This document shows positions 1 through 64,000 of a stretch of 64,000 nt of DNA, piece by piece. Source of the DNA: Lacibacter sp. H407 (GTDB lineage: Bacteria; Bacteroidota; Bacteroidia; Chitinophagales; Chitinophagaceae); NCBI RefSeq assembly GCF_037892605.1, contig NZ_JBBKTU010000001.1, forward strand, positions 3,906,001 through 3,970,000, read 5' to 3'. The notes under the pieces are model-generated. The model worked only from the letters and a program-made list of their open reading frames with translations. It made no database searches and was not told the DNA's origin. The translations under genes were made by a program, and so were the position numbers. Position 1 is the stretch's first letter; each line of letters begins with the position of its first letter.

Positions 1-143
1 GTATTTACGAAGCTATGCGACAAAAGAAAAATGCAGGTCATTACGACAAGCAGCGATTGGATGACAGCACATTTCATACATTATTGGATGAATGGGGATT
101 TCGGCCCGATGATCTGGAAGCTATCAATCCGGATGTGAATTAA
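1..143 (+). CDS. C-terminal end of an unidentified gene cut by the window edge
   Basis: An open frame (codons begin at base 3) enters from the left edge and runs 46 codons to TAA at 141-143. The visible tail is hydrophilic, rich in Asp, Gln and Lys, and ends in EAINPDVN. It has no membrane segment and no motif I recognise. Only 9 bases separate its stop from the ATG of the thioredoxin-like gene, so the two are probably co-transcribed. The product cannot be named from this fragment. Confidence 0.6.
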   Translation, partial: IYEAMRQKKNAGHYDKQRLDDSTFHTLLDEWGFRPDDLEAINPDVN

Positions 144-152
144 CTTTATAAT

Positions 153-644
153 ATGAAGAAAGTCGTTTTTCTCCTGCTTGTTTTGATTGCCTTCTGCAAT
201 GCCGAAGCACAACCCATCAAACGTTGGAAGATGGATAATCTTTTGCAATATGCAGATACAAACGATTCTGTATTGGTAATCAATTTCTGGGCAACTTTCT
301 GTGGACCATGTATCGCTGAACTGCCTTACTTCCATAGCCTCACCAATAAATACAAGAAGCAAAATGTAAAACTGTTATTGGTAAGTCTTGATTTTGAAGA
401 ATACTATCCGAAGCGTATCCGTGATTTTGCTAATAAAAGAAAATATACTGCCGAAATCGTTTGGCTGGATGAAGAAAAGCCGGACGAGTTTTGTCCACGC
501 ATTGATCCAAAGTGGACAGGTTCTATGCCTGCTACTTTATTCATCAATAAGAAAACAGGTTACCGAAAATTTGTTGAGGCCGAAATGAAACCGGAAGAGC
601 TGGAGAAAGAAATCAAATTACTACTTGGAAAAGTAGATCCATAA
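153..644 (+). CDS. TlpA-family periplasmic thioredoxin-fold protein
   Basis: 163 aa with a cleavable signal peptide (about residues 1-19, hydrophobic LLLVLIAF, ending AEAQ). The active-site motif WATFCGPC puts redox cysteines at 50 and 53, and the cis-proline loop SMPA lies near residues 124-127. TlpA/ResA-like proteins reduce disulfides in the periplasm or on exported proteins, for example during cytochrome c maturation or stress. ATG at 153 gives a proper signal peptide. The partner is unknown. It follows a truncated gene at the window edge by 9 bases and is closed by a strong terminator at 645-680. Confidence 0.88.
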   Translation: MKKVVFLLLVLIAFCNAEAQPIKRWKMDNLLQYADTNDSVLVINFWATFCGPCIAELPYFHSLTNKYKKQNVKLLLVSLDFEEYYPKRIRDFANKRKYTAEIVWLDEEKPDEFCPRIDPKWTGSMPATLFINKKTGYRKFVEAEMKPEELEKEIKLLLGKVDP

Positions 645-680
645 AATCAAACCCCCGCATATTGCGGGGGTTTGATTTTT
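645..680. terminator. bidirectional intrinsic terminator
   Basis: A perfect 14-bp inverted repeat (645-658 and 664-677) with a GC-rich CCCCCGC core and 5-base loop is flanked by A and T runs on both sides. It lies between the converging thioredoxin-like genes at 153-644 and 695-1297 and can terminate both. Confidence 0.9.
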
Positions 681-694
681 GATATCTGTATTGT

Positions 695-1297
695 TTACGA
701 TTTACGCTTTATACCGCAGCCCATTGCTTTTGAAGTTTTCATACTTACATCTTTACCACCTGCCATTTCATCGATCGCTACTTTTAAATGATCACGTGTA
801 CTTGCTGATGGCGTTTTTGGATTATCGGTGATAGCACCATGATAAACCAGTTTCATATCCTTATCAAACAAATAACACTCAGGTGTAACACGTGCACCAA
901 AAGCATCGGCCATAGAACTGTTGTCGTCCATTACATATGGATATTTGTAACCTTGTGCAGCTGCATACTCTTTCATACGGGCAGGTGAGTCATCGCCACC
1001 ACGAGATGTTTCATTTGAATTTAAAACGATCACACCAATTTCTTTACTTAATGCATAACCATATCCCTCTGCCGCTACCTGTTGATTTTTTACAACCCAT
1101 GGACAAGTATTGCAACTGAACACAACCAGCAATCCGTTTTTCTTCTTTACATCGCTGAAGGAGTATTCCTTACCGGAAATATCTTTCATTTTTTTGGAGG
1201 CATTGGGAATGCTGCTTCCAATACTTAGTTCATCCGGTAAAACTGTGAACGCAAACAGTGTGAGTAGTGCCGCACACGATACAAGGATCTTTTTCAT
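695..1297 (-). CDS. exported thioredoxin-like / AhpC-TSA redoxin protein
   Basis: 200 aa with an N-terminal signal peptide (MKKILVSCAALLTLFAF). The redoxin fold carries CNTCPW at residues 62-65, a CxxC variant typical of a Bacteroidota branch of the AhpC/TSA-redoxin superfamily. A second Cys motif (GCG) lies near the C terminus. The conserved segment RVTPECYLFD contains the expected cis-Pro region. It is likely a periplasmic peroxiredoxin or disulfide reductase; the substrate is unknown. It converges on the other thioredoxin-fold gene and shares its terminator. Confidence 0.85.
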   Translation of the reverse strand: MKKILVSCAALLTLFAFTVLPDELSIGSSIPNASKKMKDISGKEYSFSDVKKKNGLLVVFSCNTCPWVVKNQQVAAEGYGYALSKEIGVIVLNSNETSRGGDDSPARMKEYAAAQGYKYPYVMDDNSSMADAFGARVTPECYLFDKDMKLVYHGAITDNPKTPSASTRDHLKVAIDEMAGGKDVSMKTSKAMGCGIKRKS

Positions 1298-1368
1298 TTG
1301 CTTATAATTTAGGTTGATGAATGGTTGTAAAAAAACGTCAGCCAGAATTATGCTGACTCTGCTTAAAG

Positions 1369-2343
1369 TTACACTGTTTCTTCCTGCTTTACCTCACCGC
1401 TTATCTCTTCTTTCAGCCTTTTATCGCTCTGTTTTTTGAGTAGCTTGATGCTCACATTCAGCTCAAAGCCAATTAACAAAACCAGCGAAATAAAGTTGAT
1501 AAAGATCATTAAGATGAGGATGGTACCGATAGAGCCATAAATCGTGTACACCGCAAAATTGTTGATCCAAAAAGAAAACAGGAATGTAAACAAAATAATG
1601 AGTGCGCTGGCCACAATAGAACCGGGCGAAATGAGCCGCCATTTTTTTTCAACCGAAGGAGCGTGCTTGTAAATAAAAGCAATAGAATAAAAAAACAACC
1701 CCACGATCACTACCCACCTTAAAATGATGATGAGCCATTTAATAAGAACGCTGTCAATTTTTAAGAGCAATAACACCCAGTTGAACAATGCGCCCTGTGT
1801 GATCAATAAAATAATGCTGGCTATAAAAATAAGAATGATCACAAATGTTAATCGGATGGCCTTCCAGCGATAAGCAAAGAAGTTTTTAATTTCTGTTTCA
1901 CGGATCGATTGATTAAAACTATGAATGATCCCAAGCACCGCATTGGACGAAAAATACATTGATGTTATAAAACCGATCGATAATAAACTGTTCTTTGGCC
2001 GTTTAAAAAAATCAGCTAAAAAACTTTCCACTGTATTACGTGTGGCTTCGTTTGGAGTGATTTCTCTCACAAAGGCATTTACTTCATTATAAAACTGATC
2101 AGCAATGGGAAATAAAGGAACCAGCGAAAATAAAAAGATGCAGGCGGGCGGTAATGCCATGATAAAATTGAACGAAATAGCAGCGGCACGCTGGTTTAAA
2201 CTCCCTTTCTGTATTTGCTGAATAAAAAAACGACTTACTTCATACAAGGAAATTCCTTCAAAGCCAGGCGGACGGAATCGTTTGCTGAAACGGATAAGCG
2301 TTCTTACAATCGGCAAATTATATATATACGCTTCAATTGACAT
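1369..2343 (-). CDS. YihY/virulence factor BrkB family inner membrane protein
   Basis: 324 aa with about six transmembrane helices. The family signature GSLNQRAAAISFNFIMALPPACIFLFS-type first helix region and the closing YGSIGTILILMIFINF segment are characteristic of the YihY/BrkB (formerly 'RNase BN') family. The C-terminal tail is charged and cytosolic (EEISGEVKQEE). Function in the family remains uncertain; transport or envelope stress roles have been proposed and the RNase assignment was withdrawn. It lies 27 bases downstream of mltG on the same strand and may be co-transcribed with it. Confidence 0.88.
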   Translation of the reverse strand: MSIEAYIYNLPIVRTLIRFSKRFRPPGFEGISLYEVSRFFIQQIQKGSLNQRAAAISFNFIMALPPACIFLFSLVPLFPIADQFYNEVNAFVREITPNEATRNTVESFLADFFKRPKNSLLSIGFITSMYFSSNAVLGIIHSFNQSIRETEIKNFFAYRWKAIRLTFVIILIFIASIILLITQGALFNWVLLLLKIDSVLIKWLIIILRWVVIVGLFFYSIAFIYKHAPSVEKKWRLISPGSIVASALIILFTFLFSFWINNFAVYTIYGSIGTILILMIFINFISLVLLIGFELNVSIKLLKKQSDKRLKEEISGEVKQEETV

Positions 2344-2370
2344 GCAAGCCGAAAATAACGGTTTTAAATG

Positions 2371-3393
2371 TTACCTGATCTTTAAACTATCAAGCCACTG
2401 TTGGTAAGCTCTTGCATTTTTCAGATGTTCTGTGTCTGTTGCGGCAAACGCATGATAACCATTTCCGTTTGGTTTTGCACAGAAAAAAAGATAATCTGTT
2501 GGAGCAGGATTCAACACGGCATCTATTGTAGTTTCGGATGGTGTGCAAATAGGGCCGGGGGGCAGGCCTTTATTTTTATACGTGTTGTAAGGCGATGAAG
2601 CTGTTGAATTAATATGCACAAAAAGGATCCGCTTCAAAGTAAAATCGCCCACAGCAAATTTCACAGTGGGATCAGCACCTAAGTTCATTCCTTTTTTTAA
2701 CCGGTTGAGGTAAACACTGGCAATGGTTGGTTTTTCATCGTGCCGGATGGTTTCTTCTTCCACAATGGAAGCAAGAGAATGCACCTGTTCAGGTGTTAAA
2801 CCCAATGCTGTCGCTTTTTGTTTGCGCTCATCGGTCCAGAATTTTGTGCGTTGCTCGTTGAGTTTGCGGAGTATACGTTGCGGTCCAGAATTCCAAAGCA
2901 GGGAATAGGTGTTGGGAAATACAGCCGTCATCACCGTATTGGTATCAAGTTGGAATTTCCTGAGTGAATCGTTATTGGTAAGATAGCTGATCATTGTTGC
3001 CGAATCGGTCTCGAATTTGCGGCCAATCAATGCAGCCAGATCGTTCCGGGTGCGGAGCTTTGTGATGATGAGGTTAACAGGGGCCTGATTGCGGTTACGT
3101 AGTGTACGGGCCAGCGTGAGCAGACTGCTGCCTTTTGCAATTTCATATCGGCCCGGTTGCAATCTTGTCCACACGTTCAGTTGTCCGGCCACCCATTCAA
3201 ACATTGCAGGGCTTTTTAAAAAACCAGAATCACGTAAAGTAGACATCACTGCTTTTTGATTGGCTTCACCCGTGTTGATGTAGAGATATTTTCTTGATTC
3301 GTTGAACGTAGTGGCGCTGCCTAAAAATTTCCATGCAAAAAAACAAGCAACGATAAATAGAAGCAGAAACGTGTAGCCAATAATTTTTTTCAT
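2371..3393 (-). CDS. mltG: endolytic murein transglycosylase MltG
   Basis: 340 aa, one N-terminal transmembrane anchor (about 7-24), then a LysM-like region and the YceG/MltG catalytic domain. The motif SIVEEET places the catalytic glutamate at about residue 212 (E218 in E. coli MltG). The conserved block NLGADPTVKFAVGD and the final segment with GPICTPSETTIDAVLNP match the family. MltG cleaves nascent glycan strands in the periplasm and sets strand length behind the synthesis machinery. Length matches the family (about 340 aa). Confidence 0.95.
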   Translation of the reverse strand: MKKIIGYTFLLLFIVACFFAWKFLGSATTFNESRKYLYINTGEANQKAVMSTLRDSGFLKSPAMFEWVAGQLNVWTRLQPGRYEIAKGSSLLTLARTLRNRNQAPVNLIITKLRTRNDLAALIGRKFETDSATMISYLTNNDSLRKFQLDTNTVMTAVFPNTYSLLWNSGPQRILRKLNEQRTKFWTDERKQKATALGLTPEQVHSLASIVEEETIRHDEKPTIASVYLNRLKKGMNLGADPTVKFAVGDFTLKRILFVHINSTASSPYNTYKNKGLPPGPICTPSETTIDAVLNPAPTDYLFFCAKPNGNGYHAFAATDTEHLKNARAYQQWLDSLKIR

Positions 3394-3486
3394 CTGTTCG
3401 GGTTGGTTTATTCAATAGAATTGATTTGATAGAAATTATTATGCCATTGATTCGAAAAAGATCAATATGGTATAAAAGATGCAGTG

Positions 3487-3527
3487 TGCGACGCCAACGC
3501 AGTTGATGCATGTACTGCTGCCCGTAT
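3487..3527 (+). repeat. dispersed short repeat, copy 1 (GTGCGACGCCAA element)
   Basis: The word GTGCGACGCCAACGCAG followed by TTGATG and, after a short spacer, CTGCTGC recurs with three substitutions at about 17941-17975, where it reads GTGCGACGCCAATGCAG, CCGATG and CTGCTGC. Both copies are noncoding and lie in leaders or spacers. The class of element is unknown to me. Confidence 0.5.
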
Positions 3528-3529
3528 CA

Positions 3530-3565
3530 AAATAAAACAAAAAACCCCGACGCATGGCCGGGGTT
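3530..3565 (-). terminator. intrinsic terminator of the secG operon
   Basis: On the minus strand AACCCCG (3565-3559) pairs with CGGGGTT (3549-3543), followed by TTTTTTG and TTTTATTTT. It lies just downstream of secG. Confidence 0.85.
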
Positions 3566-3585
3566 ACAGAAAATATTTTTACTAC

Positions 3586-3927
3586 TTATTTGTTTGGAGT
3601 GGGAGCAGGTGCTGCAGGGGTTGTATTTGTTGCAGGACGTTGCTGAACCGGCTGATTGGTTGGCACTTTTTCCAGGTTACCTGATCCACCTGTACCGGCA
3701 GTATCAGAAATAAACAGAGAAGAAACCAAACACAAAATACCAATGATCGCTGCAAACAACCATGTACCCTTTTCAAGTACATCGGTAGTTTGTTTTACAC
3801 CCATAAACTGGTTACTGAAACCGGCTACAGAGCCACTGAGGCCGCCACCTTTTGGGTTTTGAACCAACACTACAAATCCTAATAACGCACTGGCCAAAAT
3901 TACCAGTATGATGAATAACCAAATCAT
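3586..3927 (-). CDS. secG: preprotein translocase subunit SecG
   Basis: 113 aa with two transmembrane helices (about 2-22 and 56-74). The connecting loop carries the SecG signature LVQNPKGGGLSG. The C terminus is an Ala/Pro/Thr/Gln-rich tail, common in Bacteroidota SecG. SecG is the accessory subunit of the SecYEG channel and assists SecA-driven export. It ends the leftward run miaB, sigma-54 activator, lptE and acidic repeat protein, and is 5 bases downstream of the last of these. A terminator follows at 3530-3565. Confidence 0.93.
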   Translation of the reverse strand: MIWLFIILVILASALLGFVVLVQNPKGGGLSGSVAGFSNQFMGVKQTTDVLEKGTWLFAAIIGILCLVSSLFISDTAGTGGSGNLEKVPTNQPVQQRPATNTTPAAPAPTPNK

Positions 3928-3932
3928 TTCTT

Positions 3933-4934
3933 TTATTGTTTTAATTCGTCAATTCGGGAGGCAAAATAAACGCTTTTTTCGGGATGCAACAAACTTAATT
4001 TACGGTACAAATCAATGGCTTGTGTCCGTTTGCCCTGTTTTACGAGCACTTCCGCCATAGTTTCGGTGATCACTTCGGTTTGCTGATTGCTCTCGGTGGC
4101 GATTGAAACCACTTCTTTTTCCATGGAAGAATCGAGCTCTTTCTGCTCTTCCACATAGATCTTCTTCATAGAACGGAGCCACTGAGTAAAACTTTTCACC
4201 TGTTTGCCCAGTTGATCATCAGCCAGTTTTTCTTCCCGAAGTTTGATTCCTTGCGAGGCAAAATAATCGACTGTGTGAAAGGGTTCAAATGTAAAAACAG
4301 GCTTTTCCTCTTCCTGCTCTGGCTGTATTTTTATTTGCGAAATTTCTTCCCGGGCTGCCTCTGCTTCGATCGATGCCGCTGCAGCCGATTCAATATCGGC
4401 TTCTTTTGTAATAATCGCTTCATCTTTTGCTGCTTCTGCGTGCAACATTGCTTCTGCATCTAACACAGCATCTGTAATAACTGCGTCCTTTTCCTCTTTC
4501 ATAGCTTCTACTTCCAGCATTGCTTCCGCATCCATCACCGCATCGGTTATTACTGCCTGTTGCTCATCCTTCATTTCTTCCACCACAAGCAATGCCTCTG
4601 CATCGAGTGCCGCATCATTCTCATCGATAGAAATAATTTCAGGAATGGTCAGTTCTTCATCTGCTACCGGCTTTTCAGCAGAAACCAATTCTGTTATGGC
4701 AAATTTTTTCCATTGCTGCTGAAGTAATAGTGGTTCGTTGAAATACAACGCTGCTTTTTGTAATTGCTTTTCAGCATTGATACGACCGCTTTGTTTTTGT
4801 TTCGCTGCGAGTAATAGTTGGGCAGTACCAAACCATGGGTATTGATATGCAAGCATCTCAAGGTCAGCTTCTGAACATTCATTCAGCAAAAAAGGTTGCT
4901 GCAGCAATCGGTGAAATACTTCTGCATTGATCAT
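3933..4934 (-). CDS. acidic cytoplasmic protein with tandem 24-residue repeats
   Basis: 333 aa, no signal peptide or membrane helix. The N-terminal about 80 residues form a conserved helical region (LEMLAYQYPWFGTAQLLLA). The middle holds three imperfect 24-residue repeats (about residues 110-175) with core DAEAMLEVEAMKEE and VITDAV, strongly Glu/Ala-rich and probably helical. The C terminus has a TPR-like unit (AEVLVKQGKRTQAIDLYRKL). Genes of this kind sit before secG in related Bacteroidota, but I know no function. Repeat number probably varies between strains. It sits 22 bases downstream of lptE. Confidence 0.8.
   Translation of the reverse strand: MINAEVFHRLLQQPFLLNECSEADLEMLAYQYPWFGTAQLLLAAKQKQSGRINAEKQLQKAALYFNEPLLLQQQWKKFAITELVSAEKPVADEELTIPEIISIDENDAALDAEALLVVEEMKDEQQAVITDAVMDAEAMLEVEAMKEEKDAVITDAVLDAEAMLHAEAAKDEAIITKEADIESAAAASIEAEAAREEISQIKIQPEQEEEKPVFTFEPFHTVDYFASQGIKLREEKLADDQLGKQVKSFTQWLRSMKKIYVEEQKELDSSMEKEVVSIATESNQQTEVITETMAEVLVKQGKRTQAIDLYRKLSLLHPEKSVYFASRIDELKQ
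4410..4607 (-). repeat. in-frame tandem repeat, 72-bp unit, about 2.7 copies
   Basis: The units encode LDAEALLVVEEMKDEQQAVI-type, MDAEAMLEVEAMKEEKDAVI-type and LDAEAMLHAEAAKDEAII-type segments, each 24 residues for the first two. It lies inside the acidic protein gene and keeps the reading frame. Confidence 0.75.
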
Positions 4935-4956
4935 TGAAGCAAAGTAATTGAAAAAA

Positions 4957-5538
4957 TTACCAGTTTGAGAAAATACGGTTGAATATTTCGTCGGTCATGT
5001 TTTGAACGATCAGATCTGTCAAAGAATTTTCGGCCTGACTCAACGAAAGACTGGCGGAGAAATCAAAGTTGCGGGTAAGATCTGCTTCAAAACTTTTTTT
5101 ATCGTCCAACCGATTCTTGAACACCAAATGCACCGTAACATTCAAACGGTTTGATGCAGCCTGTTGATTAGAGATACCGGACGTTGTTACATAGTAATCA
5201 GTGATCTGTCCGCTGATATCGTAATGTGCTTCATCGCTGTTGGTTTGCGACAAGCGTGTTTGATTCACAATTTTCTGACGCAGCTTATCTGTTAAACGCT
5301 GACTCAACTGCGGATTGATGATCCGTGCACGGTTATCGATGTAATTCACCTTCACCGTTTTTACTTCAGGTGGAATGGACACATCTTTAAAGGAATAACA
5401 AGAGGAGAACAGGTACGATGTAAGAAGTACGATGTACGAAACCACTGCCAACTTACCGGATTTGATAAATTGCAACGACCCGTACTTTGTACTTTGTACT
5501 TTGTACTTTCGATTTTTATCAGAGTTCTTCAATATCAT
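4957..5538 (-). CDS. lptE: LptE family LPS-assembly lipoprotein with a repeat-derived signal peptide
   Basis: 193 aa as read from ATG at 5536-5538, which overlaps the 3' end of the sigma-54 activator gene by 20 bases. A lipobox LFSSC puts the lipidated Cys at residue 47. The mature part begins CYSFKDVSIPPEVKTVKV, the usual start of Bacteroidota LptE-like proteins, followed by the LptE fold (LSQRLTDKLRQKIVNQTRL, AHYDISGQITDYYVT). LptE plugs the LptD barrel that inserts lipopolysaccharide. The 46-residue leader is unusually long, and residues 10-20 and 33-43 are encoded by TACTTTG / TACGATGTAC-type repeats found in intergenic DNA elsewhere in the window. TTG at codon 30 or GTG at codon 32 are alternative starts. 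Confidence 0.85.
   Translation of the reverse strand: MILKNSDKNRKYKVQSTKYGSLQFIKSGKLAVVSYIVLLTSYLFSSCYSFKDVSIPPEVKTVKVNYIDNRARIINPQLSQRLTDKLRQKIVNQTRLSQTNSDEAHYDISGQITDYYVTTSGISNQQAASNRLNVTVHLVFKNRLDDKKSFEADLTRNFDFSASLSLSQAENSLTDLIVQNMTDEIFNRIFSNW
5411..5441. repeat. TACGATGTAC-type degenerate word repeat inside lptE
   Basis: Reads TACGATGTAAGAAGTACGAT then GTACGAA on the plus strand. It encodes residues 33-43 (VSYIVLLTSYL) of the LptE signal peptide. Related words occur at 5481-5511, 17872-17899, 25458-25486 and 46948-46979. Confidence 0.7.
5481..5511. repeat. 7-bp tandem repeat (TACTTTG) inside lptE 5' end
   Basis: Three exact TACTTTG units and a fourth degenerate one. It encodes RKYKVQSTKYG (residues 10-20) of the lptE leader. 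It is the same vocabulary as the TACGATGTACGAAGTAC intergenic repeats. Confidence 0.75.
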
Positions 5539-6769
5539 ACTCCTTCAGTTTTCGATATAGTGTTCTTTCGCTGATGCCGAGATCGAGTGCTGCATCACGA
5601 CGTTTACTTTTATGTTTTTTCAATGCTTTAATGATGAGTTCTTTTTCTTTGTCCATGATGTTGAGGCTTTCTTCCACTTCCACATGATCATGAATATCAC
5701 CATTACCTCCAAGAAGCACCGGTTGCGATGAGGCTGATGAGTTTAGTACCGGTTGATTCATATCCATCGGCTTTGGTTCAGCGATCATCGTATCATTGAA
5801 AAAGTTGCCCGGCATCTGTACCTGCGAACCTCCATGCTGTAATACTTCCAGAAACATTTTCTTCAGCTCAGTTACATCACGTTTCATATCAAAAAAGAGC
5901 TTGTACAAGATCTCACGTTCATTCGCAAATTCTGAACCGCTGCCTGCTGCTGAAGGTTGATGCGCCAACACCGGCAATCGGTTGAAGCTGCGTTCCGGTA
6001 AAAATGGTGACAGATCTTTTGCCGTCACAATTTTATTGGTAGAGAGAACTGAAATCTGCTCTGCAATATTCTTCAATTCCCGCACATTACCGGGAAACGG
6101 ATAACTGATTAACAGATTTTTCGCATCCTCTTCCAGTTGAACAGGTGTTGTTTTATAACGTTCTGCAAAGTCAACTGAAAATTTCCTGAACAAGAGTGGA
6201 ATATCTTCTTTACGGTCACGCAAGGAAGGCACACGAATGGGAACAGTATTTAAACGGTAATACAGATCTTCTCTGAACTTGTTGTTTTGTGTAAATTCAA
6301 ACAACTCTTTATTGGTAGCAGCAATTACACGTACATCCGTTTTTTGCACTTTCGATGAACCCACACGAATAAATTCACCTGCTTCCAGCACACGCAGCAA
6401 ACGGGCCTGTGTACCCAATGGCATTTCACCAATTTCATCTAAGAAAATAGTACCACCATTTACCGTTTCGAAATAACCTTTCCGTGCATCAACAGCACCG
6501 GTGAACGATCCCTTTTCATGTCCGAATAATTCTGAATCGATTGTTCCCTCCGGAATAGCACCACAGTTCACTGCAATGAATGGATTGTGCTTACGGGTTG
6601 ATAAGGAATGGATGATCTGCGAAAACACTTCTTTACCAACACCGCTTTCTCCATTAATGAGAACGGTGAGATCGGTACCAGATACCTGTACCGCTACATT
6701 CAATGCATGATTGAGGGCAGGGGAGTTGCCGATGATTCCAAACCTGTTTTTTATACTTTGTAAATCCAT
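5519..6769 (-). CDS. sigma-54-dependent transcriptional activator (AAA+ plus Fis HTH, no receiver domain)
   Basis: 416 aa from ATG at 6767-6769; the upstream TTG at 6787 would overlap miaB and is less likely. The central AAA+ domain has Walker A GESGVGKE (about 40-47), the sigma-54 contact loop as GSFTGA (about 87-92, Ser replacing the usual first Ala) and Walker B IFLDE (about 108-112). The C terminus is a Fis-type HTH (RDAALDLGISERTLYRKLKE). The N terminus starts almost directly with the AAA+ domain, so there is no phospho-receiver, PAS or GAF sensor. It probably activates RpoN promoters by an unknown signal. It lies 4 bases after miaB and overlaps lptE. Confidence 0.9.
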   Translation of the reverse strand: MDLQSIKNRFGIIGNSPALNHALNVAVQVSGTDLTVLINGESGVGKEVFSQIIHSLSTRKHNPFIAVNCGAIPEGTIDSELFGHEKGSFTGAVDARKGYFETVNGGTIFLDEIGEMPLGTQARLLRVLEAGEFIRVGSSKVQKTDVRVIAATNKELFEFTQNNKFREDLYYRLNTVPIRVPSLRDRKEDIPLLFRKFSVDFAERYKTTPVQLEEDAKNLLISYPFPGNVRELKNIAEQISVLSTNKIVTAKDLSPFLPERSFNRLPVLAHQPSAAGSGSEFANEREILYKLFFDMKRDVTELKKMFLEVLQHGGSQVQMPGNFFNDTMIAEPKPMDMNQPVLNSSASSQPVLLGGNGDIHDHVEVEESLNIMDKEKELIIKALKKHKSKRRDAALDLGISERTLYRKLKEYDIEEL

Positions 6770-6773
6770 TGTG

Positions 6774-8201
6774 TTATTGATTTGCAATTGTACCCAGCAA
6801 TGTGCCCTTCGTACAACTATTCACCTTTACCATTACATAATCGCCTTTCTTCAGTTCATAGTTTTCTTTGGGGAATACAATCACTTTATTTTGTGAATTG
6901 CGACCCATCCAACTATTCGCATCTTTTTTACTATCGCCTTCAATCAACACTTTGTAAGTTTGACCAACATCACGTTGATTACTATGCAGCGATAAATAGT
7001 ATTGTTTATCTACAATCTCCTGCAATCGTCTTTTCTTCACATCTTCCGGAATATCATCTTTGTAGCGTTTCGCTGCCAGTGTACCCGGACGTTCGCTGTA
7101 GAAGTACATATAGCCATAATCGTATTGGCTGTATTCCATCATACTCAATGTATCCTGGTGTTCCTCTTCCGTTTCAGAACAGAAGCCTGTGATGATATCA
7201 GAACTCAATCCGCAATCAGGAATGATTTCACGAATGCGATCTACTTTCTTCATGTACCACTCACGGGTGTAGGTACGGTTCATTAACTGCAGAATACGTG
7301 TGTTACCACTTTGCACCGGAAGGTGAATATAATTGCAGATGTTTTCATACTTCGCTATTGTATGCAACACATCATCGGTAATATCTTTTGGATGCGATGT
7401 AGAAAAACGTACACGAAGTAATGGCGACACCAATGCCACCCGTTCCATTAACATGGCGAACGAAACCGTTACATTACTCTTTTCATCCACAAAATGATAG
7501 CTGTCTACATTCTGGCCGAGCAGTGTTACTTCACGGAAACCACGATCGAACAGATCCTGCGCTTCGGCAACAATTGAATTGGCATCACGGCTACGCTCAC
7601 GACCACGTGTAAACGGCACCACACAGAAACTGCACATATTATTGCAACCACGCATGATGGAGATAAACGCACTCACCCCATTGCTTTCCAAACGAACGGG
7701 CGAAATATCTGCATAGGTTTCGTCACGACTCAACAACACATTCACTGCTTTATGTCCGCCTTTCGCTTCTTCGATCAACCCAGGCAATGTGCGGTAAGCA
7801 TCTGGGCCCACCACCATATCCACCAGTTTTTCTTCTTCCAGCAAATTCGATTTTAAGCGCTCGGCCATGCAGCCCAGTACACCAACCAACAAGCCCGGCT
7901 TGCGTTGCTTAGCTTTTCTGAATTCGGTCAATCGTTTACGGATAGTTTGTTCTGCTTTTTCACGAATGGAGCAGGTGTTCAATAACACCAGGTCGGCCTC
8001 GTCGGTATTGCGGGTGGCCCCGTAACCGGCTCCGTTGAGAATGCTGGCTACGATCTCACTATCGCTGAAATTCATTGCACAGCCATAACTTTCAATGTAA
8101 AACTTCTTTTTATATTGATTCGGATCGCTTACGAAGGGAGCATACGCTTCCCCTTGTCTGCTTTCGTCATGCACTTTGTTATCGGTTATCAAATCCAGCA
8201 T
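6774..8201 (-). CDS. miaB: tRNA-2-methylthio-N6-dimethylallyladenosine synthase MiaB
   Basis: 475 aa. N-terminal UPF0004 domain with cluster cysteines at about 41, 77 and 111; radical SAM motif GCNNMCSFC (about 186-193); C-terminal TRAM domain ending [12 protein letters not shown]. It adds a methylthio group to i6A37 in tRNAs reading U-starting codons, using two Fe-S clusters. ATG at 8199-8201 is preferred over TTG at 8223-8225, because a TAnnTTTG promoter element overlaps the TTG. It heads the leftward operon continuing into the sigma-54 activator. Confidence 0.95.
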
Positions 8202-8222
8202 ATCATTCAAAAATTGAGCAGG

Positions 8223-8230
8223 CAAAGTTA
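8223..8230 (-). promoter_or_regulatory. candidate -7 promoter element for miaB (TAACTTTG)
   Basis: On the minus strand TAACTTTG fits the Bacteroidota -7 consensus TAnnTTTG. A start site about 7 bases downstream would precede the ATG at 8201 by about 15 bases. No clear -33 TTTG is visible. Confidence 0.45.
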
Positions 8231-8266
8231 ATGAAACAATTCTATTTCGTGACAGATTGACAGCGA

Positions 8267-10771
8267 ATGAGACCGCTGGTGGAATATACTGAGCAACGTC
8301 TTACTTCAAAATCTACCTTTAACCCAAACTTTAGCCTTTTGCGTTCCAACTTCGTTCTCTTCACTCTACTGTTTGTTTTATTCTTTTTTTCAAAAGCTGT
8401 TGCTCAACAAACCAAAAAAGATGGTGTAATTGTGGGTGCAGTCATTGATACAAGTAGTCAAAAAGCAATCATGGGTGCCACTGTAGCCGTGATTCCCTAC
8501 AAAGATTCCAGCCGGCAATCTGTTTTTTTAACTGACAAGAATGGCGGTTTCACTTTCAACAACCTTGAGCTGGGTTATTATCGATTACAGATCACTGCCG
8601 TGGGTTTTCGAACACTCACCATCGACAGTATTCATTTACGAACAGATCGAGCTGATTTCAATTTCAATGACATCCCTCTCAGCAATCAGTCGGTTGAGTT
8701 GGCCGAAGTGATCATTTTTGTAGAAAAGCCATTGATCGAATCAAAAGATGGCAACATCACCTTCAACGTGGGCGAAAGTGCTTTGAGCAACGGTAGCAAC
8801 GCTACTGAACTCTTGAAACAAACGCCCCTCGTAACAACCGATGCTGATGGAAAAATTTCTGTGCGGGGAAAAGAGCCAAGAATTTTGATCGATGACAAAC
8901 CGGTTGAGCTGAATGCCCAGCAATTGCAGGATCTGCTGGAAAGTATGCCCGGTAGTATGATCGAAAAAATTGAAGTACTTACCAATCCGCCACCACAATA
9001 TGCCAACGAACAAGGTGGCGTAATCAACATTGTAACGAAAAAAGGAAGAGTAGGCTTTGGTGCACGTGTAAATATTTACGCAGGTACAAGAGGTCAAACA
9101 GGTGTAAGCACCAACTTTAACTACCGCAAACAAGGCTTTGCTGTTAACTTAAATGGAGGTGTTGCTTACAACGAATTTCAATCGGAGGGGTACAGTAACC
9201 GAACCAATATTTATAAAGATTCCAGCAACCAGTTAAACATTATCAACCGTTCATTTAATAAAAGTGTACGTCCCAGTTTCCGATTAAATATCGATTATGA
9301 ACTCGACAAGCGGAACAGCTTCAACTTTGTGGCACAATACAATCAAAGCAACAGCAACAATACCGGCTTTAACCGTTACACCAACCTTAACCGTTTTGAA
9401 GATATTTCAAGATTGAGTGAGCGTACTGTTGCGTCGGAAGGAAGTACAAGAAATCCATCGATCAATCTCAGCTATACACGCAAAGGAAAACGTCCCGGCG
9501 AGCAACTACGCATTTTATCGGCTGCGAATTTTGGATGGAATCAAAATGTCCGGAATTTTTTCCAGGAGTTTTTAAATGCTGATGATACACCGAACGGCAT
9601 AGACAGTACGCAACGGCAAACCAATAAAACAAGATCGAACGGATACAGCGTTACTATTACTTACGGCCGCACATTGAGTAATCAAAAAACAAGTATCTCA
9701 ACGGGCGTGGCTTACAACCGGAACAACAGTCATGTTCTGTTAAATACCGAGTTCATGAAAAAACCGGAAAACATTTTTCAAAAAGCTGATTTGCTGAGTA
9801 ATGATTTTAAGTTTCACCAGGATATACTGAGTGCCAGACTTTCGATGAAACATCTTTTTATGCCCGGCTTTTCATTTACTGCCGGCTCATCGTTTGAGCA
9901 AACCAATTTTCTGTTTGAATTATTCAGAGATAATAAAACGGAATACAATCGCTTTTTTAATATTCTTCCGTTTGCGAACCTCAACCGCAGTTGGAAGAAC
10001 GGAACGAATTTAACGTTCGCCTATCGTCGCACAATTCGAAGGCCGGGCATTGGTGAATTGAACCCTGCCATTGATTATGGCGATCCATACAATTTGCGTT
10101 ACGGCAATCCTGATCTGTTGCCTTCGCAATCGCACACATTCGATTTGGTGGGAGGTAAAACAAAGAGTAAATATTTTTACAACTTCAGTATTGGATACAA
10201 TTTAGTGGAAGATGTATTCAGTCAGATACGCACGTTACAAACCGATGGTAAAACAATTGTATCATGGGACAATGTAAGCAACCGCCAGGAATATGAAACA
10301 AGCACATGGGCAGGTTTAACCATCAGCCGGAAATTACGAACCAATTTTAGTGCAAGCTACACGTACAACAAATATGGGAGCTTTGACAAAGAGGTAAGGA
10401 AGTTTCGTGACGGAGGTTCATTCACTTCAAACTTCAGCACCAATTATAATCCAACCGATCTGTGGACGTTTACAGGCGCATTTTCATTCAATCGATTTGC
10501 TAACCCACAGGGAACAGTACGGAGCAATGTTTCGATGAACATGGGTGTGCAATACAAACTGTTTAAAAAGAAAGTGATTATCAGCGTTAATGCAACTGAT
10601 CCGTTCATTCAGCAACAGAACAGAGTGTTTACATACGGACCAAATTTCAATCTTGAAAGTTATAGCCGTACACAAACAAGAAATTATCGTATTGCACTCA
10701 GTTACAACTTCAACAAATCATCTACAGTAAAACGCAAAACTGCTGATGTGCTGAAGAGTATAAAAAAGTAA
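8267..10771 (+). CDS. outer membrane beta-barrel receptor with carboxypeptidase-regulatory-like domain
   Basis: 834 aa. A long N-terminal region ends in a signal peptide (hydrophobic [18 protein letters not shown], to about residue 47). Next are a carboxypeptidase-regulatory-like beta-sandwich (about 52-135, [20 protein letters not shown]), a TonB-receptor-like plug (about 150-255, ending [14 protein letters not shown]) and a large C-terminal barrel (OMP_b-brl_3 type). These are TonB-dependent-receptor relatives in Bacteroidota; the substrate is unknown. The last residues are Lys-rich rather than a terminal aromatic. It stands alone, with no SusD partner adjacent, and is divergent from miaB. 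Confidence 0.87.
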
Positions 10772-11863
10772 TTACTTTAATTTTTCAGCAAGCAGCAAGT
10801 ATTGCGGATGCAAATGATGTGGAAATAAATTATCAGCTGATTGACTTTCAGGATATAGTTTTAAATATTCTTCGTCCGGTATCAACACGATCATATTTCC
10901 AGTACGTACGTAATGACTGCTGGCATAATAAGCAGGAGGAACAAAACCCGGCAGTGTTTTCTGTACAGTTTTAGAAGTCATTGAGCCAAGATATTTCTGA
11001 TACCTTTTTTGTGCTTTACTTGGCGGCTTACTCAACTGGTTGTACATGTATTTTAATGCAAGGCTGGTTGGAAATTTTTGTTTTTTGATAATTCCTTGTG
11101 CATGTATAAATGGATTTGATTGATTAAAATCGTTTAGTGTTTGAATGGATATCGGCACTTCAGGCACCCAGTCTGCTGCATTCACCACATTGTATGCCCA
11201 ACCGTTTTGCGTCATTGCTTCGTATTCATAAGCATAATAAAGATTGCCTGGTTTTGGTCCGGCACTGCAGTATGTTTTAAAACGAATATCGGCCGGAAGT
11301 TTTCCGGTTTTTTGCAGATTGTACAAGTAAGATGTAACCAGATAAGCAATTCCACCGCCCTGGCTGTGCCCGACAATGATGATACTTTTTGTTCCTGCTT
11401 TGTAAGTTGAATCAATTTTCGGCATCATATCCCTCATTAAAAAAGCAGTACTTACCAACCATCCCACATGCACGGCAGCTTTTGGATTACTTGCCAGTTC
11501 GTATTCAAACAAATCATTGTCTGCCAATTGCAACTGACCTTTGGCAGGAACCATCGCTGCATAAAAATTCGCCAGCCAACTCGTGCTGTTGGTAGTTGTA
11601 CCGCGGATGCTGATTGTGGCAATCCCTTTTCCATCGCTCCACAGATCCCATAAATTATCCAAACCAATAACGGGTGATTGATAAACCATTTTGAATCGCT
11701 GCGGCTCTGCAATTTTACTGTAGTAATTCTCAGCGGCAGAAGTACGTGCCGACATTTTCATTAACTCGATATATTCTCCTTTGTCAAAGCCGGGCGATAG
11801 TTGAGCAGGCGATTGTGTAAAAACAAAAAACGTTGCTGCTAATAAGAAAATTTTGTACTGCAT
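10772..11863 (-). CDS. exported lipase, alpha/beta hydrolase (class 3-like)
   Basis: 363 aa with a signal peptide (MQYKIFLLAATFFVF...SPAQ). The nucleophile elbow GHSQGG puts the catalytic Ser at about residue 167. The preceding strand IATISIRGTT gives the oxyanion region, and SAGPKPGN and NAADWVPEVP follow as in fungal-type class 3 lipases, where Asp and a later His complete the triad. It probably hydrolyses acyl esters in the periplasm or outside the cell. Its stop codon directly abuts the stop of the converging receptor gene, leaving no spacer. Confidence 0.82.
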   Translation of the reverse strand: MQYKIFLLAATFFVFTQSPAQLSPGFDKGEYIELMKMSARTSAAENYYSKIAEPQRFKMVYQSPVIGLDNLWDLWSDGKGIATISIRGTTTNSTSWLANFYAAMVPAKGQLQLADNDLFEYELASNPKAAVHVGWLVSTAFLMRDMMPKIDSTYKAGTKSIIIVGHSQGGGIAYLVTSYLYNLQKTGKLPADIRFKTYCSAGPKPGNLYYAYEYEAMTQNGWAYNVVNAADWVPEVPISIQTLNDFNQSNPFIHAQGIIKKQKFPTSLALKYMYNQLSKPPSKAQKRYQKYLGSMTSKTVQKTLPGFVPPAYYASSHYVRTGNMIVLIPDEEYLKLYPESQSADNLFPHHLHPQYLLLAEKLK

Positions 11864-11902
11864 ACGAGGTCAATTATGGTTGGTGATGATGAATGTAAAT
11901 AA

Positions 11903-12598
11903 CTATTGTTGGAGGCCTAACAGAAAGCTTGCGTATACTCCACCGGAATTAATATTGGGGCCATCCGATAAAGCAGTATTGTTTGACTTCCATTTGCTGT
12001 CGCCCAGCGGAAGATAATAGCCTGCTCTTAATCCGATAACAATTTTTTCAAGCAAACGCTTATCGCCAATTCCCACTTTACTGATGTGCAAACCGAGATG
12101 TCCCATAAACTGATTGGATGAAACATGATATTGATTGGCAGCTGCACCAAAATAATTATTGAATGAACTGCTGCTCACGTCATCGGCCGAAACTCTTGCT
12201 CCAAAAAACGAATAGTTCAAACCTGCAAAAGGGATTACCTGTATCGTTTCGCTTTTTGTAGCAACAAAACCAAGTGATGTACCTACCTGCGTGGAGCGCA
12301 ACCAATTACTTTGGTCTCCTGTGGTTTTTGTTCCGCTGAAAGTAGCAAAGTTGAATAAAGAAGCAAGTCGTGCTTTTGGAAAGATGGTATAAAATCCACC
12401 GCCACGTGTAAAATAAAAATCTTTGAACTGCGGTAATCCTTCATTTGCCAAAACAGTATTCAGATCTCCCAACTGTGGCGCATTGAACCCGGCGATGGAA
12501 TGTATAACGAGTGCTTTGCTTTTTGTTTGTGCAAACGTTTCCTGGTTCAATAAACAGCTCAGAAAAAAAACAAAAGCAGTCAGATGATTCTTGTTCAT
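11903..12598 (-). CDS. exported protein of unknown function, beta-rich
   Basis: 231 aa with a signal peptide (MNKNHLTAFVFFLSCLLNQETFAQ). The remainder alternates short polar and hydrophobic stretches (GTSLGFVATKSETIQVIPFAGLNYSFFGA, ending VYASFLLGLQQ), which suggests a small outer membrane beta-barrel. I recognise no named family. It lies 39 bases upstream of the lipase gene on the same strand and may be in one transcript with it. Cargo and function are not inferable. Confidence 0.75.
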   Translation of the reverse strand: MNKNHLTAFVFFLSCLLNQETFAQTKSKALVIHSIAGFNAPQLGDLNTVLANEGLPQFKDFYFTRGGGFYTIFPKARLASLFNFATFSGTKTTGDQSNWLRSTQVGTSLGFVATKSETIQVIPFAGLNYSFFGARVSADDVSSSSFNNYFGAAANQYHVSSNQFMGHLGLHISKVGIGDKRLLEKIVIGLRAGYYLPLGDSKWKSNNTALSDGPNINSGGVYASFLLGLQQ

Positions 12599-12616
12599 AA
12601 TGTTTTGGTTAAATGA

Positions 12617-13459
12617 TTATTTCCGTGCGAAACGCATTACGGCCACATCATCGATCATAAAATTGAGTGTATTGTCATCAGATAATGCGTATTTATTAAC
12701 TTTCTGCAACATCTCTATAAACGTTTTTTCTCCGTTACCCGGGCACGCCATCATGGTTGAAAGGGGAGGAGCAAATTTCACTGAGTTGCCTGTTATCGTG
12801 TACTTGCTGCTGAAACCATTACAACTAGTATTGCCACTGATCATGGAAAGACCAAGTTCAAAACGGATTGTTGGTTTTTTATCGGGATACAATCCATCAA
12901 AAGCAATGCGTGCACCAGAAATGTAATTGAGCTCCCAGTTGCCTTCAAGTTTGGCAACAGCAACATCAACAGCTGTAAATTTTGCTACCACAGTTTCTCC
13001 ATTGTAGAAGAGAAGTGTTTTGTCTTGCACACTCCATTTGTTGGTTGCAGCAATAGCAGGCAAAAACAGATTTTCTGTTTGATCATTATTCAGGCAAGCC
13101 ATCTTTGTAACCGCCAATGGCGAAAATTTAATTGCATTTGATCCCGACAATTCGAACGTTCCGCTTAAACGATTACAACCTGTAAAACCTGCGACTGTGC
13201 TTACTTGTCCGGGAGAAAATGATAAATGTGCAGTTCTGCCGTTTTCGCTACGCACTGGCTTTTGATTTATTTCAGAAAGGTACCAGCGATACATAAAAAG
13301 CATTTCGCTGCCGCCACTTGTGGTTTTAGTATCCGTTGCAACTGTTGTTGTTTCTGTTGCAGCAGGACTGTTTGATGTTGTTGATGGTTTACTGCTATGG
13401 CAGGATGACGATTGCAGCACAACAGCAGCAATGCCAAGAAAAAAGATTGTTTGTTTCAT
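12617..13459 (-). CDS. lipoprotein with two META (HslJ-like) domains
   Basis: 280 aa from ATG at 13457-13459 (an upstream ATG at 13484-13486 would spoil the signal peptide). Lipobox LQSSSC near residue 20, followed by a Ser/Thr-rich linker. Two META domains follow: the first with GFTGCNRLSGTFEL and TKMACLN, the second with GNTSCNGFSSKYTI and STMMACPG. Both keep the paired cysteines typical of HslJ-type domains. META proteins are envelope-located and in E. coli HslJ is linked to novobiocin resistance. It sits 18 bases before the next gene downstream. Confidence 0.88.
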   Translation of the reverse strand: MKQTIFFLGIAAVVLQSSSCHSSKPSTTSNSPAATETTTVATDTKTTSGGSEMLFMYRWYLSEINQKPVRSENGRTAHLSFSPGQVSTVAGFTGCNRLSGTFELSGSNAIKFSPLAVTKMACLNNDQTENLFLPAIAATNKWSVQDKTLLFYNGETVVAKFTAVDVAVAKLEGNWELNYISGARIAFDGLYPDKKPTIRFELGLSMISGNTSCNGFSSKYTITGNSVKFAPPLSTMMACPGNGEKTFIEMLQKVNKYALSDDNTLNFMIDDVAVMRFARK

Positions 13460-13522
13460 ACTAAAAGTTTTGAAGCAGATGTACATGAAAGTTTGATTAC
13501 ATACCAGCGAAGATGTGTGGTA

Positions 13523-14017
13523 TTAATTTTTGCAATTCGTTAAGAAAAGTTTCAATCCTTTGCTGAAGTCCTGTGTTGTCCCTTTCATAAACCGCATTTC
13601 ACCATTTACCTCTTCCACAGGGCCATAGCCCTCGGTGATCAAACTATCAGTTTTGAGAAACACTACCTGACGAATGCTTTCTTTTCCTTCCGACATGAAC
13701 TCGTAATCGGCAAGAATTGTATCTCCTTTCATTATTCCCTGTATCGAACCGTGGTTTCCATCTTTGCCACTTAACTTATAATGAAGCTCTCCGCTTACAG
13801 AACGATCGGTTTGAATCAATAATTTCAATTCAACTGTATCAGTTGCGGATGCAAATGCATAACAGAGAGGAGAGGGCTGTGTAGTTGTTGTGGTTAAAGA
13901 ATCCGTAGTTGATGTTTCAGTATTGCTGTTGCCGGTGGAGTTGTTGCAAGCGAATAAGATGAAAAGAAGTCCAATGATAATAAGATGACGAAGCTTTTCG
14001 GTTAGTTGGTATCGCAT
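13523..14017 (-). CDS. small lipoprotein of unknown function
   Basis: 164 aa. Lipobox LLFILFAC with the lipidated Cys near residue 24, then an Asn/Ser/Thr-rich linker. The C-terminal about 110 residues form a beta-rich domain (ELKLLIQTDRSVSGELHYKL, GIMKGDTILADYEFMSEG). Similar short lipoproteins occur widely in Bacteroidota, but I cannot name a family. It precedes the META-domain lipoprotein on the same strand. Confidence 0.78.
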   Translation of the reverse strand: MRYQLTEKLRHLIIIGLLFILFACNNSTGNSNTETSTTDSLTTTTTQPSPLCYAFASATDTVELKLLIQTDRSVSGELHYKLSGKDGNHGSIQGIMKGDTILADYEFMSEGKESIRQVVFLKTDSLITEGYGPVEEVNGEMRFMKGTTQDFSKGLKLFLTNCKN

Positions 14018-14111
14018 AACTGTGTTTCGGTTAACTTAAATAATATTACAAACTTTTTTATTATTTGTTCAACTATTCTGTAACTATCTACCGGATTTAT
14101 TCAAACAAACC

Positions 14112-14147
14112 AATAAAAAAAGTCCCGCTTTGTTGAAAGTGGGACTT
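14112..14147 (-). terminator. intrinsic terminator of the small Lys-rich protein gene
   Basis: On the minus strand AAGTCCCACTTT (14147-14136) pairs with AAAGCGGGACTT (14131-14120) with one G-T pair and a 4-base loop. It is followed by TTTTTTATT. It ends 9 bases downstream of the stop of the 55-codon gene. Confidence 0.85.
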
Positions 14148-14155
14148 GTGCTGAA

Positions 14156-14323
14156 CTACGAAAACAAACAGGATCGCTTACAATCTTTTTTCTTTTCCAT
14201 CTTCTTTTCAACTTTCTTCTCCATCTTTTTTTCTGTTTTGTTTTCCGTTTTGCGATTGATGTTGGCAATTGCCACCAAGGCAAAAAAAGCCAGCAGCAAC
14301 GTAATGATGACTGCTTTTTTCAT
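14156..14323 (-). CDS. 55-residue membrane-anchored protein with an EKK(M/V) helix
   Basis: ATG at 14321-14323, TAG at 14156-14158. The N terminus is one hydrophobic segment (KKAVIITLLLAFFALVAIA). It is followed by a Lys/Glu-rich stretch in which EKKM, EKKV, EKKM and EKKK alternate every four residues, forming a likely continuous helix with a hydrophobic stripe. The protein ends CKRSCLFS. A well-formed terminator directly downstream supports a real transcription unit. No named family is known to me. It is shorter than most gene-calling cut-offs. Confidence 0.6.
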   Translation of the reverse strand: MKKAVIITLLLAFFALVAIANINRKTENKTEKKMEKKVEKKMEKKKDCKRSCLFS

Positions 14324-14443
14324 ACCAAAACGATTTAGATATATAAGTTACGAAAATGAACCGGTGATTGAAATTATTTTTTGTTAACCGGCATTAAACG
14401 GTTTATGAAACTTGCGCTGTACATTAGTGTATAAACTTCTACT

Positions 14444-14857
14444 ATGAGCGATCAAAAGAACCTGATGAACTTTCACACCCGTAAATGGGTAAAGCCCGAA
14501 GACCTGAACCCCAACAGTACCTTGTTTGGCGGCCGTTTGCTGCAATGGATCGATGAAGAAGCAGCGCTGTATGCCGTTATTCAACTGGAGAACCCTCATG
14601 TAGTAACGAAGTTTATTTCGGAGATCAATTTTATTTCAGCACCAAGACAGGGAGACATTATCGAGATCGGTATTATGGCCACGCATTTTGGGAATACATC
14701 GGTAACCATGCGTTGTGAAGTACGGAATAAACTAACCCGTGAACCAATTTTAAGCATTGAACGTATTGTGTTTGTAAATGTAGATGCAACCGGCAAACCA
14801 GTGCCACATGGGAAAACAGAGATCACGTATGTGAAAGACAGGCTGGGAGAGTTTTAA
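14444..14857 (+). CDS. acyl-CoA thioesterase, hotdog fold (YciA-like)
   Basis: 137 aa, single hotdog domain. The segment NPNSTLFGGRLLQWIDEEAA matches the N-xx-T-xFGG...D helix of YciA/BACH-type acyl-CoA thioesterases, with Asp as the catalytic acid. The strand SIERIVFVNVDATGKPVPHG follows the family ending. It hydrolyses medium- to long-chain acyl-CoA to the free acid and CoA in the cytosol. It is divergent from the small membrane protein gene. The leader has TACATTAG at 14420-14427, close to the -7 consensus. Confidence 0.9.
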   Translation: MSDQKNLMNFHTRKWVKPEDLNPNSTLFGGRLLQWIDEEAALYAVIQLENPHVVTKFISEINFISAPRQGDIIEIGIMATHFGNTSVTMRCEVRNKLTREPILSIERIVFVNVDATGKPVPHGKTEITYVKDRLGEF

Positions 14858-14926
14858 GTTAAACGATTGTTTAGCAAACAAAACCCATATTTAACCGTTT
14901 CAGATAACCAACACCAAAACGCTATT

Positions 14927-15829
14927 ATGAAATCACTTACCGCACACCTTGCTGCGCTGTTACTGATCACATGCAATCTTTATGCTCAAAAAGTATATGA
15001 CAGCAACGAACAAACAGCCTCCAGTAGTTTAAGTCAACGTTGGGAGCTTGATTCAATTACCAAACGCAAAACATTTACCATTACATCTTATCGTCCGGTC
15101 TTTATTACTGCAGGGCGCTGGAGCAGCAACCCCAATGAGCGGCCGTTCAGCGAAACACCTGGTTATACATTACCATTTCGGGTAGATTACAATAATTACG
15201 AAGCAAAATTTCAACTTAGCTTTAAAACCAAACTGGCGCAAGGCATCTTTGGTAAAACAGGTGATCTCTGGATCGCTTATACACAGAAATCACATTGGCA
15301 ATTGTACAACTCAAAATTGTCACGCCCATTTCGTGAAACGAATTATGAACCGGAAGTGATTCTCAATTTTGCTACAAATTTCAAACTGCTCGGCCTGAAT
15401 ACACGTATGCTGGGGATCATCTTCAACCACCAAAGTAACGGACGGGCATTACCGCTATCAAGAAGTTGGAACAGGGTTATTTTAATGGCTGGCTTTGAAA
15501 AAAATAATTTTTCTATTTACCTGCGTCCATGGTTCCGTATACCGGATGATGACGATGAAAATCCCGAGATCGTAAATTACATTGGCCGGTATGAAATGAA
15601 TGTGATCTACAACTGGAAAAAATTACAATTGGCACTCACCAACAGTCATCCATTAACATTTAAACAAAGTAATATCAATCGGGGTCGCATACAGTTTGAT
15701 GCTGTTTATCCATTGCTTTGGAACATGAAAGGTCACTTACAATATTCAGTGGGATATGGTGAAACAATGATCGATTACAACCATAACCAAACAACCTTTG
15801 GTTTGGGAATTTCGCTGATCGAATGGTAG
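14927..15829 (+). CDS. pldA: outer membrane phospholipase A (PldA)
   Basis: 300 aa from ATG at 14927; the upstream TTG at 14867 gives a poorer signal peptide. Signal peptide LTAHLAALLLITCNLYA. The OMPLA signature NHQSNGR...SRSWNR supplies the catalytic His, Ser and Asn at about 168, 170 and 182, with the same 2- and 12-residue spacings as H142, S144 and N156 of E. coli PldA. It is an outer membrane barrel that hydrolyses phospholipids mislocalised to the outer leaflet. Length matches the family (about 290). It is followed by a large inverted repeat before a converging gene. Confidence 0.93.
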   Translation: MKSLTAHLAALLLITCNLYAQKVYDSNEQTASSSLSQRWELDSITKRKTFTITSYRPVFITAGRWSSNPNERPFSETPGYTLPFRVDYNNYEAKFQLSFKTKLAQGIFGKTGDLWIAYTQKSHWQLYNSKLSRPFRETNYEPEVILNFATNFKLLGLNTRMLGIIFNHQSNGRALPLSRSWNRVILMAGFEKNNFSIYLRPWFRIPDDDDENPEIVNYIGRYEMNVIYNWKKLQLALTNSHPLTFKQSNINRGRIQFDAVYPLLWNMKGHLQYSVGYGETMIDYNHNQTTFGLGISLIEW

Positions 15830-15839
15830 TGCAGCATTG

Positions 15840-15916
15840 AATAAGCAATATGCAATAAACAACAGGCAAATTAAATTTGCTGACGTTTGCTCATTGCCAA
15901 TTGCATATTGCCTATT
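15840..15916. repeat. long imperfect inverted repeat between converging genes
   Basis: The outer arms are GCAATATGCAAT (15845-15856) and ATTGCATATTGC (15900-15911), a perfect 12-bp match extended by 4 bp beyond one mismatch. An inner palindrome GCAAATT-A-AATTTGC sits at 15866-15880. It lies between the pldA stop and the opposing 88-aa gene, so it may terminate both. It has no T-run and is made of GCAAT-type words. Confidence 0.75.
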
Positions 15917-15922
15917 AACAAT

Positions 15923-16189
15923 TTACTCCTCATCGTCCTCTTCATAATAAGCATCTTCGCCATAGAATACTTTTTCCCAACTGGCAATTGCTTTATCATC
16001 GAGGCATTCAATAATGTCGTGAATAGGATCGGCTTTACGTTTCCAAACTACTTCTTCGCCTTCGGCAAATGTGGACATACAAAGGGCGTGATCACTCTTA
16101 AAGTGAACTTTGATCAACAAAAGTCCCTTGTCTTCTTTTTCCTGGATCAGATAACAACAGCCTGCTTCCAACAAATCATACGTGTACAT
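15923..16189 (-). CDS. small cytoplasmic protein of unknown function
   Basis: 88 aa from ATG at 16187-16189; the TTG three codons upstream is less likely. No signal peptide or membrane helix. The N-terminal half is beta-like (CCYLIQEKEDKGLLLIKVHF), and the C terminus is strongly acidic and ends YYEEDDEE. I do not recognise a named family. TACATTTG on the minus strand at 16298-16291, fitting TAnnTTTG, may be its promoter and would give a leader of about 95 bases. Confidence 0.72.
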   Translation of the reverse strand: MYTYDLLEAGCCYLIQEKEDKGLLLIKVHFKSDHALCMSTFAEGEEVVWKRKADPIHDIIECLDDKAIASWEKVFYGEDAYYEEDDEE

Positions 16190-16393
16190 GCTTTTCAAAT
16201 TTTAAACATCAAACAATAAGGCCAGTAAGCGAATTTTAATGGGCAGTTGGAGATGGAATCGGGCTTGTTTGTACGGGGTTAGTAGCAACACAAATGTAGC
16301 ATCATTTCCTGTACCAGACGGACAGAAAACAGGCCGGGACGGTTCTTTTACAAAAAATTAATCCGGCCAATTGAGAACCAGTTGATTGGGAGC

Positions 16394-16837
16394 TTATTCC
16401 AGTTCGGTAACGGAGATTTTCTTGCCTTCAAAGCTGATCTGCAGGATTTTTACCGAACGTACGGGCTGGTTGTTTTGGCGGGCGGGTGTCCAGTCGTTTT
16501 GGTCCATCCATGCCTTGAGTTGGGCAAAATTGGGTCGCACATTGCTGTTGGGACGGGCCTCGTAGGTACATGGTTTACCGTCGCTGTCCACCAGAATACT
16601 GATGGTGATCTTGCCGCCGGCTTTTTTCTGTACGTAATTCTTGAAGAATGTTTCGATATGCGATTCAAGACTTGGCTTGCTTTTCCACTGTGCTGTTTGC
16701 TGCACACGGATATAGAGATCGTCAAACGGTTTTGATCCGAATTGGAGGCAACTATCGAGGCGGATAATTTCCTGTTGCTGTTGTGCCGATGCGGCGTACG
16801 TTGCGAGTAAAAGGATAAAGGATAAGAATGTTTTCAT
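16394..16837 (-). CDS. exported TonB C-terminal-like protein
   Basis: 147 aa with a signal peptide (MKTFLSFILLLATYAASAQ). After a linker, residues about 75-145 resemble a TonB C-terminal fold: GGKITISILVDSDGKP, then ...WTPARQNNQPVRSVKILQISFEGKK, the G-K-V-x-V...GW-x-PA-x-x-N-G-x-x-V pattern of the energy-transducer family. There is no transmembrane anchor, so it is a free periplasmic version, a common arrangement in Bacteroidota with unknown roles. Some spacer DNA (about 195 bases) separates it from the upstream neighbour. Confidence 0.75.
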   Translation of the reverse strand: MKTFLSFILLLATYAASAQQQQEIIRLDSCLQFGSKPFDDLYIRVQQTAQWKSKPSLESHIETFFKNYVQKKAGGKITISILVDSDGKPCTYEARPNSNVRPNFAQLKAWMDQNDWTPARQNNQPVRSVKILQISFEGKKISVTELE

Positions 16838-16856
16838 AACGTAAAGATAAGAAAGA

Positions 16857-16937
16857 AGCTATGAGCTTCGAGACGTGAGCCAAAACAAAGCGTGCTGCCT
16901 TTCGCTCATAGCTCACAGCTAAAAGCTCGCAGCTTTT
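16857..16937. repeat. AGCT-word repeat with hairpins after the YdeI gene
   Basis: AGCTATGAGC (16857-16866) is a perfect inverted match to GCTCATAGCT (16904-16913). A second hairpin AAAAGCT-CGC-AGCTTTT occupies 16921-16937 and sits right at the stop of the leftward YdeI gene, so it may terminate it. The block is composed of AGCT(N)GAGC-type words. Confidence 0.7.
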
Positions 16938-17546
16938 TCACAACTTAAATCCATTTGCCCCGGGCTTTTTATTGGCCTCACTCATCAATACTGTTTGGAG
17001 CAGACGTTTGTTTCTGGTTTCGGCCGTTTTTGCACTGTCGATCCACGATAAAAACTGCTTGCGTGCAGAAGGAGAAAAGGCTTTGAAATTCGCAAGTGCA
17101 GCATTTTTTCCCTTGAATGCTTTTTGCAGGTCGTTCGGAATTTGATTGTTTTTAGCGGCTTCGTCCGAAGCGGTCAATGCATCCCAACTTCCGTTCTTTT
17201 TAGCGATCTCGATCTTTTCAAGACCGGCGGGCGTCATTAAACCATTGCTGAGTAATAGCTTCACCCGTTCTTTATTTGCATCGCTCCACACACTTTTAGG
17301 CTTGCGGGGTGTAATGAGGATCATCGCCCGTTCATCATCCAGTTTACGGGCAAGTCCATCGATCCAGCCAAAACACAAACATTCTTCCACTATATCGTTG
17401 TATGGGAGGCGTGGCTTACTTTTTCCAACCTTGTAATAAACGAGCCATATACCAACCGATCGTTGATAATTTTTTTGCAGCCAGTTACGCCAGGCATTCC
17501 TGTCTTTGGGATAAAACATTTCCAGGCTGTCAATAGCCCTTGCCAT
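16938..17546 (-). CDS. YdeI/OmpD-associated family protein
   Basis: 202 aa. The conserved core is RNAWRNWLQKNYQRSVGIWL, then YNDIVEECLCFGWIDGL and TPRKPKSVWSDANKERVKLL. These are hallmarks of the YdeI/OmpD-associated (bacteriocin-protection, YdeI/DUF1801-like) family. No signal peptide, so it is a cytosolic protein of unresolved biochemical role. Related proteins protect against some bacteriocins or antimicrobial peptides. It is 9 bases downstream of the small membrane protein gene and likely transcribed with it. Confidence 0.88.
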   Translation of the reverse strand: MARAIDSLEMFYPKDRNAWRNWLQKNYQRSVGIWLVYYKVGKSKPRLPYNDIVEECLCFGWIDGLARKLDDERAMILITPRKPKSVWSDANKERVKLLLSNGLMTPAGLEKIEIAKKNGSWDALTASDEAAKNNQIPNDLQKAFKGKNAALANFKAFSPSARKQFLSWIDSAKTAETRNKRLLQTVLMSEANKKPGANGFKL

Positions 17547-17555
17547 TGGAAGAAA

Positions 17556-17738
17556 TTAACTTTCGTGCTTGCGGTTAAGCATCCAGATAAAGAAAGCAAT
17601 GAGGAACACCGCAATACCGGCACCGCCAAAAATGATCGCTGTCAACACTTGTTGCGCACCAACCGATAATACCATTGATAAAGCAACTACCAGGTACACG
17701 ATAAAGATGGTGAGGAGGGTGTAAATCTTTTTGTCCAT
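17556..17738 (-). CDS. two-helix small membrane protein
   Basis: 60 aa from ATG at 17736-17738; a TTG three codons upstream is an alternative. It has two predicted transmembrane helices (about 6-28 and 34-54: TLLTIFIVYLVVALSMVL and IIFGGAGIAVFLIAFFIW) with a positively charged C-terminal end NRKHES. No family is recognised. It leads the YdeI gene on the minus strand and is divergent from parE. Confidence 0.65.
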   Translation of the reverse strand: MDKKIYTLLTIFIVYLVVALSMVLSVGAQQVLTAIIFGGAGIAVFLIAFFIWMLNRKHES

Positions 17739-17844
17739 GCGTTTCAATTTGTAGATGCGAAATTGAGGAATAATCAGTTACAGCCCAAAAATTATTCACA
17801 GGACTGTGAACAAATAGTAAGTGAGCTAAGGAAAGTGGTTTTGT

Positions 17845-17852
17845 TATATTTG
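17845..17852 (+). promoter_or_regulatory. candidate -7 promoter element for parE (TATATTTG)
   Basis: TATATTTG fits the Bacteroidota -7 consensus TAnnTTTG. Transcription starting about 7 bases on would give a leader of roughly 155 bases carrying three repeat types before the parE ATG. No convincing -33 TTTG is visible at the usual distance. Confidence 0.45.
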
Positions 17853-17871
17853 CCCGTTCACGGCAGGAGAG

Positions 17872-17899
17872 GTACGATGTATGATGTACGAAGTACGAT
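17872..17899. repeat. TACGATGTAC-type degenerate word repeat in the parE leader
   Basis: Reads TACGATGTATGATGTACGAA then GTACGATA. Same vocabulary as the repeats in lptE and at 25458-25486 and 46948-46979. Confidence 0.7.
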
Positions 17900-17940
17900 A
17901 TAAAGGAGCTGTTCTGCTGAAGAAGTTGATGTTGCACAAG

Positions 17941-17975
17941 AGTGCGACGCCAATGCAGCCGATGAAAAAACCTGC
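17941..17975 (+). repeat. dispersed short repeat, copy 2 (GTGCGACGCCAA element)
   Basis: GTGCGACGCCAATGCAG followed by CCGATG and CTGCTGC matches the copy at 3487-3527 except for three bases. It is preceded by TTGCACAAGA, which can pair with GTGC. Confidence 0.5.
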
Positions 17976-18012
17976 TGCTGACAACTAAAAACTGAAAACT
18001 ACAAACGAAGTA

Positions 18013-19923
18013 ATGGCTGAAGAAAAAAAGAACTTGTTTGATTACGATGAGGACTCGATCAAAACCCTCGACTGGCAGGAACATATCCGTTTACGACCGG
18101 GCATGTACATTGGAAAACTGGGCGATGGCAGCAGTCCCGATGATGGTATTTATGTGTTGATGAAGGAGGTGATCGACAACTGTATTGATGAACACACAAT
18201 GGGTTATGGAAAACATGTAGATATTACCATGGAAAAAGGTGTGGTGACGGTTCGTGACTATGGTCGTGGTATTCCATTGGGTAAAGTGGTGGATGTGGTG
18301 AGTAAGATCAACACCGGTGCCAAGTACGATAGTAAAGTGTTTCAGAAATCGGTTGGGTTGAACGGCGTTGGTACCAAAGCTGTGAATGCATTAAGCAGTT
18401 ATTTTAAAGTAACCGCTTTTCGTGAGGGAAAAGAAAAAACAGCGGAGTTTGAAAAAGGCATCCTCGTTAAAGATCATAAAGAACAAAAAACAACAGAAGA
18501 GAACGGAACATTGGTAACGTTTATTCCGGACGATAGTGTGTTTAAAAACTATCACTATATCCATGAGTACATGGATAACCAGTTCTGGAATTATTGCTAT
18601 CTCAATGCAGGATTGGTAATCAACTTCAACGGCAAGAAGTATGTTTCAAAAAATGGTTTGCTGGATCTGTTGCAACGAAAGACGAATGAAGATGAGTTGC
18701 GTTATCCCATCATCCATTTAAAAGGAGAGGATATTGAAGTTGCCATTACACACGAAAATCAATACGGCGAAGAATATTATTCATTTGTAAACGGACAATT
18801 TACTACACAAGGCGGTACACATCTTGCTGCTTTCCGTGAAGGGTATGTAAAAACGATCCGTGATTTTTATAAGAAAGATTATGATGCCGCTGATATACGA
18901 GGAAGCATCTGTGCGGCGGTGAGTGTGCGTGTACAGGAGCCTGTATTTGAAAGTCAAACGAAAACAAAACTTGGTTCCAGTGTGGTGTTTGAAGGTGGGC
19001 CAAGCATGAAGAATTTTATTGGTGATTTTTTGGCCCGTGATCTTGATCTCTACTTACATAAAAATCCGGCTGTTGCAGAAGCGTTAAAAAAACGTATTGA
19101 GCAAAACGAACGTGAACGAAAAGAACTGGCGGGCATTAAAAAGCTGGCGAATGAGCGTGCAAAAAAAGCCAATCTTCACAATAAGAAATTAAGAGACTGT
19201 CGCTTTCATTACAACGATGAAGCAACAGGGAAAGACAAGGATAAGATTCTTGAAAAGCAAAAAGAAACTACCATTTTTATTACCGAAGGTGACAGTGCCA
19301 GTGGAAGCATTACCAAATCAAGAAACGTTGAAACACAAGCGGTGTTTAGTTTGCGTGGTAAACCGTTGAACTGTTATGGACTCACCAAGAAAGTGGTGTA
19401 TGAAAATGAAGAGTTCAACCTGTTGCAACATGCCTTAAACATTGAAGACAACTATGAAGATCTGCGTTACAACAATATTGTAATTGCAACCGATGCTGAC
19501 GTGGATGGTATGCACATTCGTTTGCTGTTGATGACCTTCTTCCTTCAATTTTTTCCTGACCTGGTGAAGAACGGGCACGTGTTTATTCTGGAAACACCGT
19601 TGTTCCGTGTGCGTAATAAACAGGAAACCATTTATTGTTACGATGAAACGGAAAAGCAGGCAGCTGTAAAAAAACTCGGCAGCAAACCGGAGATCACACG
19701 ATTTAAAGGTTTGGGTGAAATTTCGCCGGAAGAGTTCGGTCGTTTCATTGGTGCAGAAATGCGCAAAGAACCGGTAATGTTATTGCCTGAAACACATATT
19801 CAGCAAGTGCTGGAATATTATATGGGTAAGAACACTCCCGACAGACAAGAGTTTATTATTGACAATCTGAAAGTAGAGCTGGATAAAGTAGAAGAATTGT
19901 TTGCGGTACCTGAAAACAAATAA
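18013..19923 (+). CDS. parE: DNA topoisomerase IV subunit B (ParE-type)
   Basis: 636 aa. GHKL ATPase domain ([13 protein letters not shown], then [13 protein letters not shown] with the Mg-binding Asn; ATP lid [17 protein letters not shown]). The Toprim domain has [14 protein letters not shown] and [13 protein letters not shown] (metal-binding Glu and Asp-x-Asp). The C terminus carries the GyrB/ParE conserved [18 protein letters not shown]. With ParC it decatenates and relaxes DNA. It is separated from parC by three genes but on the same strand, and the length is typical of Bacteroidota. Confidence 0.95.
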
Positions 19924-19945
19924 CTCTTGCCAAAAGAATTAATAA

Positions 19946-20740
19946 ATGTTTGAATTTCACGCCGACAGGAAACGTTACTTCGAGATACAGATACTGAATA
20001 CAGAAAAGTATGTGATCCCGTTTATTGAGAAAGCATTCTCGATCAAACAGGGGATGCGTGTATTGGAAATTGGTTGTGGTGAAGGCGGTGTGTTAAAAGC
20101 ATTTATCGATAAAGGTTGTACAGGTGTAGGAGTGGAGTTGGACGAAAGCCGTTTGGTAAATGCAAGAGTGTGGATGAAAGAGGAACTGGAGCAAAACAAA
20201 GTGACCTTTCATTCAAAAGATATTTATAAAACAACCGAAGCAGAGTTTGGTGGTGTGTTTGATATTATACTGCTGAAAGATGTAATTGAGCACATCCACG
20301 ATCAACCAAAGCTGATCGAATGGATGAAAAGTTTTTTGACAAAGGATGGTGTGATCTTTTTTGGTTTTCCGCCCTGGTATATGCCGTTTGGCGGTCATCA
20401 ACAGATCAACAAAGGTAAATGGCTAAGCAAGTTGCCCTATTACCATTTATTGCCAACACCCATTTACAAATGGATATTACAATCAAATGGTGAAAATTGG
20501 GAAGAGATGCTGGAGATCAAAGAAACCGGTATATCCATTGAACGGTTTGAACGAATCTGTAAAGAGAAAGGTTATAACCTAATCAACCAAACACATTTCC
20601 TCATCAACCCGATCTATGAATACAAGTTTGGCTGGAAACCGAAAGAGCAGTTTGAATTGATCAAAGCCATTCCATTCGTTCGAAATTTTTTTACAAGCTG
20701 TGTTTACTATTTAATACAAGTGAATAAAGAGAAACTATGA
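19946..20740 (+). CDS. class I SAM-dependent methyltransferase
   Basis: 264 aa. SAM-binding motif I RVLEIGCGEGGVLKAFIDKG (about residues 40-60), the acidic motif II at VGVELDESRL, and the post-III element DVIEHIHDQPKLIEWM, typical of the class I fold. The C-terminal half (about 150-264) is longer than the core domain and contains aromatic patches. The substrate is unknown; lipid, sugar or natural product carbons are all possible. It starts 22 bases after parE and overlaps the next gene by 4 bases, so translational coupling is likely. Confidence 0.85.
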   Translation: MFEFHADRKRYFEIQILNTEKYVIPFIEKAFSIKQGMRVLEIGCGEGGVLKAFIDKGCTGVGVELDESRLVNARVWMKEELEQNKVTFHSKDIYKTTEAEFGGVFDIILLKDVIEHIHDQPKLIEWMKSFLTKDGVIFFGFPPWYMPFGGHQQINKGKWLSKLPYYHLLPTPIYKWILQSNGENWEEMLEIKETGISIERFERICKEKGYNLINQTHFLINPIYEYKFGWKPKEQFELIKAIPFVRNFFTSCVYYLIQVNKEKL

Positions 20741-21564
20741 TACATATTGTTTTTAATGAAGCCGATGTGGCGATACTGGAACAGGCAATTGAATTAGATG
20801 AAAGTCTGCAAGGCGAAGTATTGCAGATAAAAGATGATTATGCAGTAGGTCCGTTGAAAGATATTTATACGAATGAAGGTATTGAAGCAAGGAAAAACTG
20901 GTGGCGTGAAGTGTTAGCTGGCGGTAATGCAGATGGCAAAGTAGATGATGGCGAAGTTGATGATAACCGCACGGTTGCTTTCATCCTTGAACGTATGCAG
21001 GTAAATGATGAAGAAAAGATCTGGATATGGGCTGCACAGAATAAACATGATGTGAGCGGTTATTATTGGTTGATGAGTCAATTGAAAGATTTTCAGGGAA
21101 GGGTTTATATTCTGTACCTCAACAATCTGCCGTTTATAAATGAGAAGGGACAATTATTTTATCCGGAATGGATCAGTCATATTCAGCCGAAAGAAATGAC
21201 CAAAGCAAAGAAACTGTCGAGATTAATTACCACCAGTGAATTTGAAGTGGATCCTGATGAATGGGCGAAATTATGTGCTGAAGAAAAAGGCGTTCGCTTG
21301 CTGGAAGGCGGTAAAAAGTTGGGACAAAAAGAGTATGACTTTTATGATGCCGAATTGAAAAGTTACATAAGTGCCGATTGGCAAAAGGCAAGTAAGATCA
21401 TACACCAGTTTTTGAGCAAAAGCAAAAACACAACAGGTGATATGTATTTGTTGTGGCGTTTGAAATTGATGATTAGTGAAGGACAATTTGATGCGCAAGG
21501 TGAGCTGAAGAATATGAAAGATTTTGAAGTGAAGAAAAAAGCAGGTGCCGCAGAAACTGTCTGA
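20737..21564 (+). CDS. DUF1835 domain-containing protein
   Basis: 275 aa, no signal peptide or membrane helix. The N-terminal segment MIHIVFNEADVAILEQA and LQIKDDYAVGPLKDIYTNEG match the DUF1835 family, followed by DUF3658-like helical parts. It is a cytosolic protein of unknown function. It overlaps the methyltransferase by ATGA (4 bases) and belongs to the parE-parC gene cluster. Confidence 0.85.
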   Translation: MIHIVFNEADVAILEQAIELDESLQGEVLQIKDDYAVGPLKDIYTNEGIEARKNWWREVLAGGNADGKVDDGEVDDNRTVAFILERMQVNDEEKIWIWAAQNKHDVSGYYWLMSQLKDFQGRVYILYLNNLPFINEKGQLFYPEWISHIQPKEMTKAKKLSRLITTSEFEVDPDEWAKLCAEEKGVRLLEGGKKLGQKEYDFYDAELKSYISADWQKASKIIHQFLSKSKNTTGDMYLLWRLKLMISEGQFDAQGELKNMKDFEVKKKAGAAETV

Positions 21565-21629
21565 ACAATTCTTTTGGAGGTTGATGAAATTTATAAAAGA
21601 ATATAAGAAGTTCACTTAACCGCATACAT

Positions 21630-21983
21630 ATGACCAAAATACTGAAGCTGGAAGAATTAGGAATGTTTTTAGCGTGTATCTATACACTCTACATTTTTGA
21701 TGCCGCATGGTGGATGTATCCTGTTTTATTACTCGGGCCCGACATCAGTATGCTTGGCTATTTTGCAGGAAATAAAGTCGGGGCGTGGAGTTATAATCTC
21801 TTTCATCACAAAGGGATTGCCGTAATGTTGTTGATAACAGGTGTGTATGCAAATATTGATGCCTTGTTTTTTATTGGTGTGATATTGTTAGGCCATGCAT
21901 CAATGGATCGTGTAGCAGGGTATGGTTTGAAATATGAAAACGGATTTAAGTTTACGCATTTAGGTGAAATCGGAAAGAAATAA
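21630..21983 (+). CDS. DUF4260 membrane protein
   Basis: 117 aa with three to four hydrophobic segments (LEELGMFLACIYTLYIFDA, YPVLLLGPDISMLGYFAG, NLFHHKGIAVMLLITGVYA, IGVILLGHASMDRVAG). The pattern GPDISMLGY, NLFHHK and GHASMDR is the DUF4260 signature, an integral membrane family of unknown activity. The His residues in NLFHHK and GHASMDR could bind a ligand, but nothing is established. It sits only 3 bases before parC. Confidence 0.85.
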   Translation: MTKILKLEELGMFLACIYTLYIFDAAWWMYPVLLLGPDISMLGYFAGNKVGAWSYNLFHHKGIAVMLLITGVYANIDALFFIGVILLGHASMDRVAGYGLKYENGFKFTHLGEIGKK

Positions 21984-21986
21984 ATT

Positions 21987-24500
21987 ATGAGCGCAGCGAA
22001 AAAGAAAGAAAATGTTTTCGAAAATGAGAGTGGCGTACAGGGTCAGTATAAGAACTGGTTCCTTGATTATGCATCTTATGTAATTCTGGAGCGTGCAGTA
22101 CCCGCCATTGAAGATGGGATGAAACCCGTGCAACGACGTATTCTTCACGCCATGAAAGAAATGGACGATGGACGTTTCAATAAAGTGGCGAACATCATTG
22201 GTCAGGCCATGCAGTATCATCCGCATGGTGATGCAAGTATTGGCGATGCATTGGTCAATATTGGTCAGAAAGATTTGCTGGTTGATACCCAGGGAAACTG
22301 GGGCGATGTACGTACAGGTGATGATGCAGCGGCAGCACGTTATATTGAAGCACGACTTTCGAAATTTGCATTGGAAGTTGCTTTCAACAATAAAACAACG
22401 GAATGGCAACTGAGTTACGACGGTCGTAAAAACGAACCCGTTGTGTTGCCCATGAAATTTCCATTATTGCTGGCGCAAGGTGCAGATGGTATTGCTGTTG
22501 GTCTATCAACAAAAATTTTACCGCATAACTTTTGCGAACTGATCGATGCTTCCATAAAATATTTACGAGGCAGACGTTTTGAACTGCTTCCTGATTTCCA
22601 AACAGGCGGTATGGTTGATGTAGCCAATTACAATGATGGGAAACGTGGTGGTAAAGTAAGAGTTCGTGCACATATTGAAGAGCTGGATAAAAAAACCTTG
22701 CTCATTAAAGATGTTCCGTACAGTGTTACTACCACACAATTGATGGACAGTATTGTTAAAGCAAATGACCAGGGAAAGATCAAGATCAAAAAAGTAACGG
22801 ATAATACAGCTGCTGAAGTAGAAGTGCAGATCGATCTGGCACCGGGTATTTCTCCGGATATTACGATTGATGCATTGTATGCATTTACCGATTGTGAAAT
22901 TTCCATTTCGCCCAATGCCTGTGTAATCGTTGATAACAAACCACAGTTTCTTGCAGTAACTGATCTCTTAAAATATTCTGCTGATCAAACGAAAGAGCTC
23001 TTGAAGAAAGAGCTGGAGATCAGGTTGGGTGAGTTGCAGGAGAAATGGCATTACACATCGTTGGAAAAAATCTTCTTTGAAGAAAAGATTTACAAAGAAC
23101 TGGAGAAGAAACATGAAACATGGGAGAAAGTAATTGCAGCAATTGACACTGCGTTTGTTCCGTTCAAAAAACAACTGCGGAGAGATATTACCAAAGAAGA
23201 CATCGTTAAACTAACGGAAAAGCCTGTACGTAGAATTTACCGGCTGGATATTGACGAATTGAATGAGCAGATCAAAGGTCTGGAAGCAGATATTAAACAG
23301 GTGAAACATGATCTGGAAAACCTGACTGATTTCGCTGTTGCTTACTATGAAAATCTACTGAAAAAATATGGCAAAGGTCGTGAGCGTAAAACGGAGATCA
23401 AGCCATTTGAAACCATCCAGGTAAAACAGGTAGCAATTGCCAATACCAAAATATACATGAACCGTGAGGACGGGTTCATTGGCACATCGTTAAAGAAAGA
23501 CGAGTTTATCTGTGAGTGCTCCGATTTTGATGACATCATCGTATTCACCAAACGTGGATTGATGAAAGTGGTGAAGGTGAGCGACAAAGCCTACATCGGT
23601 AAAGACATTATACATGCGGCGGTATTTCAAAAGAATGATGAACGCACGACGTATAATATGATCTATGCTGATGGAAAAGCCGGAATAAGCTATGCCAAAC
23701 GTTTTAATGTAACCGGTGTAACTAGAGACAAAGAATATGATCTTACCCGTGGTGATGACAAAAGCAAAGTGCATTATTTCAGTGTGAACCTGAATGGCGA
23801 AGCTGAAGTAGTGAAAGTAATGTTGACACCCGGTTCTTCAGCACGCAACAAAGAGTTTGATTTTTATTTTGAAGAACTCGATATTAAAGGCCGCAGCAGT
23901 ATGGGTAACCAGGTAACGAAGTACCCAATAAAATCGGTGAAGTTTAAAGAGAAAGGCCGTTCTACATTAAGCGGAAAGAAAATGTGGTTTGATGATAAGT
24001 TTGGTCGCTTAACTACAGAGGAGAAAGGACAATACCTTGGCAAGTTTGAACCAGATGATAAAGTGCTGGTGATTTACCGTGATGGTAATTATGAAATTAC
24101 CGACCAGGAGTTAACACAAAAGTTTGACCCGGAGGCTGTTTTGTTGATTGAGTTATTTAATCCTGAAAAAATTATTACGGCCGTTTATCTTGACAATGAT
24201 AAACTCCAGTTCAATGTAAAACGTTTCAAAATTGAAACCACTACACTCCGCAATAAATTTTTCTTTATTAAAGAAGGCAGTAAAAATTATCTGGAAGCTG
24301 TTACAACTGACGCTGAACCGGTACTTGCCATGCAAAGTGGAAGAGGTGCACAGGTTCGTAAAGCCAAAATAAAACTGGCGAAGGTTGCAGAGGTGATGGG
24401 CTGGAAAGCAGTGGGAGCAAAGCTTACAGACTTCAACAAGAGTATTGAAATGGAATGGGTGAAAGAAGATCCGAATGCACAACCGGAGTTGTTTGGATAA
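21987..24500 (+). CDS. parC: DNA topoisomerase IV subunit A (ParC-type)
   Basis: 837 aa. The breakage-reunion domain contains KPVQRRILHAMKEMDDGRFNKVAN, YHPHGDASIGDALV and the catalytic Tyr119 in AAAARYIEARLSKF. A tower/coiled-coil region follows (about 340-470). The C terminus is a beta-pinwheel-like region for DNA wrapping. With ParE it resolves catenanes. Length is typical of Bacteroidota ParC. It closes the five-gene cluster that starts with parE and is followed by two consecutive terminators. Confidence 0.95.
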   Translation: MSAAKKKENVFENESGVQGQYKNWFLDYASYVILERAVPAIEDGMKPVQRRILHAMKEMDDGRFNKVANIIGQAMQYHPHGDASIGDALVNIGQKDLLVDTQGNWGDVRTGDDAAAARYIEARLSKFALEVAFNNKTTEWQLSYDGRKNEPVVLPMKFPLLLAQGADGIAVGLSTKILPHNFCELIDASIKYLRGRRFELLPDFQTGGMVDVANYNDGKRGGKVRVRAHIEELDKKTLLIKDVPYSVTTTQLMDSIVKANDQGKIKIKKVTDNTAAEVEVQIDLAPGISPDITIDALYAFTDCEISISPNACVIVDNKPQFLAVTDLLKYSADQTKELLKKELEIRLGELQEKWHYTSLEKIFFEEKIYKELEKKHETWEKVIAAIDTAFVPFKKQLRRDITKEDIVKLTEKPVRRIYRLDIDELNEQIKGLEADIKQVKHDLENLTDFAVAYYENLLKKYGKGRERKTEIKPFETIQVKQVAIANTKIYMNREDGFIGTSLKKDEFICECSDFDDIIVFTKRGLMKVVKVSDKAYIGKDIIHAAVFQKNDERTTYNMIYADGKAGISYAKRFNVTGVTRDKEYDLTRGDDKSKVHYFSVNLNGEAEVVKVMLTPGSSARNKEFDFYFEELDIKGRSSMGNQVTKYPIKSVKFKEKGRSTLSGKKMWFDDKFGRLTTEEKGQYLGKFEPDDKVLVIYRDGNYEITDQELTQKFDPEAVLLIELFNPEKIITAVYLDNDKLQFNVKRFKIETTTLRNKFFFIKEGSKNYLEAVTTDAEPVLAMQSGRGAQVRKAKIKLAKVAEVMGWKAVGAKLTDFNKSIEMEWVKEDPNAQPELFG

Positions 24501-24501
24501 A

Positions 24502-24534
24502 AGGGTTGCCAACTTTTGAAAAGTTGGCAACCCT
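24502..24534. terminator. first terminator after parC
   Basis: AGGGTTGCCAACTTTT (24502-24517) is a perfect 16-bp inverted match to AAAAGTTGGCAACCCT (24519-24534), with a one-base centre. It starts two bases after the parC stop. There is no T-run of its own; the second hairpin follows after 3 bases. Confidence 0.85.
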
Positions 24535-24537
24535 GCC

Positions 24538-24580
24538 AAAAACGAAAATGATTGCACAAGAAGCAATCACTTTCGTTTTT
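24538..24580. terminator. second terminator after parC
   Basis: An 18-bp stem (24538-24555 with 24563-24580, one mismatch) with 7-base loop ends in TTTTT. It is a good intrinsic terminator for parC on the plus strand. Confidence 0.85.
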
Positions 24581-24699
24581 GGTTGCACAATGGTTTGTTA
24601 ACGGAATCCATTAACAAAAGATTAGATACAGCAACAAAAATCTGGCTCACTTTTCTAATGTGTAATGGCAACAGGCTGTAAAATCCTGCAACCATTCAC

Positions 24700-25368
24700 A
24701 TGAATACTATTTACTCTTTCCTGCTATTGTTCACCTTCGGAACAGTACTCACTACAACTGCACAAATAAAACCGGTCATCAAAGCAGGTGTTGTTCAATC
24801 AACCTGGAAAGGCGAAGCAAGAGAATCCTTTACACAATTGATCGACGCAACAGATGGCTACATCAGCAGCCGTAACCGCACAGCGTTCTATGTTGGTGCC
24901 GGTGTTGATATTCCTTTGGGCGATATGGTTTCTGTTGAGCCTTCGTTAATTTACACACAACGTGGTTATGGTCTCAAAGGGAATCTTACCATTAACGAAT
25001 TAAAGATCGATGCATTAAACGCCAGAGCAACCTCACAGATGCATTACATCGATATGCCGGTGTTGCTGAAAATCAAGCCTGCAGCAGGATTGCAGATCTT
25101 TGCCGGTCCACAGGTTTCCTACTTGGTAAAGAATAATTTACGGGCTGATGTATCTGTATTCGGTTTCTCGTTATTGAATCGTGATATCGATATCACAGAG
25201 CAATTCAATCGTTGGGATGTGGGTGTTACCGGTGGTGTTGGTTATGAGTTTGAAAACGGAATTGGTATTGCTGCGTCGTATGAAAGAGGATTTCAACGCT
25301 TAGACAAAAATCAAAACTTCAAAGCATTTAACGAAGGATACAAAGCAGGACTGACGTATCGTTTCTAA
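24700..25368 (+). CDS. PorT/OMP_b-brl_2-type outer membrane beta-barrel protein
   Basis: 222 aa with a signal peptide (MNTIYSFLLLFTFGTVLTTTAQ). Multiple amphipathic beta strands (SVEPSLIYTQRGYGLKG, YIDMPVLLKIKP, GLQIFAGPQVSYLV, WDVGVTGGVGYEFENGIGIAASYERG) and a final GLTYRF ending in Phe are typical of small porin-family/PorT barrels. IDMPVLLK is the common family motif. The cargo is unknown. It stands alone and is closed by a terminator at 25398-25433. Confidence 0.85.
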   Translation: MNTIYSFLLLFTFGTVLTTTAQIKPVIKAGVVQSTWKGEARESFTQLIDATDGYISSRNRTAFYVGAGVDIPLGDMVSVEPSLIYTQRGYGLKGNLTINELKIDALNARATSQMHYIDMPVLLKIKPAAGLQIFAGPQVSYLVKNNLRADVSVFGFSLLNRDIDITEQFNRWDVGVTGGVGYEFENGIGIAASYERGFQRLDKNQNFKAFNEGYKAGLTYRF

Positions 25369-25397
25369 ACGATCAGATATCAACTGTGAAAACCTCG

Positions 25398-25433
25398 GCT
25401 GATGTTGCAGTACCCGGCAACATCAGCTTTTTT
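25398..25433 (+). terminator. intrinsic terminator of the beta-barrel gene
   Basis: GCTGATGTTGC (25398-25408) pairs perfectly with GCAACATCAGC (25417-25427), an 8-base loop, followed by TTTTTT. Confidence 0.9.
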
Positions 25434-25457
25434 ATGTCTGGCTGCAAATAGGAGAGA

Positions 25458-25486
25458 AGTACTTCCGACTTCGCACCTCGTACTTA
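25458..25486. repeat. TACGATGTAC-type degenerate word repeat (minor copy)
   Basis: Plus strand reads AGTACTTCCGACTTCGCACC then TCGTACTTA. It shares TACTTC and TCGTACTT words with the copies at 5411, 17872 and 46948. It lies between the terminator of the beta-barrel gene and the SET-domain gene. Confidence 0.45.
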
Positions 25487-25523
25487 AATATGTGTCAGAC
25501 GCTCTGCAAGACTTTAGACACGG

Positions 25524-25934
25524 CTATTCTTCACTGTCAACAATTTTGCCGTAGTCGATGAATAATTCTTCGCCGGCGTTTATGTCACGCAGTGTTTCAA
25601 AATCTTCACCGTCATTAATGGAGATAATATTTGGAGATTCGTCGTGATTCAAAAAGTTTACAATGTCCATCACCTTAAAGCCATAATCAGGAACATAATA
25701 ATGATCTTCATCAAACAAACAATAGGTTTCAACCAGCTCTCTACTGTAATCAGGCAATGCATCAATTTCACTTCGTTCAATTTTGATCCACTCACCAATA
25801 TTTTTAGAGAACAATCCACGCTGACCTTTCGGAATATCCCGCAACGCAAATACACCATTCCCATGAATGGGAGAGGGCTTCATCATTACCCAGGTATCGT
25901 GTTTCAATTCGTGGAGCAGTTGTTCTTTGGTCAT
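25524..25934 (-). CDS. SET domain-containing protein
   Basis: 136 aa, almost entirely one SET domain. GNGVFALRDIPKGQ forms the N-terminal strand, NFLNHDESPNI carries the N-H-x-x-x-P-N core, and INAGEELFIDYG supplies the closing GEE...Y motif with the catalytic Tyr. SET proteins transfer methyl from SAM to lysines; bacterial targets are mostly unknown. It lies 28 bases downstream of the VOC gene and likely belongs to a smpB-VOC-SET unit. Confidence 0.88.
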   Translation of the reverse strand: MTKEQLLHELKHDTWVMMKPSPIHGNGVFALRDIPKGQRGLFSKNIGEWIKIERSEIDALPDYSRELVETYCLFDEDHYYVPDYGFKVMDIVNFLNHDESPNIISINDGEDFETLRDINAGEELFIDYGKIVDSEE

Positions 25935-25962
25935 TAAATCTTTTGTTATTGATGAGTAGAGT

Positions 25963-26334
25963 TTATACAGTTTGCAGTTTGCAGGAAAATGAAACTTTAA
26001 ACCCGTTCAGATCTCTAAACGAAACATTTTTTCGCCCGTAGAAAGTAGCATGCTCAATGTCTATGCTTATCCCAAAATTGGTAAGGCGTTCAACCATTGC
26101 ATCTATTGAATCGATGTTAAACCACAAATGAACATCTTTCTCGTCGGGGATGTTGGGTCTCTCATCAGGGCCAATCATAAAACCAGCATTGCCGAAATCC
26201 AGTTTAGCCCAATTGATTTCGCATTCGGGTTCCCATAAAAGATTTGTGGCGCTGCACTGGAATCCAATCTCTTTATACCAATCTATTGTATTCTGCAGAT
26301 CTTTTACTTTAATAAAAGCAATACACTCTGTCAT
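25963..26334 (-). CDS. VOC (glyoxalase/bleomycin-resistance) family protein
   Basis: 123 aa from ATG at 26332-26334. A beta-alpha-beta-beta-beta VOC domain: ECIAFIKVKDLQNTIDWYKEIGF starts it, and the second half carries HLWFNIDSIDAMVERLTNFG and FRDLNGFKVSF. Metal-binding residues cannot be assigned with confidence. VOC proteins include dioxygenases, isomerases and resistance binders, so no substrate is proposed. It sits 32 bases downstream of smpB. Confidence 0.87.
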   Translation of the reverse strand: MTECIAFIKVKDLQNTIDWYKEIGFQCSATNLLWEPECEINWAKLDFGNAGFMIGPDERPNIPDEKDVHLWFNIDSIDAMVERLTNFGISIDIEHATFYGRKNVSFRDLNGFKVSFSCKLQTV

Positions 26335-26366
26335 AGATTTCAAATGAACATGTATAATGAATACTC

Positions 26367-26804
26367 TTACTTCAAATACTTCTTCATGTCACGTTCCACA
26401 TCACGGTTACGGATGGTTTCCCGTTTATCGTGCAGTTTTTTTCCTTTGCCCAAGCCTACTTCTATTTTGGCTAAATTATTTTCAGTAAAAAAAATGCGGA
26501 GTGGAACCACGGTAAAGCCTTTCTCTTTCATCTTATTTTCCCACTTCTTAATTTCCTTTTTATTGAGCAAGAGCTTTCGATCGTGTACAGCAAGGTGATT
26601 ATTGGTAGTGCCGAATTTATATTCAGCAATGTGCAAACCTTTGATCCAAAGTTCGTGCTTGTGAAAGAAACAATAGGAATCACTGAAACTCACTTTTCCT
26701 TCACGGATCGATTTTACTTCTGTTCCAACTAATACCATTCCCGCTACCAACTTATCTTCAAAGTAGTATTCATGAAAGGCCGAGCGGTTTTTTAATTCAA
26801 TCAT
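26367..26804 (-). CDS. smpB: SsrA-binding protein SmpB
   Basis: 145 aa from ATG at 26802-26804 (the longer TTG start at 26843 overlaps a promoter). The OB-fold contains SAFHEYYFEDKLVAGMVLVG, TEVKSIREGKVSFSDSYC and ELWIKGLHIAEYKFGTTNNH. The C-terminal tail is basic and ends RDVERDMKKYLK. SmpB binds tmRNA and drives trans-translation to rescue stalled ribosomes. No tmRNA gene is visible in the window. A TAnnTTTG element lies just upstream at 26857-26864. Confidence 0.95.
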   Translation of the reverse strand: MIELKNRSAFHEYYFEDKLVAGMVLVGTEVKSIREGKVSFSDSYCFFHKHELWIKGLHIAEYKFGTTNNHLAVHDRKLLLNKKEIKKWENKMKEKGFTVVPLRIFFTENNLAKIEVGLGKGKKLHDKRETIRNRDVERDMKKYLK

Positions 26805-26856
26805 TTTTACAAACAAAAAAGCAATCAATAAAAGTTGAATCAACTTATATTGATTG

Positions 26857-26864
26857 CAAATATA
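26857..26864 (-). promoter_or_regulatory. candidate -7 promoter element for smpB (TATATTTG)
   Basis: Minus-strand TATATTTG matches TAnnTTTG and lies between the accD stop and the smpB ATG, so smpB has its own promoter. The start site would be about 45 bases upstream of the ATG. Confidence 0.55.
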
Positions 26865-26875
26865 AACTTGTTCAA

Positions 26876-27793
26876 TCAGTTCTTAAACAGTGTAAACAAT
26901 ACCCCGAATTTCTGTTTCATTTCCTTACGGTCTACAATGAGATCGAGAAATCCGTGTTCCAATAAAAATTCGCTGCGTTGAAAACCTTCAGGCAAATCTT
27001 TCTTAATGGTTTCTTTAATCACACGTGGACCGGCAAAGCCGATCAGTGCGCCCGGTTCACCAATATTCAGATCGCCCAGCATACCAAACGAAGCAGTAAC
27101 ACCGCCAAACGTAGGATCGGTCAACAGCGTAATGTAAGGGAGTTTTGCATCGCTCAACTGCGAAAGTTTACCGGAAATTTTTGCCAGCTGCATCAATGAA
27201 AATGCACTCTCCATCATCCGGGCACCACCGCTTTTACAGATCATGAGCATAGGGAGCTTATGTTCTATGCAATAATCGGCACCACGTGCAATTTTTTCAC
27301 CCATCACACTACCCAATGATCCACCAATAAAATCAAAGTCCATACAACACACAAGCGCAGGATGTCCATCAATTTTCCCGACAGCCACACGGATCGAATC
27401 ATGCAGGTCAGATTTTTTCCAGATATCTTCCAATCGTTTTTGATACGGCTTCAGATCAGTAAATCCGAGATGATCTTTGGAACGGATGTTATCAAATAAT
27501 TCAGTGTATTCATCACCATCAAACAACAAGTCATAATATTCAGAACTGCCGATACGGTGATGATAATTACACTTGGGGCATACGAATTTATTTTCAGCCA
27601 ATTCGCCGGATGTAGTGGTGTACTTGCATTCCGGGCATTTGGTCCATAAACCTTCCTGTATTTCTTTTTTCTCAGATGTAGAAGTGAGAATACCCTTCTG
27701 CACCCGCTTGAACCACGACGAACGTAACGCATCTTCCTGTGGAAGATCGTCACCCGTTAGGTTCTTCTCTATATCCTCTTCTTTTTTTGCCAT
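26876..27793 (-). CDS. accD: acetyl-CoA carboxylase carboxyltransferase subunit beta
   Basis: 305 aa from ATG at 27791-27793 (a TTG eight codons upstream is less likely). The N-terminal zinc ribbon has CPEC (53-56) and CPKC (72-75). The carboxyltransferase core has MDFDFIGGSLGSVMGEKIARG, the crotonase-like oxyanion motif, and PTFGGVTASFGMLGD. AccD pairs with AccA to move the carboxyl group from biotin to acetyl-CoA in fatty acid synthesis. It follows the aldolase gene by 40 bases on the same strand and may share its transcript. Confidence 0.95.
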   Translation of the reverse strand: MAKKEEDIEKNLTGDDLPQEDALRSSWFKRVQKGILTSTSEKKEIQEGLWTKCPECKYTTTSGELAENKFVCPKCNYHHRIGSSEYYDLLFDGDEYTELFDNIRSKDHLGFTDLKPYQKRLEDIWKKSDLHDSIRVAVGKIDGHPALVCCMDFDFIGGSLGSVMGEKIARGADYCIEHKLPMLMICKSGGARMMESAFSLMQLAKISGKLSQLSDAKLPYITLLTDPTFGGVTASFGMLGDLNIGEPGALIGFAGPRVIKETIKKDLPEGFQRSEFLLEHGFLDLIVDRKEMKQKFGVLFTLFKN

Positions 27794-27833
27794 CGTTTCT
27801 AATTTATATGACGCCAATTAAAAGTAGTAACAA

Positions 27834-28901
27834 TTATGCATTCCTGTTGATACAGTTCAGATCGTCAAAGGCTACTTCAAGACGCTTGATAAAGCTCTCT
27901 TCTCCTTTGCGTAACCATACACGTGGATCGTAGTGTTTTTTGTTAGGACTATCAGGGCCTTCCGGATTTCCTAATTGTCCTTGTAAATACCCTTCGTTCT
28001 TTTTATAGTTGTTGAGAATACCTTCCCAGAACGCCCATTGCAGATCGGTATCGATGTTCATTTTAATTGCACCATAACTGATCGCTTCACGGATCTGGTG
28101 TTGAGGAGAACCGCTACCGCCATGGAATACAAAGTAAACCGGCTTAGGGCCAGTACCAAGATTCTTTTCAATATAGACCTGACTGTTATGCAAAATAATC
28201 GGAGTCAACTGAACGTTACCGGATTTATAAACACCATGTACATTTCCAAAAGCAGCAGCAACAGTAAATAATTTACCTACTTTGCTCAACTCAGTATAAG
28301 CGTATGCAACATGCGCCGGTTGCGTATAGAGTTTTTCATTATCTACATCACTGTTATCTACACCATCTTCTTCGCCGCCGGTTACACCCAGTTCAATCTC
28401 AATTCCCATTCCTAACGGAGCCATACGTTTGAAAAACTCAACTGAGGTATGAATATTTTCTTCCAATGGCTCTTCGCTGAGATCAAGCATGTGTGAACTG
28501 AAAAGAGGTTGTCCTTTTTCTTTATTGAATTCAACACCTGCATCAATCAACCCACTGATCCAGGGCAGCCATTTTTTTGCAGCATGGTCGGTATGCAATA
28601 CAACAGGCACGCCGTAATACTTTGCCACATTATGAATATGTAATGCACCTGAAATGGCGCCACGGATATTTCCCTGCAATTGATCGTTGGGCATTCCTTT
28701 ACCTGCAATAAATTGTGCACCTCCGTTTGAGAACTGGATGATCACTGGAGAATTTACTTTTGCAGCTGTTTCTAGTGTTGCGTTGATGGTATTGGTACCA
28801 ATGGTATTTACAGCAGGAAGTGCAAACTGATTTTCTTTTGCATCATTCAATAAAGCTTCCAACTCTTCGCCAAAAAGTACACCGGCTTTGTATTTGCTCA
28901 T
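27834..28901 (-). CDS. fbaA: class II fructose-bisphosphate aldolase
   Basis: 355 aa. Zinc-binding LHTDHAAKK, catalytic-side HGGSGSP in FHGGSGSPQHQIREA, and the Asp-rich DTDLQWAFW loop are class II aldolase features; the sequence has the longer A-type layout. It interconverts fructose-1,6-bisphosphate with glyceraldehyde-3-phosphate and dihydroxyacetone phosphate. It is the first gene of the leftward fba-accD run, and a small hairpin (GCGGG...CCCGA) lies in its leader. Confidence 0.95.
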   Translation of the reverse strand: MSKYKAGVLFGEELEALLNDAKENQFALPAVNTIGTNTINATLETAAKVNSPVIIQFSNGGAQFIAGKGMPNDQLQGNIRGAISGALHIHNVAKYYGVPVVLHTDHAAKKWLPWISGLIDAGVEFNKEKGQPLFSSHMLDLSEEPLEENIHTSVEFFKRMAPLGMGIEIELGVTGGEEDGVDNSDVDNEKLYTQPAHVAYAYTELSKVGKLFTVAAAFGNVHGVYKSGNVQLTPIILHNSQVYIEKNLGTGPKPVYFVFHGGSGSPQHQIREAISYGAIKMNIDTDLQWAFWEGILNNYKKNEGYLQGQLGNPEGPDSPNKKHYDPRVWLRKGEESFIKRLEVAFDDLNCINRNA

Positions 28902-28998
28902 ATTCGTAGTTATTATAAATGGTTGCGGGCAGGTACCCGATTTTTTTGAGCCGCTAAGATAGTTAAATACTCATTAGCAGCTTTCAAAGGGTGTTTTT

Positions 28999-30537
28999 TT
29001 AAGGTTCAACAAACTGTTGTTCGTTCAGCTCCACAACCAGCAGGCCGGGCTGCAGTTCGATGAAGTTTTTGCCCATTGCTGCAATATTTCCTTTTAAGAA
29101 TTCATCTTTTTCCTGCTGTGCCTGATAGTAGAAAAAATAATACTTCACCCGGTACTGTTTCAACTCTTTTACCAATTCCTCCATAGGATAGATCGGTTTC
29201 ACGATCGTATAAAAGGGACTGCCTGTCCGGTAAGCAATTACCTGGCAAAAATCTGCTTTAATGTTTGATGTAAACCTTCCATCAATTCCCCTGGCTTTCA
29301 TGTTATCGGCCGTATCAAATATTTCTTTGTGATCGTATATTTTATCTTTTAATAAATTGATCGGCTCCAGCAAGAAACTTCCAAAAAACAGTAACCAAAT
29401 GATCACCCGTTGCCATTTGAGCAACGGAAAGCGTTGAAACAACAATTGCAGTAACCATCCACCGGCAACAAAAAATATAAAACTGGTTGCCCATATAAAT
29501 CTTGTTTCAAGATGTAATAAAATATAACCTGATGGCAGTACAAGCACTCCAATAATGAGGTATAACCATTCTTTGCTTTTTTCTTTGAAGTACATAAATC
29601 CACTCAGTAATAAAATTGCCGGCGATAAAAATGAAAGATCATGAATGCATTTCAACCATTGCTGAAAGTTGAATAATATCACACGTAGTTGATGTAACGC
29701 AACGGTGATGAAAGGAGCAGAGCCGATATTATCAACCCGCATATGCCAGGGATCTTCCCATACAGATGATGAACCTTCATGTGGTGGTGGATGAATGATG
29801 GGGCCGGGGGGCGGACCATCAGCAAAATTCCAATGGGCATTAAACTTTCCAAAAGCGATCATCCATTCTCCATACTTCCAATGTAACGCCATCAGCCACG
29901 GAAACGTAAACAAAAAGAACATGAAATAACCAGCAGCTAATTGTTTTATAGCATTCCGCTTATTGGGATTGAGAAATAAATGAATGACAAAGAAGTGAAA
30001 GATAAAAAATGGGAACCCGTACGACTTTGCGAGGTAAAGTGTTGAACCAATTGTTCCGGCTAATAAATTTTTAGGAATGCTTGAAAAAAAATCTTCTTCT
30101 TTGATCAGGTTAAAATAGATAAGCAGCAGAAAAACAAGCAGTACATCTGCTGCCAATTCAAAATGACAATACGACAAAAGAATAATGACTGATGCGTATT
30201 GAATAGCTGCCTTCAACCATAACTCCAGAGAAAATTTATTGAGCAGGGAATGTAACACGATCAATGAGCCTATGGAAAAAATAAGATTGCTTACTTTAAA
30301 TGCGGCCCAATCATTTAATCCGGCTTTGATCAAAGGAATCACCAACCATGAATGCAATGGATTCCAGAAACCATTTACTGCAAGTTTTAAATCGCCGTCA
30401 ATGTAATGATGTGCCACTTCCATGTAACCAATTGCATCAAGGTCTGATACGTATTGATAAAGTGGCCAGGTTACCACAAACAAAACAATAAACAACAGAG
30501 CGGAAAAAGGCAGACGTTGGTTATACAGTAAATTCAT
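28999..30537 (-). CDS. multi-pass membrane protein, possible GT-C glycosyltransferase
   Basis: 512 aa with about ten to eleven transmembrane helices. The first extracytoplasmic loop has an acidic cluster (YVSDLDAIGYMEVAHHYIDG) in the position of the Asp of GT-C lipid-linked glycosyltransferases (PMT/ArnT-like). A larger soluble region lies at the C terminus (about 380-512). The membrane arrangement is consistent with a GT39/ArnT-like enzyme, but no exact family is recognised. It overlaps the preceding metal-receptor gene by 17 bases, which suggests translational coupling. Confidence 0.7.
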   Translation of the reverse strand: MNLLYNQRLPFSALLFIVLFVVTWPLYQYVSDLDAIGYMEVAHHYIDGDLKLAVNGFWNPLHSWLVIPLIKAGLNDWAAFKVSNLIFSIGSLIVLHSLLNKFSLELWLKAAIQYASVIILLSYCHFELAADVLLVFLLLIYFNLIKEEDFFSSIPKNLLAGTIGSTLYLAKSYGFPFFIFHFFVIHLFLNPNKRNAIKQLAAGYFMFFLFTFPWLMALHWKYGEWMIAFGKFNAHWNFADGPPPGPIIHPPPHEGSSSVWEDPWHMRVDNIGSAPFITVALHQLRVILFNFQQWLKCIHDLSFLSPAILLLSGFMYFKEKSKEWLYLIIGVLVLPSGYILLHLETRFIWATSFIFFVAGGWLLQLLFQRFPLLKWQRVIIWLLFFGSFLLEPINLLKDKIYDHKEIFDTADNMKARGIDGRFTSNIKADFCQVIAYRTGSPFYTIVKPIYPMEELVKELKQYRVKYYFFYYQAQQEKDEFLKGNIAAMGKNFIELQPGLLVVELNEQQFVEP

Positions 30538-31342
30538 CGTTTAAAAATAAGCTTTCCTTTAGTTTTCTGAAATAGTTTGCTGCATGGATCAACCGGCTGC
30601 CATACCAACTAAACAGTTCGCCATCAACTATTTTTAAATGAGGCATTGAAGGATTTACTGTTTGCCACTCGTTTGCAAACAAATGAAGATGTTTTTCTTT
30701 GAACGGAAATGGTTCTGATGAAAAGAGAACAACGTCTGCCTGTGCATTGATCAATTCCTGCATACTGATAACAGGATAACGGGCATGGTGAGCAAATACA
30801 TTTTCAAAACCTGCAGCTTCCATCATTGTATGGATAAATGTATCGCCGCCAACTGTCATGTACGGCTTTTGCCAGATGAGGTAAGCCGCTTTCACCGAAA
30901 TATTGGTTTTTGGAAGAGATGCAAATTCGTTCTGTATCGTTTGAATAATTTCTGCGGCACTGCCTTTCTTTCCGGTAAGAGAGCCAATCGTGGCCATCAT
31001 TTCATATGCATCTGCAAGCGTTGCAATATCACTGCACCAAACGGGGCAAAATGCTGCAATAGCCTCAACCTGTTCTTTTACATTTTCTTCTTTACTTCCA
31101 ATTACAAGATCGGGCTTTAACGACTCGATCAACGGCAGGTTCAATTGCTTGGTTCCTCCAATTCTTGTTTTCGATTGAAACCATTGTGCTGGATGCACGC
31201 AAAATTTGGTGATGCCGATCACTTCATCCGTAAGTCCAAGATCATAAAGAAATTCTGTTTGAGATGGTACGATGGAAATAATTCGCCGGGGAAGGGAAGG
31301 GGGAGAAAAAAGATTGCCTGTCTGGTGGTGAACTTGTTTCAT
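30521..31342 (-). CDS. helical-backbone metal receptor / cobalamin-binding (TroA-BtuF fold) without signal peptide
   Basis: 273 aa. The fold starts at RRIISIVPSQTEFLYDLGL and continues through SLKPDLVIGSKEENV and ISMQELINAQADVVLFSSEPF, the substrate-binding domain of B12/siderophore ABC importers. There is no signal peptide or lipobox; the N terminus MKQVHHQTGNLFSPPSLP is hydrophilic, so it may act in the cytosol. The start codon sits in the loop of a strong hairpin (see 31306-31361). It precedes and overlaps the multi-pass membrane gene. No ABC permease or ATPase is adjacent. Confidence 0.82.
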   Translation of the reverse strand: MKQVHHQTGNLFSPPSLPRRIISIVPSQTEFLYDLGLTDEVIGITKFCVHPAQWFQSKTRIGGTKQLNLPLIESLKPDLVIGSKEENVKEQVEAIAAFCPVWCSDIATLADAYEMMATIGSLTGKKGSAAEIIQTIQNEFASLPKTNISVKAAYLIWQKPYMTVGGDTFIHTMMEAAGFENVFAHHARYPVISMQELINAQADVVLFSSEPFPFKEKHLHLFANEWQTVNPSMPHLKIVDGELFSWYGSRLIHAANYFRKLKESLFLNDEFTV

Positions 31343-31361
31343 TTCATTTCAGACAGGCAAT
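31306..31361 (-). promoter_or_regulatory. terminator-like hairpin enclosing the start codon of the metal receptor gene
   Basis: On the minus strand ATTGCCTGTCTG (31361-31350) pairs perfectly with CAGACAGGCAAT (31324-31313), a 12-bp stem with 25-base loop. The loop contains the start ATG (31342-31340). The second arm is followed after one C by TTTTTT (31311-31306). A candidate attenuator or translation-gating hairpin; function is inferred. Confidence 0.6.
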
Positions 31362-31483
31362 TTAATTAAATTAAGCGGTTCCTTGGTGTTTGATGGTTTT
31401 CCTTTGGTACGAAATTTTAATTCAGAGGATTTTGGAACCGAGTTTCTTCTTTCTTTCAAAATATCCCCCTTTCGGGCGAATAA

Positions 31484-31559
31484 AAAGAAAAAAAGATCTG
31501 GATTTCAGAGGATAATTGGTTTGGATTTCAATTTGTTTTCTTAGGATCCAGATCTTTTT
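31484..31559 (-). terminator. hairpin with long loop, probable leftward terminator
   Basis: ATCCAGATCTTTTT (31546-31559) pairs perfectly, 14 bp, with AAAAAGATCTGGAT (31490-31503) across a 42-base loop. Read leftward, the second arm is followed by TTTTTTCTTTTTATT, so a transcript coming from about 31.9 kb could end here. Confidence 0.6.
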
Positions 31560-31621
31560 AATAAAGCCTTTTTTGGTCTCTTGGTTTCCGCAACAGATTT
31601 CTCTGGGTCGGTTGGCTTTTT

Positions 31622-31767
31622 GGTTCTTCAGGATGTTTGGACTAGGGTCTTTCGGTTAGGATGTTTGGATTTTTCTTTGGTTTTTCTTCGGACGTTTGGA
31701 CTTTAACTTTGGTTCTTCTTCGGACGTTTGGATTTCAATTTTGGTTCTTCGTTAGGATGTTGGTTTC
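31622..31767. repeat. phased array of GGAYGTTTGGA elements
   Basis: The core GGA[CT]GTTTGGA starts at 31631, 31659, 31690 and 31722, with a degenerate copy GGATGTTGG at 31755. Spacings are 28, 31, 32 and 33 bp. Two adjacent 32-bp units (31679-31710 and 31711-31742) differ at only a few positions. It looks like an iteron or an RNA-level repeat. Confidence 0.75.
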
Positions 31768-32042
31768 GGTTTTTTCGTTAGTCAGGATAAATTGGATTCT
31801 TCAACGGTCTTTGGTTCTCTTTTAGGTTGTTGGATTAAAACTACTTCTAAATAACTTAAGTTGATCGGTATTGGATTTTTTGTTTGGTTTTTTAATGGAT
31901 TTGAATATTTAGTCTAAGTGTTTTTCTTAAGTCAACAGCGTTTTGTTATTCAATCAACTTACAATACAAAAGTAAAAGGACTGTTAAGACTTAACAAGAG
32001 CAGTATTTCTCTTTTTTGCAACAACGGTATTTACCCCGCATA

Positions 32043-32182
32043 ACGTAGAACTACGCAACTATATGCCGTGTAGTTACGTATTCGGCGCTGAGGTTGCGCT
32101 GAAACTTAAAAAAATAAGACGAAACGCAAAAAGCAGAACACAAATTGCGTGTTTTACGCAGCACTATATCTTAGCAGCGCCG
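32043..32182. other. cluster of inverted repeats downstream of the antiporter gene
   Basis: CGTAG-AA-CTACG (32044-32055) and ACGT-AG-AACTAC pairing with GTAGTTACGT (32043-32054 with 32070-32079). CGGCGCTG (32083-32090) pairs with CAGCGCCG (32175-32182) around an 84-base insert that itself contains GCGT-TTTT-ACGC-type arms. Structured DNA or RNA; no known family recognised. Confidence 0.5.
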
Positions 32183-32191
32183 GTAACAATT

Positions 32192-34435
32192 TTATCCGAT
32201 CGTATTGATCAATTTCTTTTCACCTACAATCCAAACAACATCACCTTGCTCAAATACAAAATCTGAAGCAGGATTCAGCAAACGTTCCCCATTTCGTTCA
32301 ACACCTACTACCAGTCCGTTTGTTGCAGCACGTATTCCTGATTCACGGATGGTGTGATGAATAAACGGAGAATCACTGTTCAATGTAAACTTATCAAGCT
32401 CCATTTCAACTTCCTGTTGTTTTTCCAATTGTCTTTTATCTGGCCGGAGAACCGCATTCATTTTTATTTCCTGTGCATCCGTACAAATAATAAACAGCTT
32501 ATCACCCGGAAAAATCCGCTCCGTACGCTGAGGTGAGGGAATCGATAGTTGCCCACGCCTGATCATAGCAATATTGATACCGATTTTTTCACGCCATTGC
32601 AATTCTTCAAGTGTTTTACCAAGGATGAATGAATTGATCTCGGGTTCAATTTCAAATGTGACCATATGTGCATCCCAGGGAGCCATCGTTACATCACGTT
32701 TACTGGCGAGTAAATTCAATTGTTTTATTTCTTCCTGTAACTCCCGATCGTTCAGATTCCGAATGAAACGATTTTCGATCTTATCATATAAGAGTTGTAT
32801 TTTTTTTCTGAAAATAACAAAGACTGTAATGATCAAAGCGGCAGCATATATAGCAATATGAAAAGAGAAAAATCGATTGAGCAGAAAAATGATAAAGAAT
32901 AATGCCAACGAAAGTTTGATAAACCGCATCACCCATATTGGGCCACGGTATTTTTGTTGGGCAAAGATCCTTGCAAACGATTCGTTCTGTTCGTTGCGTA
33001 CAATTAAACCCCATAGAAACGGTGCCATGATCATTAAGGTGATGCTTGCTGCAGTAATTCCACCGAATGCGTAATTAGTATTCGCTGCGATCCAGGGTGG
33101 GAGATAGGAAGCTGACAGGTAAATGATGGCTCCATTGATCGCTGAAAAAAGAATCACATTCAATACAAATGAACGAAGCAGCGATTCCCAGTCGCTTACG
33201 GAAGTGATGATCTGTGCTTCTGAACTGTAACGCAGCAATGATCTGCGCCAACGATCAGGCAGCTTGCGATCGATCCAGTTGTACACTGGTGTGCTGGCTT
33301 TGATCAAATAAGGAGTGGTAAAAGTTGTAACCGCCGAAACAGCGATGATGGTGGGGTACAGAAACTCACTGGTGAGCTTAAGGCTTGTACCCAAAGCAGC
33401 AATAATAAACGAGAACTCACCAATTTGAGCAAGGCTCATACCGGTTTGTAAAGACACCTTCAATGCATTACCTGAAATAAGTGCACCCAGTCCCGTTGTA
33501 AAAATCTTTCCGAAAATACAAACCACCGTAATCAGAGCAATTGGACCTGCATACTCTACCAGCTGCGACAAATTCACCAACATACCAACCGAAACAAAGA
33601 AGATTGCACCAAACAGATCTTTTACCGGAGTAATGAGATGTTCAATACGTTCAGCCTTTGTTGTTTCAGCCAACAATGATCCCATTACGAAAGCACCCAA
33701 TGCAGGAGAGAAGCCTGCAGATGAAGCAAGATAAACCATGAGCAAACACATAGCGATCGACACTACAAGAAGTGTTTCATCGTTCATCAGGTGCTTTGCT
33801 TTTTTTAACAGCGTTGGGATAAAAAAGATACCTGCAACAAACCAAAGCACCAGGTAGATAGCAAGTTTACCGATCGACAGTGCTGTATCAAGACTCATGA
33901 ACTGCTTACTAACAGCAAATGTTGATAGCAATACAAGCAGTGCAATGGCAATAATATCTTCTACGATGAGTATACCAAATACAAGTGTTGCAAATTTTTT
34001 CTTTTTCAATCCCAGTTCATCAACCGCTTTAATAATAATAGTAGTTGATGAAATAGCCAATGCTGCTCCAAGAAAAATACTGTCGATCGTGGACCAACCC
34101 AGTATCCATCCTGTACCAAATCCTAATGCCGACATTCCAACCGCTTCAATAGAAGCCGCAACAGAAGCAGAACCGCCTACTTCTACAAGTTTTTTAAAAC
34201 TGAACTCAAGCCCCAGACTGAATAATAAAAAGATCACTCCAATTTCAGCCCACACCTGCACATTATGAATTTCGATAACTGAAGGAAAAAATTCAAAATT
34301 TTTACTGACCAATATACCGGCCAATATATAACCAAGTACAAGCGGTTGTTTCAGCTTCTTAAACAGAAGTGTTGCAACAGCTGCCACGCCGAGTATTAAA
34401 GCAAGATCTGTAATTAAATGAGGTAAATGATTCAT
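32192..34435 (-). CDS. CPA2 (KefB-type) cation:proton antiporter with tandem TrkA-C domains
   Basis: 747 aa. The N-terminal about 380 residues form the monovalent cation:proton antiporter-2 domain (LGYILAGILV, then LGLEFSFKKLVEVGG and FSPALGAFVMGSLLAET). Additional helices span about 400-540. The C terminus has two TrkA-C (RCK_C) domains (about 575-650 and 672-747: MIRRGQLSIPSPQRTERIFP and VGVERNGERLLNPASDFVF). A TrkA-N/RCK_N nucleotide-binding domain is not evident, so ligand control differs from E. coli KefB/KefC. It likely exchanges K+ or Na+ for protons. Confidence 0.9.
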   Translation of the reverse strand: MNHLPHLITDLALILGVAAVATLLFKKLKQPLVLGYILAGILVSKNFEFFPSVIEIHNVQVWAEIGVIFLLFSLGLEFSFKKLVEVGGSASVAASIEAVGMSALGFGTGWILGWSTIDSIFLGAALAISSTTIIIKAVDELGLKKKKFATLVFGILIVEDIIAIALLVLLSTFAVSKQFMSLDTALSIGKLAIYLVLWFVAGIFFIPTLLKKAKHLMNDETLLVVSIAMCLLMVYLASSAGFSPALGAFVMGSLLAETTKAERIEHLITPVKDLFGAIFFVSVGMLVNLSQLVEYAGPIALITVVCIFGKIFTTGLGALISGNALKVSLQTGMSLAQIGEFSFIIAALGTSLKLTSEFLYPTIIAVSAVTTFTTPYLIKASTPVYNWIDRKLPDRWRRSLLRYSSEAQIITSVSDWESLLRSFVLNVILFSAINGAIIYLSASYLPPWIAANTNYAFGGITAASITLMIMAPFLWGLIVRNEQNESFARIFAQQKYRGPIWVMRFIKLSLALFFIIFLLNRFFSFHIAIYAAALIITVFVIFRKKIQLLYDKIENRFIRNLNDRELQEEIKQLNLLASKRDVTMAPWDAHMVTFEIEPEINSFILGKTLEELQWREKIGINIAMIRRGQLSIPSPQRTERIFPGDKLFIICTDAQEIKMNAVLRPDKRQLEKQQEVEMELDKFTLNSDSPFIHHTIRESGIRAATNGLVVGVERNGERLLNPASDFVFEQGDVVWIVGEKKLINTIG

Positions 34436-34647
34436 ACTACAATTCCGTTTCTGTTATTGTAAACTCCAAACTGAAAATCTGGTACTGTGAAAATAAAAAG
34501 TGTGCAGGATCAAATGACGGGCTTTCCTGATACAGCCATATTAAAAAACCGGTATTGATACGCTATATCCTGCATTTCAGATACGTTCAAAAATATCAAA
34601 AAAAATCGACAACCCTGCGCATGAAGAACATGCGGCATATGAAACAA

Positions 34648-34678
34648 AAAGCCCGACTAAATTAGTCGGGCTTTCATT
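34648..34678 (-). terminator. intrinsic terminator of secDF
   Basis: AAAGCCCGACTAA (34648-34660) is a perfect 13-bp inverted match to TTAGTCGGGCTTT (34662-34674). Read leftward it ends in TTTTTG. It lies 17 bases downstream of the secDF stop. Confidence 0.88.
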
Positions 34679-34694
34679 TATTCAGTCGATTGAA

Positions 34695-37694
34695 TTAACT
34701 GATCGAATGTCTTGCTTTTGCCAGTGTTTTATCTTTTTCAGGTTCACCCAATGGTTTGTCTTTTGCAACATCCATCAGGATAGGAGCTGCTACAAATATG
34801 GATGAATAACAACCTGTAATAACACCCACCAACATTGCAAACGCAAAACCTCTGGTAACCTCACCACCAAAGATGAAGAGCGCTAACAAGGTTAAGAACA
34901 CCGTCAGAGAAGTCATGATGGTACGTGCCAATGTATCGTTGATCGCTTTATTCAGAATCACACCTTTATCCTGTCCAAACATTTTGGCACTGTATTCACG
35001 TACACGGTCAAATACAACCACTGTATCGTTCATAGAGAAACCAATTACTGTTAAGATGGCCGCAATAAAGTGCTGATCAATTTCTAACGGGAACGGAACA
35101 ATATTTTTGAAGAAGGAGAATACGATCAACGTTACCAATACATCATGCAGCAAGGCAACAATTGTACCTACTGAATAACGCCAGTCACGGAAACGGATGA
35201 AGATATAAAGTGTGATCACAAGCAAGCCAAGAATAGTTGCCCATAATGCACCTTTTTTCAAGTCATCAGAAATAGTAGGTTGTACTGTTTGTGAACTTTG
35301 CTTGAAATTAGTTATAAACTGCTCGTACGTTGTACCTGCAGGTATAAATGATTTCAATCCTTCATATAATTTATTTTCAACCACCGCATCTACTTCCTGT
35401 CCCGGCTGTTCGATCATGTAATCGGTAGTAATATTCAACTGCTTGTTATTACCAACAGTTTTAATGATCGGATATTTACCAAATACTTTGTTCAGTTCGT
35501 TCGCAACATCTTCGTTTTTCATTTCACGGTCAAACTTCACAGTGTAGCTACGTCCGCCACGGAATTCAACACCATAATCAAATCCGTTAAAGATCGAACC
35601 AACACCAAGCAATACTACAACCAATGAAATGCCGTAAGCTACTTTGCGGTATTCAACGAATTTATATGCAGCATGTTTAAAAATGCGGCGGGAGATGCTT
35701 GTGAAATATTCGAAGTGACGCTTTTTGTTTGTCCATGCATCAGTGATCAATCTTGATACAAGGATACCGCAGAACAAACTCAACAACAAACCAATGATCT
35801 GTGTGGTAGCAAACCCTTTTACAGGGCCTAAGCCGAAGTAAAGGAGAATAAATGAAGTGAGCAAGGTTGTAATATGTCCGTCAAGTACAGGTGCCAAAGA
35901 GCGACTGTAACCATCCTGCACAGCCATCTGGTAACTTTTGCCTTTGGTCAATTCTTCTTTGATACGCTCGAAAATAATTACGTTCGTATCAACAGCCATA
36001 CCAATGGTCAATACCAAACCTGCTATACCTGCTGCTGTTAACGTTGCCCCAAATGCACTTAATACACCCACTGTAAACAACAGGTTAAGAATAAGGGCAA
36101 TATTAGCGATCCATCCACCAGTGTTGTAATACAACAACATGAGGATAAAAATAATTACAAACGAAATGATGAATGACAGTGAACCACCTCTGATCGCTTC
36201 TTCACCAAGTGTAGGACCTACAACTTGTTCCTGAACAATTTTTGCAGGAGCAGGTAATTTACCTGTACGTAATACACTGGCAAGGTCACCGGCTTCCTGA
36301 ATGGTAAAGTTTCCACTGATCTGCGAAATACCTCCGCTGATAGCGCCATTGTTTACACCAGGAGCAGAGTACACATAATTATCTAATGCAATGGCAATGG
36401 CATATTTACCATTGAACGCATCGCCCGTCATTTTTTCCCAGATACCGGCACCCTTGGAATTCATTTCCATTTGTACCTGCACTTCATTTGTACGTTGGTC
36501 AAAATCCTGACGTGCATCGGTAATAAATTCACCGGTAAGTTTTGGTTGATCGCTACCTGCAACGGTTTTGATCACAAAAATTTCCAGCAAGCTTTCACCT
36601 TTCTTATTTTTTCCAACCGGCTTTGCACCATACAGGAAACGCATGGTAGAAGGGATGGATGATTTCACCACATCGAGGTTGGTATATTTTGAAAATGTTG
36701 CTGTATCTGAAATACGGATCAACCCAACAGTAGCACTGCTGAAGCCTTGTGCAGGACCATCCAACTGTTGAAACATCAATGATGTTACAGGTTGATCAGC
36801 AGCAGTAACAGGGTTTGCTGTATCCTTTGCAGCAATGCTTGCTGTATCAACAGCACCAGTTAAATAGGCCTTTACTTTTTGATCGATCTGTTGCAGGCTT
36901 TGTGTTACTGCAGGATCATTACTAGTATATGTTTCCCAGAATTCAAGATTCGCCGTTGCCTGTAAAAATTTACGTACACGCTCAGGATCGTCCACACCTG
37001 CTAACTCAACAGTAATGATACCTTTATTTTCATCGTAACTGATATTCGGCTGTGCAACACCAAACTGATCGATCCTTGCAGTCAAACGATCGTAGGTACG
37101 TTTGATGGCATCTCTTGCTTCAACACGTATGGCATCTAACACAGCACCATTCCCGGCATCGATCTTAATGGTTTTATTTTTACCACCTGCAAACAACGGA
37201 GCCAATTTGCCACCTGCATTTGTTTCGGTATAAGCTTGTCCAAACAATGTAACAAAATCAGCGTCGCTGTTTCTCTTTAATTGATTTGCACGTTCGATGG
37301 CTTTATTCAACAGAGTATCTTTCTGGTTGTTACTCATAGAGCGTATCAAACCATCTAAACCAACTTCAAGTGTAACGTTCATACCACCTTGCAGATCCAA
37401 ACCAAGATTCAACTCTTGTTCAGTTGCTTTTTGATAAGTTAACTTCGGATAAAGTACAGGAACATTCATCAGTTCCTTTTCCTTCAAACTGTCAACATAC
37501 CTGCGGTAAACTGCATTCACTGCAGAGTCTTTTGTTTCTTTAGAAGCAGTAGCAAAATTGTTCTTGACAAATTTCTCAGCGCTGGCTTTTTGTTTGCTTT
37601 CAAAACTATTGACGATCCATGTAAAACTCAGTTGGTAAACAGAGATAAGGATCAACGCAATCGCAAAAAACCTGACCAAACCTTTCAGTGCCAT
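34695..37694 (-). CDS. secDF: fused protein translocase subunit SecDF
   Basis: 999 aa with about 12 transmembrane helices. SecD half (about 1-640): GLDLQGGMNVTLEV, the periplasmic P1 domain, and GMAVDTNVIIFERIKEEL. SecF half (about 660-999): GIDYGVEFRGG-like segment (as FNGFDYGVEFRGGRSYT) and GFSMNDTVVVFDRVREYSA. SecDF uses the proton gradient to pull substrates from SecYEG into the periplasm. The single-gene fusion is usual for Bacteroidota. Divergent from the beta-lactamase-like gene. A TATCTTTG element precedes it. Confidence 0.96.
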   Translation of the reverse strand: MALKGLVRFFAIALILISVYQLSFTWIVNSFESKQKASAEKFVKNNFATASKETKDSAVNAVYRRYVDSLKEKELMNVPVLYPKLTYQKATEQELNLGLDLQGGMNVTLEVGLDGLIRSMSNNQKDTLLNKAIERANQLKRNSDADFVTLFGQAYTETNAGGKLAPLFAGGKNKTIKIDAGNGAVLDAIRVEARDAIKRTYDRLTARIDQFGVAQPNISYDENKGIITVELAGVDDPERVRKFLQATANLEFWETYTSNDPAVTQSLQQIDQKVKAYLTGAVDTASIAAKDTANPVTAADQPVTSLMFQQLDGPAQGFSSATVGLIRISDTATFSKYTNLDVVKSSIPSTMRFLYGAKPVGKNKKGESLLEIFVIKTVAGSDQPKLTGEFITDARQDFDQRTNEVQVQMEMNSKGAGIWEKMTGDAFNGKYAIAIALDNYVYSAPGVNNGAISGGISQISGNFTIQEAGDLASVLRTGKLPAPAKIVQEQVVGPTLGEEAIRGGSLSFIISFVIIFILMLLYYNTGGWIANIALILNLLFTVGVLSAFGATLTAAGIAGLVLTIGMAVDTNVIIFERIKEELTKGKSYQMAVQDGYSRSLAPVLDGHITTLLTSFILLYFGLGPVKGFATTQIIGLLLSLFCGILVSRLITDAWTNKKRHFEYFTSISRRIFKHAAYKFVEYRKVAYGISLVVVLLGVGSIFNGFDYGVEFRGGRSYTVKFDREMKNEDVANELNKVFGKYPIIKTVGNNKQLNITTDYMIEQPGQEVDAVVENKLYEGLKSFIPAGTTYEQFITNFKQSSQTVQPTISDDLKKGALWATILGLLVITLYIFIRFRDWRYSVGTIVALLHDVLVTLIVFSFFKNIVPFPLEIDQHFIAAILTVIGFSMNDTVVVFDRVREYSAKMFGQDKGVILNKAINDTLARTIMTSLTVFLTLLALFIFGGEVTRGFAFAMLVGVITGCYSSIFVAAPILMDVAKDKPLGEPEKDKTLAKARHSIS

Positions 37695-37731
37695 AATAAA
37701 ATTGTAATTTGGGTTCTTTTTTTAAGGAGGG

Positions 37732-37739
37732 CAAAGATA
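37732..37739 (-). promoter_or_regulatory. candidate -7 promoter element for secDF (TATCTTTG)
   Basis: Minus-strand TATCTTTG matches TAnnTTTG, 37 bases upstream of the secDF ATG. No clear -33 TTTG is present. Confidence 0.55.
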
Positions 37740-37832
37740 GGGGTTTCATATCGAAAGCGAACAGGCCCCAATTCACTGTTTTCCACTATCCTAAGCCTGT
37801 TTGTGGTTGCTGTTTATGTCTTATTTTTGGCC

Positions 37833-39095
37833 ATGTTCAAATGGGTGTTTTTTTCATGTTTTGGGTTCGCTTTTCTCTTCATTTTCCAAGCCTGCAAAAC
37901 CGGTAAAACTGTGGTTGCCAACGAAAATTTTCTCGAAAATCTGCTGGCGCAACAGCCGGATGCGTTTTCGCAAGTGCTCAAAAACCGTGATTCATTTCGG
38001 GTGCAGGTGATCTATACCCGTATCGATCGGGATAAAAAGAACAGGCCCCGGTTTACCGATTTTCCGTTGAACCTCAAGCCCGATGACTATTTCTACCCGG
38101 CATCTACCGTTAAAATGCCTGTGGCTTTTCTTGCATTGGAAAAGCTGAACCGGTTGGGTATTCATCGTTCAACAACGCTGATCACAGAAAAAGGAACCGA
38201 AGGTTTATCCGCTGTTTATAATGATCCAACATCGCCCGATGGCCGGCCAACCATCGAACACTATATCAAAAAGATTTTTGTGGTGAGTGATAACGATGCC
38301 AATAACAGGTTGTATGAATTCCTCGGCCAACAATACCTGCACGATCAACTCACAGCCAAGGGATATACCGATGCTCAGATCATTCGTCGCCTTGCGATTA
38401 CGATGCCGGAACAACTGCACCGAACCACCAACCCGGTGAGTTTGAGAGATAGTGCCGGAACTATTTTACATCAGCAACCATTGATCACAAGCGCTTATCC
38501 ATACATCAAACGAACTGCTTTTTTAGGAAAAGGTTATTTGAATGAGAAAGATGAGCTGGTAAACAAACCGATGGACTTTAGTGAAAAGAACAGGGTTTAC
38601 CTGGCCGATCTGCACAACATGTTGCGAACAGTTTTGTTCCCCGAAACAGTTCCGGAAAAACAGCGATTTAATATTTCGGAGGATGATTACAGGTTTCTCT
38701 ATCAATACATGAGTCAGCTGCCCGGAGAAACGAAGTTTCCGGAATACGATACCACACATTTTTTTGATGCTTATTGCAAATTCCTGATGTTTGGCACACA
38801 AAAGAAATCTTCGATACCGAAGCATATCCGCATTTTTAACAAAGTGGGGTGGTCGTATGGATTCTTAACTGATGTAGCTTACATTGTTGATTTTGAAAAG
38901 AACATTGAATTTATGCTGAGTGCCACCATTTATTGTAACAGTGATGGTATTTTGAATGATAACAAGTACGATTATGATACGATCGGCTTACCGTTTTTGG
39001 AGAAGTTAGGAAAAACGGTTTACGAATATGAATTACAGCGTGAGCGAAAACACCAGCCTGATCTGTCGAAATTTAAAATGACCTACGAAAAATGA
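37833..39095 (+). CDS. class A beta-lactamase-like serine hydrolase lipoprotein
   Basis: 420 aa from ATG at 37833; a frame extends further upstream but that part crosses the divergent secDF gene. Lipobox FIFQAC gives the lipid Cys at residue 21. S-x-x-K (STVK, Ser91/Lys94), S-D-N (152-154) and a KVGWS-type third motif follow the penicillin-binding fold; the acylating Ser and Lys are intact. This broad family includes D,D-peptidases and beta-lactamase relatives, so an actual resistance role is not implied. It overlaps the DUF4397 gene by 4 bases. Confidence 0.85.
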   Translation: MFKWVFFSCFGFAFLFIFQACKTGKTVVANENFLENLLAQQPDAFSQVLKNRDSFRVQVIYTRIDRDKKNRPRFTDFPLNLKPDDYFYPASTVKMPVAFLALEKLNRLGIHRSTTLITEKGTEGLSAVYNDPTSPDGRPTIEHYIKKIFVVSDNDANNRLYEFLGQQYLHDQLTAKGYTDAQIIRRLAITMPEQLHRTTNPVSLRDSAGTILHQQPLITSAYPYIKRTAFLGKGYLNEKDELVNKPMDFSEKNRVYLADLHNMLRTVLFPETVPEKQRFNISEDDYRFLYQYMSQLPGETKFPEYDTTHFFDAYCKFLMFGTQKKSSIPKHIRIFNKVGWSYGFLTDVAYIVDFEKNIEFMLSATIYCNSDGILNDNKYDYDTIGLPFLEKLGKTVYEYELQRERKHQPDLSKFKMTYEK

Positions 39096-39811
39096 GGATG
39101 AATAAATTGCTTTTATGTATTGTGTTGATGATCATATTTGCGTCCTGCAAAAAAGATCAGGTGCCCGGTACAACAACCGATGTATTGCTGATCAATGCTT
39201 CGCCCAATTCGGGCGCTCTTGAACTGTTGCAAAACCAGCGGTCGATCGGACAACTCAATTATGTAACAGGTCTTCAGCCCACAGTTAGTTACACAACACT
39301 CGACAGTGGTTTCAATAATTATAAACTGAAAAAAGGTACCGCCGAACTTGCAAGTTGGTTGTTTACCAATACAGGTAGAAAACTATCTTTTTTTGTGAGT
39401 GATTCGACTGCACAATCATCTCTTAAGTATTTTTTTCTCACAGATAACCTTGATACTGTCGGGTTGGGGAAGAGATCAAAAATAAGATTGGTACACCTTA
39501 GTCCGGATGCTGATACAGTTGACATTGTAACAACCCGTCCTATCAACCCTGCAGAAGATTCTGTAGTGATGGCTTCCAAAATTTATGCAGGCACCTACAA
39601 CCAATCAGAGATTCTTTCAACAGCTGCGTTTCAAAATTTTTATGCAGATTCGATTGTGTATGTAAAAATCAGGAAACGCAGCAACAACAACATTGTAAAA
39701 CTTTATCAATTCAATTTTGAAAAGGGGGGCGTGTATTCGCTGTTGCTGAAGGGATACCTGGCACGTGGCGGAGCAGATTCGTTATCGCTTTCAATTATTC
39801 GGCATAACTAA
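39092..39811 (+). CDS. DUF4397 domain lipoprotein
   Basis: 239 aa. Signal peptide ending in a lipobox (MIIFASC; Cys about residue 19). The mature protein holds a DUF4397-type pattern: LLINASPNSGALELLQN, then RLVHLSPDADTVDIVTTRP. The family is found in secreted and surface proteins of unknown role. It overlaps the upstream beta-lactamase-like gene (ATGA), suggesting a shared transcript. Inner M3 at 39098 is an alternative start. Confidence 0.85.
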   Translation: MRMNKLLLCIVLMIIFASCKKDQVPGTTTDVLLINASPNSGALELLQNQRSIGQLNYVTGLQPTVSYTTLDSGFNNYKLKKGTAELASWLFTNTGRKLSFFVSDSTAQSSLKYFFLTDNLDTVGLGKRSKIRLVHLSPDADTVDIVTTRPINPAEDSVVMASKIYAGTYNQSEILSTAAFQNFYADSIVYVKIRKRSNNNIVKLYQFNFEKGGVYSLLLKGYLARGGADSLSLSIIRHN

Positions 39812-39873
39812 CAATCAATAGGAACAGATCAGGTAACTTGCGGCACACAAATAATTTATAATCTAATCAACAA

Positions 39874-41064
39874 ATGAAACTTTCTTCTCTGTTAAGCAGG
39901 TTCAGTGAACCGGAAACGTTGAAAATGGCAAAGCTCGGCCGTGAATTAAGAGCAAAGGGTGTGGATGTGATTGACCTTAGTTTAGGTGAACCCGATTTTG
40001 ATACACCAACACATATTAAAGATTCTGCAAAAAAAGCGGTAGATGATAACTATAGTCATTATACCCCGGTACCGGGCTATGTTGATTTACGTGAGGCAGT
40101 TTGTGTAAAATTAAAACGTGATAACGGACTTGATTATAAACCGGAGAACATTGTTGTTTCAACAGGTGCAAAGCAAAGTTTGGCAAACATTATTTTAGCA
40201 ACAGTTGATGTTGGCGAAGAAGTAATTATTCCTGCACCATTCTGGGTTACTTATTCTGAATTGGTAAAAATTGCCGGAGGTGTTCCGGTTATTCTTCCAA
40301 CCAAAATGGAAAACAAATACAAGATCACTGCTGCTGAACTGGAAGCATCGATCACTGCAAAAAGCAAAGTGTTTTTGTTTTCATCGCCATGCAATCCCTC
40401 AGGATCGGTTTATACAAAAGAAGAGTTGAAAAGCCTGGCGGATGTATTTGCCAATCATCCAGACATCTTCATTATTTCTGATGAGATCTATGAGTACATC
40501 AACTTCGTAGGAAAACACGAAAGCATTGCACAGTTTGATGCTATTAAAGATCAAGTGATCATCGTAAACGGCCTGAGTAAAGGTTATGCCATGACGGGTT
40601 ACCGTTTAGGCTATATTGCTGCTAATGTGGATGTAGCAAAAGCCTGCGAAAAATTACAAGGTCAGTTTACAAGCGGTACCAATGCTGTTACACAACGGGC
40701 AGCGATCGATGCTTTAGTAGGCGATCAGGCACCAACAGTAGCGATGACCAAAGAATTTGAGCGCAGAAAAAAACGTGTAATGGAACTGATCAGCGAAGTA
40801 CCGGGCTGGAAAGTTGCGGAACCCGATGGCGCATTTTATGTGTTTCCGCAAGTGAGTTATTACTTTGGAAAATCAGATGGCACCAATCAAATCAACGATG
40901 CAGATGATCTTTGTATGTACCTGTTGAATGTAGCAAATGTGTCAACTGTTACAGGTCGTGCATTTGGAACACCGGATTGTATTCGTTTATCATTTGCCAA
41001 CAGTTTGGAAAAAATTGAAGAAGCATATAAGCGGATCAAAGCTGCGCTGGCTAATTTGAAATAA
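39874..41064 (+). CDS. class I PLP-dependent aminotransferase (aspartate-type)
   Basis: 396 aa. The PLP lysine is K236 in VNGLSKGYAMTGYR. Other landmarks are PSGSVYTKEELKSL, the SDEIYEYI cofactor Asp region, and FLFSSPCNPSG with the carboxylate-binding Asn. The N terminus IDLSLGEPDFDTP is a strong match to aspartate/aromatic transaminases of the AspC group. It moves amino groups between aspartate or similar amino acids and 2-oxoacids. A terminator follows directly. Confidence 0.92.
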   Translation: MKLSSLLSRFSEPETLKMAKLGRELRAKGVDVIDLSLGEPDFDTPTHIKDSAKKAVDDNYSHYTPVPGYVDLREAVCVKLKRDNGLDYKPENIVVSTGAKQSLANIILATVDVGEEVIIPAPFWVTYSELVKIAGGVPVILPTKMENKYKITAAELEASITAKSKVFLFSSPCNPSGSVYTKEELKSLADVFANHPDIFIISDEIYEYINFVGKHESIAQFDAIKDQVIIVNGLSKGYAMTGYRLGYIAANVDVAKACEKLQGQFTSGTNAVTQRAAIDALVGDQAPTVAMTKEFERRKKRVMELISEVPGWKVAEPDGAFYVFPQVSYYFGKSDGTNQINDADDLCMYLLNVANVSTVTGRAFGTPDCIRLSFANSLEKIEEAYKRIKAALANLK

Positions 41065-41083
41065 ACTGAAAGAAGTATAAATG

Positions 41084-41107
41084 AAAAGGGAGCAGTTGCT
41101 CCCTTTT
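41084..41107 (+). terminator. intrinsic terminator of the aminotransferase gene
   Basis: AAAAGGGAGCA (41084-41094) pairs with TGCTCCCTTTT (41097-41107) around a 2-base loop, extended by a T-run. Confidence 0.88.
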
Positions 41108-41123
41108 TTATTTCGTTTCGTTT

Positions 41124-41939
41124 TTAGTACGATTCTTTTTCATTTGGAAAATCACCGCTCTTTACATCACCAATATATTGTTGAACTGCAGTGGTGATCT
41201 GCTCATGAAGGTTTAAATATTTTCGTAGAAATCTTGGTTTAAATTCTGTGTTGATGCCGAGCATATCATGCATCACCAATACTTGTCCGTCGCAATCATT
41301 GCCGGCTCCAATTCCGATCGTAGGGATCTGTATGTTTACTGATACTTCTTTGGCCAGTGCAGCAGGAATTTTTTCCAACACCGTGGCAAAGCAACCGGCT
41401 TGCTGTAACAACAATGCATCGTTACGTAATTTATTCGCTTCGTCTTCTTCCTTTGCACGAACTGTGTACGTGCCGAATTTATAGATCGATTGTGGTGTTA
41501 ATCCTAAATGTCCCATTACCGGAATACCTGCCGCAACTATGCGTTTAATCGATTCAACCGCTTCTTCACCTCCTTCGAGTTTGATGGCATGTGCACCTGT
41601 TTCTTTCATAATGCGGATAGCAGAAGCCAATGCAATATCTGAGTTGGACTGATACGTACCAAACGGCAGATCAACCACCACTAAACAGCGATGAATACCC
41701 CGTAAAACTGATTGTGCATGATAGATCATTTGATCTAACGTGATCGGCAAAGTTGTTTCGTGCCCGGCCATTACATTGCTGGCACTGTCGCCCACAAGTA
41801 TTACATCAATCCCTGCTGCATCAAACAGTTTGGCAAACGAAAAATCATAAGCGGTGATCATTGAAATTTTTTCACCGTTCTCTTTCATTTTTTGCAGCGT
41901 GTTTGTGGTAACACGTTTGATCTCTTTATTGACAGACAT
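41124..41939 (-). CDS. panB: 3-methyl-2-oxobutanoate hydroxymethyltransferase PanB
   Basis: 271 aa. TIM-barrel phosphoenolpyruvate-like fold: [29 protein letters not shown], the metal-binding [12 protein letters not shown], and [11 protein letters not shown] with the catalytic Glu. The C terminus has [21 protein letters not shown]. It makes ketopantoate from 2-oxoisovalerate and methylenetetrahydrofolate, the first committed step toward pantothenate and CoA. panC and panD lie about 5 kb away on the same strand. A GAATTTTGAAATTGGG-type low-complexity stretch lies in its leader. Confidence 0.95.
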
Positions 41940-41975
41940 TCAATTTTGGAATTTTGAAATTGGGAAATGCTGAAA

Positions 41976-42887
41976 TTACAAAACTAGAGTTGACGTATTG
42001 AATTTCTTACTTATTACTTCATCGTATAACATATGCACCAACCCATCGGCCAAACCAATTTTTGGTACATAGATCTCTTCAATGCCTGCCCACCGCATTA
42101 CATTGATGTAGATCTGCAGTGCAGGAAGAATTACGTCAGCACGGTCTTCACGAAGTTTGTACAGTTTCATTCTTTCTTCCAGCGATACGCTGCTGAACTC
42201 TTTAAAATAATCACGCAGTAATTCGAGTGGGAGAGGTTTACCTTCCTTTCGTTTCGATAATGAAAATACTTTGTTGATGTTACCACCAGAGCCGATTGCA
42301 ATAATATCGCTCTTGCCTTTTACACCCAGCTTAATAAAATCTTTCAACTCATCCCACTGCAGTTCTTTTACATGGCCTTTCAATAAACGGATTGTACCGA
42401 TATTAAAGGATTCTTTAAAAACAAGTTTACCTGCATTGAAAAATGTAAGTTCGGTACTTCCACCACCTACATCGATGTATAAATAGGAGTGATCTTTATT
42501 TAAGTTTTCGGCAATATGGTTTTCGTAAATATAAGAAGCCTCTTCATCTCCGCTGATCACACGTATTTCAATACCTGTTTCCATTTTTACTTTGCGGATA
42601 ATATCATCTGCATTGGTTGCATCACGCATGGCAGAAGTGGCGCAGGCTTTTAAATATTGTACATCATAAATACTGAGCAGATGTTTGTAAGCCTTGATAG
42701 TTTCAATTACCTTATTGATCTTTCCTTTTGGAATAGCACCGGTTTCAAATACATCAAATCCCAAACGCAGTGGAACACGTATCAAATTGAGTTTATTAAA
42801 CTGAGGAGGCCCTTTCTCATTTTCATCCACTTCGGTAATGAGCAGTCGGGCGGCGTTACTTCCTATATCAATGGCGGCCAGTTTCAA
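41976..42887 (-). CDS. ppx: Ppx/GppA-type exopolyphosphatase
   Basis: 303 aa, sugar-kinase/Hsp70-like fold. AAIDIGSNAARLLI forms the phosphate 1 motif and YIDVGGGSTELTFF the phosphate 2 motif. It hydrolyses polyphosphate or pppGpp. The start codon is TTG (42887-42885), because an in-frame TGA stands 3 codons upstream and no ATG exists before residue 80. It overlaps the 3' end of ppk1 by 20 bases. It is short compared with E. coli Ppx, as usual in Bacteroidota. Confidence 0.9.
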   Translation of the reverse strand: MKLAAIDIGSNAARLLITEVDENEKGPPQFNKLNLIRVPLRLGFDVFETGAIPKGKINKVIETIKAYKHLLSIYDVQYLKACATSAMRDATNADDIIRKVKMETGIEIRVISGDEEASYIYENHIAENLNKDHSYLYIDVGGGSTELTFFNAGKLVFKESFNIGTIRLLKGHVKELQWDELKDFIKLGVKGKSDIIAIGSGGNINKVFSLSKRKEGKPLPLELLRDYFKEFSSVSLEERMKLYKLREDRADVILPALQIYINVMRWAGIEEIYVPKIGLADGLVHMLYDEVISKKFNTSTLVL

Positions 42888-44967
42888 GTTGTTTCAGAAT
42901 TTTTTGGTGGAGGAAATTATAGATCTCCACCTGTGAACGCACCGTCTTTCCTTTCCGTTTTACATATGCATTCAACAGGTTGTTATCCAGTATCCTCGCT
43001 TTTACATTATCTTTTAACTGAATGTTGATGCATTCTTTCAACTCCTCCTGAATGCCTTTGTTGGTTATTTCAACAGCAGCTTCAATCCGGTGATCAAGAT
43101 TACGAATCATCCAGTCTGCCGAAGATAGATAAACTTTCTCTTTGCCATTGTTGTGAAATATCAACACACGGCTATGCTCCAGGTATTGATCAACAATACT
43201 GATGGCAACCGGCTGTACTTTAAACTTACTGCTTTCGGTAAGCATACAAAAAATACCACGCACTATGAGCTTGATCTCTACACCTGCCTTTGCAGCTTCC
43301 GATAATTTATCGATCAATTGTTCATCGCTCAGGCTATTCATTTTAAGAATGATCAAAGCATTCAATCCTTTCCGTGCATTTTTAATTTCGTTATCAATGA
43401 GCACCAGCAACTGGCGACGCATGCTGGTCGGACAAACCAACAATGTTTTACATTGACGCAAATATTTGACCCTGCTTAATACAGGATACTCGAGGTATGT
43501 AAAGATGCGGTTGATATCGGCCATGATCTTCCGGTTGGAAGTAAGCAAACAATGATCGCCATATACTCTGGACGTACTCTCGTTCAAATTTCCTGTGCTC
43601 ACAAATCCATATTGTACCGTTTTGTTATTGAATCTTTTCTTGATCACACAAAGCTTAGCATGCACTTTAATATTGGGTACACCCAGCAATACACGTACAC
43701 CTTCTTCCTCCAGTTTTTCTTTCCATTCAAGATTTGCTTCTTCATCAAAACGGGCACGTAATTCAAGCATCACCGTTACTTTCTTTCCATTACGTGCAGC
43801 GTTTACCAATGCATTGATCACTTTGGAATTTTCTGCCAGTCGATATGCCGTTATCTTGATCTCGTTTACATCGGGATCCATCGCAGCCTCTCGTAACAAT
43901 TCGATCACCACATCAAATGAATGATACGGGAAATGCATCAACAAATCCTGGCGTATAATTTCGTCCGTTACACGGATCGTTTTTCGAAGAACAGGGTGGG
44001 GGAATGGTTTTTTCCGTTCGTGCTTTACTTTAAATACATCGCCGGGGAAATCCATAAAATGACGGAAATTATGAATACGGCCTCCCGGGATGATATTGTC
44101 TCGTCGTGTAAGATGCAAGCGGCGGATCAAATACTCCAACAAACCTGCATCAATTTCTTTATCATATATGAAGCGTACCGGTTTTGCTTTCCGACGGTTC
44201 TTTAGTCCTTTTTCAATTTTTTGAATGAGTGATGTACTTACATCAGCATCCATATCCAGCTCCGCATCTTTTGTTACTTTGATGATATGCGCACTGTAAT
44301 CGTCAAAGCCCATGAAGGAAAATATCTTTGGCAAACAATGACGAATAACGTCTTCCATCAAAATGATATAGTGCTGACCGGCAGGCGAGGGGAGTTTTAC
44401 AAAACGGCGTTTGAACTTGGCCGGTATTTCAATTAATGCATACTTTTTTTTGTAAGCATTCGATTTTGTGGTCATGGCTACTGCCAAGTACAACGAACGT
44501 TCACGGAGATAGGGCGTTTGCGGATTGCCCTCGATCATCAATGGAATCACTTCCTGCCGCACTTCTTCATCAAAAAAAGTTTCAACAAACTTTTTTTGAT
44601 CCCGGTTCAATTGCTTCTCTGTAACGAGAAATATTTTTTCTTTCTTCAACTCCTGTTGCATTTGTGCCCAAATGCGGTTGAACTCGTTTTGCTGCTGCAA
44701 TACAATGTCTTGAATCTGCTCCAGAATTTGCTGTGGATTTTTTTCCATGTGCATTTTGTCTTTGGCTTTTTCGCCAAACTCAGCCATGCGCTTAAGCGTG
44801 GCTACACGAACACGGAAAAACTCATCTAAGTTGTTGGAAAAAATACCAAGAAAACGAACCCGTTCACGAAGCGGAACAGAAGGATCATTGGCTTCCTGCA
44901 ATACCCTTGCATTAAAAGATAACCAACTAATATCTCGAACAATCGTCTTGCGTTTTTCTGATGCCAT
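42868..44967 (-). CDS. ppk1: polyphosphate kinase PPK1
   Basis: 699 aa. N-terminal helical domain, then the phosphotransfer domains with IKVHAKLCVI (the autophosphorylated His) and GFVSTGNLNESTSRVYGD, plus LIFHNNGKEKVYLSSADWM. It makes polyphosphate from ATP. ppx follows with a 20-base overlap on the same strand, so polyphosphate synthesis and degradation are encoded together. Length matches the family (about 690). Confidence 0.95.
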   Translation of the reverse strand: MASEKRKTIVRDISWLSFNARVLQEANDPSVPLRERVRFLGIFSNNLDEFFRVRVATLKRMAEFGEKAKDKMHMEKNPQQILEQIQDIVLQQQNEFNRIWAQMQQELKKEKIFLVTEKQLNRDQKKFVETFFDEEVRQEVIPLMIEGNPQTPYLRERSLYLAVAMTTKSNAYKKKYALIEIPAKFKRRFVKLPSPAGQHYIILMEDVIRHCLPKIFSFMGFDDYSAHIIKVTKDAELDMDADVSTSLIQKIEKGLKNRRKAKPVRFIYDKEIDAGLLEYLIRRLHLTRRDNIIPGGRIHNFRHFMDFPGDVFKVKHERKKPFPHPVLRKTIRVTDEIIRQDLLMHFPYHSFDVVIELLREAAMDPDVNEIKITAYRLAENSKVINALVNAARNGKKVTVMLELRARFDEEANLEWKEKLEEEGVRVLLGVPNIKVHAKLCVIKKRFNNKTVQYGFVSTGNLNESTSRVYGDHCLLTSNRKIMADINRIFTYLEYPVLSRVKYLRQCKTLLVCPTSMRRQLLVLIDNEIKNARKGLNALIILKMNSLSDEQLIDKLSEAAKAGVEIKLIVRGIFCMLTESSKFKVQPVAISIVDQYLEHSRVLIFHNNGKEKVYLSSADWMIRNLDHRIEAAVEITNKGIQEELKECINIQLKDNVKARILDNNLLNAYVKRKGKTVRSQVEIYNFLHQKILKQLETGRH

Positions 44968-45037
44968 AACTATCGGGAATAACTACCTTAAAATTAAGAA
45001 GGGCTGTACAGTTGTAAGATTAAGTTTTTGCAAAAAC

Positions 45038-45529
45038 TTAAAGCCGTTCAATTTTTTGAATGAGTGATGTGGTTGATAAACCTTCCACCAGTTGAATTAT
45101 TTCCACCGTACCACCATTAGCAATTACCTCTTTTGCGCCAACAATTGTATCAATTGTGTAATCGCCACCTTTTACCATTACATCGGGCATAACCGAGGAG
45201 ATCAATTCAAAAGGAGTGTCTTCATCAAACAAAACTACCGCATCAACCATTACCAGCGAAGCCAGCAACAACGCACGGTTTTGTTCATTATTCACCGGAC
45301 GGTTATCGCCTTTTAATCGCTTGGTGGAAGCATCGCTGTTGAGTCCAACGATCAACACATCCGCAAACGATGCTGCCTGCACCAGCGAATGAATATGACC
45401 GGCATGAAGTATGTCGAAACAGCCATTTGTAAAGGCGATCTTCTTACTGAATTTGCGCCAGCGCATCAGTTCCTGTTGAAGCTGATGTGCATTAAGTATT
45501 TTCTGGAAAATGTGTTTCGTTGCTTTCAT
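45038..45529 (-). CDS. rfaE2: D-glycero-beta-D-manno-heptose 1-phosphate adenylyltransferase (RfaE2-type)
   Basis: 163 aa, nucleotidyltransferase fold with HAGH at residues 42-45 (the HxGH motif) in FTNGCFDILHAGHIHSL. It is the RfaE domain II of HldE, encoded separately as in many Bacteroidota. It transfers AMP to heptose-1-phosphate for the LPS inner core. It overlaps the flippase-like gene by 38 bases, so it is probably translated from the same mRNA. Confidence 0.92.
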   Translation of the reverse strand: MKATKHIFQKILNAHQLQQELMRWRKFSKKIAFTNGCFDILHAGHIHSLVQAASFADVLIVGLNSDASTKRLKGDNRPVNNEQNRALLLASLVMVDAVVLFDEDTPFELISSVMPDVMVKGGDYTIDTIVGAKEVIANGGTVEIIQLVEGLSTTSLIQKIERL

Positions 45530-46529
45530 TGCGTTTACGATTTAGAACGGGCAAAAGAATAAAGCAAACCAGGCCACCCAATAAGATCACCAATGTTTGA
45601 GCGATCCACAAGATCCATCCGAAAGTAAAGCCTGTAATTTGTGAGAGGCCATAGAGCATCAATATCTCCTGTACAATAAATTGATACGCACCAATACCGC
45701 CTTGCGTAGCGATCATCCCAATGCTGCCAAACGATAAAATGGAAAATGCTTCACGTGTACCAAGGTGCGATACTTCTTCCATCGCATAAAAACCAACCCG
45801 ACTGCTTAAGAAATATAATGTCCAGATAAGCACAGTATGAACAAGGAATAAACGACGTTGTTTAATATACCGCACACTGTTTAGGCCATGCCAGATGCCT
45901 TTGATCACATTCTTGATACGTTGAATAATACGGATGTGTGCAAAACGGGAGAGGAGCCAATAACAAACAAGGATGAAAGAAGCAGTAATGCCCAATATCA
46001 TACCAAGTCGCAACCACGAAAAGCCATCTCCTTTGCCCTTGAAAATTCCTTTCAGCAGATCCAGTGCATAGGTTCCAACAGTATCGATCTGCAAAAGAAT
46101 CGTAATCACAAATGCAGTGATCAAACAAACCAGATCAATGGCACGTTCAGCTACGATAGTACCAACTAATTTATCGGGAGCCACTTTTTCGTAACGTGCA
46201 AGCAATGTACATTTCAGCACCTCACCCAAACGGGGAAATGCAAGGTTGGCGAGATAACCGATCATAACGGCATTGAATACATTAAAAGTGCCGGGTTTAT
46301 AACCCAATGGTTCCATTAATATTTTCCAACGCAGAGCACGTACATAATGACTGAGCAGAAGCATCGCAAATACAGGAACGAAAAGCCAGTAGTTGGCTTG
46401 TTGTAACGAAACTTTTATTTGTGCCCAACCTTTGTCATCAATACCACGGGCCATCCACCATACCAGAAACAATCCAAGCCCGAGGAAAAATAAGAACTGT
46501 ACAGCGAGGATGATTCGTTTCTTCAGCAT
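45492..46529 (-). CDS. UPF0104 / lysylphosphatidylglycerol synthase TM-region (flippase-like) protein
   Basis: 345 aa, about eight transmembrane helices. LSHYVRALRWKILMEPLGY and IGYLANLAFPRLGEVLKC are the UPF0104 core; the final helices include SFGSIGMIATQGGIGAYQ. Members may act as lipid flippases or amino-acylated-lipid transporters; the substrate is unknown here. Between panD and rfaE2 it may move an LPS-precursor or lipid component, but that is inference from location only. Confidence 0.88.
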   Translation of the reverse strand: MLKKRIILAVQFLFFLGLGLFLVWWMARGIDDKGWAQIKVSLQQANYWLFVPVFAMLLLSHYVRALRWKILMEPLGYKPGTFNVFNAVMIGYLANLAFPRLGEVLKCTLLARYEKVAPDKLVGTIVAERAIDLVCLITAFVITILLQIDTVGTYALDLLKGIFKGKGDGFSWLRLGMILGITASFILVCYWLLSRFAHIRIIQRIKNVIKGIWHGLNSVRYIKQRRLFLVHTVLIWTLYFLSSRVGFYAMEEVSHLGTREAFSILSFGSIGMIATQGGIGAYQFIVQEILMLYGLSQITGFTFGWILWIAQTLVILLGGLVCFILLPVLNRKRNESNETHFPENT

Positions 46530-46544
46530 AATGTATGAGCCTGT

Positions 46545-46889
46545 CTAAAGTTTATTTGATTCTTTCGGAAACACAACCCATGGTGTAAAGCTTTTCGCTT
46601 TTTCAAAATCCATGGTTGCGTAAGATATGATAATTACCACATCTCCCACAGAACCTTGACGGGCAGCCGGTCCGTTCAAACAACAAACACCACTTCCACG
46701 TTTTCCTTTTATGAGGTAGGTTTCAAGACGATTCCCGTTATTTACATTCACCACCTGAATTTTTTCATACTCGATCATATTGGCGGCGTCCATCAGGTCT
46801 TCATCCAATGTAAGGCTGCCAACATAGTGCAGGTTGGCTTCTGTAATCGTAAGCCGATGAATTTTCGACTTTAATACTTCAATTTCCAT
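46545..46889 (-). CDS. panD: aspartate 1-decarboxylase PanD
   Basis: 114 aa. Self-cleavage site Gly24-Ser25 in [11 protein letters not shown] gives the pyruvoyl cofactor from Ser25. Other family residues are [16 protein letters not shown] and [12 protein letters not shown]. It makes beta-alanine, which PanC joins to pantoate. It lies 125 bases downstream of panC and 15 bases upstream of the flippase-like gene. A TAAATTTG -7 candidate lies at 46901-46894, so its leader could be very short. Confidence 0.94.
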
Positions 46890-46947
46890 TTGGCAAATTT
46901 ATAAGGAAAGTTGTCAAAAATGCGAAGTGCAAAGTTAGAGGTACGAT

Positions 46948-46979
46948 TGCGTACTTCTCACTTCGTATCTCGTACTTGA
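46948..46979. repeat. TACGATGTAC-type degenerate word repeat between panD and panC
   Basis: Contains CGTACTTCTCACTTCGTATC and TCGTACTTG. With upstream GCGAAGTGC and GAGGTACG (46921-46946) it can fold into a nested hairpin: CGAAGTG with CACTTCG and GAGGTACG with CGTACTTC. Confidence 0.6.
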
Positions 46980-47014
46980 AATCGCTGAATGTTACACTGA
47001 AAGTTTAGATTAAT

Positions 47015-47869
47015 TTAATCAGCAGCAGTCAAAACCATATTATCGATCAGGCGAACCTCGCCTAAATACGCTGCAATTACTGCTACCACGGGATCGGTGC
47101 CGTTCCAATGATCAAGTAACGCCAATGTATCAGCATGCGCCAGTTCGGTATAATCAACCCGAAATCCTTTTAATTCAAGAAAGGCTGTGGCTCGTTTTTT
47201 CACATCCGACAGAGGGCCTTGTTTCAATTCAACTTTCATTTGAGAAAGGGTTTGAAAAATGGCCGCGGCAGTAGTTCGTTGTTCCTCATTTAATCGCATG
47301 TTCCGGCTGCTCATCGCCAACCCATCTGCTTCACGAAGGGTAGGAGCGATGTGCATTTTTGTGGCGATGTTTTTTGTTTGGATCAAATGCGACACCACCA
47401 TGCACTGCTGATAATCTTTTTGCCCCATATATAAATGATCGGCATTCACGATCGTCAACAACCGATGCATTACCCGGCAAACACCCTGAAAATGGCCCGG
47501 CCGGTATTTGCCTTCAAGTACCGTTTCCAAAAAGCCTAATTCATATTGTTCAGCTTCTGCGGATTCATTCGGGTAAATCTCCTGAACGGAAGGAAGAAAG
47601 AGCACGTCCGTTTCCGCTGTCAGCAACAACTCAATATCAGCTTTGATCGTGACCGGATATTTTTCAAAATCCTTCGGGTCATTAAACTGGGTGGGGTTTA
47701 CAAAAATGCTGCATACTGTAAAACCGGCTTCCTGCTTGCTTTGTGCAATCAATGATAAATGCCCGGCATGGAGGGCACCCATGGTTGGTACAAAACCAAC
47801 CTGCCTCCCCTTTGCCTGCTGTAACCCGAGATGCTGTTTTAACTGCTGAATCGTATGAAAAATGAGCAT
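47015..47869 (-). CDS. panC: pantoate--beta-alanine ligase PanC
   Basis: 284 aa from ATG at 47867-47869 (a TTG at 47908 is less likely). Adenylyltransferase motif HAGH at about 34-37 in FVPTMGALHAGHLSLI, and the late DGLAMSSRN loop (KMSKS-like). It joins pantoate and beta-alanine with ATP. PanD makes its amine substrate and is encoded downstream. Divergent from the glycogen synthase-like gene. Confidence 0.95.
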   Translation of the reverse strand: MLIFHTIQQLKQHLGLQQAKGRQVGFVPTMGALHAGHLSLIAQSKQEAGFTVCSIFVNPTQFNDPKDFEKYPVTIKADIELLLTAETDVLFLPSVQEIYPNESAEAEQYELGFLETVLEGKYRPGHFQGVCRVMHRLLTIVNADHLYMGQKDYQQCMVVSHLIQTKNIATKMHIAPTLREADGLAMSSRNMRLNEEQRTTAAAIFQTLSQMKVELKQGPLSDVKKRATAFLELKGFRVDYTELAHADTLALLDHWNGTDPVVAVIAAYLGEVRLIDNMVLTAAD

Positions 47870-47928
47870 GAATGGTTGATTTTTAATGGTGCGGCTTTGG
47901 AAAAACAAGCCTTTTGGCTAAAATCCAT

Positions 47929-47936
47929 TACCTTTG
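47929..47936 (+). promoter_or_regulatory. candidate -7 promoter element (TACCTTTG)
   Basis: TACCTTTG matches TAnnTTTG and lies about 45 bases upstream of the glycogen-synthase-like gene's ATG at 47978. Confidence 0.5.
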
Positions 47937-47977
47937 CACACCTTATTAAATAGGTAATGATTCTTTAACAATCAGTA

Positions 47978-48796
47978 ATGGTAGCAGCAAAGAAAAGAAT
48001 TTTATTTATTGCCAGTGAAATGTCTCCGTATCTGGAAGAAACCGATTTTTCTTCGATCGTTAATCAGCTGGCAATTAAAGCAAATGATGGTGGATTCGAG
48101 ATCAGATGTATCATGCCCCGTTTTGGTGTGATCAATGAACGCCGTCACCGTTTGCACGAAGTAGTACGTTTAAGTGGTATCAACGTGTCAATTGACAACG
48201 ATGATTATCCACTCCAGATCAAAGTTGCTTCTCTCCCGAATGCCCGTTTGCAGGTGTACTTCCTGGAAAATGAAGATTTCTTCAAACGCAAATTCATCTA
48301 TCATGATGAAAATGAAAAATGGTTTGATGACAACGATCTCCGTTCCATCTTCTTTTGCAAAGGCGCATTGGAAACTGTAAAGAAATTCGGATGGCCTCCG
48401 GATATTATTCATTGCAGTGGCTGGATGACGGGGCTTATTCCAATGTATCTGCAAACAGCGTATAAAAAAGAGCCTGTTTTTGGAAACAGTAAACTCATTT
48501 ATACTGTTGGTCAAAATACATTTAAAGAAAAGCTGGGGGCAAAGTTTTTAAAACTTGCGAATATTCATGCAAGTATTAAAGACAAAGACCTGGAACCATA
48601 CAAAGATGTCAACAACACAGCCATGTTCCGTGGTGGTGCTACATATGCAGACGCCATTACATTTGGTGCTGAAAAAGTAGATAAGAAACTGCTGGAAGAG
48701 TTTGGCAAAGTGCGTGGCAAAAAGGTTTTACCATTTAAACCAGATGGTGATTTAACAGACTATTTACAACTATATACCGACCTTTCGTCGAAATAA
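47978..48796 (+). CDS. short glycogen/starch synthase-like protein (GT5 N-terminal domain only)
   Basis: 272 aa. RILFIASEMSPYLEETDFSSIVNQLA follows the glycogen synthase N-terminal GT5 start (E-x-x-P-x-x-K-x-G-G-L-x-D-x-x-x-x-L), with the K-x-G-G-L ADP-glucose loop changed to EETDFSS. The domain continues through IIHCSGWMTGLIPMYL and the YADAITFGAEKV region. The C-terminal Rossmann half of full-length GlgA (about 200 residues more) is absent. Similar short forms occur in Bacteroidota. Loss of KxGGL suggests altered or no synthase activity. Confidence 0.82.
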   Translation: MVAAKKRILFIASEMSPYLEETDFSSIVNQLAIKANDGGFEIRCIMPRFGVINERRHRLHEVVRLSGINVSIDNDDYPLQIKVASLPNARLQVYFLENEDFFKRKFIYHDENEKWFDDNDLRSIFFCKGALETVKKFGWPPDIIHCSGWMTGLIPMYLQTAYKKEPVFGNSKLIYTVGQNTFKEKLGAKFLKLANIHASIKDKDLEPYKDVNNTAMFRGGATYADAITFGAEKVDKKLLEEFGKVRGKKVLPFKPDGDLTDYLQLYTDLSSK

Positions 48797-48811
48797 TATT
48801 GTCATCATTCT

Positions 48812-50296
48812 ATGAATTTTCTCACACCGGAGATGCGCAGAAGAAGTTCGTTTTTGTTTATCCCTCTTTTTATTGTGATATTGATCAGCAGTTGTACCAA
48901 ATTAGAGCGTACAACGTTAGGTGGCGATTTATTACCAGGTGGCGATCGGTTGATAACAGATACCATGCTGTTACCCGTTGTAACCACTAATTTCATAGAG
49001 ATCGATTCGTCTTATATTGCAAAAGGCGATCAACATATTTTGGGTTATATCAACGACCCGATGTTTGGTACCACAACCGCAGCGATGTATTTCCAAATGC
49101 TGCCTACCTTGTACCCATTCAGTTTTCCGGTAGCCAAAGACAGTTTATTTCTTGATTCCTGTGTATTATCACTTGCTTTTTCGGGTGGTTATGGTGACAC
49201 GAATGCAGTATCGAAAGTGAATGTTTACAAGATCACTGATCCTACATTTAAATCATCCACTTTATACAGGTTAACACAAGCCCCTAATTTTTCAACGGCT
49301 GATTTTCTTGGATCTGCAGCGGTTACAATTCCGGATATCAGAAGAGGATACAGAGCCGATTACAAACCTGATACGATCTTTAATCAACTGCGTATTCGCT
49401 TAGATGATGCGTTTGGCCGTTTGTTGCTCGATCAGGATAATATCAATGGCGCCTTTAAGAACGACACCACATTTAAGAATTTCCTGAATGGATTTGCAGT
49501 AGTTCCCGACTCCACAAGCAGCGGAAATGTGATCAACTACTTTGTATTAAACAGTGAAACTTCACGTATCAATTTATACTACCGTTTAAAAACGAGAGAA
49601 GGAAAGGATACCAATACAGTTGCCCGTTTCACGTTTGTAGCTGATACAATACGCAGTGCGAATGCCAATAAAGTTTACCGGAATTATGCAGGCAGCACGG
49701 CGCAACCAATTCTTACAGCCAACCAGCCTTCGAGTTTGGTGTATGTACAGAGTGGCCCCGGCACAGCAGTTCGGATATCAGTTCCCGGATTAGATACGCT
49801 TGGCAATAAACCTTACATCATTCACCGTGCGGAATTGGTTGCCCAACAGGTGTACCAAGGCCCATTGAGTATTGAAAACATATTTGTTCCTCCGTTTCTC
49901 CATATGTTCAGCTACAATGCATCGAATGGCGTAGAACCGATTCCGTTTGACCAGCAATATTATTATGCCAATTCGTTCTCATTGAATTTGCGCAGTGATA
50001 CACTCTACACTATCGATAACAGTTATACAGGCGGTGGTACCAATTTTATTCGTGACGCATCCAACAATCTGATCACAGAATATAGGATGAACATGACCAG
50101 TTATTTACAGAACATTGTAAATGGACGGGCAACCCGGAGAGACTTCAAACTTTCAGCACCTTATTTTGCTGATTTTACCGGGAGAAAATCAAGCACAGTC
50201 TACATTAACCCGCTGGCTTATGGCCGGGTTCAGTTAGGTGGCGGCTCGCATCCAACTCAAAAAATGTATGTGCGTATCTATTACTCCAAGCAATAA
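48812..50296 (+). CDS. DUF4270 family lipoprotein
   Basis: 494 aa. Lipobox ILISSC with the Cys at about residue 28. The mature start TKLERTTLGGDLLPGGDRL is the DUF4270 opening in Bacteroidota, followed by GYINDPMFGTTTAAMYFQ. The body is beta-rich and likely folds on the cell surface or in the periplasm. Function is unknown. It lies 15 bases after the glycogen-synthase-like gene and may be transcribed with it. Confidence 0.9.
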   Translation: MNFLTPEMRRRSSFLFIPLFIVILISSCTKLERTTLGGDLLPGGDRLITDTMLLPVVTTNFIEIDSSYIAKGDQHILGYINDPMFGTTTAAMYFQMLPTLYPFSFPVAKDSLFLDSCVLSLAFSGGYGDTNAVSKVNVYKITDPTFKSSTLYRLTQAPNFSTADFLGSAAVTIPDIRRGYRADYKPDTIFNQLRIRLDDAFGRLLLDQDNINGAFKNDTTFKNFLNGFAVVPDSTSSGNVINYFVLNSETSRINLYYRLKTREGKDTNTVARFTFVADTIRSANANKVYRNYAGSTAQPILTANQPSSLVYVQSGPGTAVRISVPGLDTLGNKPYIIHRAELVAQQVYQGPLSIENIFVPPFLHMFSYNASNGVEPIPFDQQYYYANSFSLNLRSDTLYTIDNSYTGGGTNFIRDASNNLITEYRMNMTSYLQNIVNGRATRRDFKLSAPYFADFTGRKSSTVYINPLAYGRVQLGGGSHPTQKMYVRIYYSKQ

Positions 50297-50298
50297 GT

Positions 50299-50325
50299 TT
50301 TGAATTGTTTCACAGCTTATCTTTG
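50299..50325 (+). promoter_or_regulatory. candidate promoter for metK (TTTG ... TATCTTTG)
   Basis: TATCTTTG (50318-50325) is a perfect -7 match and TTTG (50299-50302) is a possible -33 at a shorter than usual 15-base distance. The leader to ATG at 50370 is about 38 bases, so a SAM riboswitch does not fit in it. Confidence 0.55.
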
Positions 50326-50369
50326 CGCCTTTCCGAGCTAAAACAACGGAACATCTAAACTCATTATTT

Positions 50370-51626
50370 ATGTCTTATTTATTTACATCTGAATCAGTTT
50401 CTGAAGGACATCCTGATAAAGTTGCAGACCAGATCAGTGATGCATTAATCGACAATTTTCTTGCGTTCGACTCTCAAAGTAAAGTAGCTTGTGAAACACT
50501 TGTTACTACCGGACAGGTTGTATTGGCAGGTGAGGTAAAGTCTAAAGCTTATCTTGATGTACAGGAAATTGCCCGTGGTGTAATTAAGAAGATCGGCTAT
50601 ACAAAAAGCGAGTACATGTTCGAAGCAAATTCATGTGGTGTGTTGAGTGCCATTCATGAACAAAGCTCCGACATTAACCAAGGTGTTGACCGTAAGAAAA
50701 AAGAAGAGCAAGGCGCCGGCGACCAAGGGATGATGTTTGGTTATGCAACCAACGAAACAGAGCATTACATGCCATTGGCATTGGATCTTGCACATAATCT
50801 GTTGATCGAATTAGCAGCTATCCGTCGTGAGAAGAATTCAAAAATGCCTTACCTGCGTCCTGATGCAAAGAGCCAGGTAACATTGGAATATGATGATAAC
50901 AACCAACCGGTTCGTATCGATGCGATCGTTATCTCTACACAGCATGATGATTTTGATGCTGAAGCAAAAATGCTTGCCAAGATCAAATCGGATGTGATCA
51001 ACATCCTGATCCCACGTATCAAATCAAAATATAAGAAATACGCTAAGTTGTTCAACAGCGATATTAAATACCACATCAACCCAACAGGTAAGTTCGTAAT
51101 TGGCGGACCTCATGGTGATACTGGTTTAACCGGTCGTAAGATCATTGTTGATACCTATGGCGGAAAAGGTGCTCATGGTGGCGGTGCATTCAGCGGTAAA
51201 GATCCTTCTAAAGTAGATCGTTCAGCTGCTTATGCTACCCGTCATATTGCAAAAAACTTGGTTGCTGCCGGTTTGTGTAGCGAAGTGTTGGTACAGGTTT
51301 CTTACGCAATTGGTGTTGCTAAACCAACTTCAATTAACGTAAATACTTACGGTACTGCAAAGGTTGATTTGAGCGATGGCGCAATTGCAAAGATCGTAGA
51401 AGGTATCTTCGATATGCGTCCTTACTTCATTGAGCAACGTTTGAAATTACGTAACCCGATCTACAGCGAAACTGCTGCTTACGGTCACATGGGTCGTGTA
51501 CCTGAAGTGGTTGAAAAAACGTTCAAGAGCCCCGATGGTAAAGTGAAGAAAGTAAAAGTGGAACTGTTTACCTGGGAAAAATTAGATTATGTATCGAAAG
51601 TGAAAAAGGCTTTCGGTTTAAAATAA
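50370..51626 (+). CDS. metK: methionine adenosyltransferase (S-adenosylmethionine synthetase)
   Basis: 418 aa. [13 protein letters not shown] (His in the active site) begins the first domain; the loop DQGMMFGYA and the C-terminal [19 protein letters not shown] with the metal-binding Asp are diagnostic of MetK. It condenses methionine and ATP into SAM, needed by the methyltransferases in this window. Length is 35 residues above E. coli, as usual in Bacteroidota. Confidence 0.96.
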
Positions 51627-51650
51627 CCCACTACAAACCATCAATGTAGT

Positions 51651-51687
51651 AAACCCATAAGCTGAAAAGCTTGTGGGTTTCTTTTTT
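51651..51687 (+). terminator. intrinsic terminator of metK
   Basis: AAACCCATAAGCT (51651-51663) pairs with AGCTTGTGGGTTT (51668-51680), two G-T pairs, 4-base loop GAAA, followed by CTTTTTT. Confidence 0.9.
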
Positions 51688-51891
51688 ATGTTTCTTCAGG
51701 TTATATTTTTTTGGCATACTTAAACATTTGATATCTCAGCAGGATAGAGCCGAATACTTGCTACCGGCTGTTTAGTACCAAATAATGCTTTTTTAATGCG
51801 GTTTTGGAATGATGACTGGGGTTGCGATTCTTAAATATCTGTCGTATTTTGTTAGTGACCTTCCACATTTAGTAAACCCAATTTTATCAGT

Positions 51892-52788
51892 ATGGCATTA
51901 GATCTTTCTTTGCAGGTTGATATAATTGATGCAAAAGATTTATCAACTGAAGATTTCAATAAAAAATACTTTATTCCCCAAAAGCCGTTATTGATCAAGG
52001 GTCTTGCAAAGGAGCAGCCTGCAGGCAATAAATGGACAATCGACTTTTTCAAAGAAAAATGTGGCGATAATATTATTGAAGTGTTTGACAACAGGAATAA
52101 AGCGCACGAAAAATCAACCAGCTATTCCGGTGATGTAAAAATGAAACTGATTGATTTTCTGAACATAATTGAGAAAGATGAGTACAGTCCTTACAGAATG
52201 TTTGTCTTTGATCTCTATAAGCTATGCCCTTGGTTAAAAGATGATTTCTCATGTCCAAGGATCTTTAAAGGTTTATTAGATAAACTCGGTTTCTTTTTCA
52301 TGGGAGGAAAAGATACCGAAGTAAGACTTCATTTTGATGTAGACTACAATAACGTTTTACTCACGCAATTTTATGGTAAAAAAAAGATAGTTCTGATCGA
52401 ACCTAAATATTCAGCTTTGCTATACAAACTACCATTTAATACTCACTCCAACGTAAACCTCGACCATCCGGACTATGAGAAACACGAAGGGCTTGCTTAT
52501 GTAAAAGGTTATACCATTTTACAGGAAGAAGGCGATAGTCTTTTTATGCCTGCCAGATATTGGCATTACAATGTTTATAAAAGTGGCGGCATTGCAGTAA
52601 GCTATCGGAAATTACATCACAATCCACTTAAAAATATATCCGGCATCATCAGCATGGGTATACTAATGCCCATTGACAAATTGCTGACCAAAACTTTCAA
52701 CGACGGTTGGTTTGATTATAAAACAAGAGTAGCAAATAAAAATGCAGTAAGAGCTATTGAAAAATTCAAAACACAGACTTTACAATAG
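51892..52788 (+). CDS. cupin-like (JmjC/Cupin_8) protein
   Basis: 298 aa, no signal peptide. HFDVDYNN supplies the H-x-D iron ligands and WHYNVYKSGGIAVSY the distal His in the JmjC/Cupin_8 (hydroxylase-like) fold. The N terminus IDAKDLSTEDFNKKYF and LIKGLAKEQPAG resemble the family's entry. It may be a Fe(II)/2-oxoglutarate hydroxylase; the substrate is unknown. It starts a three-gene run (with the CPBP- and SDR-type genes) after the metK terminator. Leader (51688-51891) holds no further recognised feature. Confidence 0.85.
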   Translation: MALDLSLQVDIIDAKDLSTEDFNKKYFIPQKPLLIKGLAKEQPAGNKWTIDFFKEKCGDNIIEVFDNRNKAHEKSTSYSGDVKMKLIDFLNIIEKDEYSPYRMFVFDLYKLCPWLKDDFSCPRIFKGLLDKLGFFFMGGKDTEVRLHFDVDYNNVLLTQFYGKKKIVLIEPKYSALLYKLPFNTHSNVNLDHPDYEKHEGLAYVKGYTILQEEGDSLFMPARYWHYNVYKSGGIAVSYRKLHHNPLKNISGIISMGILMPIDKLLTKTFNDGWFDYKTRVANKNAVRAIEKFKTQTLQ

Positions 52789-52827
52789 AAACCATATTTC
52801 CTATTATCAAAAATTAAGGCATTGACT

Positions 52828-53547
52828 ATGGATGATCTTTATGCATGGAAACCAGAATTTACAAGTCCTGTTTTTGCGATCCTTTGTGTTACGATATTTT
52901 TTTCTGTTTATTGGTTTCTTTCAATCAATAAAAACATCAAGCTATCTTTTCTAACCGAATCACCAAATGAACAACGCTGGATCAACTATGTGTTATTTCA
53001 AAAACTGGCCGGCGCCTTCCTTTTTGGGATCATACCAGGTGTTTTGACATTGATGTTTACGCCGTATTCGCTATATGAACTTGGCGTACAATTAGGAGAT
53101 ATAAACGTGTCTTTGATTTATACGGCTGTAATGACTCCTTTGATAATTATTATGAATTTCTTTGCTGCAAGGAAACCTGAAAGCCTCGAAACATACCCAC
53201 AGATGCGCATTGCAACCTGGACAAAGAAAAGATTTCTGATAAATGCGTTAGGATGGGGGGCTTACCTCTTTGCTTACGAATTTTTGTTCAGAGGTATTTT
53301 GCTCATTATGTGTTACAACGCTTTTGGTTTTTGGCCGGCTGTCGCTATCAATATTGCTTTATATTGTTGCACTCACATACCTAAAGGGATGAATGAAACA
53401 ATTGGCGCTTTTCCGTATGGCATTCTACTTTGCTATATTACCATTGCTACAAACAGTCTTTTTGTATCTTTTTTCACGCATTGGATCATGTCTCTTTCAA
53501 GCGATTTCTTTTCTGTAAAGTATAATCCGAAAATGAAATTTGTATGA
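52828..53547 (+). CDS. CPBP-like (Rce1-type) membrane protein with altered first catalytic Glu
   Basis: 239 aa from ATG at 52828-52830, about six to seven transmembrane helices. The CPBP core is recognisable at YEFLFRG (150-156), CCTH (180-183) and FFTHWIMS (215-222). In the family motif EExxxR the first Glu is the catalytic one; here it is Tyr150, while Glu151 and Arg155 remain. It may be catalytically inactive or use a different residue. Overlaps the SDR gene by 4 bases (ATGA). Confidence 0.72.
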   Translation: MDDLYAWKPEFTSPVFAILCVTIFFSVYWFLSINKNIKLSFLTESPNEQRWINYVLFQKLAGAFLFGIIPGVLTLMFTPYSLYELGVQLGDINVSLIYTAVMTPLIIIMNFFAARKPESLETYPQMRIATWTKKRFLINALGWGAYLFAYEFLFRGILLIMCYNAFGFWPAVAINIALYCCTHIPKGMNETIGAFPYGILLCYITIATNSLFVSFFTHWIMSLSSDFFSVKYNPKMKFV

Positions 53548-54359
53548 GCGAAAGCGTTGCGGGCAAAATTGTAATTATTACCGGCTCTTCTATGGGAATA
53601 GGCAAAGCCCTTGCTATTTGGTTGGGCAAGTGTGGTGCAAAAATTATTATCAATGCACGTAATGAAACACGCCTTAAAGAAGCTGAAGCGGAATTGAAAG
53701 CTTTACAAATAGAAGTTTACTCGTTTGCCGGAGACATCACACAAGTACCAATAGCCGAAGCTCTTATTCAGTTTGCATTAAAGCAATTTGGAGTGATAGA
53801 TATTTTAGTCAACAATGCAGGTACATCCATGCGGGGAAGAATAGAATCGGTATCAGCAGATGTTTTGAAACGTATTTATGAGATCAATACCATTGCGCCG
53901 ATCATGCTTACTCAAATGGCCATCCCGTACATAAAAAAACAAAAAGGAAGTATTGTTTTTATTTCAAGCCTTGCCGGGTTAAAAGGCTTACCATTTATAT
54001 CCATTTACTGCTCTGCAAAAATGGGGCTTACCGCAATTGCAGATGCTTTGCGAATAGAGCATCGGGAAGATAAAATTCATGTGGGGCTGGTATATGTAGG
54101 AATTACAGCAGTAGAAAACGGCAAAACAACCATAGGGCCAAATGGTGAATTTATTCCGCTGGATGAAAGAAAGGGATGGCATGTTGCCAGCCTTGAACAT
54201 GTTGCAAAAAAAATAGCCCAAAACATTGTGTCACGGAAAAACAAAACTATCATCGGCTTGTCTGGAAAAATCTATTACACGCTGGTTCGTTTATTCCCAA
54301 CCTTAGCAGACTTGCTAACACGAAAAACGTACAAAAAACAAAAACAGCTCTACAGTTAA
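53544..54359 (+). CDS. short-chain dehydrogenase/reductase (SDR)
   Basis: 271 aa. TGSSMGIGKALA (TGxxxGIG cofactor loop), NNAGTS and YCSAKMG (Y-x-x-x-K) with an upstream Ser in SSLAG show a classical SDR with NAD(P). Its C-terminal tail is basic and hydrophobic (YYTLVRLFPTLADLLTRKTYK), consistent with membrane proximity. The reaction is unknown. It ends the cupin/CPBP/SDR set, suggesting lipid or ketone chemistry by context only. Confidence 0.85.
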   Translation: MSESVAGKIVIITGSSMGIGKALAIWLGKCGAKIIINARNETRLKEAEAELKALQIEVYSFAGDITQVPIAEALIQFALKQFGVIDILVNNAGTSMRGRIESVSADVLKRIYEINTIAPIMLTQMAIPYIKKQKGSIVFISSLAGLKGLPFISIYCSAKMGLTAIADALRIEHREDKIHVGLVYVGITAVENGKTTIGPNGEFIPLDERKGWHVASLEHVAKKIAQNIVSRKNKTIIGLSGKIYYTLVRLFPTLADLLTRKTYKKQKQLYS

Positions 54360-54402
54360 ATTATTCGTCTTGTAGAATTTCTTTTTATTGTTTCTTTACA
54401 CT

Positions 54403-55167
54403 GTGAAACAATTCCGACAAAAACAACAACGTCCCAAAAAATCTTCCTTAGTAGTTGGTCGTATTCCTATACTGGAAGCCTTGCAGGAAGGAAAGCAACT
54501 CGATCGTATTTACATGCAGAATAACCAGCATGGCGATGTAGCAGAGGAGATCCTGAAGCTTGCGTTTAAACAGCAGGTGCCGGTGAATAAAGTGCCTGTT
54601 GAAAAACTAAACAGCTTTAACGTAGGCGATCATCAGGGATTTATTGCACAACTTTCGAAGATCCGTTATCAGGATTTACAACAAGTGATTGATTGGGTTG
54701 TAGAGAAAGGTGATGTGCCAATGTTTGTTATCCTTGATGGAGTAACTGATATCCGGAATATTGGGGGCATCGCCCGTACTGCTTTATGCTGTGGTGCACA
54801 AGCCCTCATCATTCCCGATAAAGGAGTAGGGGCATTGAACGAAGATGCCATTCTTGCGAGCGCAGGCGCATTGGAATTAATTGCTGTTTGCAGAGTAAAC
54901 AGTTTAATGAAAGCCGTGGATGATCTGCACCTGAATGGCATTCGTGTGTTTGCGAGTGAAATGACAGCGGCAAAAAATATTTATGATTGCGATTTTAAAG
55001 AACCTTGTGCCATTGTAATGGGAGGCGAAGAGAAAGGCGTTTTTCCCGGCTTGATGAAGATATGTGATGAAACTTTCAAAATCCCGATGAAAGGAGATTT
55101 TGAAAGTTTGAATGTAGGTATAGCAACGGCCATGATCTTGTACGAAGCAATGAAGCAACGAGGTTAA
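54403..55167 (+). CDS. rlmB: TrmH/SpoU-type 23S rRNA ribose methyltransferase (RlmB-like)
   Basis: 254 aa read from GTG at 54403; TTG at 54388 is also possible and gives 259 aa. Substrate-binding N domain (GRIPILEALQEGKQLDRIY). The SpoU fold has DGVTDIRNIGGIARTALCCGAQ, then IVMGGEEKGVFPG and IPMKGDFESLNVGIATAMILYE, with the trefoil-knot SAM site. RlmB methylates the 2'-O of G2251 in 23S rRNA. Family length is about 245. Confidence 0.92.
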   Translation: MKQFRQKQQRPKKSSLVVGRIPILEALQEGKQLDRIYMQNNQHGDVAEEILKLAFKQQVPVNKVPVEKLNSFNVGDHQGFIAQLSKIRYQDLQQVIDWVVEKGDVPMFVILDGVTDIRNIGGIARTALCCGAQALIIPDKGVGALNEDAILASAGALELIAVCRVNSLMKAVDDLHLNGIRVFASEMTAAKNIYDCDFKEPCAIVMGGEEKGVFPGLMKICDETFKIPMKGDFESLNVGIATAMILYEAMKQRG

Positions 55168-55203
55168 TTTTCTTATGGTTGAAAAAAATGAATACTATCT
55201 TCT

Positions 55204-56205
55204 TCATATCGCTGTAGATTGTATAAGATGCGGATTATTACTCATCCAGTCAAAGCATTCTTTGATAGCCGTTTCAACCGATGTTTGCGGCATATCCAGT
55301 TCTTCAACTGCTTCTTTACTGCTGATGTAAAGTTTATCACAAGCTATTTTTGAGGTTGGGTATGTTATGATCGGTTTTTTACCGAACAATTCTCCTCGCA
55401 TACTTCCAATCAATCCTACGAATTTGATAATATTGTCAGGTACTTTATAAGGAGGTGCAGACACACCAATGACGGTTGTTACTTTTTCAAAAAAATCCTG
55501 ATAAGTAAGGTTTTCGTTGCCGGTTACATAATATTTCCCGGTGCGTCCCATTTCAATACTGTTAGCAATAGCCGTTGCAACATCTCTTACATGAACAAAA
55601 TTGCGGCCACCCCCCGTGTAAAATTTCAACTTTCGTTTTGCCAATGCAAGAATCAGTTTTCCGGAACTTGGCAATGAATCATATGGTCCAATCATAAAGG
55701 TGGGCAAAATGGCCAATGCCGGTAATCCTTCTTGCTTCGCTTCATTCAGTACAAGTTGCAAAGCAATATACTTTGAATCAATATAATCCAGTCCGTATTT
55801 TGCGCCAGTAAAAGGTAGTTTATACTTTTTATACTGGTCGGTACCCGGTGCGTTAAGTGAACTACCTGAACCAACATAGATAAGTCGTTTTAAATTAAAT
55901 TTTTTCACGGCACTTACTACATTTCTGGTTCCTTCAATATTTACCTCCCAGATTTTCTTAGAACGTGAAGGCCAGTAGTCGGTTATTGCTGCAGCATGTA
56001 TCACAACGTCGTATTCCTGCACGGCTGCTTCGAGTGATTCTTTATCGAGTACATCACCAAAATGTTTTTTTATCGGCAAGTCTGTCAATGTTTTTGTGTA
56101 CGACCTTGTTTGAATAAAAACACCAACGGAATAGCCACGATGAAGTAATAAACGAACAAGGTTACTTCCAAGCAAACCTGTTGCACCGGTAATAAGTATT
56201 CGCAT
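55204..56205 (-). CDS. NAD(P)-dependent epimerase/dehydratase (extended SDR)
   Basis: 333 aa. TGATGLLGSNLVRLL nucleotide loop, HAAAITDYWP, and YIDSKYIA (Y-x-x-x-K). This is the dihydroflavonol-4-reductase/3-beta-hydroxysteroid dehydrogenase-like branch of extended SDRs. In Bacteroidota these enzymes often act on sugar nucleotides or lipid carbonyls; the substrate is unknown. It lies 69 bases downstream of the TonB receptor gene, same strand. Confidence 0.88.
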   Translation of the reverse strand: MRILITGATGLLGSNLVRLLLHRGYSVGVFIQTRSYTKTLTDLPIKKHFGDVLDKESLEAAVQEYDVVIHAAAITDYWPSRSKKIWEVNIEGTRNVVSAVKKFNLKRLIYVGSGSSLNAPGTDQYKKYKLPFTGAKYGLDYIDSKYIALQLVLNEAKQEGLPALAILPTFMIGPYDSLPSSGKLILALAKRKLKFYTGGGRNFVHVRDVATAIANSIEMGRTGKYYVTGNENLTYQDFFEKVTTVIGVSAPPYKVPDNIIKFVGLIGSMRGELFGKKPIITYPTSKIACDKLYISSKEAVEELDMPQTSVETAIKECFDWMSNNPHLIQSTAI

Positions 56206-56274
56206 AAAATGTAGATTTTGGGTGATACATAACGAGGGTTGACTATAAACTTTCTTTGTATTCTTGTGTTGAGT

Positions 56275-58623
56275 TTAAAAATCGATCTGATAACTGAGTA
56301 TCGGAACAATACCTGATTGCTGTTTAAATGTCCATTGATTGGTTGTAGGATCATACCTTCTGCTTAGCCCGTCAACATTTTCCTGCGCAAATAAATTCTG
56401 CACATCCAACGCCAGTTGCCAACTGATGTTCTTTTTATCTTTCCGCAACGAAATACGTCCATCGCTGCGCCAGTAGGGACGGACAAACTCTGTGAACGGC
56501 CTTGATTCATCCAACAATGGTTGTCTTGTACTTCCATTTTGCACAGCAGCAAGAGGAGAGAGGGGCACACCTCCATTGTAGAGCATCTTCCAACCAACCT
56601 GCAACACTTTATTCTTTTTTAATCTCCATTCTTTTGTGCCCACCCACGATGCACTTGTACGTGAATTAAATCTGGTATTATAGGATTTTCCATCCAACGG
56701 AATAAATTTTGAATCAAACACAGAGAATGATGCGATCATGAACAAACCTTTCGAAAAGAATTTTTCCAACGATACATCAACACCTGTGTTGGTTCCTTTT
56801 CCTTTACTCACCAAGGCTTCATTGGCATAACCTTCCATTTCATTCAGTATCCAGTATGTCCGGTTCACATTGTCAACAACAGGTATCTGGAATAATTGCT
56901 GACGATAGGCTTCTACATGAAAGCGCCATCTTTTTCCAAGTAATTGATCAAATGCCAGAATGTAGTGATGTGATCGCATCATCTTCAGGTCCTTGTTTGG
57001 GAATGACGTACCTGACTGATAAAAATAGGAGCCCAGTGGCAACAGTTTACTATGCAGGCCATAGGCTGCAGTAAGATTTGTTTTTGCAGAGAATCGATAT
57101 TGCATTGAAAGCCGGGGGTCAACAACAAACTGTTTATTCAATGCAAAGTACATGGTGTGTACACCGGGGTTGATCAAAATACGGCTGTTGGGTTTTATTC
57201 CAAACTGCAAGTATGGTTGCAGCAACCAGCTATTTCCTTCACCCATGATCACATTCGGCTTAAACGAATTGTTTGAATAATTCCATTCTCCTTTATTAAA
57301 CTTATAATCCAGCAGACTTGCATACATACCTGCTTTAAAATTTACAACGGTATTTACTTTGTGATTGAATGAAACAGTTGCTGAAACCCGGTTGTTATTA
57401 TACAACTCATCATTTACTTTCGTTGCCACACGTTGTTTGGTAAGTGTATCATCCACCCACTTGATCTGCTGACCCATTACGGCTATGGATGTTTTGACAA
57501 ACGATTTTGTATTGAGCTTGATCGTTTGTGCAATACCAAACGCACCCATCAATGTACTGTTTTGGTACACTGCATAATCATCATACTGCTTCCAATCAGC
57601 AGTATCTTCTACCGCAAGAAAATTTTCTTTACTGTAACCACCGATTCCCCAGATATTTGTTTGCACCGTATTCTTCTTATTGTTGAAAGCAAGGTTGAAC
57701 GAAATATCCTGAAACTTATTCCGCTCACGTTCATCAACGAGATTTATACCAAAGGCATTTAAGATATCAAGAAATGAATAGCGATAATTTACCAGGTAGG
57801 AGCTTCTACCTTTTTGAATAGGCCCTTCAGTTGAAAACTCCAATCCGATCATCCCGGCTTTAAAGGTGTGTTCTGCTTTTTGCTGGTTGCCTTTGCGGAA
57901 GTGTACATCAAATGCACCGCTTAATACATCACCATATTCAGCCGCCAATGCACCAGAATAAAAATCTGAATTATCCAATACACTTAAACTGAAAATCGTA
58001 ATACCACCGCCGCTGCTGCCTCTTCGGGCAAAGTGATTCGGATTAGGAATATCCAGTCCTTCCAATCGCCAGTTCATACCAACGGGGTTGTTACCACGAA
58101 TGATAATATCGTTGCGGCTGTCTCTGCTTGGCTGTACACCCGGGAACGTCATCGCCATACGACCCGGATCATTGGCACTTGCCGGAATGCGTTGTGTTTC
58201 TTCGGCGGAGAAGGAACGTCCGCTGACCAATGCATATTTATTGACCGGTTGTTTCGGATTGCGGGTACCCGTAACCGTTATCTGCCCCAGGCTTTTCTTT
58301 TCTTCTACTAAAGTGATCTGCAAATCAGTTTCTTTCGCCGAATTCAGAATAAAATAATCAGATACGTAGGTTTGAAAGCCGACATAACTTACCTGTACAC
58401 GTTGCCGTCCAACAGGAATAGATGGCAGTACAAAATACCCGGCAGTATCCGTGATGCCTGAAAATGCGGTGCCTTCAACCGTAACTGTAGCTGCCTTAAC
58501 AGGTGATTGTGATTCAGCATCTACTACACGGCCACGAATAGTTTGAGTAGGAGTTTGCACCTGTGCTTTAACTTCAGCTTTAAAATATAAGATTGAAAGC
58601 AGGAATAAATGTTGGAGTCGCAT
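56275..58623 (-). CDS. TonB-dependent receptor with carboxypeptidase-regulatory-like domain
   Basis: 782 aa. Signal peptide, then a carboxypeptidase-regulatory-like domain (about 28-110: GRVVDAESQSPVKAATVTVE). The plug domain contains GVQPSRDSRNDIIIRGNNPVG and FSLSVLDNSDFYSGALAAEYGD. The C-terminal barrel ends in YQIDF (terminal Phe, the BAM signal). It imports an unidentified ligand across the outer membrane. No SusD partner is adjacent; the upstream small frame is on the same strand. Confidence 0.9.
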   Translation of the reverse strand: MRLQHLFLLSILYFKAEVKAQVQTPTQTIRGRVVDAESQSPVKAATVTVEGTAFSGITDTAGYFVLPSIPVGRQRVQVSYVGFQTYVSDYFILNSAKETDLQITLVEEKKSLGQITVTGTRNPKQPVNKYALVSGRSFSAEETQRIPASANDPGRMAMTFPGVQPSRDSRNDIIIRGNNPVGMNWRLEGLDIPNPNHFARRGSSGGGITIFSLSVLDNSDFYSGALAAEYGDVLSGAFDVHFRKGNQQKAEHTFKAGMIGLEFSTEGPIQKGRSSYLVNYRYSFLDILNAFGINLVDERERNKFQDISFNLAFNNKKNTVQTNIWGIGGYSKENFLAVEDTADWKQYDDYAVYQNSTLMGAFGIAQTIKLNTKSFVKTSIAVMGQQIKWVDDTLTKQRVATKVNDELYNNNRVSATVSFNHKVNTVVNFKAGMYASLLDYKFNKGEWNYSNNSFKPNVIMGEGNSWLLQPYLQFGIKPNSRILINPGVHTMYFALNKQFVVDPRLSMQYRFSAKTNLTAAYGLHSKLLPLGSYFYQSGTSFPNKDLKMMRSHHYILAFDQLLGKRWRFHVEAYRQQLFQIPVVDNVNRTYWILNEMEGYANEALVSKGKGTNTGVDVSLEKFFSKGLFMIASFSVFDSKFIPLDGKSYNTRFNSRTSASWVGTKEWRLKKNKVLQVGWKMLYNGGVPLSPLAAVQNGSTRQPLLDESRPFTEFVRPYWRSDGRISLRKDKKNISWQLALDVQNLFAQENVDGLSRRYDPTTNQWTFKQQSGIVPILSYQIDF

Positions 58624-58657
58624 AACACTTGGTTTAGTTGGTGATGAAGATGATGGA

Positions 58658-58876
58658 TCAACAGAACAATTGAATAAAAAGTGGTACTGCTGCCTTTACT
58701 TTTCGAGGGTTACTTGATCTTCGAAAAAAAAGCAAAAAAAGATAACTCCGGAAACGGGCCAGCCAGCTTGGTTGCTCTTGCTTTTTTTCAGGGACAGTTT
58801 CTCCGTTTTCTTTACGGCGTTCTTCTTCGAGGATATACTTGTAATCTCCCTTGTTTGGGTTGAAGTTGTGTTCCAT
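58658..58876 (-). CDS. small protein with a short hydrophobic segment, upstream of the TonB receptor
   Basis: 72 aa from ATG at 58874-58876. Hydrophilic N terminus (NFNPNKGDYKYILEEERRKENGE), then a hydrophobic stretch (FRSYLFLLFF) and a basic end. The pattern NFN-x-K-x-DYK is shared with the frame at 58959-59108. It reads cleanly as protein, but the opposite strand also has an open frame, so it is uncertain. It lies 34 bases before the TonB receptor gene. Confidence 0.5.
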   Translation of the reverse strand: MEHNFNPNKGDYKYILEEERRKENGETVPEKKQEQPSWLARFRSYLFLLFFRRSSNPRKVKAAVPLFIQLFC

Positions 58877-58958
58877 GTGTTGTAGGTTTTGGGAAGTTGA
58901 ATCTTACAATGTTGTAACTAAAATAATCGAATGTGTTTTCGGAAACGAGTAAAACAAC

Positions 58959-59108
58959 TTACTTCTTTTGCATTTTTTGCGTTTCATGCATTGCCATTAC
59001 TTTGGTCACATTGTAGTTTTCAATTACATGTTTATAATCTTTTTTGTTGAAGTTCTTTTGCTGCTGATATAATAAATGGTGTTCATGAAAACTATTTCTG
59101 AGTAAGAA
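58959..59108 (-). pseudogene. open frame without start codon, continuing in frame from the porin-like gene's stop
   Basis: Immediately after the TAG of the porin-like gene (59111-59109) the same frame stays open for 49 codons to TAA at 58961-58959. Residues include EHHLLYQQQKNFNKKDYKHV and MAMHETQKMQKK, with normal-looking amino acid composition. No ATG, GTG or TTG precedes the conserved-looking part. Probably a remnant of a small gene, or a readthrough extension. Confidence 0.35.
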
Positions 59109-59759
59109 CTACCGTTTACCAAACATGTAACCGATCCTGAAACCATAGTAGCTCGTTATGGCTGTACCCATCTCAGGATCGTTACCAGGCACCATATTGC
59201 GAAGACCGAAATTGTGCGTAGCCCCTATGAAAACTCCGGATTTAAACTGATAACCCGCTAAAACATTTATTCCAAAATCAATGGCTCTTATATTATCATT
59301 TTCTTCATCATTTCCAATTTCCATTTTTTCACTTTCTTCCTCTCCGTTATTCTTCATTACAGTATTTCCTGCGATAGAAAATGAAACCGCAGGACCTGCT
59401 CCAATGAAGAAATTCCCTTTGTTGCCTCCAGTTCTGTAAAGGGCATATACTGGAATTTCAATTGTATGTAAACGGATTGATGCTTCGATATCTGTACCAA
59501 AAAAATCCTCTTCTAATGTTCCTCCTTTTTGCACATAGTTCACACCTGATTGAAAACTTATATTTTTACTCGCTTTAAACTCAGCCAAAAAACCGGCTTG
59601 CACATTTATTAAATTTCTAAACGTATAGCTCCGGTTATCCTGTTTTCCTTCTATTTTACCAATTGAAGTACCGGCATGAAATCCATATGACGAATTTTGT
59701 GCATAAGTGATACTGGTTAGCAGAAGCAACACAGCTGTTGATGTAAAATTCTTTTTCAT
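59109..59759 (-). CDS. porin-family outer membrane beta-barrel protein
   Basis: 216 aa with signal peptide (MKKNFTSTAVLLLLTSITYA). Strands such as INVQAGFLAEFKASKNISFQSG, TIEIPVYALYRTG and GAGPAVSFSIAG and the final YGFRIGYMF are typical of OMP_b-brl/PorT-like small barrels. A polar loop (EEESEKMEIGNDEENDN) interrupts the barrel near residue 140. The C-terminal GKR follows the usual last aromatic. Downstream, the frame stays open past the stop (58959-59108). Confidence 0.85.
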   Translation of the reverse strand: MKKNFTSTAVLLLLTSITYAQNSSYGFHAGTSIGKIEGKQDNRSYTFRNLINVQAGFLAEFKASKNISFQSGVNYVQKGGTLEEDFFGTDIEASIRLHTIEIPVYALYRTGGNKGNFFIGAGPAVSFSIAGNTVMKNNGEEESEKMEIGNDEENDNIRAIDFGINVLAGYQFKSGVFIGATHNFGLRNMVPGNDPEMGTAITSYYGFRIGYMFGKR

Positions 59760-59959
59760 TGTTTTCGTTTTAATTGTTGGTAATGATGATTTCAGATCAA
59801 ACCTACAATTACAAAGAGGCCATACATAATTGGTATTCGCTGCCGATAGTTGATTAAATGCAGAACGTACTACAAACCGGTTATTTGTAAGTACGACAGG
59901 GTATTGACATTTGCAAAAATTCTACCTACCTTACTGTTAGTAATTAATTTCTGCAAAAC

Positions 59960-60997
59960 ATGAAGCACTTATTTGCAGAAAACCCAAAACCAAAACCAAA
60001 GCCGATGGACACATCGAACATTCAGGTGCTGTTGTTCCAGCACATCAAGCAATCTTTGCCCACTCATGTCTCAATGGTTGATGAAATTGCTGACCTCCTT
60101 CATATCAGCAACGACAGTGCTTATCGACGTATCCGTGGTGAAAAAGAGATCTCCCTCTCGGAACTAAAAATCTTAAGTGAACATTTTAAAATTTCTATTG
60201 ATCAGGTGCTGCAATTACAAAACGAACTGGTGGTATTTCGTGCTCCGGAGATCAATGCAGAGCGGGTAACGTTTCAGGAATATCTGGAGGCGATGCTGCA
60301 ATACATGAAACATTTCAATACGTTCAGCAATAAAAAGATGTTGTATTTCTGTAAGGACATCACCTTTTATCATTTCTACCTGTATCCTGAAATTGCCGCA
60401 TTCAAAACATTTTTCTGGAGTAAGACCATTAAGGATTTGCCCGAGTACAAGGGCAAACTTTTTTCACTGGAAGAATTTCCATTGCTCGATTGCTTCAAGT
60501 TAGGACAGGATATCATTAAAGAATATAATAAGATACCCTCCCTTGAACTGTGGAATGCCGAAAGCATTAACAGTACGCTTAGCCAGCTCCGTTATTATAA
60601 AGACGGTGGTTATTTCAGGCACGCCGACGATCTCAACATTGTACTCGATTCATTTCAGAAATGCCTCGACCATATTGAACTGGAAGTAGAAAAGGGAATC
60701 AAGTTTATGCCCGGCGATCCGGAGATCGTTTACCGGGCTCCGATACAGTTTTACGTAAACGAAGTGATCATTGGGAGCAATACCATTTTGATGGAGCTGG
60801 ATGAAACCAAACTCTCTTTTGTTACATATAATGTACTGAGTTATATCATCACCAAAGACCCACGCTTTAATGAAAAAGCATTTGCAAATTTCTTTACACT
60901 GGTAAGTCGTTCTTCCCAAATCAGCGGAACCGGCGAAAAAGACCGAAACCGCTTTTTTAACGCCATGCGGGAGAAGGTGAATGCGCTCCGAACTTAA
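59960..60997 (+). CDS. helix-turn-helix regulator of unknown target (Bacteroidota type)
   Basis: 345 aa, cytosolic. The N-terminal domain (about 20-85: ADLLHISNDSAYRRIRGEKEISLSELKIL) is a DNA-binding HTH. The remaining about 260 residues form a helical domain (CKDITFYHFYLYPEIAAFKTFF) of unknown role that may bind a ligand or partner. An inner ATG at 60005 would shorten it by 15 residues. TTGACA and TACCTT-like words lie in its leader near 59909-59940. It precedes the HMG-CoA lyase gene. Confidence 0.82.
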   Translation: MKHLFAENPKPKPKPMDTSNIQVLLFQHIKQSLPTHVSMVDEIADLLHISNDSAYRRIRGEKEISLSELKILSEHFKISIDQVLQLQNELVVFRAPEINAERVTFQEYLEAMLQYMKHFNTFSNKKMLYFCKDITFYHFYLYPEIAAFKTFFWSKTIKDLPEYKGKLFSLEEFPLLDCFKLGQDIIKEYNKIPSLELWNAESINSTLSQLRYYKDGGYFRHADDLNIVLDSFQKCLDHIELEVEKGIKFMPGDPEIVYRAPIQFYVNEVIIGSNTILMELDETKLSFVTYNVLSYIITKDPRFNEKAFANFFTLVSRSSQISGTGEKDRNRFFNAMREKVNALRT

Positions 60998-61027
60998 TAC
61001 CGGCAGGTTCACTTAATTTTGCTGCCA

Positions 61028-61894
61028 ATGATCATGCAGCAGCAACCCATCAAATTAATTGAATGTCCCCGTGATGCCATGCAAGGCTGGAAGACATTTC
61101 TTCCAACTGCAAAAAAAACAGAATACATCAATGCATTGCTGCAGGTGGGTTTTGATACCATCGATTTTGGCAGTTTTGTATCGCCCAAAGCCATTCCGCA
61201 AATGGCCGATACAAAAGATGTGATCAAAAATTTAGATTTGGGAAGCAGCAAATCCAAACTGCTTGCCATTATTGCTAATGAGCGTGGCGCAGAAGATGCG
61301 GTTTTGTTTGATGAGATCAGCTATCTCGGTTTTCCTTTTTCTGTTTCAGAAACATTTCAGCAGCGAAACACCAACAGCTCCATCAGCGAATCGTTCAAAA
61401 GGGTAGAGGCCATACAGGAACTCTGTATCAAAAACAAGAAACAACTTGTTGTGTATTTGTCTATGGGTTTTGGAAATCCGTATGGTGATGAATGGAACGA
61501 AGAAATTGTGTTCCGGTATGCAAACGAACTGGTTGAGCTGGGAATTGAAACTCTTTCTCTGGCTGATACCGTTGGATTAGCAACTGCCGAACAGGTGAAA
61601 CGGATAACGGGTTACTTAGTTCAACAATTGCCAACAACTGAAATCGGTGTTCATCTGCATTCAACAAGCTTTAAGTGGAAGGAAAAACTGGAAGCAGCTT
61701 ACACGGCAGGTTGCCGTAGGTTCGACGGAGCGTTGAAAGGAATTGGCGGTTGTCCCATGGCCAACGATGAACTGGTAGGCAATATGGACAGTGAGCTGAT
61801 GATCCATTATTTTGAAAACCAAAACGGCTTACAGCTCAACCAGGAAGCGTTGCAAAAAAGCCTGGTGTTGGCAGCTGAAATCTTTCATACATGA
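61028..61894 (+). CDS. hydroxymethylglutaryl-CoA lyase
   Basis: 288 aa from ATG at 61028 (an upstream TTG is less likely). HMGL-like/DRE-TIM barrel: LIECPRDAMQGWKTFLPT carries the metal-binding acid and Arg at the start, IGVHLHSTSFKWKEKLEAAY the H-x-H metal ligands, and GIGGCPMAND the catalytic Cys loop. It cleaves HMG-CoA to acetoacetate and acetyl-CoA at the end of leucine degradation. Other leucine-pathway genes are not in the window. It overlaps the GSCFA gene by 4 bases. Confidence 0.92.
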   Translation: MIMQQQPIKLIECPRDAMQGWKTFLPTAKKTEYINALLQVGFDTIDFGSFVSPKAIPQMADTKDVIKNLDLGSSKSKLLAIIANERGAEDAVLFDEISYLGFPFSVSETFQQRNTNSSISESFKRVEAIQELCIKNKKQLVVYLSMGFGNPYGDEWNEEIVFRYANELVELGIETLSLADTVGLATAEQVKRITGYLVQQLPTTEIGVHLHSTSFKWKEKLEAAYTAGCRRFDGALKGIGGCPMANDELVGNMDSELMIHYFENQNGLQLNQEALQKSLVLAAEIFHT

Positions 61895-62883
61895 ACTTCT
61901 TAACGCATATTGATATTAAGCCCTTGCCGGCGCCCATAACGCATCAACACTCAATTTTATTAGTCGGAAGTTGCTTCACGGAGCATATCGGAAATAATTT
62001 GAATGATTTGAAATTCAATATACTGCAGAATCCAAATGGTATTTTGTTTGAGCCTGTGAGTGTGTGCAGGAGTTTGGTATCTTATCTGCAAAATAAGCAA
62101 TACGAAGCCGATGATCTGTTCCTTTATAATGAGCTTTGGCAAAGCTGGGATCACCATGGCCGGTTCTCAAATCCGGACAAGGAAACTGCACTTGCAAACA
62201 TCAATGCATCGCAACAACAAGCGCATGTGTTTGTGAAAAAAGCCGATTGGCTGATCATAACGCTTGGCTCTTCTTTTGTTTATAGAATGCAGGAAGAAAA
62301 CCGTTTTGTGACCAACTGTCACAAAGCACCCGGTCAATGGTTCGATAAATACCTGATGCCGATCGATGAGCAGATCGCATTGCTGGACAACTGTATTCAC
62401 CAGCTATTTCATGCAAATCCAAAGCTGAAGATCATATTCACCATTAGTCCGGTAAGGCATTTACGGGATGGCGTTGTCGACAACAACCGCAGCAAGGCCC
62501 GGCTGCTGGAAACGGTGCACCATTTGGTGAATAAATTCGACCGTTTGTTTTATTTCCCGGCGTACGAACTCGTGATCGATGTGCTACGGGATTACCGGTT
62601 TTACGACATTGATCTGGCACATCCAAACTATACAGCCACGCAATTTGTGATGGAAAAATTTTCTGACTATGCTTTCCGTGAACCAACCAACCAACTGATC
62701 AAAGAGATCCGCCAGATCGTAACAGCACGCAATCACAAACCATTTCATCCGGGCTCAAAACAGCACCAACAATTCCTCCAACAGCACCTTGAACTGGCCG
62801 TACGGCTGCAAGCCGAGCATTCATATCTGCATCTATCTGAAGAAGTTAGCAATTTCCGGCAGCAACTTTTATCGTATAATTAA
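61891..62883 (+). CDS. GSCFA domain-containing protein
   Basis: 330 aa, cytosolic. LLVGSCFTEHIGNNL is the GSCFA signature near the N terminus. It resembles SGNH-hydrolase-like folds (GSCF for G-D-S motif, and H-P-N-Y near DLAHPNYTA). Enzyme activity is unproven. ATGA overlap with HMG-CoA lyase suggests coupled expression. A short hairpin (CCCACG...CGTGGG, 62923-62938) lies downstream. Confidence 0.9.
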   Translation: MNFLTHIDIKPLPAPITHQHSILLVGSCFTEHIGNNLNDLKFNILQNPNGILFEPVSVCRSLVSYLQNKQYEADDLFLYNELWQSWDHHGRFSNPDKETALANINASQQQAHVFVKKADWLIITLGSSFVYRMQEENRFVTNCHKAPGQWFDKYLMPIDEQIALLDNCIHQLFHANPKLKIIFTISPVRHLRDGVVDNNRSKARLLETVHHLVNKFDRLFYFPAYELVIDVLRDYRFYDIDLAHPNYTATQFVMEKFSDYAFREPTNQLIKEIRQIVTARNHKPFHPGSKQHQQFLQQHLELAVRLQAEHSYLHLSEEVSNFRQQLLSYN

Positions 62884-62986
62884 TATTATGTTAAGCGCCC
62901 ACGTCACACGCAATCCAAAAGACCCACGCACTCGTGGGAACTACAACTACTCTGCACTATATTTAAGGCGAAACTAAAACTACTTT

Positions 62987-63544
62987 ATGAAGGAACATGC
63001 AAAGTTCGGCTTAGGCGCATCGTTGCTGAGGACTAAAAAACTTATTGATTTAGATTTCTTGCAAAAAAGGGAAAATATCAAATCCCCTTTCTATACATCC
63101 GTTTTTATCGAGGTTCTTGTTAATCTCAACCACATACTTCAATTCTGCCGACATGAAGAAAACGGATTTGAATTGAGTGGCTTTTTTAATGAAGATATTC
63201 CAGTTTTTACTACTAAGAAAGATAAGAACTCATACAACGATGCTGTAAGTCTAATAAGATTCATGAGAAACGTAGCATGTCATACAGATTCGGATTACAG
63301 AATCACAAAAAACGACAAACTATTTTCATTCGTTTTCGTTACAAAAGGAAATGAAAGCGCCCCGATTGAATTGCAGCATTGTAAATATGATGATGATATA
63401 GCGGCTGTTTTTGGCGACCACTTTATTTACATCAATCGGCATATTGTAAAATCCTATGAAAGAGTTTACGAGATAATATTATCAGATAAGAGATTTGGCC
63501 TTTACAAGAAACTGGCGGAGGTCGCCTTTAATGCCAAGAAATAA
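62987..63544 (+). CDS. AT-rich accessory gene, possible HEPN-domain protein
   Basis: 185 aa, all-helical by composition, no signal peptide. The segment IRFMRNVACHTDSD contains RNVACH, an R-x4-H motif as found in HEPN-type RNases and toxin components. There is no other recognisable motif and no clear antitoxin or nucleotidyltransferase partner. It is visibly more AT-rich than its neighbours. The HEPN reading is a hypothesis from one motif. Confidence 0.7.
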   Translation: MKEHAKFGLGASLLRTKKLIDLDFLQKRENIKSPFYTSVFIEVLVNLNHILQFCRHEENGFELSGFFNEDIPVFTTKKDKNSYNDAVSLIRFMRNVACHTDSDYRITKNDKLFSFVFVTKGNESAPIELQHCKYDDDIAAVFGDHFIYINRHIVKSYERVYEIILSDKRFGLYKKLAEVAFNAKK

Positions 63545-63715
63545 CTCTTTATTGTAATAGGTTTGAAAATCATCAAACAGTTGCCTAACAAATTCATTCT
63601 CTAATTTGTCAAGTTCAGAAACTCCGTTAGAGGCATCGTTCGATGCCTCGTTCTTAATATCAGTATTATTTAGATTTTCATCCACCCCAAAGTTTTGAGG
63701 CCTAGAAATACACAA
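63482..63715 (-). CDS. possible small protein converging on the HEPN-like gene
   Basis: 77 codons from TTG at 63715, or shorter from GTG at 63685 (after GGGG). Residues LDKLENEFVRQLFDDFQTYY and KGDLRQFLVKAKSLI look like coding protein. It overlaps the end of the HEPN-like gene by 63 bases. An in-frame stop lies just upstream of the TTG. It may be a gene remnant. No family is recognised. Confidence 0.35.
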   Translation of the reverse strand: MCISRPQNFGVDENLNNTDIKNEASNDASNGVSELDKLENEFVRQLFDDFQTYYNKELFLGIKGDLRQFLVKAKSLI

Positions 63716-64000
63716 GGGCTACGCCCTATTTCCCTAACGTCTTTTGTCTTACGTGTTCGCCATCCGAAACGTCTTTGTTTTATTCAACTTACAAATCCGT
63801 TTCCACAAATTCAACCGCTTAGACATAATATTGAGTTATCAGATTGTCGTACCGCTTATTCCAACCCGCCGTGGGAAGTCATAAGCTACATAAAAACAAA
63901 AAGTCGCCCACTAAGAGCGACAATCTTATAACAAATTTTTATGTTAAACAGCTGGCCGAGAACTTTCACGAGCACATTTGCTGCTTCTCGATAATGAACA
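63716..64000. other. right-edge sequence, no confident gene
   Basis: 285 bases with no credible frame. A leftward hairpin GTCGC...GCGAC (about 63911-63929 on the minus strand) followed by TTTTTG may terminate a gene entering from the right, whose end would be near 63944. AGATTGTCG and CGACAATCT form inverted arms about 75 bases apart. Confidence 0.4.

What the first reader, a model, noticed from the sequence alone, without database searches (positions are those of the whole stretch)
31622..31767. Helically phased GGAYGTTTGGA array upstream of the metal/cobalamin receptor
The 11-bp core GGA[CT]GTTTGGA recurs at 31631, 31659, 31690 and 31722 with a weaker copy at 31755. Spacings of 28-33 bp (mean about 31) match three helical turns, so the copies face one side of the helix. 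Two adjacent 32-bp units are nearly identical. Iteron-like arrays mark cooperative protein binding or replication control, while RNA repeats mark structured transcripts; either would be new here. The region is noncoding and lies upstream of the BtuF-like gene.
Basis: partly seen in the sequence, partly recalled or inferred. Interest (0 to 1): 0.72.

Follow-up and report, generated by a model that had tools for sequence, protein, structure and literature searches.

The report
New CC-beaded regulatory RNA family
The repeat array is the middle of an undescribed noncoding RNA gene, found in many Chitinophagaceae bacteria and tied to two signalling regulators, that looks built to soak up an RNA-binding protein.

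Summary
The repeats are real: four exact GGAYGTTTGGA copies spaced 28, 31 and 32 bp. They are not a DNA operator array. On the minus strand they read TCCAAACRTCC, the middle of a ~480-nt putative noncoding RNA (31483-31962, minus) with its own promoter, a conserved 12-bp 5' stem and an intrinsic terminator, upstream of the BtuF-like gene. A covariance model of the 5' domain finds the RNA in 86 of 244 Chitinophagaceae genomes (36 of 101 genera), up to 10 copies per genome; of 395 class-wide genomes 4 match, all in this family. No Rfam family matches. What is conserved is not the 11-mer but a G-poor string of isolated CC dinucleotides every 6-12 nt. The promoter carries a conserved palindrome array (CGTAN4TACG, GTAAATACCGA). 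Copies lie divergently beside LuxR-type response-regulator genes in at least 21 genomes. All 86 RNA-positive genomes carry these regulators, against 14 of 158 others. Best reading: a response-regulator-driven RNA that titrates a single-strand RNA-binding protein, working like CsrB/RsmZ but not a member (no CsrA in this genome). Transcription, regulator binding and protein partner are untested, and a search for shared motifs in mRNA leaders was nearly negative.

The parts
31483..31962 (-). putative noncoding RNA gene, about 480 nt (ends inferred)
   Evidence: promoter, 5' stem and terminator seen in relatives; covariance-model match 31857-31966, 84.9 bits (this sequence was among those that built the model); no conserved ORF in the family
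31631..31767 (-). the reported array: TCCAAACRTCC units within the CC-bead body
   Evidence: 35 isolated CC in the 480-nt RNA against 13.8 shuffled (max 23 of 1000)
31950..31961 (-). 5' arm of the conserved 12-bp stem
   Evidence: 99.1% of cells paired, slid controls at most 49.5%
31857..31868 (-). 3' arm of the conserved stem
31490..31559 (-). intrinsic terminator hairpin (AAAAAGATCTGGAT/ATCCAGATCTTTTT) followed by a T run
   Evidence: same hairpin in relatives of the genus
31967..31974 (-). -7 box TACTTTTG (TAnnTTTG, the Bacteroidota promoter motif, recalled)
31995..32011 (-). GAGAAATACTGCTCTTG element holding the -33 TTG; 20-bp spacer to the -7 box (75 of 82 copies)
   Evidence: the last 8 bases served as the alignment anchor
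32026..32035 (-). GGTAAATACC operator element
32044..32055 (.). CGTAGAACTACG palindrome (CGTA-N4-TACG), likely response-regulator site; the only exact one in the window
   Evidence: exact palindrome in 37 of 82 upstream regions against 0.07 in shuffles
32067..32078 (.). second, one-mismatch palindrome CGTGTAGTTACG
   Evidence: read; several relatives show a second TACG-type site there
30521..31342 (-). BtuF-like gene (Peripla_BP_2), the downstream neighbour

Best explanation
The array belongs to a ~480-nt noncoding RNA made from its own promoter on the minus strand. It is one member of a multicopy RNA family of Chitinophagaceae. Transcription is most likely switched by LuxR/NarL-type response regulators acting through the palindrome array upstream of the promoter. 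The G-poor, largely unstructured body carries isolated WCCW sites every 6-12 nt and acts as a multivalent decoy that titrates a single-strand RNA-binding protein. An RRM-domain protein is the most plausible partner, since Hfq and CsrA were not found where sought. Shown by sequence: gene anatomy, conservation, multicopy state, motif statistics, regulator linkage. Inferred: transcription, regulator binding, and protein titration.
For: Model R1 finds the RNA in 86 of 244 family genomes at E <= 0.01, and class-wide in 4 of 395 at E <= 0.001, all 4 of the family. Promoter consensus over 82 copies; exact CGTAN4TACG in 37 of 82 regions against 0.07 shuffled. All 86 RNA-positive genomes have the response regulators (E <= 1e-60), against 14 of 158 RNA-negative ones. 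RNA and regulator are divergent neighbours, gap 228-478 bp, in 27 pairs of 21 genomes, a lower bound from the printed rows. A sensitive rescan of the 14 exceptions (with 14 regulator-negative genomes) gave six weak matches. The best three, in G025 (two) and G061 (one), lie exactly divergent to the regulators with full promoter anatomy. Runs of exactly CC: 698 against 324 expected; CCC+ 62 against 96. No conserved ORF. Hfq 0 of 244 over cut-off. RRM_1 in 223 of 244, and in all 86 RNA-positive genomes.
Against: No transcript data. The co-occurrence is not corrected for phylogeny, and the RNA/regulator set could be one clade. In G000 the regulators (L228) lie far from this RNA copy. Enrichment of ATCCAA in mRNA leaders, expected of protein targets, was not seen (3 against 4.9 in G000; 7 against 5.1 in G017). 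There was only a mild excess of ATCCT (19 against 9.7; 22 against 10.3), ATCC (47 against 33.4; 60 against 42.2) and AACCA (33 against 22.3; 33 against 25.0). Covariation in the 5' stem is weak: one double change, reached by 171 of 500 shuffles on 84 rows. Of the 14 regulator-positive, RNA-negative genomes, 11 gave no match even at E <= 1 and one only an implausible hit. No RRM gene was recognised among the neighbour clusters looked at, and RRM proteins are also common in RNA-negative genomes.
Confidence: 0.55

Rival explanations
1. The RNA acts by base pairing: its many unpaired UCC/ACC seeds pair with G-rich sites in mRNAs, as in multi-seed antisense sRNAs.
For: Seeds are C-rich and mostly single-stranded. 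Multicopy paralogous sRNAs of Bacteroides (FopS) act by pairing (PMC11697453, passages). GGAT is mildly in excess in leaders (37 against 27.9; 34 against 28.8).
Against: The longer complements TTGGAT, ATTGGA and TGGTT are not enriched in leaders (3 against 4.3, 2 against 4.1, 12 against 17.7 in G000; 5 against 3.5, 2 against 3.4, 17 against 18.3 in G017). Seeds are many, short and degenerate, and CCC is avoided, which suits protein recognition better.
Confidence: 0.17
2. The RNA is a natural Rho-binding (rut-like) RNA that sequesters or recruits termination factor Rho: G-poor with spaced YC dinucleotides.
For: CC spacing of 6-12 nt and low G over 200-500 nt fit what is recalled of rut sites.
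Against: TCTC, ACTC and CCCC are depleted, while Rho accepts any YC (recalled). A strong rut RNA should terminate itself early (inference), yet many copies end in intrinsic terminators.
Confidence: 0.1
3. It is a cis-acting leader/attenuator of the BtuF-like gene, with the 31490-31559 hairpin as a regulated terminator.
For: Same strand, synteny in many genomes, and a hairpin enclosing the btuF start codon in this genus.
Against: Paralogues stand beside unrelated genes and in tandem arrays, most with own promoter and terminator. No Rfam match such as a cobalamin riboswitch at gathering score.
Confidence: 0.1
4. One reading: iteron-like, helically phased protein-binding sites.
For: Four near-regular copies at about 31 bp.
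Against: Neither word nor phasing kept in relatives; RNA-gene anatomy around it; the flanking genes are an antiporter and a binding protein, not a replication initiator.
Confidence: 0.03

Closest known systems
CsrB/CsrC and RsmX/Y/Z titrating sRNAs with the GacS/GacA (BarA/UvrY) system
   Same: Multicopy noncoding RNAs with a repeated short protein-binding-like motif; a response regulator (GacA being LuxR-type is recalled) linked to a palindromic upstream sequence (PMC2375449, passages: multiple GGA motifs sequester RsmA; palindromic upstream activating sequence, a potential GacA site).
   Different: Motif is WCCW on the RNA strand, not GGA; body largely unstructured; CsrA not found in this genome; different phylum; RNA often divergent to the regulator gene; partner protein unknown.
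FopS/GibS sRNAs and RRM protein RbpB of Bacteroides thetaiotaomicron
   Same: Multicopy paralogous sRNAs in Bacteroidota; an RRM protein binds preferentially within single-stranded regions (PMC11697453, passages).
   Different: No sequence comparison was made. FopS sRNAs have base-pairing seeds and are described from Bacteroidaceae. The present family matched only Chitinophagaceae in the genome sets searched with the model; it is CC-beaded and linked to response regulators.
Rfam release 15 families
   Same: none found
   Different: No match at gathering score in the window or in 17 relatives' loci.

Membership tests
Csr/Rsm titrating sRNA (CsrB, RsmZ) | repeated GGA motifs on the RNA strand | tested here: not met
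   RNA strand is G-poor (12.5% G) with CC beads; the GGA words lie on the opposite strand
Csr/Rsm titrating sRNA (CsrB, RsmZ) | CsrA/RsmA present as the bound protein | tested here: not met
   PF02599: 0 matches in G000; the search rings in 3 of 14 control genomes; one genome only
Csr/Rsm titrating sRNA (CsrB, RsmZ) | transcription controlled by a LuxR-type response regulator through an upstream palindrome | tested here: inconclusive
   palindromes, co-occurrence and divergent adjacency found; binding not testable
FopS/GibS sRNA family | association with RRM protein RbpB | not testable with these tools
   RRM_1 proteins present in 223 of 244 family genomes
Iteron array | conserved direct repeats next to a replication initiator | tested here: not met
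   repeats not conserved; the two flanking genes are Na_H_Exchanger/TrkA_C and Peripla_BP_2
Cobalamin riboswitch leader | match to the Rfam family | tested here: not met
   no Rfam match at gathering score in the window; the relaxed scan of 31300-32260 listed six matches, all microRNA or snoRNA families far below their cut-offs
Protein-coding small gene | conserved ORF | tested here: not met
   longest sense ORF median 33 aa against 29 aa in shuffles over 37 RNAs

The most novel reading that the evidence does not exclude
Chitinophagaceae own a complete, independently evolved counterpart of the Gac/Rsm system: paired LuxR-type response regulators drive a multicopy family of unstructured CC-beaded RNAs whose job is to sequester a global RRM-type RNA-binding protein, in bacteria without CsrA and Hfq.
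Probability: 0.33. Interest if true: 0.88.

Novelty: new variant of a known kind. Interest (0 to 1): 0.7.

Why it matters
Global post-transcriptional control by protein-titrating RNAs is known from bacteria that have CsrA. Hfq was not found at the curated cut-off in any of 244 Chitinophagaceae genomes, and how such bacteria organise this layer of control is open. A conserved multicopy RNA linked to specific response regulators, with a defined repeated protein-binding-like motif, gives a direct handle: pull down the RNA and identify the protein.

Tried and rejected
Helical phasing as the functional feature was rejected: 0-3 exact copies in relatives. CsrA sites on the plus strand (AGGATGT resembles the recalled CsrA consensus) were rejected: no CsrA in G000, and the promoter and terminator anatomy is on the minus strand. 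Plus-strand folding is no better than shuffles (z 0.00), and minus-strand folding only slightly better (z -1.23). Rfam at relaxed threshold gave six matches, all microRNA or snoRNA families far below cut-off.

A leader-motif test for protein targets, using 168 leaders of G000 and 197 of G017 from mechanical ORF calls, was essentially negative. A composite-operator scan of G000 gave 10 matches at up to 2 mismatches against 28 in the backwards control, so no wider regulon was seen. My pattern placed the TTG one base off, so the RNA promoter itself scored 2 mismatches. One other listed site (L281) also has all 12 operator bases, but it lies inside a 459-codon stop-free stretch on the other strand and lacks the rest of the promoter; I take it for chance. 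A cold-shock-domain gene and a Tex-like gene beside copies in G058 (named from their sequences, not scanned) were considered as partners and dropped, because seen beside the RNA in that genome only. Literature searches listed no paper that I recognised as describing this RNA.

Rows dropped: of 84 model matches, 82 were used for neighbours and promoters (one duplicate locus and one truncated match left out). For word statistics, automated terminator calls exist for 58 of 82; four doubtful ones were removed by hand, 47 remained in the length range 200-560, and 37 non-redundant ones were kept. The window RNA was dropped there as a near-duplicate and measured alone. Copies are related to each other, so shuffle controls overstate independence.

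Full report
Observation. The four exact GGAYGTTTGGA words and their spacing are as reported. The cluster is the only one in this 4.87-Mb genome: 11 exact words, 4 here and 7 elsewhere, with 7 in the backwards control. The region 31343-32191 is noncoding and lies between a KefB-like antiporter (Na_H_Exchanger, TrkA_C) and a BtuF-like protein (Peripla_BP_2), both on the minus strand.

What it is. On the minus strand the words read TCCAAACRTCC. They sit in the middle of a transcription unit with a TTG-N20-TACTTTTG promoter (31997-31967; the Bacteroidota motif TTG/TAnnTTTG is recalled), a 5' stem (31961-31950 with 31868-31857) and an intrinsic terminator (31559-31490 plus a T run). The full intergenic DNA matches 13 of 14 genomes searched in the genus, own included, and 14 of 147 in the family, own included, mostly in part. 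One genus contig has the length of a Lacibacter cauensis contig (1,277,546 bases), so the window most likely comes from Lacibacter. Exact array words fall from four here to 0-3 in 12 loci of the genus, so the array itself is a local elaboration.

A family of RNAs. An alignment of 19 5' domains gave covariance model R1. R1 finds the RNA in 86 of 244 genomes of the family at E <= 0.01 (36 of 101 genera, up to 10 copies in one genome). In a class-wide draw of 395 genomes, which itself includes family members, it finds 4 at E <= 0.001, all of the family. It also lists unrelated records, such as Legionella and Corynebacterium, that I take for chance and did not check. Copies occur singly and in tandem arrays (L016, L067, L070, L091, L093, L098 and others), most with own promoter and terminator.

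RNA, not DNA. In the 5' stem 99.1% of cells pair, against at most 49.5% in slid controls, and the variation is largely G-U wobble (UG 52, UA 29 at one pair), as expected of RNA. Double compensatory change is rare: one pair, reached by 171 of 500 shuffles (25 of 500 on the 19-row alignment). Covariation is therefore not itself proof. There is no conserved ORF. No Rfam family matches at gathering score in the window or in 17 relatives' loci.

The conserved feature of the body. Over 37 non-redundant RNAs the body is A 40, C 23, G 12, U 25%. ATCCAA occurs 121 times against 16 in dinucleotide shuffles, while CCCA, TCCC and CCCC are depleted. Runs of exactly two C number 698 against 324 expected, and runs of three or more 62 against 96. 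Spacing is in excess at 6-12 nt. The pair is preceded almost always by A or U and followed by A, U or less often G. The window's own RNA has 35 isolated CC against 13.8 shuffled (maximum 23 of 1000). The twelve highest-scoring 300-nt windows on either strand of the whole 64 kb all lie here on the minus strand.

Promoter. Aligned on the -33 element (so that its last eight bases are conserved by choice), 82 upstream regions give the consensus GTAnnTTTACGA, GTAAATACCGA and AAAATnGnGCAATAnTGCTCTTG at fixed offsets, the first two 20 bp apart. The spacer is 20 bp in 75 of 82. An exact CGTAN4TACG palindrome is present in 37 of 82 regions (0.07 in shuffles), and one with up to one mismatch in 64 of 82 (1.7 in shuffles). 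In the window this exact palindrome occurs once, at 32044.

Link to response regulators. Of 82 copies examined (a sample biased to strong matches, tandem copies counted apart), 40 have a cystathionine beta-synthase-like ORF (named from its sequence, not scanned) among the two nearest upstream, and 38 a BtuF-like ORF among the two nearest downstream. Twelve have response regulators among their nearest ORFs; the two types carry Response_reg and GerE (LuxR) domains. Searching with one such regulator at E <= 1e-60 marks 100 of 244 genomes. These include all 86 RNA-positive genomes and 14 of the 158 others (Fisher 1.4e-51, not corrected for relatedness). From the printed, truncated rows alone, RNA and regulator are divergent neighbours in 27 pairs of 21 genomes, gap 228-478 bp.

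A blind check. I rescanned the 14 exceptions and 14 regulator-negative genomes and got six matches at E <= 1. The best three (E 0.012-0.018; G025 twice, G061 once) fall divergent to the regulators at 257-302 bp and show promoter and stem anatomy. A fourth, in G061 (E 0.90), also shows the CC-bead body with a promoter-like stretch, away from the regulator match. The last two (G122, G023) do not look like the RNA. Eleven of the 14 exceptions gave nothing. In the window's own genome the regulators lie elsewhere (L228), and the region divergent to the second one holds a similar promoter (TTG-N20-TACATTTG) that R1 does not detect.

How it works. The combination of a response-regulator-type promoter, a multicopy noncoding RNA and a largely unstructured string of a short repeated motif is the design of protein-titrating RNAs such as RsmX/Y/Z (PMC2375449, passages). 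The motif differs, and CsrA was not found in G000. Hfq was not found in the family at the curated cut-off (0 of 244; 3 weak matches below it). [quoted passage not shown] An RRM partner is therefore plausible but unproved. A direct search for the motif in mRNA leaders did not support a simple shared-motif target set: ATCCAA is not enriched, and ATCCT, ATCC and AACCA only mildly. This counts against the titration reading. Base pairing, Rho binding and a cis leader remain as rivals.

Verdict. Shown by sequence: anatomy, conservation, motif and regulator linkage. Inferred: transcription, regulator binding and the protein partner.

Noticed in passing
window 31313-31361 (minus strand): A 12-bp hairpin (ATTGCCTGTCTG / CAGACAGGCAAT) encloses the start codon of the BtuF-like gene and is followed by a T run. 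Similar long-loop hairpins in 7 of 8 relatives' loci checked; L005 has a short-loop one. Possible translational or attenuation control.
   Followed up: partly
L228 about 5030-5130 (minus strand): In the window's own genome a similar promoter, divergent to the second response regulator, may drive a diverged paralogue of the RNA that the model does not detect.
   Followed up: partly
window 32192-34435: The KefB-like antiporter stands where many relatives have a cystathionine beta-synthase-like gene upstream of the RNA, suggesting a local rearrangement.
   Followed up: no
window 5413-5509 and 17872-17899: Heptanucleotide repeats GTACGAT (twice) and GTACTTT, about four copies each.
   Followed up: no
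window 4432-4574: Two copies of a 72-bp repeat, score 160.
   Followed up: no
   Followed up: partly
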